From: a virus
Reading direction: 5' to 3' (one strand)
DNA length: 37,995 nt
IMG/VR virus record: IMGVR_UViG_3300004457_000705
Coordinates: 1 to 37,995 of that record
Below are positions 1 through 37,995 of the stretch, piece by piece. The notes below the pieces were generated by a model, which saw only the letters and a list, made by a program, of their open reading frames with translations, did not search any database and was not told where the DNA came from. The translations under genes were made by a program, and so were the position numbers. Position 1 is the stretch's first letter, and each line of letters opens with the position of its first letter.

Positions 1-1763
1 TGTCCTGCTTGTGGTTGTTCTTCTGGTTCTGGCTTTGCTGTAGGTGCAGTTGGTGCTGGTAACTCAGGTCCTGCTGTTGCAATATCCTCTGGTTCCATAC
101 CACCCTGTGCTAATATGTTTGCAATTGATTGAGAATCAGTTGGCTTCTTAGCCTTGTTCCATAATGCTGTAAGTTTTTTAACAGTAATGCTATTACCTAA
201 CTCTTTGCCTGTTTCTTTTGCTTTGCCTACTAATGCTCCACCTACTTTCTTAGCGGCTCCACCAACTACTGCGGCTGCTTTTGCAGCTCCACGTTTAATG
301 TCTGCCATTCCGATTTCATTTACTAGTTGTTGTTCTGCTTCATTTAGTGGTATGCCGGATAAGTGCTTAGTGTAAAGTAAATCGTAATCAATACTTTCTG
401 CTTTAGGTTTCTCTTCTGCTTCTGGCTCTGCTTCTGGCTCTGCTTTCTTTCCAGGTATTGTTGCGGCTGTTGCGGCACCTTGACCTGCGGCTGCCGCTAG
501 GTCAGTGATATTCTGCATCACACTAATGTCTTTTGCAGCGTCACCTGTTAATGATGCTATTTCTGCTTGTAGCGATGGATCTGCAAGAGCGGACTGGCCT
601 GCAGTAGAAATAGCATTTGCTGCTTCTTTACCAGCATCATACATGGCTTGTAATTGCTCATTTTGATCGCCACAATTACGGGCATATTCAAATGCCTTGC
701 TGATACCTTCAAGTCTAGCTGGAATCATTTCTCCATATGAATTTGCTACAGAACCTGTCATAGTGTCAGAAGCTTTGAGTAATTGGTTTAGTGTATCTAC
801 TTGATCGTCGAACAAAAGAATGTCGCCGCCGGTACCGTGGATGCCAAACCAACCATTGATATCTGTCAGTTCCTGTCGATTTACAACCTGCATCTGGTCG
901 AGACCCATTTGGTCAAACACTCTTGCTGCTTCGCCATACTGTGCTTGTGCTGCTTCTTGTGCACCGTCAAAAGTTGCTGACTGCAATTCTCCTACAGTGG
1001 CATCTAGTTGTTCCATTGATTGCCCGCCGAGGAAATCTTTTAGTTCTGCGCCTAGGAATTCAAATGCTTTACCTGTTAAGAAACCAGCAACTGCTGTCTT
1101 GGCACCTTTGCCTACTGCTGTTGAAAGTTTATCACCTGCTAGTAAATCATTACCTAACCTTAAAACAAAACCTGCTGCGGCACCGCCTGCTGGGCCGGCA
1201 CCAAATGCTGCTGCTGTTGTTAGTAGTGCTATTAAGAATTTTGTTTTACCTGGATTGTCCTTGGCTGCTTCTGCCATCTTAGCAATAGCTTTGTTAACTT
1301 TAGAATCTTTGCCACCTAGTTTAGTGTTTAAATCTAGTTTTGCTTTTTCAAATGCTGCATCTAATCCTTTAACCGGTGCAGTATCTTGTATCATTGCTCC
1401 AAGTTCATTAACTTTAGCATTGATCTTTTTCATTACATCGGCAGCTACTTTGACGCCACCGACAACTGCTTTACCTGCGTCTTGTGCCGCAAGTCCTGCT
1501 TGTCCTAATTTTGTTTTGTACTTACCAGAGTCAACTGCAACTTTTTCTGCATTGCCGAAGATTGATGTAATCTGATCTGCTGTGAGTTCAGCTTCTGCTA
1601 AACTTTGATATTCTTCTAGTAAAGGCCAAAGTTCTTTTTCCCATCTATTAACGTAGGCTTTAGTATCTTCGTCTAGTTGTTGCCAAACCCCTTCAGTTAA
1701 AATCTGATGACTTTTGCTTTCGTATAGGTTTAATTTGGTGTTAAGCGAATCACGTAATATCAT
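1..1763 (-). CDS. Large Ala/Gly-rich late protein, partial (3' end outside window)
   Basis: The frame is open from the ATG at 1763 to the window edge, giving 587 codons without a stop; the C-terminus is missing. I do not recognise the family. The N-terminal ~80 residues are charged and Trp-containing (WEKELWPLLEEY near 42-53). They are followed by Ala/Lys-rich predicted helices and a hydrophobic Ala/Gly stretch near residues 173-205 that could be a helical hairpin or membrane-active segment. After residue ~450 come Pro/Glu/Ala linkers with repeated PEAE units, a second basic Ala/Gly/Val helix region, then another Pro-rich linker. The start overlaps the upstream 90-aa gene by 14 nt, so both are read from the late promoter at 2051-2058. 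Late expression plus composition suggest an internal-head or tail-associated virion protein. That is inference only. Confidence 0.75.
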   Translation of the reverse strand, partial: MILRDSLNTKLNLYESKSHQILTEGVWQQLDEDTKAYVNRWEKELWPLLEEYQSLAEAELTADQITSIFGNAEKVAVDSGKYKTKLGQAGLAAQDAGKAVVGGVKVAADVMKKINAKVNELGAMIQDTAPVKGLDAAFEKAKLDLNTKLGGKDSKVNKAIAKMAEAAKDNPGKTKFLIALLTTAAAFGAGPAGGAAAGFVLRLGNDLLAGDKLSTAVGKGAKTAVAGFLTGKAFEFLGAELKDFLGGQSMEQLDATVGELQSATFDGAQEAAQAQYGEAARVFDQMGLDQMQVVNRQELTDINGWFGIHGTGGDILLFDDQVDTLNQLLKASDTMTGSVANSYGEMIPARLEGISKAFEYARNCGDQNEQLQAMYDAGKEAANAISTAGQSALADPSLQAEIASLTGDAAKDISVMQNITDLAAAAGQGAATAATIPGKKAEPEAEPEAEEKPKAESIDYDLLYTKHLSGIPLNEAEQQLVNEIGMADIKRGAAKAAAVVGGAAKKVGGALVGKAKETGKELGNSITVKKLTALWNKAKKPTDSQSIANILAQGGMEPEDIATAGPELPAPTAPTAKPEPEEQPQAG

Positions 1764-2022
1764 TCTTATCTTCCCGCTGGCTCTCTTTGATTACTTTCTT
1801 TATGCCTCGGGAGAATTTAGAAGAATCTTTAGCACGAATGCTATTGACTATACGATTGGTTAAATCTTTTGCCTGTGCTTCACTGTAATTTTCTTCAATT
1901 CGTTGAATTAAATGTATTACACTTTCGATAAGGTGTTCTCCACGGTTTTCAACCGCATGATTTCTGTCTCTGTCGACAGAAATAAGATTTAATTCTTCTA
2001 TTATGCTACGAGTCTTTCGCAC
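1750..2022 (-). CDS. Small conserved T4-like phage protein (90 aa), late
   Basis: A 90-aa charged, mostly helical protein with no membrane segment. It resembles a short hypothetical protein conserved in marine T4-like phages (pattern of EELN, RDR.H..ENR, then NSI and KFSRGI), but its function is unknown to me. The start is GTG at 2022, preceded by AGGAG with six bases of spacing. An ATG two bases upstream (2024) is in another frame and stops after seven codons, so it is not the start. The gene lies 29 nt downstream of a perfect late element and is followed by the Ala-rich protein with a 14-nt overlap, suggesting a late two-gene unit. Confidence 0.8.
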   Translation of the reverse strand: MRKTRSIIEELNLISVDRDRNHAVENRGEHLIESVIHLIQRIEENYSEAQAKDLTNRIVNSIRAKDSSKFSRGIKKVIKESQREDKNDIT

Positions 2023-2050
2023 ATTACGCTCCTGTTAATAGGCTTAACAC

Positions 2051-2058
2051 TATTTATC
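2051..2058 (-). promoter_or_regulatory. T4-like late promoter element before the 90-aa gene
   Basis: Reads GATAAATA on the minus strand, close to the T4 late consensus TATAAATA. Five bases later is an A (2045), the predicted +1, giving a ~22-nt leader with an AGGAG ribosome site. The element sits just past the helicase stop codon, so late transcription starts between the replication genes and the virion genes. Confidence 0.75.
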
Positions 2059-2060
2059 AA

Positions 2061-3449
2061 TTAGAAGTCGTCATTCTTGGATAAAAATTCTCGCATGTTC
2101 ATGGCTTGCCCAATAGTGTCTTTGTTTTCACTATCATCTGCCTTAATACTACTATTTCTTTTTAGTTGATCTACTAAACTGTTAGTAGTCATTGTTAGAG
2201 AATCCTCATCACCTTCCTCTAAGTCTTCAATTCTTAAAGTATCTGTGCTAAATTTGAGATCTACTTTGCTACCAACACCTGCACTAGAACGTGTTTTCAT
2301 AAACTGTACCTGATATCTACCTCTTTCACGCATTGCGTTACTTGTAAAGATACCAATTACATTATCTGCTGTGTTGATCTTACTAATACCACCTGCAATA
2401 TGACTGTGATCGTATTCTACTTCTTCTACTGCACTTCTACCTAACTGTGATGCTGTTGCATGTAGTATATCACGTTCCATTGCTAAGTTACGCAACTCCT
2501 CAGATATGTATTTGTCTTTAACAAACATATTTTCTGCTGATATTTTAGCACTGATAGGCATCATTAAGTCTAAGTAGTCTACTAACAATGCATCTACTTT
2601 TTCGCCACACTGTATTTCGTATTCACGCAAGAATGCTCTAATGTCATTTGCATTAATACCACTTGGCATTTGCTTAACACGGAACCTACCAGCACTCTTT
2701 GCCTTCATTTGTACACGAAGATCAACATCATCAATGTTCTTCATTATTTCTCTAGTGCTGTATCCAGTAACCATTGCATCTAAACGCATACTAATAAGTT
2801 GCTCACTAAGCTCTAAACTAATGTATACAACATTAAGTCCTGCTAATGCCCAGTTAATTGCTAGATTCTGCAAGAACAAACTTTTACCACCGCCACTTGG
2901 TGCGGCAAAGATATTAATCTCACCTCTATTCATGCCACCGTATAACTTTTGATCAATGCCTTTCCAGCCTGTGCTTGTTGCACCACTCTGTGCTTTAATC
3001 CATTCTAATCTTTCTTTAGGATTTTCAAAGTACTCTAGTCCTAAGTCTTTTACTAAGCCTATCTGTACAGCTTCTTTAATCTTATTTTCTACTGCACCGT
3101 AATCTTTGTTTTCAAGTAAGTCTGTGCTTTCAATAATTGCTATCTCAAGTGCTTTGTGTCTGCAAAAAGTTTCAAACTCATCCATAAACCAGTTCTGGTG
3201 ATCCGGAGTAACGTTATCTATAAGTGTAATGCCCTGCCCACCTACAGCATTTAATTGATCTAATGTAGGAACACTGTTGTACTCGTTACTGTGCTGAAGC
3301 ATTAACTCAATAGTGCCTCTAAACTTTCTACTAAAATATGCTGGTGCTATAATGGCCTGGCATCTAGCAAACAAATCATGATCGCTCATGAGGAATTGAA
3401 TAAACATTCTCTCAATGTCTTGGTTATATTCTTTAATATTTGTACTCAT
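2061..3449 (-). CDS. 41: Replicative DNA helicase, T4 gp41-like (DnaB family)
   Basis: 462 aa, about the length of T4 gp41 (475 aa). The N-terminal ~140 residues are the helical DnaB-type interaction domain. The RecA-like motor follows, with Walker A (SGGGKS, residues 185-190), a conserved ELSEQLISMRLDA segment after it, Walker B (LLVDYLDLM, near 289-297) and a SQLGRS segment typical of DnaB motif H4. It unwinds DNA 5'-3' at the phage fork as a hexamer with the primase. The ATG overlaps the primase stop codon by 4 nt (ATGA), so the two are translationally coupled. The C-terminal ~60 residues are polar and low in complexity. The family call is secure. Confidence 0.95.
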   Translation of the reverse strand: MSTNIKEYNQDIERMFIQFLMSDHDLFARCQAIIAPAYFSRKFRGTIELMLQHSNEYNSVPTLDQLNAVGGQGITLIDNVTPDHQNWFMDEFETFCRHKALEIAIIESTDLLENKDYGAVENKIKEAVQIGLVKDLGLEYFENPKERLEWIKAQSGATSTGWKGIDQKLYGGMNRGEINIFAAPSGGGKSLFLQNLAINWALAGLNVVYISLELSEQLISMRLDAMVTGYSTREIMKNIDDVDLRVQMKAKSAGRFRVKQMPSGINANDIRAFLREYEIQCGEKVDALLVDYLDLMMPISAKISAENMFVKDKYISEELRNLAMERDILHATASQLGRSAVEEVEYDHSHIAGGISKINTADNVIGIFTSNAMRERGRYQVQFMKTRSSAGVGSKVDLKFSTDTLRIEDLEEGDEDSLTMTTNSLVDQLKRNSSIKADDSENKDTIGQAMNMREFLSKNDDF

Positions 3450-4423
3450 AACATCCTCATCTTTACTTGTGATTTAATCTTATTATCTGTTGCATATTTA
3501 ATTATACTTGCAACTGTTAAAAGTCTGCCATATTTGGCGACTGCATCTGCGGCATCTTTGACATCAACATGCCAAGGTGGGAAACTTATTTCCCAATTAA
3601 GTTCGAGAGCTTGTTCAATTAGCTCTTTACCTGCTGTATCTCTGTCAGGGCATACTATAACACGTTTACCTAGTCTGTCAATCAAGTGTGCTTGTTCGGG
3701 TGTTATAGAATTGCCTAGTATGCTAACGCCATCTACTAGTATTGCATCAAATACACCTTCTGTTACAATAACTATTTCTCTTTCACTGTCAGCAAATGCA
3801 TCTACATTAAACACATAACCTGGTTGTAGTTTGTGCAAGTACTTTGGAGTTTGTTTATTAGGCGGTGCAATATGTCTTCCTGTCCAGCCTACGATTTCAT
3901 TATTGTATGTAAAAGGCACAATGACTCTTTTCTTGTTTGCTATATCATTAAAATGTAGCAAAGGATATATGCCTAACAAGCCACGTTGCCTTGCGTACTC
4001 TTTTAGTGCATTACCATCTTCTAAACTATCAATTGTTTGTACATCTTCTGGTAATTCTACTGTATCAAACTTGCTTAAATTGTAAACATAGTTAGTACCT
4101 TCGGTCTCTTGTAGGTCGTCACTGTATTTTAACATCTCTACTTGTACAGCATGTACATCAGCAGTAGTAGCACCCAGTCTCATAGCCAAGTCTTTGTACT
4201 TCTTACCTATATAAGGATTAGGAGTCCAACCTGTCTTATGTCCACAGTTAAAACAATTAAAACTAATTTTAGCACCATTAGAAATAATACCTGCACGTTT
4301 ACGATTGTCACTGCACACAGGACAATCAAATGTAACCCAGCCACTAGGTGTCTTGTTACTACGCACCGGAATATTATCTACTAATAATCTGTGTACTTGT
4401 TCAACTACAGAATCCACACTCAT
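3446..4423 (-). CDS. 61: DNA primase, T4 gp61-like
   Basis: About 325 aa. The N-terminal zinc ribbon has CPVC near residue 34 and CFNCGHKTGW near residue 57. The TOPRIM domain has the acidic pair in VTEGVFDAIL and the CPDRDTAGKEL segment. It makes RNA primers for lagging-strand synthesis together with gp41, encoded immediately downstream with an ATGA overlap. Start choice: ATG codons exist at 4429 and 4423. The perfect -10 box (4430-4435) directly abuts the 4429 ATG, so RNA from this promoter should begin near 4423, favouring the second ATG as a leaderless start. No Shine-Dalgarno is visible before either. Confidence 0.93.
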   Translation of the reverse strand: MSVDSVVEQVHRLLVDNIPVRSNKTPSGWVTFDCPVCSDNRKRAGIISNGAKISFNCFNCGHKTGWTPNPYIGKKYKDLAMRLGATTADVHAVQVEMLKYSDDLQETEGTNYVYNLSKFDTVELPEDVQTIDSLEDGNALKEYARQRGLLGIYPLLHFNDIANKKRVIVPFTYNNEIVGWTGRHIAPPNKQTPKYLHKLQPGYVFNVDAFADSEREIVIVTEGVFDAILVDGVSILGNSITPEQAHLIDRLGKRVIVCPDRDTAGKELIEQALELNWEISFPPWHVDVKDAADAVAKYGRLLTVASIIKYATDNKIKSQVKMRML

Positions 4424-4429
4424 AGGCAT

Positions 4430-4458
4430 ATTATAGCAGAGTTAAATATCAAAGTCAA
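4430..4458 (-). promoter_or_regulatory. Sigma70-type early promoter of primase/helicase
   Basis: On the minus strand: TTGACT (4453-4458), a 17-bp spacer, TATAAT (4430-4435). The expected start point is about seven bases further, at or beside the ATG at 4423, so the transcript would be leaderless or nearly so. Confidence 0.8.
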
Positions 4459-4465
4459 ATAGAAT

Positions 4466-5254
4466 TTAGTTTCTAACGTGAATATTGGAAATTGTGCTGT
4501 TAGCATCATCAGGATAACTAATTACCCTGACCCAATTACAATTAACTGCAAAGTGATTATATAGAATATCCGTTGTGCCTGTGATAGCAACATTTGAAAC
4601 TACATCAAACCAGTCACCGTGAGCGTCATCACCTTGTGGTGTAGTTTGCATACAACTTGCTTGTATCTTTATATTACCTGTGTATGTTTTATGGTACACA
4701 GCAACACTGTGTTGGGCATCTTTAAAGTTACGATCCAAATTACCAAAGAACGCACTTGAAACAAATACATTGTTACTAGGTTCTGTCATTGTTGTATTAA
4801 ATTGTGTAGGTATAGGATCAAGCACTGCTTGTTCTGATATTTCGATATCTAATGCAACGTCATTATTTTGATTAGAAAAAATTGGTAGGTCTGTACCTTC
4901 ATTATTAGTACGAGTAATATACATTGTGTACAATCCAGGATTGATATCTTGTAGGTCACCTGGTTGTAAATGTAGTTTAACTAATCCTGCATCACTAGTT
5001 ACTTCTACTCGCTTAGTAAGTAGTCTTGATCGCGACGCTGGATTTACAATGTATGCAACAACCTCATCTGTAAATACAGGCTGTAGTTTTCTATCTCGGT
5101 TTCTAATATTAAAATTAATTGTATTAGTTAAACCTTTATGTGCTATGATTGATTTATTGTTCATTGGTTTGTTATCCACGTATAAGTTGTCGGCGGTAAT
5201 TACGAGATCTATCGAATCATCGTATAAAAATAGTCTGTTATTGGCAGGATTCAT
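4466..5254 (-). CDS. Beta-rich late virion protein (baseplate/fibre-type), 262 aa
   Basis: No enzyme motifs are seen. The first ~120 residues alternate hydrophobic and polar positions and contain NINPGLYTMYI-like strands, resembling the N-terminal immunoglobulin-like fold of phage baseplate upper proteins (BppU type). The C-terminal ~100 residues (GDWFDV, NWVRVISY) look like a jelly-roll or ligand-binding strand set. Similar stand-alone structural proteins occur in marine T4-like phages. A perfect late element lies 25 nt upstream and an AGAAAGG ribosome site precedes the ATG, supporting late expression as a virion component. It lies directly downstream of the divergent plus-strand gene's start region. 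The structural assignment is moderate and the exact role unknown. Confidence 0.75.
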   Translation of the reverse strand: MNPANNRLFLYDDSIDLVITADNLYVDNKPMNNKSIIAHKGLTNTINFNIRNRDRKLQPVFTDEVVAYIVNPASRSRLLTKRVEVTSDAGLVKLHLQPGDLQDINPGLYTMYITRTNNEGTDLPIFSNQNNDVALDIEISEQAVLDPIPTQFNTTMTEPSNNVFVSSAFFGNLDRNFKDAQHSVAVYHKTYTGNIKIQASCMQTTPQGDDAHGDWFDVVSNVAITGTTDILYNHFAVNCNWVRVISYPDDANSTISNIHVRN

Positions 5255-5278
5255 ATAATATATACCTTTCTGTTACAG

Positions 5279-5286
5279 TATTTATC
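5279..5286 (-). promoter_or_regulatory. T4-like late promoter element before the 262-aa virion gene
   Basis: GATAAATA on the minus strand, then five bases and an A at 5273 as predicted +1. The leader is ~19 nt. It stands back to back with a plus-strand late-like element ten bases away. Confidence 0.75.
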
Positions 5287-5295
5287 TATCTAATA

Positions 5296-5303
5296 GGTAA
5301 ATA
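5296..5303 (+). promoter_or_regulatory. Variant late promoter element for the plus-strand gene
   Basis: Reads GGTAAATA, one mismatch from the GATAAATA seen elsewhere. Exactly five bases separate it from the ATG at 5309, the same spacing as the leaderless minus-strand late genes. The AGG inside the element could alternatively be read as a weak ribosome site. Confidence 0.45.
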
Positions 5304-5308
5304 TCGTT

Positions 5309-5680
5309 ATGCAAGAAATCGACCAAGAGCAATTTCCTTTTATTACCGGATTAACTTACGCAAAGTCAGAGTATTATGGGATAGTTGTTAACTACGATAA
5401 CACAATTTTAACCATGTACGACTTATCAAAAATGCCAAATAAAGAAACTAGAGCATTGTTTGTTAATTTAGGCGAAACATGGTGGTGGGAGTCTAACCGA
5501 CTTTTACCTATTGATGTATTTTTACATCACGAAATGAAGCCTTATCAAAAATACTTAACTACGATGGTTATGAAAGATGTCGAACACTTGTTTGGTCCAA
5601 TGACTACTTTACAAAATATGTTAAAGAAACGTATTAAACGTAGAGGTATTCAATTACAAAACGTCAGACGCGACTCTTAG
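5309..5680 (+). CDS. Conserved T4-like phage protein of unknown function (123 aa), only plus-strand gene
   Basis: The only gene supported on the plus strand. 123 aa, soluble, rich in aromatic residues, with a striking GETWWWESNR motif near residues 52-61 and a basic C-terminus (KKRIKRRG) that could contact nucleic acid. The WWWESNR-type motif resembles a small conserved protein of marine T4-like phages, but I cannot name a function. It is divergent from the 262-aa virion gene and its last four bases overlap the end of the convergent Pol III-like gene. A late-like element five bases before the ATG suggests a late, possibly leaderless transcript. Confidence 0.75.
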   Translation: MQEIDQEQFPFITGLTYAKSEYYGIVVNYDNTILTMYDLSKMPNKETRALFVNLGETWWWESNRLLPIDVFLHHEMKPYQKYLTTMVMKDVEHLFGPMTTLQNMLKKRIKRRGIQLQNVRRDS

Positions 5681-6246
5681 ATTTCACAAATTCTATTTAA
5701 CTGTACCACAATTGCTGTAGCAAATGCAATAGCATGAGCCTTCTTAAAATAGTATTCTCCTGATTCAGGTTTTACCCAAACAGTCTTTTCTATTTCTTCA
5801 AAACTTTTACCTAACAGGTGTTTCTTACCCGGGCGAATAATTGCAAGTATCATTGCTAACTGCTCAATACTAGTTGGCTTATAATCTTGCAATACATTTA
5901 AGTAGTTGTTTACGTGATACAGTTGTGTTACTACTTCGTTGTGTTGTAGTAAGTCCCATAATGGTTCCATAGCAAGTAGTTTATTAAGATGTGCTTCGTC
6001 TATAATATCAGAATACACACTGTTATTAAGATAGTCTACTTTGAACCAACCTTCATCTTCTGCTTGTTTGTGATCTATTGTGCTGTAACCTTCTAATGGA
6101 AACTTAGGAATATTTTGAAAGTAGACACCAGTATTGTGTTTGGTAAACTTACCGTCCTTTTCAATACTTGCAGGTGTATGTTTAATTAACGAGAGAAAGT
6201 CATCTCTATTCGCCATGTCAATGTCTACATCAAAGTTTATTTTCAT
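5677..6246 (-). CDS. DNA polymerase III alpha (DnaE)-like protein without catalytic core
   Basis: 189 aa that align by eye, in order, with part of bacterial DnaE: GWFKVDYL (cf. KFDFLGL), LWDLLQHNEVVTQLYHV (cf. the LLQ.GDT.GVFQLES segment), LNVLQDYKPTSIEQLAMI followed by IIRPG (cf. KPT.FEDL.A..ALYRPGP), and YYFKKAHAIAFATA (cf. FNKSHA.AYA). These lie in the palm/fingers region after the first catalytic aspartates. The catalytic D.D motif, PHP domain and OB fold are absent, so it cannot be a polymerase. Start choice: ATG at 6246 overlaps the upstream stop as ATGA; an in-frame GTG at 6264 is less likely. A role in nucleotide or fork binding, or in competing with host DnaE, is inference. Confidence 0.7.
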   Translation of the reverse strand: MKINFDVDIDMANRDDFLSLIKHTPASIEKDGKFTKHNTGVYFQNIPKFPLEGYSTIDHKQAEDEGWFKVDYLNNSVYSDIIDEAHLNKLLAMEPLWDLLQHNEVVTQLYHVNNYLNVLQDYKPTSIEQLAMILAIIRPGKKHLLGKSFEEIEKTVWVKPESGEYYFKKAHAIAFATAIVVQLNRICEI

Positions 6247-6488
6247 CTGTAAAGTAAACTCCACTTCATTAGTTTTTCTTTTTTAACTTTTATTCTATCT
6301 GCTATTTGTTTATCATTTACGAGGCCGCCATCACGCAAAATTTCGATCATACACATAACATCACCTATCTCTTCTTGCAGTTGTGTGTAGTCTTGGTCCT
6401 CACCAAACCGTAGCATTTTACTACATGCTTGTATTAGCTCTCCACATTCTTCCATTGTGATTACTAACATTTCTTCTTTCTTTTTCAT
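6243..6488 (-). CDS. MazG-like all-alpha NTP pyrophosphohydrolase domain protein
   Basis: 81 aa, a single small helical domain. It carries the family's metal-binding pattern: EECGEL..A at residues 13-18 and EEIGDVM near 39-45, followed by the usual RI..KK.KL..WS ending. MazG-type enzymes hydrolyse (d)NTPs or alarmones to monophosphates, and phage versions are proposed to alter host nucleotide or ppGpp pools. A GGAAAG ribosome site precedes the ATG. It follows the lipoprotein gene by one base and is coupled to the Pol III alpha-like gene by ATGA. All three probably share the promoter at 8192-8219. Confidence 0.85.
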   Translation of the reverse strand: MKKKEEMLVITMEECGELIQACSKMLRFGEDQDYTQLQEEIGDVMCMIEILRDGGLVNDKQIADRIKVKKEKLMKWSLLYR

Positions 6489-6489
6489 A

Positions 6490-8157
6490 TTACTTTCCGT
6501 ACCAGATATTTATTTTACCTGACTTATTTTCAAATGGTGATGTAGACCCACCTTGCACATAGTTTGGTAAGTTAGGAATCTGTGTACCAACGTGATACTG
6601 TATTAGGTCTGTAATGCCGTCGCCGTTAAGATCACCTAAAAAACTTTCTTCTGTGGCAGTAATACAACCAACACTGTTACAAAAATCTTGCTGTGGCAAG
6701 TTTGGCAATTGCCCACGCTGATGCCATACTAATTTACCTTCTTTGTTATTAATATAAATTTGAGGTTCACCTTCTTGTGCCCAGCCACCTGATGACCAAT
6801 AATCCATATAGCCGTCACCGTTTAAATCTAAAGTTTGTTTGTGTACACCGGCGCCGTCAATAAATTTTTCTGGGAATGGGTTATCTTGCATTACAAGTCT
6901 GTCACCTTCCATAGCAAAAAGTACTCTAACTGTACCGCCTTCGAGTTGTGTGTTACAGTCATACTCAGTATTCTCATTGTATTGCTGGCCGTTAGCAAGA
7001 CGTTGTACAGCCGCAAATGCCAACAGCATTGGCTCGCTGTCTGGTGTTGGCCACCAAAGTTCAAAATGGTCCCATGCAAGTCCACCAAAATAATGTTCGC
7101 CGTTTACTGCTACAATTTCGTTACGAGCACACCAAGTTGATACTTGCGGATCTCCCCATTCGAGGCATCCTAATTCATCGCATGTATCGTACATTAATGT
7201 TTCTCTTACAATACCCTGTGTTATGTCGTATATAGCAAATCCTTCTCCACCTGCGCCGATAGCATAGTTAGAAGTTACAGATTTTACTTCGCCAAAAGGT
7301 CTGTGATCGTTAGTATCGAATGTTTGTAAATATGCCCACTCTGACATTTTATATTTGTCATCATCTGCTTCGTACTCAGCACTAACATCACTCCATGATT
7401 GACCTTCATTGCGATATGCTAGAGGTTGATGTGATCGGAAATCGCTATCCCAATAACCAAACAATATATCCCAATTGTAATTCATATTAGGTAAACCTGC
7501 AACGCCTTGTGCCCAAATAGGATCTTCGCCGAGTACTTTTAAATTGTACACATTGTTGTAATCTGCTGTAAACACACCCTGCATCGAATTATGATTACTA
7601 AAGTCTTCTGCACGTTTTCTTTGAAAATCATCTCTTGAAACAATATATGTAATATGAGGCAAACCAATACCACTGTTAGTATCTTCTAACATTGTAAAAA
7701 ATCCTGCAACGCCTCCTTTCTCTCCACCAATTTGTACATGATTTTGACCAAAAACTTCAATGTTGTTTACACTGTATGACCCATACCCGTCACTAACAAG
7801 TGCCATCATAGTGTTTGGAAGTGGATCATCGTGTACAACATTAGGTCCTTGATCGGGGTGATCAATGTGTCCGCACAATACAAACATTATTATGTCTTTG
7901 TAGTTGTCGTTATTAATATCTACTAACATTGTTTGTTGTATTCGAGACAATGTACAAGTGGGTATATCTAACTTGCTTACTGCATTAATGATAGATACAT
8001 CTGGTGAATTATTGTATTCCACATCAAAAGACGGAGTACTCGGAAGTGGTGTAGCTGAAGGTATATACAGAGCTTCAGTATCTGCAGAACTGCCGCCACC
8101 TCCGCCACAGCCTATTAGTAATAGTGTACAAAGTACTGCTGGTATATTCATTTGCAT
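6490..8157 (-). CDS. Exported lipoprotein with FG-GAP/EF-hand-like repeats
   Basis: 555 aa. The N-terminus is a short lipoprotein signal: hydrophobic LCTLLLIGC, with the lipobox Cys at residue 17 followed by a GGGGG linker, predicting lipidation and anchoring in a Gram-negative envelope. The body has calcium-loop-like segments of the FG-GAP/VCBS type: DINNDNYKD (~79), DLNGDGYMDYW (~442) and DLNGDGITDL (~506), consistent with a beta-propeller. Many Cys residues (e.g. TCDELGC, FCNSVGC) suggest disulfides outside the cytoplasm. The gene has its own host-type promoter and an AGGA ribosome site. It is unlike any T4 core gene. Modifying the surface of the infected cell, such as superinfection exclusion, is inference; bacterial origin by transfer is plausible. 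Confidence 0.85.
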   Translation of the reverse strand: MQMNIPAVLCTLLLIGCGGGGGSSADTEALYIPSATPLPSTPSFDVEYNNSPDVSIINAVSKLDIPTCTLSRIQQTMLVDINNDNYKDIIMFVLCGHIDHPDQGPNVVHDDPLPNTMMALVSDGYGSYSVNNIEVFGQNHVQIGGEKGGVAGFFTMLEDTNSGIGLPHITYIVSRDDFQRKRAEDFSNHNSMQGVFTADYNNVYNLKVLGEDPIWAQGVAGLPNMNYNWDILFGYWDSDFRSHQPLAYRNEGQSWSDVSAEYEADDDKYKMSEWAYLQTFDTNDHRPFGEVKSVTSNYAIGAGGEGFAIYDITQGIVRETLMYDTCDELGCLEWGDPQVSTWCARNEIVAVNGEHYFGGLAWDHFELWWPTPDSEPMLLAFAAVQRLANGQQYNENTEYDCNTQLEGGTVRVLFAMEGDRLVMQDNPFPEKFIDGAGVHKQTLDLNGDGYMDYWSSGGWAQEGEPQIYINNKEGKLVWHQRGQLPNLPQQDFCNSVGCITATEESFLGDLNGDGITDLIQYHVGTQIPNLPNYVQGGSTSPFENKSGKINIWYGK

Positions 8158-8191
8158 AATAGTCCTACCTATAATTTAAAATACAGTAGTT

Positions 8192-8219
8192 ATTATAGCA
8201 GAATTTATGTTAAAGTCAA
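8192..8219 (-). promoter_or_regulatory. Sigma70-type early promoter of the lipoprotein operon
   Basis: TTGACT (8214-8219), 16-bp spacer, TATAAT (8192-8197) on the minus strand. The leader is ~30 nt. Its upstream flank is shared with the promoter at 17991-18019 (see the repeat entries). Confidence 0.8.
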
Positions 8220-8251
8220 GAGAATATGTGACAATTAAATCAATGGCTTAC
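8213..8251 (-). repeat. Shared early-promoter upstream block, copy A
   Basis: 39 bp covering the -35 box and the DNA upstream of it, up to and including the thyX stop codon. It matches 18013-18051 without gaps at 32 of 39 positions. The most conserved part is the distal GTAAG.CATTGATTTA. Coding constraint does not explain it because both copies are mostly intergenic, so an activator site or UP-like element is suspected. Confidence 0.6.
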
Positions 8252-8922
8252 AGTGTTTTGTGCTTGAATTCCTTAGCCATAGGGAAGACTTTAGTAATAG
8301 CATCCGCTACTGCCCATGCCAATTCCATATGTTCTAATTGTGTGCCGTTGTCGCCACGCAATTCAATATAATGAATCCAACTACGCAATGTACCATTAAC
8401 ATACAAGCGACTTACAGTATTGCCCTCTGGTAGTACTGCTCTTGCTTGTTCTTTGGCAATGCCATTTTCTATAGCCCAATTGTATAGCTCGGTTGTTTGC
8501 CTAATATGTTGCATCTGTTTCATACGCCAATCTTCGTTGATTCGTCTTTGCGACTCATCAGCCGGGTCAATTGCAATACTGTTTTGTCGATTCTTTGTAT
8601 CTTGCAGTCTTGCTTCTCGCGGAATCATTTCTAATTCCTTAACAGGATCTGCATATCGTTGGCTGAACTCTTGAAAACTAAAACTTCTATGACGTAATAG
8701 TTGTCGTGCAATGTCTCTGGTTGTTTCGATCTCGAGGCACACTGATACCATTTCAAGTGGCGACCAGTGTTTATGTTTCATCAAATACTTAACAAGTCCT
8801 GTTGCTGTGTCTTTATTATTTTGATTATCTGGATTACTTACTCTCGCACAATAGGCTACTAAGTCTAATGCTGACTCGTCGGCCTCTGGTGCTTGGCTAT
8901 AACTAATTAGTTTTGCTTTCAT
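8248..8922 (-). CDS. thyX: Flavin-dependent thymidylate synthase ThyX
   Basis: 224 aa, typical for ThyX. The signature RHR(x7)S is present at residues 77-87 and continues into the SQRY of the extended motif. It makes dTMP from dUMP with methylene-tetrahydrofolate, FAD and NADPH, supplying thymidine for this AT-rich phage. Other conserved parts are HWSPLEMVS (~52-60), QEQAR-like KEQARAVLPEG and the C-terminal ELR.......H.E substrate segment. A strong AAGGAAGG ribosome site precedes the ATG. It is the last gene of the long operon that begins at uvsW. ThyX is common in marine T4-like phages, while T4 itself uses the unrelated Td enzyme. Confidence 0.96.
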   Translation of the reverse strand: MKAKLISYSQAPEADESALDLVAYCARVSNPDNQNNKDTATGLVKYLMKHKHWSPLEMVSVCLEIETTRDIARQLLRHRSFSFQEFSQRYADPVKELEMIPREARLQDTKNRQNSIAIDPADESQRRINEDWRMKQMQHIRQTTELYNWAIENGIAKEQARAVLPEGNTVSRLYVNGTLRSWIHYIELRGDNGTQLEHMELAWAVADAITKVFPMAKEFKHKTL

Positions 8923-8935
8923 TTCCTTCCTTTGG

Positions 8936-9646
8936 TTAAATCCCTGCCGCTCGGCAAGTATGTTGTATCTCTTTTACTTCTTCTCTATTTTTCTTAAACA
9001 GTTGCATCCAAAAAGGTGCATCAATTATGTGTTCGATCATTCCTACTTGTTCATCATTAAACCTTGTTAACAACTTATCGCCTGTGTTAGACAAGTATAA
9101 CAACCATGGTGATATCTTTGCACTTCGAATATCATATGCTGCTCTACTAGGGCTTACTTCTGTAAAGTATGTCTGCCATGCTAATCCATGCTCATCGCCC
9201 CAATTAGAGAGATACATTATGTTTCTTTCTAATGCTCTCATACCGCTTTCTTTCTTTACATACTCTAACAAGTATTCGTCATAAAGCGAGTCACTGGACC
9301 AGTCTTTTAATTTTTTACTATTTTTAATTAACCACTCAGCAAACTTCTCAGGTTCTAAATATTCGTTGCGTACACAACTACGACCAAACTTAACGAATCC
9401 TTCATAGTATTGACTGTTAATAAAATCATCCATACTTTTAGATTTACTTGATGCTGTATTCATTTCATAAAACATTTGATAGACTCTATATCCAAGCCTT
9501 ACATGAGTTATATCTTTGTCTGCATTTCGACGTTTTTTAACACACATATGAACACTAAGAGTTCGTTCACTCTTAAAGTTTTTACCACACCAACGGCAAG
9601 TATTATTTTCCAAAGATGTCTTTAATTGTTTTGTCGTCGTATCCAT
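8936..9646 (-). CDS. Zinc-finger protein, possibly a gp59-like helicase loader
   Basis: 236 aa. The N-terminus has a compact zinc-finger pattern, C-x2-C-x12-H-x-C (CRWCGKNF, then TLSVHMC, residues 17-35), followed by a basic KKRR. The remaining ~195 residues are helical. They show a weak by-eye likeness to T4 gp59, which loads gp41: an early ...GYRVYQMF segment, an acidic W/YDEYL middle, and a C-terminal ISPWLLYLSN.......IEHIID part. No enzyme motif is seen. The start overlaps the upstream gene by 44 nt; no downstream Met precedes the finger, so the long start is kept. Context (gp62-like, thyX) fits replication. The gp59 call is tentative; a DNA-binding protein of unknown role is the safe statement. 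Confidence 0.7.
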   Translation of the reverse strand: MDTTTKQLKTSLENNTCRWCGKNFKSERTLSVHMCVKKRRNADKDITHVRLGYRVYQMFYEMNTASSKSKSMDDFINSQYYEGFVKFGRSCVRNEYLEPEKFAEWLIKNSKKLKDWSSDSLYDEYLLEYVKKESGMRALERNIMYLSNWGDEHGLAWQTYFTEVSPSRAAYDIRSAKISPWLLYLSNTGDKLLTRFNDEQVGMIEHIIDAPFWMQLFKKNREEVKEIQHTCRAAGI

Positions 9647-10073
9647 GGGACCTTGCGTATTCTTTTAGTTCGTCTTTTGAGTTTAGTTCTTGTAGTAACG
9701 TAACCTCTTCACTTTTCATGTGAGGGTGTATACTATATAAAAACTCGCTCACTTTATCTTTTTTCTTCTTAGCATTTGGTGGTTTTAAATAAGGGTGAAA
9801 CTGTACCTTACCTACGCCACATGCACTAAGTAATAACCATTGCAGTTCTGGATGTTTACTAACTTCACTGTAGTCTCTATTCACTAGTTCATTAGTCATA
9901 TAAATGTAGTGTGCGGCATCCTTGCCTTGTACACTACTTGCGTAACGCATCATCATCCATGAGCTAAATGCTTTCTTTTGTTCAGGCGTTAACCTATTGT
10001 AATATCCTCTGTCACGTTTGTCAAGTGCGGCCATAATATCCTTTAACGGTATTGCTGGTGCCTTCTTAGCCAT
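9603..10073 (-). CDS. Probable clamp-loader subunit, T4 gp62-like
   Basis: 156 aa from the ATG at 10073, preceded by AAGGA; an upstream in-frame start at 10124 would overlap mtnN heavily and lacks a ribosome site. It is helical and basic. The central region (SWMMMRYAS, YIYMTNELVNRD, HPELQWLLLSACG) has the spacing of the small clamp-loader subunit gp62 in T4-like phages, where a helical stretch is followed by NELN and a short WLL segment. gp62 works with gp44 to load the gp45 clamp; neither partner is in the window. The C-terminal ~50 residues are charged. A member of another conserved replication family cannot be excluded. Confidence 0.55.
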   Translation of the reverse strand: MAKKAPAIPLKDIMAALDKRDRGYYNRLTPEQKKAFSSWMMMRYASSVQGKDAAHYIYMTNELVNRDYSEVSKHPELQWLLLSACGVGKVQFHPYLKPPNAKKKKDKVSEFLYSIHPHMKSEEVTLLQELNSKDELKEYARSHGYDDKTIKDIFGK

Positions 10074-10596
10074 TAGTGTTTTCCTTGTATATCGCCATGT
10101 AGTGTTCTTCGCCTTTAGCAACATTCTCTAACCAAGTAGTGTCTGCAGAATCATCTGCACTGTCGCTTACATACTTATAGCACTTGAAGTTTACCTTCCT
10201 GTTAGAACAGGCTTTAGCAATTGCAAATGCCTCCATGTCAACTACATGGGCAGGATATTCTAAGTCTGGGTCTGTAACAAAGTTATCGCCTGTGCTGCAA
10301 GTATACCCGACTCCTAGTGATATTGTAATAGGATCTTTTGGTAAAAACAATTCAATTGCTTCAGGACATTTACCTTTATCTCGTTCAACAAAGTTTACCA
10401 TTTCATGGCAACCATTAGTTAACTTGATGCCACCTGCCGTACCAAAATTCCAAACAGTTTGTGGGTTATGTTTTTCAATAAGTCTTGCCGCTGTTAATGC
10501 CGCATTAATTTTACCAACACCTGTAAAGAAAACATTATCCCACTTAGCCATAGTAGGCGCTTCACTTTCAAGTGCAATTAATATTAAATCTTTCAT
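10066..10596 (-). CDS. mtnN: MTA/SAH nucleosidase (Pfs/MTAN family)
   Basis: 176 aa, shorter than bacterial MtnN (~230 aa). The key features are kept: an early Glu in IALESEAPTM, the GVGKINAAL loop, NFGTAGGI, the ribose-binding VDMEAFAIA with its Glu, and the catalytic Asp in YVSDSADDS. The family hydrolyses S-adenosylhomocysteine, methylthioadenosine and 5'-deoxyadenosine to adenine plus the sugar. The ATG overlaps the apt stop codon by 4 nt, and apt overlaps metK, so the three make one coupled cassette. The missing ~50 residues lie mainly between the N-terminal Glu and the central sheet. A related nucleoside phosphorylase specificity is possible. Confidence 0.88.
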   Translation of the reverse strand: MKDLILIALESEAPTMAKWDNVFFTGVGKINAALTAARLIEKHNPQTVWNFGTAGGIKLTNGCHEMVNFVERDKGKCPEAIELFLPKDPITISLGVGYTCSTGDNFVTDPDLEYPAHVVDMEAFAIAKACSNRKVNFKCYKYVSDSADDSADTTWLENVAKGEEHYMAIYKENTNG

Positions 10597-11123
10597 TCAT
10601 CTACTTCCAAAACGCTATAGGATTCCACTCCGCAATAGTCCTTTAGTTTAACAGTTCCTCGTAGGAAAGTCAAGTCTATTACACAGGCATAATTTATATC
10701 ATACCCACCTGCTTGTTTAATTAATTCTACCATAGCATTAGCAGTTCCACCTGTGGCACTTACATCATCTACAATACAAATTCTATCAGTGTATGCAAAC
10801 TCAACAGTGTCTAGCATTTCTAGTGTTTCGCTGCCATATTCTAGATCATATGAATATGCTTTTACTTTGCCAGGTAACTTTCCAGGTTTACGAACAATGT
10901 GTAAAGGGATACCTAGTGCTAATGCTACCGGAGCTCCCCATATGAAACCACGTGCATCCGGTGCAACAATTTGTGTTGCTTTAACGCTTCTGCAATATGC
11001 AACCATCTTATCCACAGTGTACTTAAACGCCTTGGGATCTTCAAGTATGCTTGATATATCTTTAAACATGACTCCTTTAATTGGGAAGTCAGGTACAGTA
11101 CGGAGTATTTTAGTTAGGTCCAT
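10593..11123 (-). CDS. apt: Adenine phosphoribosyltransferase
   Basis: 176 aa, normal length for APRT. It has the N-terminal TVPDFPIKGVMFKDIS block, DARGFIWGAPVA, the VRKPGKLPG loop, and the PRPP-binding VDDVSATGGTA (~118-128). It converts adenine and PRPP to AMP and pyrophosphate in the cytoplasm. Its start lies 14 nt inside the end of metK and its stop overlaps mtnN's start (ATGA). The neighbour mtnN makes adenine, so Apt is the natural next step in salvage. APRT is not a T4 core gene; host acquisition is likely. Confidence 0.95.
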   Translation of the reverse strand: MDLTKILRTVPDFPIKGVMFKDISSILEDPKAFKYTVDKMVAYCRSVKATQIVAPDARGFIWGAPVALALGIPLHIVRKPGKLPGKVKAYSYDLEYGSETLEMLDTVEFAYTDRICIVDDVSATGGTANAMVELIKQAGGYDINYACVIDLTFLRGTVKLKDYCGVESYSVLEVDE

Positions 11124-12213
11124 AAAGATCTAGTTGCTCCCATGGTAGATCTGATTTACCAAAGTGTCCATAGTTGGTAGTTTTTGTTAGGTCCATATTA
11201 AATAAATCAAACTTGTTAATTATCCCAATTGGTGTTAAATCAACATGTTGTTTTAGCTCTTCTGCTAAGTCTTCTCTAACTTTGCCGTCTGCATAAACAT
11301 ACACGCTAGTTGGTTCAACTACACCGATAGCATAACTTAGTTGTACAGTACAGTTTTCTGCTTTGCCTGATGCTACAATGTTCTTTGCCAAATAGCGAGC
11401 CATATATGCTGCTGATCTGTCGACTTTAGTGCAGTCTTTACCTGAAAAAGCACCGCCGCCATGTGGAGCGTACCCGCCATAAGTATCAACAATAATTTTT
11501 CGTCCAGTAAGTCCAGTATCTCCATCCGGTCCTCCAATTACAAATCTGCCTGTAGGGTTGATTAAAAACTCTGTGTTTTTTAGATCTACATCGCTTAATT
11601 CTTCTATTATAATTTGTTCAACTCTATCACGCACCATTTGTGTGCTTACATCATCACTGTGTTGAGTACTACATACAATAGTACTAATGCCAACTGGCTT
11701 TCCAACTCCATCGTATTGCATTGTTACTTGACTTTTACTATCAGGTCCAATCCACTCTTCGCCGTTTCGTCTTTCTACCGCTAGTCTTTTTAGAATCTTA
11801 TGACTGTAATAAATTGCACTAGGCATTAAGTCTGGTGTTTCGTTACAAGCATAACCAAACATAAGTCCTTGGTCACCTGCACCAAAGTCATCTGTGCCTA
11901 AAGCAATATCTGCACTTTGACCATGTAGTTTGTTTACCACTGTTAGGTTAGCCCAATGAAATCCTTCTTGCTCGTATCCAATATTCTTAACTACTTGCCT
12001 AACGATTGCATCTATTGTATCGTCATCTATTGGGATATCTCTTTTATATTCACCTGCAACTACAACGCTATTAGTTGTTACTAGCGTTTCTACGGCCGCT
12101 CTGTGATTAATATTACCGTTGATAATAGCATTAGCAATAGTATCTGAAATTAAATCAGAAATTTTATCTGGGTGTCCTTCGCTAACGCTTTCGCTAGTAA
12201 ATTGATAAGACAT
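11110..12213 (-). CDS. metK: S-adenosylmethionine synthetase
   Basis: 367 aa, slightly shorter than the E. coli enzyme (384). Conserved blocks are in order: GHPDK (13-17), the flexible-loop region with GAGDQG (~111-116), GPDGDTGLTGRKI, the GGGAFSGKDCTKVDRSAAY block, and DLPWE near the end. It makes SAM from methionine and ATP. The ribosome site is AGGAG. A 10-bp inverted repeat lies in the 70-nt gap upstream. It is read from the uvsW operon and coupled to apt. All three domains are complete with no sign of decay. The SAM consumer is not evident in this operon; a radical-SAM enzyme is encoded at the far end of the window. Confidence 0.97.
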   Translation of the reverse strand: MSYQFTSESVSEGHPDKISDLISDTIANAIINGNINHRAAVETLVTTNSVVVAGEYKRDIPIDDDTIDAIVRQVVKNIGYEQEGFHWANLTVVNKLHGQSADIALGTDDFGAGDQGLMFGYACNETPDLMPSAIYYSHKILKRLAVERRNGEEWIGPDSKSQVTMQYDGVGKPVGISTIVCSTQHSDDVSTQMVRDRVEQIIIEELSDVDLKNTEFLINPTGRFVIGGPDGDTGLTGRKIIVDTYGGYAPHGGGAFSGKDCTKVDRSAAYMARYLAKNIVASGKAENCTVQLSYAIGVVEPTSVYVYADGKVREDLAEELKQHVDLTPIGIINKFDLFNMDLTKTTNYGHFGKSDLPWEQLDLYGPN

Positions 12214-12238
12214 ATATTCTATCTCCTGTTATTTGTGT

Positions 12239-12276
12239 ACAGTGTATTTACAGTTTATTCCGGATGAATACACTGT
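12239..12276 (-). repeat. Perfect 10-bp inverted repeat in the metK leader
   Basis: Arms 12239-12248 and 12267-12276 (ACAGTGTATT / AATACACTGT) with an 18-nt loop containing TCCGGA. There is no T-run after it on the minus strand, so it is not a typical terminator. It ends about 12 nt before the metK ribosome site, so it could influence metK translation or mRNA processing. Confidence 0.5.
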
Positions 12277-12283
12277 TTACTGG

Positions 12284-13081
12284 TTACTCTCTATCTTCGT
12301 AAAAACCTTCAAATGCTTCCTTTACATTCTCAGTTTCTTCCATGTCGTAAGTGACATATTTTTCTGCCACATCATGCCACTTAGTGTTAACATAACCAAC
12401 ACTTGCATAATATCCTTTACCCATTGAGTCTGAGTAATCAAAGTCAACTTGTAGAGCTTTACGGTCGTACCAATATGTTTCAATAAACTCGCCCATATCA
12501 CATTCAAGTTGTCCTGTTTGAAGTAACTCTGGGTCAAAATCTTCGCCATTAGTTTCAACATACACTTCACCAAATGTGCCTTTTTCTGAACTTAAGAAAA
12601 ACAATGTTGGTTTATAGTCAGCTTTAACTGCATCTTCGTCCATGCTACTGCTATAACATTCTCTACTGTAAATACATGCTTCGTATGAAAAGTATTCGCC
12701 TTCGTCTATTTCTTCAAACATCATTGTACTGTAGTCGTGGTCAACATCTTCCTTCCACTGTATTAAACCATCTTCGTAAATAGCATCCTCATGTAATGTA
12801 ATTTCATTAACAAGGAAATCACTATCTGCAAATGGACCATTCGCATGTTCTAGGTCATCGTTTTCATTCCAACAGTAAAAGTCCTCACCTGGTGCTGGAG
12901 AGTCTGGATCCATCATATCTTCGTCTTCCCACTCAATGCCTTGTAAATGTTCAATAAGATCGCTATCGCCATCTTCTTTAACTTTTGGCATCCAGTAGTC
13001 AACAAACTCTTTGCTAACTTCGCCAGCTGCTACCTCACCGCCATAACGACCGGTGTTAATTCTAAAATATCTTTTACTCAT
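12284..13081 (-). CDS. Highly acidic protein of unknown function (265 aa)
   Basis: Not recognised. By hand count 70 of 265 residues are Asp or Glu against 19 Lys/Arg, with many Tyr, Phe and Trp. Acidic runs occur near residues 50-60 (EWEDEDMMDPD) and 70-80. It is probably a folded soluble protein rather than disordered, because aromatics are spread throughout. Its start overlaps the upstream gene's stop (ATGA), so it belongs to the uvsW operon, just before metK. Such composition occurs in DNA-mimic inhibitors of nucleases and DNA-binding proteins, but no family motif supports that here. Confidence 0.75.
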   Translation of the reverse strand: MSKRYFRINTGRYGGEVAAGEVSKEFVDYWMPKVKEDGDSDLIEHLQGIEWEDEDMMDPDSPAPGEDFYCWNENDDLEHANGPFADSDFLVNEITLHEDAIYEDGLIQWKEDVDHDYSTMMFEEIDEGEYFSYEACIYSRECYSSSMDEDAVKADYKPTLFFLSSEKGTFGEVYVETNGEDFDPELLQTGQLECDMGEFIETYWYDRKALQVDFDYSDSMGKGYYASVGYVNTKWHDVAEKYVTYDMEETENVKEAFEGFYEDRE

Positions 13082-13575
13082 AATAGTTCTCCAAAATCTA
13101 TATCTTTAATTTTGTTTGCTTCTTTAACAAACATTGCACATTTAGGTTCCTCTTTATCTTCCAGAGGAATTACCAATATATGTCCGTTTTTAAGTCTTGG
13201 GAAATACCATTTGACATCTTGGTATACGTTGGTAATCTGTATTTCTTCAGTGTCAGGAATGCCGTTACGCATTGGGTTAAACACTGGTGTAACAAAGCCT
13301 CTATTGTTTAGGCTTGCTAGTGGGATAACTTCTAAACTACCAAATGATTCATCAGTAGTTAAGATGCTCCAATCCATAGGCATTTGTAATTGAAACTCGC
13401 CTATTTGTAAACATATTGCTGGAGCATGAAAGCTCTCTAAAAAGATAAGGGGTAAGAAAAAGTAGTCTCGGTATTCAGGGTCACTGGTATCAAAAACGCA
13501 ATAACGCAAATCATCAATTTCATCCGGTACTGTATCTAATTCATAGACTTTATTCTCGACTGTTAATATTTTCAT
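13078..13575 (-). CDS. Conserved protein of unknown function downstream of uvsW (165 aa)
   Basis: 165 aa, rich in alternating hydrophobic residues (FFLPLIFLESF, ICLQIGEFQLQM, GHILVIPLED), suggesting a mainly beta fold; no signal peptide or membrane helix is seen. A similar small protein next to uvsW occurs, in my recollection, in other marine T4-like phages, but I know no function. It is coupled by ATGA both to uvsW upstream and to the acidic protein downstream, implying expression with the recombination helicase. The GFVTPVFNPMRNG segment (~91-103) is the most distinctive part. Confidence 0.75.
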   Translation of the reverse strand: MKILTVENKVYELDTVPDEIDDLRYCVFDTSDPEYRDYFFLPLIFLESFHAPAICLQIGEFQLQMPMDWSILTTDESFGSLEVIPLASLNNRGFVTPVFNPMRNGIPDTEEIQITNVYQDVKWYFPRLKNGHILVIPLEDKEEPKCAMFVKEANKIKDIDFGELL

Positions 13576-15029
13576 TTATATTCCACCTTGGTTACATTGT
13601 ACCTAAATTTTTGTTCTGCATAAAATTGCTTTCTTTTTGTTAAATGTCTCTTACTATACTTTAGATTACTCGTTAAGTCAATCACTTTCAGATAATCTTT
13701 ATCTTCTGCTTTACGAATTCCTCTGCCGATACTTTGTATTACCCTCACAAAACTCTTACCTGGCTCTAAAAGAACTAAGTTAAAAATTCTGGGTATATTA
13801 ATACCTACTGCCGCTACACCATATGTAGCAACAATTACCTTGTTATCCATTTCTGAAACTTCTGCATATTCTTCTTGTCTATCTTTTACTTTCATTGCAC
13901 CGGATATAAATGCCCAATCGTCATTTCTTTCTGATAACATTTCACCTGTTGCAATACGGTCAATTAATACTAGTGTATTGCCGTTTACTGCAAGTCCGTT
14001 AATAATAGAACTTATATGATCAAGTCGCTGTGGATCTGTAACTAGCCACTTGAGCTCTTGTGCATATCCTTGAAAGCCTAGTGTGCCATCTTGTAATTGG
14101 TATATATCTATATCCAAGTCTGCTAGTACACCCATGTCTTGTAATTCTTTACTGCTTAGTTCGCTTACAACAGGTCCTAGACAGCATGTACATGCTACTG
14201 CTTCGTGTTCGTCTTTGGGTATTGTTCCTGTTAGTCCCCAACGCACAGGTACATTAGAGAACACACTACTTAAAAGATCTCTAAGCACATCTGCTTTTGC
14301 TTTGTGTACTTCGTCTACCATTACGCACACTACACCATCTAAGAACTGTTCAATGTCAATAGGTGCTTCACCTTTCTTTGACTTCTTAGATAGCATGGAT
14401 AAACTTTGCCAAGTACAAATGGTATGTGTCTTTGTGTATTCTTTTCTATCGCCAAATAGCACACCGACATCTAAACCTAAATTCTTGTAATCTCTTTCGG
14501 TCTGCACTACCAAGTCTTTGTTTGGTACGATTACGATTGTGCGTCCATACTTCTCACACTTGTGACTTAGTACGGCTGTGATAAGTGTCTTGCCTGCTCC
14601 TGTTGCTACTTGCTGTAAGCATTGTGGATTCTGTAAGAACTTATTAATAACTGTTACCTGATAATCACGCAATATAACTGGCATGCCTTCGACTGGATGT
14701 CCTTTAGGCCATGCTACATGATCATAATCAGTTTCAGTTACATCATCAAATGACAGTTCAATAGGTTGCCTTTGATCGTTTACTTCTATCTCATAACCGG
14801 CTTCGGTTACTAATGGTAATAAACGATCAAGCAAATTTAGATAAGTTCTTCCGCCGACATCACAGAATCTTACACAGCCATCCCATCTACCTAGTTTGTA
14901 TGCAGGCATATGGTATGCATACGGTAAAAAGTATTTGGCTGCTTCGGATATCTTTCTGCGAGTCTTTACATCAAGTCCAACGAACTTGACATTTACTTCA
15001 TCTCTTATTTCTAAAGTTACTTTAGGCAT
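13572..15029 (-). CDS. uvsW: UvsW ATP-dependent DNA/RNA-DNA helicase
   Basis: 485 aa, close to T4 UvsW (~500 aa). It has a small N-terminal domain (1-~100), then a superfamily-2 helicase core: RDYQ motif (~114), Walker A ATGAGKT (~133-139), DEVH box (MVDEVHKAK, ~230), GLTGT motif III, and the SIGRGIRK motif VI (~430). In T4 it unwinds R-loops and branched recombination intermediates and drives the switch from origin- to recombination-dependent replication. The perfect host-type promoter ends five bases before the ATG, so the mRNA should be leaderless; no ribosome site is visible. First gene of an operon of about nine genes. Confidence 0.95.
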   Translation of the reverse strand: MPKVTLEIRDEVNVKFVGLDVKTRRKISEAAKYFLPYAYHMPAYKLGRWDGCVRFCDVGGRTYLNLLDRLLPLVTEAGYEIEVNDQRQPIELSFDDVTETDYDHVAWPKGHPVEGMPVILRDYQVTVINKFLQNPQCLQQVATGAGKTLITAVLSHKCEKYGRTIVIVPNKDLVVQTERDYKNLGLDVGVLFGDRKEYTKTHTICTWQSLSMLSKKSKKGEAPIDIEQFLDGVVCVMVDEVHKAKADVLRDLLSSVFSNVPVRWGLTGTIPKDEHEAVACTCCLGPVVSELSSKELQDMGVLADLDIDIYQLQDGTLGFQGYAQELKWLVTDPQRLDHISSIINGLAVNGNTLVLIDRIATGEMLSERNDDWAFISGAMKVKDRQEEYAEVSEMDNKVIVATYGVAAVGINIPRIFNLVLLEPGKSFVRVIQSIGRGIRKAEDKDYLKVIDLTSNLKYSKRHLTKRKQFYAEQKFRYNVTKVEYK

Positions 15030-15034
15030 ACGCT

Positions 15035-15063
15035 ATTATAGTCTACTTGTATGTTAATGTCAA
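15035..15063 (-). promoter_or_regulatory. Consensus sigma70 promoter of the uvsW-metK-thyX operon
   Basis: Perfect TTGACA (15058-15063), 17-bp spacer, perfect TATAAT (15035-15040) on the minus strand. Five bases separate the -10 box from the uvsW ATG, so +1 falls on or next to the start codon. The -35 box and most of the spacer lie inside the last codons of the TonB-dependent receptor gene. Confidence 0.88.
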
Positions 15064-16620
15064 GAAGAACTTGCGTCCTCCTGCGTCATATCCTGGTAAT
15101 ACTTCAATAACATCATCTAGTACATCCTGTACTGTAAATGCTAATCCAAGTTTATCAGATAGTTGCTTTCTCAATACAAAGTCAATTGATTTAATGTCAT
15201 CCAACGATGCACCATCATACGGTCCAGGGTCTCTGTCAAACTGTGCTGTATAACTTAGTTCAGCAGTTGTTTCACCAAAACTAGCAAAGTAAGAAATTCG
15301 ACCTTTGTACTTAGGTACCCTAGGTTGATCAGTATCTGTATATCCAGCCATCACACTTAAACTACCATATGGTACAGCATACATATCCATGTATCTAATA
15401 CCTCTAGTTTCATATTCGCCTGTGTTAACATACTGTCTAGAACTTCCGTCATAGTCAATGTTTTCTTCAAAATCATATGCAAAGTATGAAAGACCTAAGT
15501 AACCAATTTCAAAACCTAATCCTTCTTCAGGATCTAATCCTAGATTTGGTTGCACCCAGGAGTCGCCATATTGTTGATACAGTGTAGGGTTACGATAACT
15601 TGTACTAATGTTAGCAAAGAAACCTTTATTGTTATCGAATCCGAGTCTATAAACTCTTGTATCTGCACTTACTCGAGTACCAAACTGCAACTGGTTGTTA
15701 TATGTAATAACAGCATAGCCACTAACATCATCCTGTGACTCACCAATGTAGTTCTCTTTATTGTATGTAATACCTGAAACAATAGTTGTTACAGGATTAA
15801 GATTAAAAGTGTCTCTGGCATCAAAGTAATAACGATCTGCATCGCTTGAGTATGTGCTTACATCTTCAGTGAAGTATTCACCTTCAGTCTTGTTATAGCC
15901 AATTGTTATATGATCGTTCCTTACACTAATGTCAGTCTTTGTACCTTCTTGTACACAATCATTTGACTGTGAAAAAGATGCTGTATAACAATTATCATAA
16001 TCGTATTCATAATCTACAAGTGACATTACCACAGTAAATCCTAATACATCTCTTACTGATTTGATAGTAGTATTTTTATAATCATCTTCTTCAGTGTTAT
16101 CGTTACGAACACTTCCGTTACTTACATCAAAACTAGAAATACTAATAGAGTCAAACAATGCTACATTTAGTAACTGATGGTCTTCACCTAATCTTACTAC
16201 TCCTTGATTCTCAATGGCGTCGTTGATAAACACTGTTCCGCCTAGGCTACCAGAGCCATAAAGAACACTGTTAGGTCCAGAAACAATGTTAACTGTTTCT
16301 AATCCGCTTACAACATCATGTGCAAAGTCATACCAACCAGAGCCGGAATCATTTGCAGGCACACCATTCTTATACACAGTAGTATGTGTAGTTTGAGTAC
16401 CTCGTTCATTAAAGCCAGCAAAGCCTCCGTATCCACCAGCAGTGAATGACATAGCCGGCATAACAATTTCAATAATTGCCATATCGTCTGATACATCCGT
16501 GGTGTCTACTTGACTTACTGAACCAACGACTACAATCTCTTCAATGAGATTAGAGTCTTCTGCTAATACTAAGTTACTTGTTGTTCCAAGTAAAAGAAGC
16601 AGTGTTACTAAGTTTTTCAT
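15043..16620 (-). CDS. TonB-dependent outer-membrane receptor, BtuB-like
   Basis: 525 aa from the ATG at 16620, which has a perfect AAAGGAGATATA ribosome site; an upstream in-frame Met is less likely. A signal peptide (LVTLLLLLG to a VLA/E cleavage site, ~20 aa) is followed by a TonB-box-like EEIVVVGS, a plug domain (GGYGGFAGFNERG, GLETVNIVSGPNSVLYGSGS, then LGGTVFIND) and a beta-barrel of ~390 residues. Barrel landmarks are STSYRNPTLYQQYG, NLGLDPEEG..FEIGY, VNTGEYETRGI and a final AGGRKFFLTLTYK. The compact size and landmark order resemble BtuB/siderophore receptors. The protein ends in Lys, not the usual terminal Phe. It is complete with no frameshift. Such receptors are host proteins and frequent phage receptors; none is known to me in the T4 core. 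Substrate unknown. Confidence 0.9.
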   Translation of the reverse strand: MKNLVTLLLLLGTTSNLVLAEDSNLIEEIVVVGSVSQVDTTDVSDDMAIIEIVMPAMSFTAGGYGGFAGFNERGTQTTHTTVYKNGVPANDSGSGWYDFAHDVVSGLETVNIVSGPNSVLYGSGSLGGTVFINDAIENQGVVRLGEDHQLLNVALFDSISISSFDVSNGSVRNDNTEEDDYKNTTIKSVRDVLGFTVVMSLVDYEYDYDNCYTASFSQSNDCVQEGTKTDISVRNDHITIGYNKTEGEYFTEDVSTYSSDADRYYFDARDTFNLNPVTTIVSGITYNKENYIGESQDDVSGYAVITYNNQLQFGTRVSADTRVYRLGFDNNKGFFANISTSYRNPTLYQQYGDSWVQPNLGLDPEEGLGFEIGYLGLSYFAYDFEENIDYDGSSRQYVNTGEYETRGIRYMDMYAVPYGSLSVMAGYTDTDQPRVPKYKGRISYFASFGETTAELSYTAQFDRDPGPYDGASLDDIKSIDFVLRKQLSDKLGLAFTVQDVLDDVIEVLPGYDAGGRKFFLTLTYK

Positions 16621-16645
16621 TATATCTCCTTTGTTATTATTAATG

Positions 16646-16678
16646 AAAAAGTACACTCCCCAAAATTAGGGAGTGTAC
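16646..16678 (-). terminator. Rho-independent terminator after the AAA+ ATPase gene
   Basis: Perfect 10-bp stem GTACACTCCC / GGGAGTGTAC (16651-16660 and 16669-16678), 8-nt loop, then five T residues on the minus strand (16650-16646). It lies between the AAA+ gene and the receptor gene, so the receptor depends on readthrough or on a promoter I cannot see. Confidence 0.88.
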
Positions 16679-16712
16679 CAGGGTGAAGCGCCTAGGCTAC
16701 TGTGGGAGTATT

Positions 16713-17744
16713 TTAAAATCCCAAACGCTTCATACAAGTGCTCTCGGCCAATCCTTTCCAGGTGTCCGGAGACATTTGTTTTAAGTCAGCTATTTTAAGT
16801 ACCATTCTTAATGATATCTCTCTAAGCCTACTTGACATTTCATGCATAAAGTCTACAACTTCTGCATTGCCTTCTTCGCCAAACTTGTAGTCGTCTAACA
16901 TACCGTCTCCAACAATCTGATGGATTCTAAGAAAACGATCGTTAACACTGTCCATTTCCAAGTCCATGTAGTGACATCTTGACATAAGTGCCGCTAAATG
17001 GTCTTGTATCTTCTTGCTACGAACATTTTCAAAGTTAACGTTAGTAATAAAAATTACACCACCTGAGAACTCAAACCTATCTGGAATGCCTTCTCTTCGT
17101 AATGCAACTGATTCTGACTTCCAACTAATTGTACGCTTCTTACCTGAGTCAAGTACGGCCTTCAACATGTTCAAACATACTTCATCAAATAAGATACTGT
17201 CACAGTCATCAAACACAAGGATATCACCTTTTGCTGAATTGTTAAACAGTGTCTGGTACAGACCAATTGGGGTCATTGAACCTTTTACTACTTCTGTTCT
17301 CGGTGGACGACCAGCGAGTTTAGTTTCTGCATCATACATATCGATGATACTTTCAACACCAAATGACTTACCAACTCCTGGAGGGCCACTTACTATAAGA
17401 CCTCTAACAACACCGTTTGCCACAGCATCTGTCATTTGGTCTAGAATAGCAAAACGCTCTCTAATTCTAGTCATTGCCTGCTCGTCAGTTTCTTTAGGCT
17501 TAGCCTTAGTCTCTGGTGCAGTTTCAACAAGTTTCTCGCCTTCAGCATCTGCTAAAGGTTCAACACTTGCTAGTGTTGGTACTACAACACGGATTGAAGT
17601 ACGCTCTGATCCTAATAATGCTGATGCATCTACAGTCACAAAGTATCCTTTCTTTCCTTGTTGAGTTGGTTTGACCAAAGGAAATACTCCTTCGATCGGT
17701 TGGTTACGGTATACGCCGTTTTCTATCTTTACAAAGTTACTCAT
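16713..17744 (-). CDS. AAA+ ATPase of marine T4-like phages
   Basis: 343 aa from the ATG at 17744, which has a GGGAGG ribosome site; the longer frame to 17777 lacks one. After ~110 N-terminal residues with a beta-rich start and an acidic linker comes an AAA+ core: Walker A SGPPGVGKS (~131-139), Walker B ILVFDDCD (~190-197), a sensor-1-type FITNVNFENV (~245) and a helical C-terminus. Similar ATPases are common in marine T4-like phages but I know no demonstrated role. They resemble MoxR- or ClpX-type remodelling ATPases in motif order. It has its own consensus early promoter and a terminator immediately after, so it is a single-gene unit. Confidence 0.88.
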   Translation of the reverse strand: MSNFVKIENGVYRNQPIEGVFPLVKPTQQGKKGYFVTVDASALLGSERTSIRVVVPTLASVEPLADAEGEKLVETAPETKAKPKETDEQAMTRIRERFAILDQMTDAVANGVVRGLIVSGPPGVGKSFGVESIIDMYDAETKLAGRPPRTEVVKGSMTPIGLYQTLFNNSAKGDILVFDDCDSILFDEVCLNMLKAVLDSGKKRTISWKSESVALRREGIPDRFEFSGGVIFITNVNFENVRSKKIQDHLAALMSRCHYMDLEMDSVNDRFLRIHQIVGDGMLDDYKFGEEGNAEVVDFMHEMSSRLREISLRMVLKIADLKQMSPDTWKGLAESTCMKRLGF

Positions 17745-17784
17745 ATCTAGCCCTCCCACAGGCATTAATTTAAACAATACAGTT

Positions 17785-17813
17785 ATTATACAGTATTAGC
17801 CAGTTTGTGTCAA
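17785..17813 (-). promoter_or_regulatory. Consensus sigma70 promoter of the AAA+ ATPase gene
   Basis: Perfect TTGACA (17808-17813), 17-bp spacer, perfect TATAAT (17785-17790) on the minus strand. The -35 box overlaps the stop codon of the 49-aa membrane protein. The leader is ~35 nt with a strong ribosome site. Confidence 0.88.
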
Positions 17814-17959
17814 CCTAATAAAAGGCTTATTACCCAAACAAACAATACAATTCCAAGCAAGGTTCCAGTAAATTCTGCTCCATCTTCTGCCGTAAATAAC
17901 TGCTTTACTACTGCATACACAAAGTAAAGTGGTATTATTGCGGCTATAAAATGTAACAT
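17810..17959 (-). CDS. 49-aa two-helix membrane protein
   Basis: A short gene with strong support: consensus promoter, AAGGAG ribosome site before the ATG at 17959, and a clean 49-codon frame. The protein begins MLHFIAAIIPLYFVYAVV (first membrane helix), has a short polar loop with charges (KQLFTAEDGAEF), then LLGIVLFVWVISLLLG (second helix) at the C-terminus. The two-helix hairpin is the size of small holins, pinholins or membrane-bound host-takeover peptides. An early-type promoter argues against a simple lysis role. No family is recognised. Confidence 0.78.
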   Translation of the reverse strand: MLHFIAAIIPLYFVYAVVKQLFTAEDGAEFTGTLLGIVLFVWVISLLLG

Positions 17960-17990
17960 ATTTTCTTTCTCCTTTTTGCTTTATGTGTAT

Positions 17991-18019
17991 ATTATACAGT
18001 TAAAAGTGTAGGAAGTCAA
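17991..18019 (-). promoter_or_regulatory. Sigma70 early promoter of the 49-aa membrane protein
   Basis: TTGACT (18014-18019), 17-bp spacer, TATAAT (17991-17996) on the minus strand; leader ~25 nt. Confidence 0.82.
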
Positions 18020-18051
18020 GTGAAAATAACACAAATAAATCAATGACTTAC
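18013..18051 (-). repeat. Shared early-promoter upstream block, copy B
   Basis: Ungapped 32/39 match to 8213-8251. As in copy A it begins just after an upstream gene's stop codon and ends at the -35 box. Confidence 0.6.
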
Positions 18052-18053
18052 GT

Positions 18054-18515
18054 CTATTCTATTGTGATATCTTCCATGCCTGCTGTTCGCAGTTTAGTGA
18101 TATGTCCAATTTGCCATTGCTTAGTATCCAAGCCTTTAAGTATGCCTAAGTACTTGTTACGCAATAATGCAAACTGGTTACATAAGTGGGAGAGATCAAT
18201 AACAGACTGCTCGCCGTCGACATACTTTTCAGCATCTCTACTAGTAAGTTGTCTGTTATATGTTTCAAAGAACTTCCTAAACACAGTACTACGTTCTTTC
18301 CGTAGTGCAATGTTTAAGTGTTCAAGTATTGCTTCGATCTCCTGCAACTGATTAAACCGATGTTCGGTGATACCGGGTAAGGAAGCACTGGCTTTCTCCA
18401 GGCTTCCTTTGATTCGGCATTCGTACTTGGCACTATCTAGTTCTTTTTCAAAGTAAGCAATAGCATCAACGATGTCGCCTAAGTTTGATGTGACTTTGTT
18501 ATACCAAGTACTCAT
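18054..18515 (-). CDS. Recombination-associated conserved protein, UvsY-like
   Basis: 153 aa, entirely helical and charged. The C-terminal half (TYNRQLTSRDAEKYVDG, ...LLRNKYLGILKGLDTKQW, QIGHITKLRTAG) matches by eye the pattern of UvsY in T4-like phages, where Y.D.D/E is followed by a long helix and a QIK/QIG..I..R ending. UvsY helps UvsX displace gp32 from ssDNA. Its position as the fourth gene of a gp32-uvsX operon fits that role. It directly abuts the stop of the 80-aa gene. It is strongly conserved in marine T4-like phages in my recollection; whether it is truly UvsY is less certain. Confidence 0.65.
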   Translation of the reverse strand: MSTWYNKVTSNLGDIVDAIAYFEKELDSAKYECRIKGSLEKASASLPGITEHRFNQLQEIEAILEHLNIALRKERSTVFRKFFETYNRQLTSRDAEKYVDGEQSVIDLSHLCNQFALLRNKYLGILKGLDTKQWQIGHITKLRTAGMEDITIE

Positions 18516-18758
18516 TTAATCCCAATCCCCGTCTTCGTCATCTTCGTCAGCATCTACTGAACTGATTTCAAAATGAGACACAATAGCTGCTCTCATTAGG
18601 CTATCAAATTCATTTATGCTTTCTTCGATTTCTCCAATGTCTGCATGGTCATCGAAAACTCGGACTAGTACTTCAGCGGCCTGCAACTTGTCTTTCTTAG
18701 GGATAAAGTGCTTTGCACTATCCCATAGCTCGTGTAAAAAACTAACATCATGATTCAT
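18516..18758 (-). CDS. Small conserved protein between uvsX and the UvsY-like gene
   Basis: 80 aa from the ATG at 18758, with a GGAGG ribosome site nine bases upstream inside the uvsX end; a longer frame to 18782 would overlap uvsX more and has no such site. It is helical in the first ~65 residues (FLHELWDSAKHFIP, AAEVLVRVFDDH) and ends in a strongly acidic tail (DADEDDEDGDWD). Acidic tails of this kind occur in proteins that compete for ssDNA-binding surfaces. No family is recognised. Gene order implies a recombination or repair accessory role. Confidence 0.78.
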   Translation of the reverse strand: MNHDVSFLHELWDSAKHFIPKKDKLQAAEVLVRVFDDHADIGEIEESINEFDSLMRAAIVSHFEISSVDADEDDEDGDWD

Positions 18759-19854
18759 CGATTGTATCCTCCATAGGATCAATTACATCTGGTTCATCGA
18801 TCATGTCCTCGTCAATTACTGGCGCTTCTGGAATCATATCCCATTCGTCAATAACGATTTGTAACTTATCGCTTGTCCAGCCTTTTCTGAACTCTTTAAT
18901 TTCCTCACCTGTTACAGGGGAAATATAAGATAGTTTGTTACCAACTTTAGTAAGTAGACTTTTCTGTTCCAGCATTTCTACTAGACCACTGTATGGGTCC
19001 ATTCCGCTTTCGTATGGAATCTTAATCTGCACACCTTCAAAAGGTTTGCTATATCTTGATTTCATAACTTTACATGCGGCACGAATACCTTGCACTGTAG
19101 AAACTTTGTTTCCGTCTAAGTCTTCTTTAAGTTTTAGTTTACGCATAGCAACAACAATACTACTTGCATAGATAAAGCCTTGACCACCGCTGATTTTATC
19201 ATCTGGGTCAAACATATCTTGCGAAGCGTATGTGTGGTTAGTTGCAACAATACCTACTGGGAATGGTGCAATCTGGTTAACCATGTTACGCACTAGGGCA
19301 GTTAAGGCTTTGGGCTTTCTACCCATATCACCTTTCATGTCACCTTTTTCAAATTGTGCTACATCGGTTGGTGTAAGTAACATTCCTAAACTATCAATAA
19401 CAAATAACAATTTAGGCATTTCGTCATACTCTAAATCACCGTAGTTACTTTTATAGTCTTTCATAAAGTCACTTAATGTTTTAGCAACATCATCAATCAT
19501 GCTAACACTAATCTTCAGAAGTTTTTCTGGAGTAGTATCTACATCTAATGCTTGTAGCCAATCCTCATCAAGTGCGTTCTCTGAATCAAATAATACAACT
19601 TGGCATCCTTGATCCTGAGCCGCCTTTACAATGTTACCGGAACAGATAAAACTTTTACCTGAACCTGATTCACCTGCAAAAACACTAACTTTTCCTAATG
19701 GAATACCTCTTCCGAAGTCTCCACTAATCAAATAGTTAAGTGTGTGATTTCCTGTGCTGATCCAATCTTTAGGATCATGGAAGCCTGCACTAATTCCAGC
19801 GATGGATTTAGTGACAGACGTCCTGAACTTTGTTAAGTCAAATGGTTTCTGCAT
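18748..19854 (-). CDS. uvsX: RecA-like recombinase UvsX
   Basis: 368 aa, near T4 UvsX (391 aa). RecA core: Walker A GESGSGKS (~57-64), the DSENALDEDW segment, Walker B LLFVIDSLGML (~150-160), and a loop-2 region with ATNHTYASQDMF.....SGG. It catalyses strand invasion in recombination-dependent replication and repair with gp32 and UvsY. The C-terminus is a run of acidic and Ile/Pro residues, as usual in the family. It follows gp32 after 11 bases with a GGAGA ribosome site. Confidence 0.96.
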   Translation of the reverse strand: MQKPFDLTKFRTSVTKSIAGISAGFHDPKDWISTGNHTLNYLISGDFGRGIPLGKVSVFAGESGSGKSFICSGNIVKAAQDQGCQVVLFDSENALDEDWLQALDVDTTPEKLLKISVSMIDDVAKTLSDFMKDYKSNYGDLEYDEMPKLLFVIDSLGMLLTPTDVAQFEKGDMKGDMGRKPKALTALVRNMVNQIAPFPVGIVATNHTYASQDMFDPDDKISGGQGFIYASSIVVAMRKLKLKEDLDGNKVSTVQGIRAACKVMKSRYSKPFEGVQIKIPYESGMDPYSGLVEMLEQKSLLTKVGNKLSYISPVTGEEIKEFRKGWTSDKLQIVIDEWDMIPEAPVIDEDMIDEPDVIDPMEDTIDES

Positions 19855-19865
19855 GATGTCTCCTA

Positions 19866-20909
19866 TTAACCTTGACGGTTTCTAATCATATTTAGAATGT
19901 CATCAGCACTTGCATTACTAGCCGGAGCCGTTGCTGGCTCTGCCGCTACTGGTGCAGGTGTTGGTTCAACTGCTGGTGCAACTGGTGCTGCTGTTTCTAC
20001 TACTGGAGCCGCTGTTTGAGCTACTGCTGGTGCAACTGGTGCAACTGGAGCCGCTACTGGTGCTGCTGTTTGTGCAGGTGCTGTAGTTGCTTGTAAACCA
20101 GGTGCTGGTGCATTTGCAGGAACTTCAACGCCATATGGCTTGTAGAAGTTACCCCATTTTGCAGGATCATATAACTCGCCATCTACTGATGCCGCAAACA
20201 TTTCGCTGATTGCTGTGTAGTGGTCTGCTGTAGGTTGTGCTGGTAAGTAATCTTTAAGATTATGTAAACCATTAGTATCAATAGCCGCTAGTTGAGTTTC
20301 ATCTAGTGAACTCTCTTTACGAGCCCATTTAGAAGTACTGTAATCAGCATACTGTCCTTTAGTAGTTTTACTAACTCTAAAGTCAGAACCATTAAGGTAA
20401 TCAGTTGGAATGTTTTCCATATCTGGGTCCATTAATGACGCTTTGATAATGTTAAAGATTTGAGGTGATATTACAAATCTACGAATTGGGTTTTCTGGTG
20501 CTGTTTCGTTCAATGGATTATCAGTAACGAATCCGTTAAAGATATATGAACGCTTTTTCCAATACTTACGACCCATATCTTCTAAAGACGGATCTTTAAA
20601 CCAAGGACGAACCTCAGTTAGTACTGGACAAACTTCGCCATACATTTCACCACAAGGTACTTGTACAGTTACTGGTTTGTTTTCTCCGCCTACTACACCT
20701 GGGAAGGTGAGACGAATCATTTGTCGCTCTACCCAAAAGAAATCGTTAGTAGTATCAGCATCAGGTAAAAACCTAAGTGTAGCTGAAGTACCTTCGTCGA
20801 TATTCCAATGTGGATAAATTGCGTTGTCGCTCTGTTGAGAGCTGTTTGAGTTTGAACCTTTCGATTCCATTGCCGAGAGCTTTGCTCGGATTTCTGCTAA
20901 TGAGGCCAT
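19866..20909 (-). CDS. 32: Single-stranded DNA-binding protein, T4 gp32-like
   Basis: 347 aa. The N-terminus (ASLAEIRAKLSAME) matches the cooperativity domain. The OB-fold core starts near residue 30 (YPHWNIDEGTSATLRFLPD) and includes CGEMYGEVCPV; only two Cys are seen in what is a four-ligand zinc site in T4, so zinc binding may be reduced or changed. Residues ~265-330 form a long Ala/Pro/Val linker typical of marine gp32, ending in ASADDILNMIRNRQG. It coats ssDNA and organises replication and recombination proteins. It has its own promoter and a ~60-nt leader with possible structure. The terminator at 21060-21086 isolates it from late transcription. Confidence 0.94.
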   Translation of the reverse strand: MASLAEIRAKLSAMESKGSNSNSSQQSDNAIYPHWNIDEGTSATLRFLPDADTTNDFFWVERQMIRLTFPGVVGGENKPVTVQVPCGEMYGEVCPVLTEVRPWFKDPSLEDMGRKYWKKRSYIFNGFVTDNPLNETAPENPIRRFVISPQIFNIIKASLMDPDMENIPTDYLNGSDFRVSKTTKGQYADYSTSKWARKESSLDETQLAAIDTNGLHNLKDYLPAQPTADHYTAISEMFAASVDGELYDPAKWGNFYKPYGVEVPANAPAPGLQATTAPAQTAAPVAAPVAPVAPAVAQTAAPVVETAAPVAPAVEPTPAPVAAEPATAPASNASADDILNMIRNRQG

Positions 20910-20970
20910 GATGTTTCTCCTATGATTGCCATGTTTGCCATATGTGTTACTTGCATAAGTGCTCGTAACT
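20910..20970 (-). promoter_or_regulatory. gp32 mRNA leader with pairing potential
   Basis: Contains GTTAC/GTAAC arms (20965-20969 and 20946-20950) with a nested, competing ACTT/AAGT pair, then a direct repeat ATGGCAA, and finally the AGGAG ribosome site. In T4 the gp32 leader folds into a pseudoknot used for autoregulation; a similar role here is inference. Confidence 0.35.
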
Positions 20971-20976
20971 GGGTTT

Positions 20977-21005
20977 ATTATACTTGCCTAGATAAAGAAA
21001 GTCAA
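20977..21005 (-). promoter_or_regulatory. Sigma70 early promoter of the gp32-uvsX operon
   Basis: TTGACT (21000-21005), 17-bp spacer, TATAAT (20977-20982) on the minus strand. The transcript should start near 20970, leaving a leader of about 60 nt. Confidence 0.85.
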
Positions 21006-21059
21006 CCGTTTATTTTGTATTAAATGTTGACACATTTTTCTTTAACATGTTTATTTAGC

Positions 21060-21086
21060 AAAAAACCTGCACTAGGCAGGTTTTTT
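21060..21086 (-). terminator. Bidirectional terminator between late block and gp32
   Basis: Perfect 11-bp stem AAAAAACCTGC / GCAGGTTTTTT around a 5-nt loop, with a T-run on either strand. It ends late transcription after the 419-aa virion-type gene. Confidence 0.9.
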
Positions 21087-21129
21087 ATGGGTAGTCTACA
21101 CTAAGTGACGCTTCACAGCGTTCTTTTTA

Positions 21130-22389
21130 TTATAGTATATCGTATTGTTCTAGGAATGTTTTGTAATCTTCACCTAAGTCTACAGTGTTATTTACAGTAG
21201 GAGTATTTGTATTTGCCCCAAGTAAACAACTTTTAATAGTACCGTATTCAAATTGGTTAAGTTGTCCACCGCTAGTAATCTTCTTACTAACACCCTGTAA
21301 GTATGCAGATAGTTGGCTGTCATTTGCAGAAAAACTTAACTGATTAACTTGGTGTCCTAGTCTTGCTTCTGGTGTTGCAAAGTCTACTAAGTCATTTTCT
21401 CTTAATAGATCTTTTAGATTAGCAAATGATTCAGTTGCTACTGCTTTTGTAATGTAACTTTCAAATGCAGTTTTCTTAAAGGATAATGATTTTAGTTGTC
21501 CTAATACATTACCTACTTTATCATCAAAATGTGATACTGTAAATTTATCTCTTAGATCAAAATCATCATCTTCTGAAATTTCAATTGCTGTAGTTGATAA
21601 GTTTTCAATAGTTGATTCGTATGTTTTAGCACCACTTAATTTCTTAAATGTGTTTTTAATGTTTTCGATGTTCTCTACTGCTAGTTGAACATACTCTGCA
21701 TTATCTTCGTTCATGATTTTTGCTGTTCGTACATAGTTAACAAATTCTCTGAGCTTCTTAAGATCCTGTGCCATTTCGATAATGCTAGTAGCACTTTCAT
21801 CAAATACTTCACCACCTTTTTGCACATGGCGAGCCATTGCTCTAGCCATTGCTAAATTGTTCTCAGGTAGTTTAAATCTTTCATCGCCGCGTTGTATAAA
21901 GATACTGTGTATGTTTCTGCTTCTTGAACCACGCACTTCTTCATTAACTGCTTTCTTATGTTTAACAACAATCTTCACATTGTCTAAAGATTGATAACTT
22001 GTTTTGCTAGACCCTGACATTGTGTCGAAGCCTTCTTTAATATCTGCCATGTCTTTCTCCGTTTGGTGAGCAATGTCTTGACTTTCCCCTCTGGCTTTTA
22101 ATTTTTTACCAAACACTTTATAGTCAAATTTCATTAAGTAGTCGTGTGCAATGTCTTTTAACATTGTTCTTACTTTATGGTTAGCGAGATCTTCGCTTGT
22201 ATTTAATATAACTGTTTCTGTTTGGTAATCAATTCTAACTAAAATGTTAGGATCTGTTACAACAAAACGTGTTGCTTGAGTTGGATCAATTACCTGTTTG
22301 CCATCGGCTGAAAAACTATCTACGCCAAAGCCAAATCCTTTAAGTATATTAAATACTTTTTCTGCTGTTGCTGTTATATTTACGCTCAT
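21130..22389 (-). CDS. Conserved late protein of marine T4-like phages, probable virion component (419 aa)
   Basis: 419 aa, soluble and mixed helix/strand. The segment SRSRNIHSIFIQ..GERF-like (GDERFKLPENNLAMARAMA, then RHVQKGG, ~165-195) matches a conserved block I recall from structural proteins of unknown role in marine T4-like phages. The N-terminus (~1-90) looks like a small alpha/beta domain; the middle is helical; the end contains a YLQGVSKKITSGG segment. It is the last gene of the late block. A perfect late element is separated from the ATG by five bases and no ribosome site is visible, predicting a leaderless mRNA. Confidence 0.78.
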   Translation of the reverse strand: MSVNITATAEKVFNILKGFGFGVDSFSADGKQVIDPTQATRFVVTDPNILVRIDYQTETVILNTSEDLANHKVRTMLKDIAHDYLMKFDYKVFGKKLKARGESQDIAHQTEKDMADIKEGFDTMSGSSKTSYQSLDNVKIVVKHKKAVNEEVRGSRSRNIHSIFIQRGDERFKLPENNLAMARAMARHVQKGGEVFDESATSIIEMAQDLKKLREFVNYVRTAKIMNEDNAEYVQLAVENIENIKNTFKKLSGAKTYESTIENLSTTAIEISEDDDFDLRDKFTVSHFDDKVGNVLGQLKSLSFKKTAFESYITKAVATESFANLKDLLRENDLVDFATPEARLGHQVNQLSFSANDSQLSAYLQGVSKKITSGGQLNQFEYGTIKSCLLGANTNTPTVNNTVDLGEDYKTFLEQYDIL

Positions 22390-22394
22390 AATAC

Positions 22395-22402
22395 TATTTA
22401 TC
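22395..22402 (-). promoter_or_regulatory. Late promoter element directly before the 419-aa gene (leaderless)
   Basis: GATAAATA on the minus strand, five bases, then the ATG; the A of the start codon (22389) is at the predicted +1. Confidence 0.72.
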
Positions 22403-22405
22403 TAT

Positions 22406-23986
22406 TTAAAGGAATCCAACTGGTAGTGGAGCGTCATCGTCGTTGTCGTAGTCATCAGTGTCTACAATACCACTATTAACAACATCATAAACAGCATCTT
22501 CAAATGTGCTAATATAATTAATCATTCTAACATTAAGCATCATTGCCATGACTAAATCGTCCATTTCCCCTGGCTTAGCCTTAAAACTATTACCCCTAGA
22601 TACAAAGTTTTTCAATTCACTTACTAGTGCTTTACTTTTAATATGTATCCTGTCTTGCTCTAATAGCCTTTTGAAGTTTAAACAGGCTTCCATTTTGCTT
22701 CTATGTCCTGTATGAAATCCTTTACGGCCACGTTTGCCTTGTACTTTTTTAGGATCGTGTAAGAAATCACCTGGGAAGTTTTCTTCACCTGTGTCTCTAA
22801 TAACTACAAGTGCCGCTTCGCCGATAGTGTTATTCTCTACGGTCCAATATAAACTTTTACAACCACTGTTCTGTAAGTATGTTAACATTTCCATTAACAT
22901 TCGCATTTGGCCTTCTACTGGCGTTCTGTTGTGTGCCCATTCTCCTACTTGCGTCATAGTTGACACATTCATAACTTGTATGGCTGCGTTGTCGCCTCCT
23001 GTTCCGCTACTTGGGTCTAATGTTAAACTGTATATGTGATTAGGATTAGGTTTGTCGTACCAACGAGCTTCTCCCATTTTACCTATAGGGTCAACGCCTC
23101 TCATTTCAACTAACTGTAGAGGACTAATAAGTGTTTCATCATATATAATAAATTCACATTCATGTTCTCGTCTAAATCTTTCCTCACCAATCCTTGCTCG
23201 TTCTGCTGATGCCCAATCTTCATCACGCTCAGGGTGAGAAATCCATGTTGACAGATATCCTTTGAATCCATTTCGGCCAACTTCTTGTTCATTGCCGTAC
23301 TCGTCAAACAACTTGTTTGCTTCTGCCCAAATAAGTGCAAAAGTATCATCGTCACTGTTAGGCGTACTTGTTACAATACAAGCACCACCTGTACTTAGTG
23401 TAGGAGATAGTGCTGTCCAAAACTCTTTAGCAATACGAGGAGGAACAAACGCAAACTCGTCTAAGTATATAAGTGTTAAGGACATACCACGTCCAGTGTT
23501 TTCAGTTGTTGTAGTACTTACAATACGACTACCATTATCAAAGGTAATGCTACCTTTATTGTATTCTGTAACACCTGCTCTAATATGATCAGGAGCACAT
23601 TCGTATGCATAACGAACTCGTTGCATAATTTCACTAGCACCCGACTGCTTGTGAGCCGCTACTAGTATTGTACTGTCTGGCTTGAACATTGCAAACCAAA
23701 GTAAGTAACCTGCTGCTACAGTGGTTTTACCCATCTGTCTGCCTAGCATGTTAATACTAAATCTGTTGTTGTTATAGTTTTCTATTAAGTCTAACTGATA
23801 GTCAAATGGTTCAAAGTCTATGCCACCTCTTGTAGGATGCTGTATACGCATATGGTTAACCATAAAGTATAATGCACCTGAGTCAGGGTCAGCACAGTTC
23901 TTAAAATCTTTTAAAGTTTTTTCGTCGTAGGCAACTTTAGCATAGCCTTGCTTAATTAAACTAGAATCTACGGTTCCTCTAGCCAT
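22406..23986 (-). CDS. 17: Terminase large subunit, T4 gp17-like
   Basis: 526 aa (T4 gp17 is 610). ATPase domain: Walker A-type GRQMGKTT (~82-89), Walker B LIYLDEFAF (~172-180) and the TSTPN coupling motif (~205). Nuclease domain: first acidic site in LTLDPSSGTGGDNAA (~320), ENNTIGEA, and the last acidic pair in GEMDDLVMAMML (~485). It cuts concatemeric DNA and pumps it into the prohead through the portal. It starts 8 nt inside the SGNH hydrolase gene with an AGGAA ribosome site. The small subunit gp16 lies four genes upstream. Confidence 0.96.
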   Translation of the reverse strand: MARGTVDSSLIKQGYAKVAYDEKTLKDFKNCADPDSGALYFMVNHMRIQHPTRGGIDFEPFDYQLDLIENYNNNRFSINMLGRQMGKTTVAAGYLLWFAMFKPDSTILVAAHKQSGASEIMQRVRYAYECAPDHIRAGVTEYNKGSITFDNGSRIVSTTTTENTGRGMSLTLIYLDEFAFVPPRIAKEFWTALSPTLSTGGACIVTSTPNSDDDTFALIWAEANKLFDEYGNEQEVGRNGFKGYLSTWISHPERDEDWASAERARIGEERFRREHECEFIIYDETLISPLQLVEMRGVDPIGKMGEARWYDKPNPNHIYSLTLDPSSGTGGDNAAIQVMNVSTMTQVGEWAHNRTPVEGQMRMLMEMLTYLQNSGCKSLYWTVENNTIGEAALVVIRDTGEENFPGDFLHDPKKVQGKRGRKGFHTGHRSKMEACLNFKRLLEQDRIHIKSKALVSELKNFVSRGNSFKAKPGEMDDLVMAMMLNVRMINYISTFEDAVYDVVNSGIVDTDDYDNDDDAPLPVGFL

Positions 23987-24791
23987 TGTTAGTTCCTAAA
24001 TAGTTGCGTTCACTTGCATAGTTAATAAGTGCAGTTGCTAATTTTTTATGTCCTTCTATAGTCGGATGACCCCTATATGCATCAGGGTCGTTATCGCAAA
24101 CACTTGTTCCATAGAATATTTTGTTTGATAAAAATCTTGGTCCTAAATGTTCCGCTATGCCGCCAAGTATTTTTTTAGTTCTAGCAGTTCTACCAGGAAC
24201 CCACCAAAACAAATAATCTATATTGTTTTGTTCGAAGTATTCTTTTGCTCTAGTAAAATGACTTGTTACTTCTCCAATGTGCTTAAATATTTCTTCGTGC
24301 GAAAATTGTCTTCCGGGTGGATACCACATTTCTACTTCTTTGTAATACTTAGAAAGCTCTTCCGGTAATACATTGTTAATAGACACTTCTTCTGTGCTTT
24401 CAGTTAAATCATCATTTATATGTCTTTTTATAAAGTATAGTTCTAAATCTGTAAGGTCTTCTTTTTTAACAAATGAAACTGGTTGTACTAGTTCTCCATT
24501 TGTTGTTTTTACTTTTTGCCACTGCCTATATCGTATTGCAGTTAGCTCAATTACAACACGGAGATTGTCAAACGAACCATGCTTTTGCTTATATGCTTCG
24601 CAGAACTCTATGGTTTGATCTACTGAGGATTGTGGGGGTTTGCCGTTATAGCAATGCTTGTATAATTTTGCGTCGAGAATTTCTGCTAAAAATTCAGCAT
24701 AACTCGGTGAAGGGTTATTTAATTTAGAATCTTCGTACTCTTCATTCCAGCCTGTTGCAAAACTAGAACCGTTAACATATAAATCTGACAT
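23979..24791 (-). CDS. SGNH/GDSL-like hydrolase in the terminase operon
   Basis: 270 aa. It opens with NGSSFATGW, matching SGNH block I (nucleophile Ser near residue 9-10), and closes with DPDAYRGHPTIEGHKKLA, matching block V (Asp...His) near 245-260. Between them are VVIELTAIRYRQW and a central helical insertion. The family cleaves ester or acetyl groups on lipids and polysaccharides; similar SGNH proteins occur in marine phages. No signal peptide is seen. A late element five bases before the ATG predicts a leaderless late mRNA. Its product may act on host surface glycans as a virion protein or on the cell late in infection; both are inference. Confidence 0.75.
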   Translation of the reverse strand: MSDLYVNGSSFATGWNEEYEDSKLNNPSPSYAEFLAEILDAKLYKHCYNGKPPQSSVDQTIEFCEAYKQKHGSFDNLRVVIELTAIRYRQWQKVKTTNGELVQPVSFVKKEDLTDLELYFIKRHINDDLTESTEEVSINNVLPEELSKYYKEVEMWYPPGRQFSHEEIFKHIGEVTSHFTRAKEYFEQNNIDYLFWWVPGRTARTKKILGGIAEHLGPRFLSNKIFYGTSVCDNDPDAYRGHPTIEGHKKLATALINYASERNYLGTNNG

Positions 24792-24796
24792 GCAGA

Positions 24797-24804
24797 TATT
24801 TATC
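24797..24804 (-). promoter_or_regulatory. Late promoter element directly before the SGNH hydrolase (leaderless)
   Basis: GATAAATA on the minus strand, five bases (TCTGC), then the ATG at 24791. It overlaps the stop codon of the upstream 137-aa gene. Confidence 0.72.
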
Positions 24805-25216
24805 AGCGGATGAGTTTGGCCTTCAGTGTATCGCGGAGTCTATCAATGATTGTTTGCTTATTAGTGGTATATGCAGGGTCTTCGCCGCCGCCATCGCATG
24901 GTGCTTCTGGCTCTTCTTCACTATCAGGTTTTACAATAACTGCTGTTTCTGGCTCTTCGTCGCCTGATACTTCAGCTTCTGGTTCTTCTTGCTTAGGTAA
25001 TGTAATGCCTGCTAGTCTTAAAACATCATGTAGTTCTTGCATACTTGAAGCATTTGCACTAACTGTTACACTTGCATCGCCTTTAGACTTAGTTTTGCTG
25101 TATGTTACATTCTCTTTTTCTTCTTCTTGATCAGGAATGCCATAAGCATCGCCCATCCCTGGCATCATACCTTCCATTAAATTTAATAATTTTTTGTTCT
25201 CGTCATGATTATTCAT
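24803..25216 (-). CDS. Acidic low-complexity late protein (137 aa)
   Basis: Not recognised. The N-terminus (NKKLLNLMEGMMPGMGDAYG) is followed by a Ser/Val/Ala region containing VTVSANASSMQELHDVLRLAG, a short helical motif near 52-72, and a Glu/Pro-rich linker (EEPEAEVSGDEEPETAV). It ends in a basic helix (IDRLRDTLKAKLIR). The SMQELHDVLRLAGI block recalls conserved motifs of T4-like phage proteins encoded near head genes, but I cannot assign a function. AGGAAAG ribosome site. Probably a scaffold-like or packaging accessory protein, by context only. Confidence 0.7.
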   Translation of the reverse strand: MNNHDENKKLLNLMEGMMPGMGDAYGIPDQEEEKENVTYSKTKSKGDASVTVSANASSMQELHDVLRLAGITLPKQEEPEAEVSGDEEPETAVIVKPDSEEEPEAPCDGGGEDPAYTTNKQTIIDRLRDTLKAKLIR

Positions 25217-25228
25217 TATACTTTCCTA

Positions 25229-25924
25229 TTACTGCCTTGCTGCTGATTGACTGATGTTGTCAGCTTCTTTAGTCTGTTCACCTGTGCGGCCCATGTTAGG
25301 CTGGTTCATCATGTCGTCATGCATTTGTCTTAAGTCATCACCCATCATTTGAGATTTTGTTGGGTAGTTAGTAAAGTAGTCTGCACCTTTTTCTGCTTTA
25401 AGTTTTTGTAACTCTGCTAAAAACTTAGTATTGTATGCTTCGCCAAATAAATCAAAGTCTTCAATTTCTGCATTTTCGTTCTCATAATGGTCGAAACTTT
25501 CTTGTGCTAATTCTGCATCATCTTCGTTTACTGTTCTATCTTCGTCTCTAACTTTACGCTCTGCAGCCATATCGCTTTCGATTCTTCTTGGGTCATTAAC
25601 ACCGTAGCATAATACTCTACTGTGATCTAAACCTAAGTTAACTGCTAACCATACTTCTAAAATTCTTTCATTGACTGGGTATTTTAAGATAATATCTGAA
25701 CTACATACTTCGCTAGTACACTGCACACCTTTGTAACGCACAAACTCTATTGGGTTTTCTTCTATCGGTGTTCTTTTAAAAGGAGTAGCACTAACTAAGT
25801 TATACTTTGCTAAACAACTTTCGACTTTGGCCATGTGTTCAGCACCGCAATCTGCAGCAAACTTAACTCTGTATCCGTATTCCTTTTTAAAGGATTCTGT
25901 TATATATTCGTTTAATAATTTCAT
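25229..25924 (-). CDS. Conserved late protein, 231 aa, unknown function
   Basis: The first ~110 residues form an alpha/beta domain starting KLLNEYITESFKKEYGYR and with GVQCTSEVCSSDIILKYPVNERI; this resembles a head-region protein seen in marine T4-like phages whose role I do not know. The rest is acidic and helical (ESFDHYENENAEIEDFDL), ending in a polar Met/Asn/Gln-rich tail likely disordered. Several Cys occur in the first half. A perfect late element ~33 nt upstream gives a short leader with a GAGAGA ribosome site. It lies between gp16 and the terminase genes. Confidence 0.75.
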   Translation of the reverse strand: MKLLNEYITESFKKEYGYRVKFAADCGAEHMAKVESCLAKYNLVSATPFKRTPIEENPIEFVRYKGVQCTSEVCSSDIILKYPVNERILEVWLAVNLGLDHSRVLCYGVNDPRRIESDMAAERKVRDEDRTVNEDDAELAQESFDHYENENAEIEDFDLFGEAYNTKFLAELQKLKAEKGADYFTNYPTKSQMMGDDLRQMHDDMMNQPNMGRTGEQTKEADNISQSAARQ

Positions 25925-25955
25925 ATTGTCTCTCTAAGTAATCCAATCGTTACAA

Positions 25956-26456
25956 CTATTTATCTTTTTTATTAGATTTATCTTCGCCCTTCATAATCCT
26001 TAATAGTTCGTTACGATCATATACTGCTGTAGGGCCAGTGTCGTCATAGCCATCATTTTGATTTTTTGTTTTATCTAGTCTTGCTTTTTTCATCATCAAG
26101 TCTAATTGTTGAAGTTTTGCTTTTGTTTTTGTATCTTTTGCTTCCAGTGCAATCTTTAACATGTTACTAGCTTCTGCAAATATTTTACCTGCAGCCATGT
26201 CACTAACATTCATACCCAAGCTCATTAGTTGTGCATAACTGTCTAGTGCTTTAGATGATATATCATCCATTTCAGTTTCATGGTCGCCTAATCCTTTAAT
26301 TTCTTTAAATGCATCATTGATCTTTTCTGCGATGGTTAAACCGTTATTTACTATCTGTATCTCTTGTTTTGTTTCTGCTATAGTAGGTACTTTTTCCTCT
26401 TCTAATGCTTCTTCCATAGATGGGAGATTAAATTCTTCTTCTAGTTTCTTTGTCAT
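25956..26456 (-). CDS. 16: Terminase small subunit, T4 gp16-like
   Basis: 166 aa, same size as T4 gp16 (164). The N-terminal third is acidic. The central helical region has LDSYAQLMSLGMNVSDMAAG, then KIFAEASNMLKIALEAKDTK, matching the oligomerising coiled-coil core of gp16. The C-terminus is basic (KKARLDKTKNQ, ending KKDK). It forms a ring that recognises DNA and stimulates gp17. It is coupled to the upstream desaturase gene by ATGA. Confidence 0.88.
   Translation of the reverse strand: MTKKLEEEFNLPSMEEALEEEKVPTIAETKQEIQIVNNGLTIAEKINDAFKEIKGLGDHETEMDDISSKALDSYAQLMSLGMNVSDMAAGKIFAEASNMLKIALEAKDTKTKAKLQQLDLMMKKARLDKTKNQNDGYDDTGPTAVYDRNELLRIMKGEDKSNKKDK
25957..25964 (-). promoter_or_regulatory. 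Late promoter element before the 231-aa gene
   Basis: GATAAATA, five bases, predicted +1 A at 25951; leader ~27 nt. It overlaps the gp16 stop codon. Confidence 0.75.
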
Positions 26457-27175
26457 TGTTTAAATCCTAGTTTGATCAACTGTATTGTTCTGCCGCCTAT
26501 GTCTAGAGGATGAAACAATGTTTCTCGTTGTGTTTCGTGATGTAATGTGTGAAAACCTTCTCCAAAAGTAAGAAGTCCTACAATTAAATCATTGTGTGCT
26601 TCGCCGTTTCTGTGTGAGTAAGAAAACACAGAACTACCTATTAGTTTAGCAAATCCGGCTGGTGCTAACCAAGCATATATTAGTGCAAATGGATCTATTA
26701 ATGATAGTACTAGTGCATATACTGCTATAAACTCCCAATAGTACTTAACCTGTGCCCTATATAAGTTATCCCTTAATAAGTTACCTGCCCATTTAACATT
26801 TGGTTCTGTAAACACTTGTAAAAAGTGTGCGTAAAAGTATCCTTTAAATAAAGGACTATGTGGATCTTTTTCTGTATCAGTAAACTTATGATGTGCTCTA
26901 TGAGTTGCTACCCAGAGTATTGCAGGGCCTACCATCATTATGTGTGCAAAGAATAACATTACTAGTTCAAACCATTTAGGACATTTAAACATCTTGTGAC
27001 TTAAATATCTATGATAACCTAATGTTAATCCAAACAACATTATACAGGAATACATTGTTGCACCAATAGCCCATTGTGTTGCTGTTGCGTACATAAACAT
27101 AGGCACAATGGCAAGCATACTGGCTACTTGTCCAGCGAAAAGACTATATTGCATTCCTGCTTTACCTAATTGCAT
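26453..27175 (-). CDS. Fatty-acid (acyl-lipid/acyl-CoA) desaturase
   Basis: 240 aa integral membrane protein with all three His boxes of the delta-9 desaturase family: HRYLSH (55-60), HRAHH (92-96) and HTLHH (209-213), plus the extra SHRNGEAHND His pair near 188-194. About four membrane helices surround them (e.g. VPMFMYATATQWAIG, LVMLFFAHIMMVG). It introduces a double bond in acyl chains using O2 and a di-iron centre. No linked electron-transfer domain is present, so host ferredoxin or similar is needed. It sits between gp16 and gp4, under a late element five bases from the ATG. Late expression suggests membrane remodelling towards lysis or assembly; this is inference. Clearly an auxiliary metabolic gene. 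Confidence 0.92.
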   Translation of the reverse strand: MQLGKAGMQYSLFAGQVASMLAIVPMFMYATATQWAIGATMYSCIMLFGLTLGYHRYLSHKMFKCPKWFELVMLFFAHIMMVGPAILWVATHRAHHKFTDTEKDPHSPLFKGYFYAHFLQVFTEPNVKWAGNLLRDNLYRAQVKYYWEFIAVYALVLSLIDPFALIYAWLAPAGFAKLIGSSVFSYSHRNGEAHNDLIVGLLTFGEGFHTLHHETQRETLFHPLDIGGRTIQLIKLGFKQ

Positions 27176-27180
27176 AATGC

Positions 27181-27188
27181 TATTTATC
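27181..27188 (-). promoter_or_regulatory. Late promoter element directly before the desaturase (leaderless)
   Basis: GATAAATA on the minus strand, five bases (GCATT), then the ATG at 27175. No ribosome site is visible. Confidence 0.72.
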
Positions 27189-27189
27189 G

Positions 27190-27645
27190 TTATTTTTTAC
27201 GTTTCTTAGGATTTCGAGGTTTATTGTTTTGAAATATCTGATCTTCGTTGATTACTTTGAAACGAATGCCTTTACGTTTGCACCATTCTTGTGCGGCAGT
27301 CCACTTAGCGGCATTGATAGCAACTTGTATTTGCTGTCCTTTGCCTCTAGCATTTTCCATTGTGGTTTGATTTGCTGGCTTAATTTCAATTAGCTCAACA
27401 TGCTCTGCTCCGCCTTTGTCTATGTATTGTATCATAAAGTCTGGTACATAGTTAGTGTATTTGCCTGTTAATGGGTTACGGTAAGGTATTTTAACGTTTT
27501 CGCTATCCCATTTTTTTATGTTAGGATGGCTATCACACATACGCATAAAAGCAAGTTCCCAACTACTTCTGTAGTATGGTTTCTTACCGCCAGCATACTT
27601 TTCCGTGTTTACTACTTCGTAAACACCCTGAGCAAATTTCTTCAT
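27190..27645 (-). CDS. 4: Head completion protein, T4 gp4 (gp50)-like nuclease fold
   Basis: 151 aa, equal to T4 gp4 (150). Conserved start KKFAQGVYEVVN.EKY.GG, then YYRSSWELAFMRMCD (~26-40), KIPYRNPLTGKY, and a PD-(D/E)xK-like set: PDF (~69) and the EIKP (~87-90) separated by a beta hairpin. The C-terminus is very basic (PRNPKKRKK). In T4 it is needed to finish the filled head before tail joining; the nuclease fold suggests DNA-end trimming. It is coupled by ATGA to the upstream 144-aa gene. Confidence 0.9.
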   Translation of the reverse strand: MKKFAQGVYEVVNTEKYAGGKKPYYRSSWELAFMRMCDSHPNIKKWDSENVKIPYRNPLTGKYTNYVPDFMIQYIDKGGAEHVELIEIKPANQTTMENARGKGQQIQVAINAAKWTAAQEWCKRKGIRFKVINEDQIFQNNKPRNPKKRKK

Positions 27646-28076
27646 GGTTGTATAAGGCCAGCGACCTTGCTTTTACTGTTTACTGTTGGTATTGCAACAC
27701 CTACTCTACTTCCTATTGGTCGCAAAGTGTTTATAGCATCATATGCATCAACAGTTAAGTTAAGAGAATTTTCATTAACATCAAAGTATTCAAGTGGGTC
27801 TATATTACTTGCATCTGCTACTTCTAGTAAAACACTAGACATTGCTTTTGCAGCGGGTTTTTTAAAACCAAGTTTTTGTAACTTGCTTTCTAGCATACTA
27901 ACTTTTGCAGGGTCAAATGTTTTGTTTGATTTGGCTGTTAGTGTTGCTAATAGTTCTGAACTAGCTTCCGGGAGTGGAAATTTTATAGTTGCAGACTCTA
28001 AGTAGGCCGTTAATGCGCCGTCAACAACATTGTATTTTGTAGCATTACCAAATGTATCGTATAATGATGAGCTCAT
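27642..28076 (-). CDS. Small virion-block protein (144 aa), unknown
   Basis: 144 aa, rich in Ala, Ser, Leu and Val. It has an N-terminal SLYDTFGNATKYNVVDGALT segment and a C-terminal VGVAIPTVNSKSKVAGL. No catalytic motif, signal or membrane helix is seen. It is coupled by ATGA to the tube-fold baseplate protein upstream and to gp4 downstream, so it is made with tail and head-completion parts. A minor baseplate or neck protein is likely from context. I do not recognise a T4 homologue. Confidence 0.75.
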   Translation of the reverse strand: MSSSLYDTFGNATKYNVVDGALTAYLESATIKFPLPEASSELLATLTAKSNKTFDPAKVSMLESKLQKLGFKKPAAKAMSSVLLEVADASNIDPLEYFDVNENSLNLTVDAYDAINTLRPIGSRVGVAIPTVNSKSKVAGLIQP

Positions 28077-28999
28077 GACCTGCTAGTTCCAATAGCCCTA
28101 AAAGATGAGGCGGCTTTTTTACCATCCATAATTGCTTGTTGAGCTCTTTCCCGGTTATCGTCTGGAGTACCTAAAAAGTCATTTTGTCTTGTATTCTTAG
28201 GGCCTTGACCACCTAAGCTATCAGCACCTTCTTGTGCCCATTGACCTATAAGATCAAGTAGGCCGCCTTGCGATAATTCAATGTTTTGTTCAAGTCTAGC
28301 TCTGTCCTGATCATCTAAAGCAAAGTTAAATTTACTATTAACTGTCATACTTTCTATTTCAAAATCAATGTCGAATGTTCTAAATCCAGAATCAGTATAG
28401 TCTAATGACTCTGGAGTAAATGAAGTAATTTGAGGTCTAAATAAAATATACTCAACACCTCTACCACCATGGTAATTAACTATTCTTATACTTTCGATAA
28501 AATGTGTTTCAGCATGTATATCCATACCTGCGTCGTTGCTAGTATATGTGTCTGCCATAAATGCACTAGGCTTAACTGTAGAGATAGCATTACTTTCCCA
28601 TTGTTTTGGATCACCATCTCTTTCATTTCCGTCGCCGGTACCTGTTCTATTACGGGGATCGTTATATTGAAATGCAAAGTACTTCATGAACAATGTTAAC
28701 CATTCGTTGCCAATAGTATCTACTACAGTAATACTACAAGGGCCGTAATCGACCCCTGTTTGTACTATTCTACGATGATTGTATTGTCTTTTAACTGCTG
28801 TTTGAAAAGTGATTTCAGGAATTTTAGCAGTTTGTACTAGTGTACTAATTTGTGTTCTAAAGACACCGGAATTATCCAAAACTTCTGCAATCTTTGGGTT
28901 AAAGTGAAATTCAACGAATCCTTGAAATTTCTGTCTAGGTGGCGTAACGTTAGGTTTGAACCTATCTGCATTACGCCAATTTCTAAAGAATATTGACAT
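28073..28999 (-). CDS. Tail-tube-fold baseplate protein (gp19/gp48/gp54 superfamily)
   Basis: 308 aa. The core is related to tail-tube proteins: KFQGFVEFHFNPK (~24-36), IPEITFQTAVKRQYNHRRIVQ (~60-80), GPCSITVVDTIGN, and a late SFTPESLDYTDSGFRTFDIDF strand pair (~205-225) that parallels the SYDG..ITTFDV.F ending of T4 gp54 and gp48. An insertion around 115-165 and a ~70-residue C-terminal tail distinguish it from gp19 encoded next to it. It probably forms the tube initiator or cap at the baseplate. Which of gp48 or gp54 it corresponds to cannot be decided here. AGGAC ribosome site. Confidence 0.75.
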   Translation of the reverse strand: MSIFFRNWRNADRFKPNVTPPRQKFQGFVEFHFNPKIAEVLDNSGVFRTQISTLVQTAKIPEITFQTAVKRQYNHRRIVQTGVDYGPCSITVVDTIGNEWLTLFMKYFAFQYNDPRNRTGTGDGNERDGDPKQWESNAISTVKPSAFMADTYTSNDAGMDIHAETHFIESIRIVNYHGGRGVEYILFRPQITSFTPESLDYTDSGFRTFDIDFEIESMTVNSKFNFALDDQDRARLEQNIELSQGGLLDLIGQWAQEGADSLGGQGPKNTRQNDFLGTPDDNRERAQQAIMDGKKAASSFRAIGTSRS

Positions 29000-29015
29000 A
29001 CTTTATTGTCCTAGA

Positions 29016-29648
29016 TTAACCTAAGGTACTTGAAATAAGTCCTTCAGCTAAATCAGTAAACGGATTACCAGTTGTGCCTCTACCTGCTCCAGCATTATCA
29101 CCTGCTTCATGTAGTGCGTTATCAAATCGTAAAGTTAAAGTAATAATCTGTGATTCTGCTGCTGAGTAATCATGATCACCATACGTTACGTTTTGAATAA
29201 AGCAACCTTCTAAGTTCCATACTTCAGTAGCCGATGCATTGTCAGTACCATCAAGTACTTCAATGTTAGTATCAAATTTGAAATCATTTGAAGCGGCTGC
29301 TGTAGTTTGCTGATAGTGGTTAACTTGTCGTTGTACTTGGTTACCAACAATTTTCGCAACACTACTTGTGATATCATCTCTAATGACAACATCAACTGTT
29401 TGCCATGTATGCTTACCTTGTAGATATACTTTACTGTTGAAACTATGTATTTCTACTTCGTCAACACTAACAGAAGGCCTAGTTACACTTTGGATGTTCT
29501 GGGTCATTGTAGTGGTATTTTGACTACCTGCAAACGGTGCAATAAAGTTTACACGGAATCTGTACTTTAACTTCGGCATCAATATGCCAGCTGCTGACTT
29601 GGATGAGTCTGTTAGCGGCACTCCGAATTTATCTTTTGTTACTGCCAT
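29016..29648 (-). CDS. 19: Tail tube protein, T4 gp19-like
   Basis: 210 aa (T4 gp19 is 163). It has the family's N-terminal KLKYRFRVNF strand (~26-35), SVTRPSVSVDEVEIHSFNSK (~52-71), WQTVDVVIRDD (~81-91) and the C-terminal QIITLTLRFDNA strand. Hexameric rings stack to make the inner tube. A C-terminal Gly-rich tail is extra relative to T4. Late promoter with a ~33-nt leader and an AGGAG ribosome site. A strong terminator separates it from the sheath gene upstream, so tube and sheath mRNAs are made independently. Confidence 0.93.
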   Translation of the reverse strand: MAVTKDKFGVPLTDSSKSAAGILMPKLKYRFRVNFIAPFAGSQNTTTMTQNIQSVTRPSVSVDEVEIHSFNSKVYLQGKHTWQTVDVVIRDDITSSVAKIVGNQVQRQVNHYQQTTAAASNDFKFDTNIEVLDGTDNASATEVWNLEGCFIQNVTYGDHDYSAAESQIITLTLRFDNALHEAGDNAGAGRGTTGNPFTDLAEGLISSTLG

Positions 29649-29687
29649 TTTATATTCTCCTAAAATCTATAAATGTTTATATGCTAA

Positions 29688-29695
29688 TATTTATC
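29688..29695 (-). promoter_or_regulatory. Late promoter element of the tail tube gene
   Basis: GATAAATA, five bases, predicted +1 A at 29682. The mRNA start can form a weak A/U hairpin (29668-29681). Confidence 0.78.
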
Positions 29696-29736
29696 AAAAA
29701 GAACACAAAATAGTAAACTCGAGTTTTAATTTAGCC

Positions 29737-29766
29737 AAAAAAAAAGCACTCCGAAGAGTGCTTTTT
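29737..29766 (-). terminator. Terminator between tail sheath and tail tube genes
   Basis: Stem AAAAAGCACTC / GAGTGCTTTTT (29741-29751 and 29756-29766) with the stable loop TTCG when read on the minus strand, then a run of nine T residues including the stem base. It stops sheath transcripts. Confidence 0.92.
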
Positions 29767-29785
29767 AATTAGTTTAAGTATAAAC

Positions 29786-32593
29786 TTACGCTGTTGAACC
29801 CAAAGTATTTTGAATTCTAATCGGAATGTATATAAACTCAACTGCTTTAACAGGCTGTATAGCGATGTCAATGTGCAATTCGTTTCTATCAATTCTTGCC
29901 GGTGTGTTATTTGAACCGTCACATACTGTAACATAATCAAATAATCCACGTTGTGTAATTAAACCACTTAGTAGTCTATCAACAACACTTTTTGCATTGT
30001 TTCTAGTAACACTGTCGTTTGGCTCAAATAAGAACGGCTTAACTGCATCGTCAAGTTGCTCTCTAAGATAGATAACTAATCTTGAAACATTAACTCTGTC
30101 CAACGCACTTGCTGATGGGTTAAGAGTTTTTTGTCCAAATACACTAATGCCTCTTCCTGGGAATGACGCAATTGGGTTTACCTTGTTTAAGTATAAACCG
30201 TCACGTTGTCCTTCATTTAAAGAAACTGGGACGTATTCGCCTTCTGCTGAGTCTAAGTATCCTACTGATGTAGCATTACTAACTAAACCACGTTGGAAAC
30301 CAGCCGGTGCAAACCAAGGGAAAGCAACCTGGTCATTGTATGCAAATGTACGCAATGCCATGTGTGATGCTGGTACTAAAATATTTGTACCATCAGTGTT
30401 AGTTGTTAATGCATGAGGATAGTAAACACCTGCCTGAGCACTTGAACTTACAAGACCGTTTTCACCGTTTTCTACTGCTGTATTAGCATTGGTTGCCCAA
30501 GCTGCTGTGCTAGTATTATCGGCTTTTAGTCTAAGTGGAGCGTCAACGATTGCAAAGACTGTGTCTTTTCTGTCAACACTTAATGCTATCATTTCGTCAG
30601 TTAGTTCAGGATATCCTGGAACTGCCACTAAGTTGAAACGGTTTGTTTCGTTACGAATAGCATCGTTAGCAGTAATTGCTGCTTGTAATGATTTAGTAAC
30701 TGCTTTACGTTGTGCTTTTCTTAACAATAAGCCTGTACCGTCTGCTGCGTTGCCTGAGAATGATACCCAAACATTAGCAGTAACAGAAGAACTTAATGCA
30801 TAGTTAACACGCCATTCTTTAACATTACCACCCGAAGCTCTGTAGTTCCAGCCTAACATACCTTGTGGGTATAAAGCTGCACTTGGAGCATCAGCGTCTA
30901 ATGAAGATGAAGACGATTGTCTAAAGTCATCAAACAATATACCATCTGGTGTGCTTTGATCAGCAAGATCAACTAGTACCCATTCAGTATCATACTTATA
31001 AAGTTTTAAGTTTTCAGTATCTGAGCTGTTTAACCAAACATCGCCAGTTGCTAAAGATGTAGTGCCGTCGCTTTGTACTGTTGGCTCTGTTGCTTTAGTT
31101 TGGAAATCAGTTGTTAAAGTTACCCATGTAGTTCCGTTATGTTCTAGCAAGTCAATATTGTTAGAACTAATATCAGCATCGTACCATAATGTAGCATTTG
31201 CTGTTACACCAACCGGTGCAGTTGCACTTGCAGTATGAGCTGCTAGGCTACGCTTAAAGTTACTTGTAGTAGCTGCTGCTAAGTTAAGATCACCTAACTG
31301 TACAGTAGTTGCTTCTGAACCTGCATTTAATTTAATGTCGTTACCTTTAGCGTTTACAAAAGTAATTACGCCAGCTTGGTTAGATACAACAATTTCAGTA
31401 GCATTAGTTGCTGCTGAAGCACTTGATAAAGCACTTTGAATGTCTGTTACAACATCGTCCATTGAGATATTACCACTTGTTGTACTTGTTACAAATACGT
31501 CAATTGGTGTTGCTGAACTATTGATCTGAATTTGGAAAGCTGCGTTAGATGCGTCTGCTTTAGTATCAGCAATTGCTGTATCAGAAACTGCCGCTGTACT
31601 TGTAAGTGTTAATGAACTTTCGCCGTTCCACTTATTTAATCTAAGTGTAGCAAATCTTCCAAAGGAATCATCGAATGCATCAAACCAAAACGCACCTGCT
31701 ACTAATGAGCCTGCTGTTCTATGGTAATCATATGCTTCTTTTGATGTATTAAAAATTGGAGCATCTTGTGATACAAATTGTCCAGTTGAAGCATTGTATG
31801 TTTTAACTTGGATGTTTGCGCCACTGTTAGGTGCTGTTGATTGCATGAACACATCACCTGATGTTAAACCACCACCTGATTGTTTTTGTGTTGGAATACT
31901 TGTATGAGTTGCCCACTGGAAGTCTGCACTAGATTTAGCACTTGACCATGCAGATGAACCTACATTATACCAGTTACCACCAACTTTTTCAAACACTGGA
32001 ATGAAGTCATTCTGTGTGCCATCTTGTTTTAATGTAACTGCTGCAAATTTGCCGTTAGTTAAGTAAGATGTCTTAGGTACTGCGTTAGCATATACGTCGT
32101 TTTTACCAGTAATTGATACTGCTTGAGTGACCCACTTGCTACCGTCATATTCTTTAACACCAAATGTAGAACTACCTGTGTCAACCCAAATACTATTGGC
32201 TGCTGGTTTTGCTGCAGGTGCTGTTGCACTTGCTTCTAATTGGGATAAGTTTACGTCTGCTCTTAGTACATATGCTCTGTTGGATAATCCTAAGAAACTA
32301 TATGCTGCTGCTAGACCGTATTCGTTTGTTTCGTCTCCGTGAACTGGTGTTCCACCGCTTACTTTAAATGATGGGTTACCAAAATTTTGTAGTAATTCAC
32401 GCTGACTAGTTATATTATATAACTTGTTTGCTGTTGCCTTTGTTGTATAAGCCGCAGTTGAAGTTCCATCTGGTGCTGTCTTATCTTGTGCTGTTGCAAT
32501 CACGATAAGAGGAACAGTACCAGCACCTGCAGGTGCGTAGAAACTTTCGTCTGATACACTTATATTAACGCCTGGCGATACTAATGTTGCCAT
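29786..32593 (-). CDS. 18: Tail sheath protein, T4 gp18-like, with large insertion
   Basis: 935 aa against 659 in T4. Residues 1-~120 are the sheath N-terminal domain (SPGVNISVSDESFYAPAG, then VPLIVIATAQDK). The conserved C-terminal sheath domain runs from ~570 to the end (NRFNLVAVPGYP, WFAPAGFQRG, LYLNKVNPIASFPGRG, VSRLVIYLREQL). Between them a ~430-residue insertion carries repeated W/F-D-T....YDG..WV-type units near residues 134, 249, 304, 470 and 519. These would decorate the outside of the sheath. It forms the contractile sleeve around the tube. AGGAGA ribosome site, late promoter, and a predicted 5'-terminal RNA hairpin. Confidence 0.95.
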   Translation of the reverse strand: MATLVSPGVNISVSDESFYAPAGAGTVPLIVIATAQDKTAPDGTSTAAYTTKATANKLYNITSQRELLQNFGNPSFKVSGGTPVHGDETNEYGLAAAYSFLGLSNRAYVLRADVNLSQLEASATAPAAKPAANSIWVDTGSSTFGVKEYDGSKWVTQAVSITGKNDVYANAVPKTSYLTNGKFAAVTLKQDGTQNDFIPVFEKVGGNWYNVGSSAWSSAKSSADFQWATHTSIPTQKQSGGGLTSGDVFMQSTAPNSGANIQVKTYNASTGQFVSQDAPIFNTSKEAYDYHRTAGSLVAGAFWFDAFDDSFGRFATLRLNKWNGESSLTLTSTAAVSDTAIADTKADASNAAFQIQINSSATPIDVFVTSTTSGNISMDDVVTDIQSALSSASAATNATEIVVSNQAGVITFVNAKGNDIKLNAGSEATTVQLGDLNLAAATTSNFKRSLAAHTASATAPVGVTANATLWYDADISSNNIDLLEHNGTTWVTLTTDFQTKATEPTVQSDGTTSLATGDVWLNSSDTENLKLYKYDTEWVLVDLADQSTPDGILFDDFRQSSSSSLDADAPSAALYPQGMLGWNYRASGGNVKEWRVNYALSSSVTANVWVSFSGNAADGTGLLLRKAQRKAVTKSLQAAITANDAIRNETNRFNLVAVPGYPELTDEMIALSVDRKDTVFAIVDAPLRLKADNTSTAAWATNANTAVENGENGLVSSSAQAGVYYPHALTTNTDGTNILVPASHMALRTFAYNDQVAFPWFAPAGFQRGLVSNATSVGYLDSAEGEYVPVSLNEGQRDGLYLNKVNPIASFPGRGISVFGQKTLNPSASALDRVNVSRLVIYLREQLDDAVKPFLFEPNDSVTRNNAKSVVDRLLSGLITQRGLFDYVTVCDGSNNTPARIDRNELHIDIAIQPVKAVEFIYIPIRIQNTLGSTA

Positions 32594-32617
32594 TTTGTTT
32601 TCTCCTAATATATTAAG

Positions 32618-32633
32618 ATACGATTGATCGTAT
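32618..32633 (-). promoter_or_regulatory. Predicted 5'-terminal hairpin of the sheath mRNA
   Basis: Starting at the predicted +1, the RNA reads AUACGA-UCAA-UCGUAU: a perfect 6-bp stem with a 4-nt loop and no unpaired 5' bases. Such a structure is expected to block 5'-end-dependent RNA decay. Confidence 0.55.
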
Positions 32634-32638
32634 GCACT

Positions 32639-32646
32639 TATTTATC
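32639..32646 (-). promoter_or_regulatory. Late promoter element of the tail sheath gene
   Basis: GATAAATA, five bases, predicted +1 A at 32633; leader ~40 nt. Confidence 0.78.
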
Positions 32647-32697
32647 AGAAATTGCGTATTATAGGAGTTTATGTAAATTGAAAGGTATTAGGGGATA

Positions 32698-33360
32698 TTA
32701 TACTAGTTTAAGTGTTTGTTTGAATTCGCCTGTGGACCAGTCTCGAATGTCTTCTACTTGTTTTGCTAGGTCTTCAATTGTGCCGTTGTTTGTGATAATG
32801 TAATCTACTGGATGACCTGCCCAGTTCCATTCGCTTTCGTGTACATCTGCGTATTTGGTTTTCATTATCTTGTGGCTAACTGCATTAGTGTGTGCTGTTT
32901 TTGCTGTTTCAAACCATTCAGGTAACTCTCCGCGTTGTACCCAAATAACAACTCCACCCATTTCTTTGATAAGATCTAATTCGTTTTTAAATCTTGCATC
33001 ACTAATTACAGTACAAGGTGTATCTACATGTTGCTTTCTTATGCGATATTCTAAACTGTGTAACCAAATGTTAGGATCAAAGTGTGTGCGGAGTACATCT
33101 GTGCCTATTAGTTGCAAGGCTAATCGAGGAGTGAAGTTTGGGATACCTAGTTTGCGACCCCAGTATAGATCTGCTGTTTCACGGAAGTCTCTACTTTCAA
33201 TAGTATCACCTTCCATTAATTCTCTTTGCCAACCAAATATAGATGCTGATAAGTCTTTTAACGGGGCTGCAAAACTATCTTCTACACAACCACGTTCTAC
33301 AAACATGTTTGCTACTGTGCCTTTGCCTGACCCTATTAGTCCAACTAATCCAATTATCAT
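32698..33360 (-). CDS. 1: Deoxynucleoside monophosphate kinase, T4 gp1-like
   Basis: 220 aa (T4 gp1 is 241). P-loop GLIGSGKGT (6-14), the FAAPLKDLSASIFGW segment (~30-44), LALQLIGTDVLR (~81-92), and VISDARFKNEL (~118-128), all typical of the T4-type dNMP kinase. It phosphorylates dNMPs, completing dTTP supply begun by ThyX. It starts three bases after gp13's stop and is therefore carried in the late gp13 transcript, an unusual place for a nucleotide enzyme. The start is close to the stop of gp13 with no strong ribosome site. Confidence 0.92.
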   Translation of the reverse strand: MIIGLVGLIGSGKGTVANMFVERGCVEDSFAAPLKDLSASIFGWQRELMEGDTIESRDFRETADLYWGRKLGIPNFTPRLALQLIGTDVLRTHFDPNIWLHSLEYRIRKQHVDTPCTVISDARFKNELDLIKEMGGVVIWVQRGELPEWFETAKTAHTNAVSHKIMKTKYADVHESEWNWAGHPVDYIITNNGTIEDLAKQVEDIRDWSTGEFKQTLKLV

Positions 33361-33363
33361 ATG

Positions 33364-34122
33364 TTAACCTATTACAAATCCTAGTGGGTCACTTCCTTCT
33401 TCCATCATGTGAACCGCTTCATTTAATTTCTCAAGTTCTGCTTGAGCTTCTGATTTAAGTGCGTCACCGTTGAGTGTAATTGAACCACCTGCGCCTGGTA
33501 AGCCCGAAGTATACTTGCTTCTTGCTTCACCTAGCATAAACTTAGATTGTGCTAGTGAGTATGCACTTAACCAATCACTTGCATAGACATCTTTTAACAG
33601 TATCATTTCTGGTACAAAGTTATATACGCCTACTGCTACTTCTTCATTGTGTCTAACATTTCTTAAAATCTGTAATACTTTACTATTGCGATTCCAAATA
33701 AAGTTATATTCGCTTCCAAATATACGACCTACAGTTTCTTTGTACTGTGAGAACGCATCGTAAACTGCTAGTCCACCTATTTGTCCTGCCTGCATCATAT
33801 ACATGTTGTTGAATGCAACATCAAACGGGTCAAAGTTTACACCACCGCTGTTAGTTCCTATGCCTCTACGGTAAAGTCTTCTAACTTCCATTACTTCGTC
33901 GGGCAATGTATATTCAGTTACATTTTCTTGTGTAGTAATAAAGATCATACTTTCTTCTACCGCATTAGAACTAAGTTGTCTATACTTAGCAAATGCTTTG
34001 TTGATAGCAACATCGTAATGTTCTCTATCAAGTTCTACATCAACAATACCATCTGCTAAACGCAGTTTGATTTCGCTAATGAGCTCTTCTCTGTTGCTGT
34101 AACCTATTTTATTAATCGCCAT
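33364..34122 (-). CDS. 13: Neck protein, T4 gp13-like
   Basis: 252 aa. It begins INKIGYSNREELISEIKLRL, followed by the AFAKYRQLSSNAVEES helix region and ENVTEYTLPDEV. The most diagnostic part is FMLGEARSKY.SGLPGAGG then ITLNGDALKSEAQAEL (~195-230), matching the LGN...F....LPGG..L.G..I..EA pattern of gp13 in T4-like phages. It forms the head-completion ring onto which the tail docks. gp14 and gp15 do not follow in this window. The late element is five bases before the ATG, with no ribosome site. Confidence 0.82.
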   Translation of the reverse strand: MAINKIGYSNREELISEIKLRLADGIVDVELDREHYDVAINKAFAKYRQLSSNAVEESMIFITTQENVTEYTLPDEVMEVRRLYRRGIGTNSGGVNFDPFDVAFNNMYMMQAGQIGGLAVYDAFSQYKETVGRIFGSEYNFIWNRNSKVLQILRNVRHNEEVAVGVYNFVPEMILLKDVYASDWLSAYSLAQSKFMLGEARSKYTSGLPGAGGSITLNGDALKSEAQAELEKLNEAVHMMEEGSDPLGFVIG

Positions 34123-34127
34123 AATAC

Positions 34128-34135
34128 TATTTATC
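34128..34135 (-). promoter_or_regulatory. Late promoter element directly before gp13 (leaderless)
   Basis: GATAAATA on the minus strand, the same GTATT spacer as at 22390-22394, then the ATG at 34122. Confidence 0.72.
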
Positions 34136-34137
34136 TA

Positions 34138-35274
34138 CTAAAAGGCTTTTAATATGATAGTCGTGTCATTAAAACGCCCATTCATTTTAGTATCCGTTGT
34201 CGTAAGGTCCTTAAACGCCTTACTAAACTTAGTCCTGGCATTTCCTGTCCAATTTTTAATTTGTTCTGCTGGTTTACGCAATGTTTTCTGTACACTCTTA
34301 GTAGGATGGAAGTCTTGTAATGTTGTACCTTTAACTGCCATGCCACTTTTTAAATCATCTACTACATACATGCCTACTTTACGAGTCTTTGTGTTGTATA
34401 CCCAAATTTCAGTTGCATCAATTACTTCTGTAGGATTAATACTTGCTATTCCTAGTGTGCTGTCATTGATTTGAAACTTTAGTTTGTCTACAAGTTTTTC
34501 TTTACTTACTTGCTTAGGCTTACGAGTCTTTCTGTTTGCTTTACCTGTTAAGATAAATGCATCACAAGCGGCATTAATTTTTTCATATATTGCTACAAAG
34601 TCCTTACGCATTTTCTTATCCATAAAACCGTATGCTTCTTTGATATCTTCATCTTTCCATTCTTGCACTTCTAATGCTTCTGCATACTGATATGTAAAAT
34701 CATCTTTGATAATCTTAGCATGGTTGGGCTTTACAACACCGCCACCGTACACTTTCATTTCTGTAAACGGATCAAACTTTTTGAGATCAAAATTACCTGC
34801 GGTTAACTCGTCTACATAGCCTTCCCAATTGCCAAGTAAGCCTTCTACTTGCTCACGCATTCGTTGTTGAATGCTAACTTTGGGTTTGGTATCTTTTGCC
34901 TTCTCTTCTTTTTCTTCTATGATGTTTTCGGCTTTGTGTTCCAGTGCAGGAATCTTGCTTAACAAATATTCCTTAACATCGTCTGCCATGTAGCCATTTG
35001 TCTTGTGCCAGATGTAAGTGTGTTTAGCAAAAGAACTAAACCATACATCAGGTACCTTTCTTAATTTTTTAATTAGCTCAGGGTCTAAACCGCTGTCTTT
35101 TTCTAACCAAGTAAAGATCGTAGACGCACATTTCTTATCTGCTACTTCGTAATGCACAAAGTATTCAAAGTTGCGTACTAGTTTTGTTCGCTCTTCATCT
35201 GTTTTAAGTGTATGTATTGTCTGCCACTTAGGTTCGGGCATTAAATATATATCTTTTTGCTTTCTTCTTGCCAT
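34138..35274 (-). CDS. Conserved T4-like phage protein of unknown function (378 aa)
   Basis: 378 aa, basic and Lys-rich. The N-terminal ~120 residues are helical (VRNFEYFVHYEVADKKCAST, IFTWLEKDSGLDPELI); a charged EEKEEKAKDTKPK linker follows; then SIQQRMREQVEGLLGNWEGY and a mixed C-terminal domain with EIWVYNTKTRKVGMYV (~290-305). The whole recalls a long hypothetical protein found beside the neck genes in marine T4-like phages. No enzyme motif is identified. Its start shares one base with the upstream stop (TAATG). It is probably expressed from the early promoter at 35529. Nucleic-acid binding is plausible from charge, nothing more. Confidence 0.75.
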   Translation of the reverse strand: MARRKQKDIYLMPEPKWQTIHTLKTDEERTKLVRNFEYFVHYEVADKKCASTIFTWLEKDSGLDPELIKKLRKVPDVWFSSFAKHTYIWHKTNGYMADDVKEYLLSKIPALEHKAENIIEEKEEKAKDTKPKVSIQQRMREQVEGLLGNWEGYVDELTAGNFDLKKFDPFTEMKVYGGGVVKPNHAKIIKDDFTYQYAEALEVQEWKDEDIKEAYGFMDKKMRKDFVAIYEKINAACDAFILTGKANRKTRKPKQVSKEKLVDKLKFQINDSTLGIASINPTEVIDATEIWVYNTKTRKVGMYVVDDLKSGMAVKGTTLQDFHPTKSVQKTLRKPAEQIKNWTGNARTKFSKAFKDLTTTDTKMNGRFNDTTIILKAF

Positions 35275-35501
35275 TAGTCACTCTCAATTTCGTAAGGATT
35301 ATTATATACTTCTTTAACCAATGCTGGCCATTGATTAAATCCAACTATGCTATTTTTATCTTTTAACGCATTTTTATCCTTTAGAAATTGAACAATACTA
35401 ATAATCCCACCAAATTTCCCTGCTTTTTCACCTGCACGAAATGAGAAATAACTGTTGAGTATTACAAATACTCCAAAAATTATAATTGTAGGTAGGTCCA
35501 T
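35274..35501 (-). CDS. Small membrane-anchored protein (75 aa)
   Basis: 75 aa. One N-terminal membrane helix (LPTIIIFGVFVILNSYFSF, residues 3-21) is followed by a Gly/Lys-rich turn and a soluble, charged C-terminal half (FLKDKNALKDKNS, ending NNPYEIESD). No cleavage site is evident, so it is an anchored protein with most of its mass on one side. Preceded by GGAGAA and a clear host-type promoter. No family is recognised; it could be an inner-membrane takeover or lysis-accessory peptide. Confidence 0.78.
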   Translation of the reverse strand: MDLPTIIIFGVFVILNSYFSFRAGEKAGKFGGIISIVQFLKDKNALKDKNSIVGFNQWPALVKEVYNNPYEIESD

Positions 35502-35528
35502 ATGTTGTTCTCCACTAATAAAAACGCT

Positions 35529-35557
35529 ATTTTAGCATTATATATCATTGTTGTCAA
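35529..35557 (-). promoter_or_regulatory. Sigma70 early promoter of the 75-aa/378-aa unit
   Basis: TTGACA (35552-35557), 17-bp spacer, TAAAAT (35529-35534) on the minus strand. It sits just past the radical-SAM stop codon. Confidence 0.8.
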
Positions 35558-35560
35558 GAA

Positions 35561-37429
35561 CTACTTATGATTGAGTGGTATAAATAGGTTCGTTTGCCAG
35601 TTTCGACGGCGGCCAAAGAATAGCCAATCCATATGTTCGTCTGCTGTTTTTGGGAAATCATTGTAGCGATCTTTAACTGTTACCGCTAAACAGTCAAGTA
35701 TGTTTGATTCTAATTCAATGTGTTTAGGTTCATGCATGTAGTGGCCAAATTGTTTAGGCATAACGTTTGCTAACTTATCATAATCTCGTAATACTTCAGA
35801 TGGTACTGTAGCATACAGCTCAGCAAATTGTAGAACTAGATCAACCATAGTAGGTATATAGTTGTTTGACTGCACAATAGGCATAAAACTGTTAATACCT
35901 TTCCATCCACCTTTAATAGTGTAGCCGCCAATTGTGTACAAATTGTATCCTGTTTCTTTCCACAGCATGTATGCTTCTTTATGTTGTTCAAACCATGTGT
36001 TAACAACTGGATCTGATTGTACAAATCTCATTAGGTCAGAATAAAACCTGCTGTATTTTATATCATAGTACCTGTATAAGTAGTCTGCAATGAGTGTGCT
36101 TATCCCGTAACTGTGCATTCCTACTACAAACCAAGAATACTTACTTAGGTCGTACATTTCTTTTTCTGTTAATGTGCTAGAACTACTAATGATGTTAATT
36201 GATTCTGCTGTTCCGTTGTTTATCTCTTGCTGTACATCGCTAGTAGTTTCATAAAAATAGTCATATGCTCTAAATGTTTCTATTCCATATGTTTCTTTGT
36301 CTTCTACATTCATAGGAGCATTTTCGATCAATTGCAAATAAAAGATATCCATATTGATAACATTGTTTTCAAACATTGTGTCAATAACAGCCATCCATGA
36401 ATTGTATGTTTCGCCTGGCATGCCCATAATGAGTTCTGTCATAATTGGCAAATTATATTCTTTTGCTTTTTGTGTAACTAATGCAACACTGTTAATCTTC
36501 ATGTTATCACGTTTAACATTTTTTAATACTTCAGGTGTTGTTGATTGGAAACTTGCTGCTGGTGCGTTTTGAATATTAGCATCTAATAACTTTCTACCAA
36601 TCTGATAAACTGCATCTATATTGTTTTTTGCGTAACTAGCACTAAGAACTGTTGGGTTGCCTGTTCTTTTATTTGCTTCTATCATGAAGTCTGCTATTTC
36701 TAAATCTCGTTTGAACGCACCAAAGTTACTTGCAGTAAAACTAAAATAATGCATCTTGTTATCAGCACACCAATTAATCTCATCATGTATTCGTTGCATA
36801 TGAAACTTATGCATTTTACTTGCTGTTGCACTACCCCAGTCACAGTAAGTACACTTGAATGGACAACCTCTGTCCGTTTCTATTGTAGGCACCCATTCTA
36901 TATCAGGGTTTGCTTCTATTAAACTATCAAATACTCCTGTTAAATACGGACTCGGTAAGTTGTCTAGTTCTTTTATTCTTTCGAACTGTAATGTTTTAGG
37001 CAAGTCCTCGTCTGCAATAATATTTCGCATAACTGCAAGTGCCGCTTGTTCCCCTTCGTTAATTGCTATAGAGTCTATGTATGGATGATCGTTAAAAAAG
37101 TTTTTATCTCGCCATGGTATTTCAGGGCCGCCGGCTACAATGATAATATCTGGATTAAGTTTTTTGAGAGTTTTTAATAATTTGTAGCAGTAATTAATAT
37201 TCCACATATACATACTGCAAAACACTACGTCACATTCAATGAGTTGCTCAACTGCATCACCTATTAACGGTCTTTGAAATATCCAACTGTGTATTTTAAA
37301 GTTATCTTGTATATCCTTATATTGATATACATAACTCCATAGACAGCCTAACGTATAAGGCAAGTACCAACTGTTTAAATGTTTTGGACCTGTCAGAAAA
37401 TTTGGCTGTACTAATCCTACGGTTTTCAT
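35561..37429 (-). CDS. Radical SAM enzyme with N-terminal B12-binding-type domain
   Basis: 622 aa. The N-terminal ~165 residues have a Rossmann-like layout as in B12-binding radical SAM enzymes (VGLVQPNFL, DVVFCSMYMWN, IIIVAGGPEIPW, IAINEGE). The iron-sulfur motif CPFKCTYC is near 189-196 in TDRGCPFKCTYCDWGSA. The radical-SAM barrel continues through ELIMGMPGET (~337-346). The C-terminal ~200 residues are helical. No DxHxxG cobalamin-ligand motif is evident, so B12 binding is unproven. It needs SAM and releases methionine plus 5'-deoxyadenosine. It is coupled by ATGA to a sugar epimerase, suggesting glycan or nucleotide-sugar modification; the reaction is unknown. Confidence 0.88.
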   Translation of the reverse strand: MKTVGLVQPNFLTGPKHLNSWYLPYTLGCLWSYVYQYKDIQDNFKIHSWIFQRPLIGDAVEQLIECDVVFCSMYMWNINYCYKLLKTLKKLNPDIIIVAGGPEIPWRDKNFFNDHPYIDSIAINEGEQAALAVMRNIIADEDLPKTLQFERIKELDNLPSPYLTGVFDSLIEANPDIEWVPTIETDRGCPFKCTYCDWGSATASKMHKFHMQRIHDEINWCADNKMHYFSFTASNFGAFKRDLEIADFMIEANKRTGNPTVLSASYAKNNIDAVYQIGRKLLDANIQNAPAASFQSTTPEVLKNVKRDNMKINSVALVTQKAKEYNLPIMTELIMGMPGETYNSWMAVIDTMFENNVINMDIFYLQLIENAPMNVEDKETYGIETFRAYDYFYETTSDVQQEINNGTAESINIISSSSTLTEKEMYDLSKYSWFVVGMHSYGISTLIADYLYRYYDIKYSRFYSDLMRFVQSDPVVNTWFEQHKEAYMLWKETGYNLYTIGGYTIKGGWKGINSFMPIVQSNNYIPTMVDLVLQFAELYATVPSEVLRDYDKLANVMPKQFGHYMHEPKHIELESNILDCLAVTVKDRYNDFPKTADEHMDWLFFGRRRNWQTNLFIPLNHK

Positions 37430-37995
37430 TGCTTAATTTTTTTATACCAATACTCTACAGTTTGTTGTATACCTGCATCTAGTGTCCAGTCCGGCTTCCA
37501 TCCGAGCATTTTTGTTAGTTTACGATGACTACTATTCAGTAAATAAATCTCACCTGGGCGTTCTGGTTTCTGATCCCATAAGATATTACCGTCCCATCCT
37601 AAGTGATATGCAATCAACTGTGCATAGTCTTTAATTTTAATTGCGTTATCTGGTCCTAAACAAAATATTTCGCCAGCTGCTTTATCAGGATTTTCTATGA
37701 TGGTTCTCCATGCACTAAGTAAATCTTCAATATATATAAAATTTCTATAAGGTTCTGCATAGCCTAATGATATTTGATGTGGGTTTTTAATCATTTGAGT
37801 AATAATTTGCTCTGTTACAAAAAAATCATTGTCTTTTCTGCCGTAACAATTTGTTTGTCTAATAGCAGTAAAAGGCAATCCGTAACTTCTATGTGCATAC
37901 TCTAAGTATTTTTCACATGCATACTTAGCAACGGCATATGGTGCATTAGGATTAGGCTGAGTGTCTTCGTCAAATGCTATAACATAGTTCTCTTT
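37426..37995 (-). CDS. NAD-dependent sugar-nucleotide epimerase/dehydratase (extended SDR), partial
   Basis: 190 residues are visible; the N-terminal Rossmann part lies beyond the window. The frame is open to the last base. The catalytic YxxxK is present (YAVAK, ~20-24), followed by ACEKYLEYAH and a TAIRQTNCYG.R segment, typical of the family's active-site helix and following strand. IYIEDLLSAW and GEIFCLGPDN are the substrate-domain landmarks. The end is MLGWKPDWTLDAGIQQTVEYW, as in GDP- or UDP-sugar epimerases. An apparent internal start at 37878 (TTG) is not real. It acts on nucleotide sugars in the cytoplasm; with the radical-SAM enzyme it suggests a glycan-modifying cassette. Confidence 0.9.
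   Translation of the reverse strand, partial: KENYVIAFDEDTQPNPNAPYAVAKYACEKYLEYAHRSYGLPFTAIRQTNCYGRKDNDFFVTEQIITQMIKNPHQISLGYAEPYRNFIYIEDLLSAWRTIIENPDKAAGEIFCLGPDNAIKIKDYAQLIAYHLGWDGNILWDQKPERPGEIYLLNSSHRKLTKMLGWKPDWTLDAGIQQTVEYWYKKIKQ

Follow-up and report, generated by a model that had tools for sequence, protein, structure and literature searches.

A gene in a marine relative of the Arenbergviridae jumbo phages very probably encodes an outer-envelope FG-GAP propeller lipoprotein, carried on an accessory cassette that comprises the gene and its own promoter. The gene lies on the minus strand of the window, by which we mean the whole stretch of DNA analysed, a 37,995-base virus record from IMG/VR. 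Envelope proteins that a phage makes early decide which phages enter the cell and what the dying cell takes up, and known examples of large size are few; the present family of large, putative propeller lipoproteins is seen in uncultured jumbo phages, where promoter and gene form a mobile unit. What is new is the combination, in this lineage, of three known kinds of element, the moron, the FG-GAP lipoprotein and the phage exclusion lipoprotein, and a search of the open-licence literature found no phage-encoded FG-GAP lipoproteins. The features on which the argument rests are as follows.

6490..8157, minus strand: lipoprotein gene, 555 aa (ORF; relatives in IMG/VR; dN/dS; Pfam FG-GAP_3/FG-GAP)
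6607..6633, minus strand: calcium-type loop 3, DLNGDGITD, residues 509-517 (Pfam FG-GAP at 507-519; nearly invariant in the relatives' alignment)
6802..6828, minus strand: calcium-type loop 2, DLNGDGYMD, residues 444-452 (Pfam FG-GAP_3 starts at 444; nearly invariant in the relatives' alignment)
7894..7920, minus strand: calcium-type loop 1, DINNDNYKD, residues 80-88, flanked by the invariant C68 and C95 (alignment)
8032..8106, minus strand: Gly5 and Ser/Thr/Pro-rich linker, approximately residues 18-42, some 25 residues (alignment; low-confidence and unstructured in models)
8107..8157, minus strand: predicted signal peptide and lipobox, residues 1-17, MQMNIPAVLCTLLLIG followed by the Cys (pattern match; Cys invariant in 20/20 aligned relatives)
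8163..8170, minus strand: Shine-Dalgarno sequence of the lipoprotein gene, AGGTAGGA (sequence; kept in close relatives)
8192..8219, minus strand: sigma70-type promoter, TTGACT-16-TATAAT, with TG before the -10 (sequence; 11/11 close and 9/9 further loci)
15043..16620, minus strand: BtuB-like TonB-dependent receptor (TBDR), 525 aa from the ATG at 16620, with a TonB-box-like EEIVVVG (profile and Pfam searches; alignment)

A predicted lipoprotein with a probable FG-GAP propeller

The ORF starts with an ATG at 8157, and its first residues bear out the lipobox and poly-Gly tether described in the initial annotation: the lipobox LIGC completes a PROSITE PS51257-type pattern at Cys17 (the pattern allows the Cys 15-35 residues from the start) and is followed immediately by GGGGG. 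All 20 aligned relatives match the pattern, whereas in the window it occurs in only 3 of the 83 open stretches of at least 80 aa, the other two, a stretch beginning within the desaturase gene and a plus-strand frame at 820, being implausible as lipoproteins. Contrary to the auxiliary PROSITE rule, the N-terminus of the window protein (MQMNIPA) has no Lys or Arg among residues 1-7; at least one is present in 13 of the 20 aligned sequences, a count in which some rows start elsewhere than at the true start.

The several calcium-type loops and many cysteines noted at the outset also hold. Shuffling the protein's residues 20,000 times never yielded even two loops of the D-x-N-x-D type, compared with the three observed. 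There are ten cysteines: none of the 20 aligned relatives lacks the lipobox Cys, C68 or C95, and C401 and C498 are kept by all 11 sequences that have a residue at those positions. Pfam recognises FG-GAP_3 (PF13517; 2.8e-9, 37.9 bits against a cut-off of 26.9) and FG-GAP (PF01839; 2e-6, 28 bits against a cut-off of 22.1). The domain that follows the linker is mostly beta, and a moderately confident AlphaFold2 model built from 20 sequences is all-beta (pLDDT 74.5, pTM 0.77); the deeper alignment improved on an earlier model from a shallower one (pLDDT 64), which had given scattered propeller matches. When the model is used for a fold search, the top solved structure is an integrin-alpha propeller (E 3.5e-5, at a modest TM of ~0.4), further integrin-alpha propellers are among the top ranks, and a profile of the distant subfamily matches integrin alpha-4 by sequence (E 1.4e-4). 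The Pfam, profile and fold matches together indicate that the protein is probably an FG-GAP beta-propeller of the integrin-alpha type, which agrees with the propeller shape first proposed; the secreted, lipid-anchored protein of that proposal stands as a prediction from the lipobox and FG-GAP features.

The likeness to integrin-alpha and bacterial FG-GAP proteins (VCBS-like; PF13517, PF01839) consists in the repeated D-x-N/D-x-D-G loops and the predicted propeller. The window protein differs from these in being phage-encoded and predicted to be lipid-anchored, in having only about 3-4 recognisable loops, and in that no close cellular relative was found. PHROGs holds no family for it, no enzyme family was matched in Pfam or NCBIfam, and no catalytic residues were identified. 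A PDB sequence match to the methyltransferase 1y8c (E 0.00095) was set aside as chance, the covered stretch being unrelated to the fold of that enzyme.

A phage-lineage family under purifying selection

Relatives of the lipoprotein were found in 27 other IMG/VR contigs, all of them fragments, with identities down to ~23%. Close relatives (46-99% identity) are present in 14 contigs, and a profile scan added one; eight distant relatives (~23-25% identity, E 1e-23 to 1e-28 in a profile search) came from loci fetched via the TonB-dependent receptor, and two further scans added four contigs. In nearly all of nine pairs dN/dS is 0.10-0.20 (the lowest value is 0.07), about twice that of most neighbouring genes, and gene-wide positive selection was not seen in these pairs, dN/dS being a blunt test. 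The purifying selection, the 27 further contigs and the invariant lipobox Cys mark the ORF as a real conserved gene.

At the sensitivity used, no relative was detected in GenBank phages (tblastn), in plasmids or among 84,980 prokaryote species; the cellular search relied on short conserved patterns only, and distant FG-GAP proteins would escape all of these scans. A recent host origin of the gene was considered and rejected on the same grounds, genome contigs, plasmids and GenBank phages yielding no relative, and consequently no donor can be named. On this distribution the lipoprotein is no isolated case but belongs to a family of the phage lineage.

The gene and its promoter as an accessory cassette

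Judged by protein identity to the Arenbergviridae jumbo phages of Pseudomonas (tail sheath 41%, terminase 58.6%, UvsW 54.5%), the window derives from a marine relative of this family, to which the Pseudomonas phages Paride and PA5oct belong. With Arenbergviridae (Wroclawvirus; Paride, PA5oct) it shares the backbone ssb-UvsX-UvsW-...-pol-primase-DnaB, but the corresponding stretch in Paride is without TBDR, metK, thyX and lipoprotein gene. The gene order of the clade is ssb-UvsX-UvsY-AAA-TBDR-UvsW-...-thyX-[lipoprotein]-mazG-pol-...-primase-DnaB, so that the lipoprotein slot lies between thyX and mazG/pol.

Occupancy of this slot varies. In one relative (L045) the lipoprotein gene is absent and thyX abuts mazG with no promoter in between; four more loci (L046, L113, L116 and L117) are likewise without the gene, as is the cultured relative Paride despite its same backbone order, and in one contig (G029) a C-terminal remnant of the gene remains. 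These gene-less slots, together with the remnant and Paride, suggest that promoter and gene come and go together in the manner of a moron. The pattern thus supports the view that the two form one insertable cassette, as would fit a host-modifying accessory gene. The resemblance to the morons of lambdoid and other phages extends to an autonomous promoter-plus-gene unit in a conserved backbone, its absence from relatives and a product aimed at the host; the difference is that the cassette sits in an apparently lytic jumbo phage and not in a prophage. Two loci carry an opposite-strand gene that separates thyX from the lipoprotein slot (L114, 17406-18101, minus strand; L063, 17568-18284, minus strand).

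The dedicated promoter claimed initially is confirmed as a sequence feature, and its class (TTGACW-16/17-TATAAT) is present in all 20 loci examined despite divergence of both spacers and proteins, though it is not unique within the window. It was found in 11 of 11 close loci, where the spacers have diverged and which include two (L007 and L015) whose sequence just upstream differs, and in 9 of 9 further loci, with 10-12 of 12 matches; in three loci (L062, L064 and L094) it lies ~300 nt upstream of the lipoprotein, with a small intervening gene between. With a spacer of 17 bases and no more than one mismatch, the pattern recurs at nine sites in the window, all on the coding strand, compared with 1.3 expected; this points to a promoter class that is general to the phage and concentrated in the replication half. 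From this promoter class we infer early expression of the lipoprotein. No terminator-like site is listed directly downstream of the gene. Another locus (L054) has, immediately ahead of the lipoprotein gene, one (15446-15919, plus strand) whose small product has an N-terminus resembling a signal peptide and no Pfam match.

A BtuB-like receptor with a separate allelic history

The second envelope protein recognised in the initial annotation is indeed encoded nearby and is BtuB-like. BtuB is the best solved relative of the TBDR (E 7.7e-15; the next is PhuR at 3e-5), NCBIfam TonB-B12 is its top model, with a score below the equivalog cut-off, hhalign against E. coli BtuB gives a probability of 97.9, and the TonB-box-like EEIVVVG is conserved. 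Relatives of the receptor are present in at least 173 IMG/VR contigs, far more than carry the lipoprotein, and its position is fixed between the AAA ATPase gene and uvsW; tblastn found no relative in GenBank phages. A single literature report of a phage-encoded TBDR was found, in pelagiphage Skadi (PMC10504331). Every lipoprotein contig that covers the TBDR position has the receptor, which lies on the strand of the lipoprotein and 4.6-7.7 kb upstream of it in the loci measured. This co-occurrence is partly trivial, since the TBDR is near-universal in the clade, and the five loci that are without a lipoprotein gene all carry it.

A functional link between the two proteins fares less well in the light of allele comparisons. 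Between contigs G009 and G008 the lipoproteins are 96% identical (dS 0.12) and the TBDRs 59% identical (dS 2.46), with dS 0.23 for UvsW; between the window and G009 the situation is reversed, with dS 1.34 for the lipoprotein, 0.09 for the TBDR and 0.07 for the AAA gene. The former pair indicates that whole TBDR genes are swapped, dS reaching 2.46 where the genes on either side differ by a dS of ~0.2-0.3. The latter indicates that lipoprotein alleles too are swapped between phages with far more similar neighbours, as would befit an accessory trait subject to local competition. On these substitution rates the two sets of alleles assort, through recombination, independently of one another, so TBDR and lipoprotein need not act together. 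The uncoupled alleles and the TBDR-only genomes argue against a tightly co-adapted pair of the BtuB-BtuG type.

The start of the TBDR is separated from the AAA gene by a strong terminator-like hairpin at 16650-16679 (minus strand), which no consensus promoter follows, and hairpins of differing sequence occupy the same place upstream of the TBDR in many relatives. This suggests control of the receptor by read-through or attenuation.

Possible roles of the lipoprotein

The role that we put first, tentatively and at somewhat less than an even chance, is superinfection exclusion through early modification of the host envelope. A moron-like cassette of one gene with its own sigma70 promoter, resident in marine Arenbergviridae-like jumbo phages, would be read by host RNA polymerase early in infection. 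The product would then be exported, processed by Lgt, LspA and Lnt and lipidated at Cys17, as established lipoprotein biology suggests, and Lol would be expected to sort it to the outer membrane because the residue at +2 is Gly and not Asp. There the long Pro-rich tether would hold the FG-GAP propeller, which could bind, and so mask or jam, a host envelope structure that serves as a phage receptor, thereby hypothetically blocking adsorption or DNA entry of further phages; the protein may also stop progeny from sticking to debris. As proteobacterial outer-membrane lipoproteins face the periplasm by default, display on the surface is not assured.

Known exclusion lipoproteins, Llp of T5 and Cor of T1-like phages, are small, and Llp works from the periplasmic side. 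The window protein resembles them as a phage-encoded, presumably early outer-membrane lipoprotein whose target could be an envelope protein, for instance a TBDR; it differs in size, its 555 aa being about seven times the length of Llp, and in its FG-GAP domain. The precedent is Llp, which acts by jamming FhuA, a TonB-dependent transporter; early synthesis is common among exclusion proteins (PMC9586334). If exclusion is the correct reading, it would extend exclusion of the Llp type to large multi-blade proteins.

The presence of a BtuB-like receptor on the same strand in every contig covering its position raises another possibility, that the lipoprotein sits on the TBDR and passes it a ligand (cobalamin or another cofactor) that feeds the infected cell. 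The model here is BtuG of Bacteroides, a seven-bladed propeller lipoprotein that forms a lid on BtuB (PMC10404256), and the analogy is a double one, a propeller lipoprotein and a BtuB-like TBDR being encoded by one genome. The TonB box-like motif and the BtuB and TonB-B12 matches of the receptor fit this account, as do metK, a nucleosidase gene and a radical SAM gene with a B12-binding domain in the window. We nevertheless consider it rather unlikely. The alleles are uncoupled in opposite directions in the two comparisons, many contigs combine a TBDR with an empty lipoprotein slot, the two genes are neither adjacent nor under a common promoter, the searches run detected no homology to BtuG, which is absent from the best fold and sequence matches of the lipoprotein, and the co-occurrence loses weight for the reason given above. 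The allele test and the TBDR-only genomes accordingly displaced an obligate BtuG-like lid as the preferred explanation. Supply of B12 to a class II ribonucleotide reductase was also rejected, for the reductase adjoins an NrdB-like ORF and so looks class I and not B12-dependent; no Rfam match, to a cobalamin riboswitch or any other known RNA, was found in the window. A combined arrangement, in which the TBDR is gated by an exchangeable propeller lipoprotein and the pair both scavenges cofactors and excludes competing phages, appears quite improbable.

FG-GAP-like propellers occur in adhesins and polysaccharide lyases, and the window protein could instead bind or cleave surface polysaccharide, with effects on phage release, aggregation or access to receptors. 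Its modest fold matches include PL11 lyases and galactose oxidase, but these are generic to propellers, and the Pfam and NCBIfam results above, with no catalytic residues identified, make an enzyme or adhesin unlikely. BamB, a beta-propeller lipoprotein of the outer membrane that aids folding of outer-membrane proteins, offers a further analogy: a phage that encodes both an outer-membrane protein and a propeller lipoprotein, by default oriented towards the periplasm, might employ the latter in assembly or quality control of its TBDR or under infection stress. Such a role is very improbable, given that BamB has PQQ-like repeats and not FG-GAP, that neither sequence nor fold searches returned BamB, and that the TBDR is found without the lipoprotein. 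That the propeller is part of the virion, as a decoration or a tail-associated receptor-binding protein, we regard as very unlikely; propellers are present in some viral proteins and a PHROG virion-structural gene (4466-5254) lies ~1.2 kb downstream, yet the conserved lipobox and signal peptide, the placement among replication and nucleotide-metabolism genes and the absence from Paride despite the same backbone order all speak against it.

Other genes of the window

Three genes lie in a row at 10066-12213 (minus strand), namely metK, a gene for adenine phosphoribosyltransferase and one for an MTA/SAH-type nucleosidase; relatives have either the whole block or none of it, and the three possibly constitute a phage-encoded SAM recycling module. 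The radical SAM protein with the B12-binding domain is encoded at 35561-37429 (minus strand), and a fatty acid desaturase gene is found at 26453-27175 (minus strand) amid structural genes.
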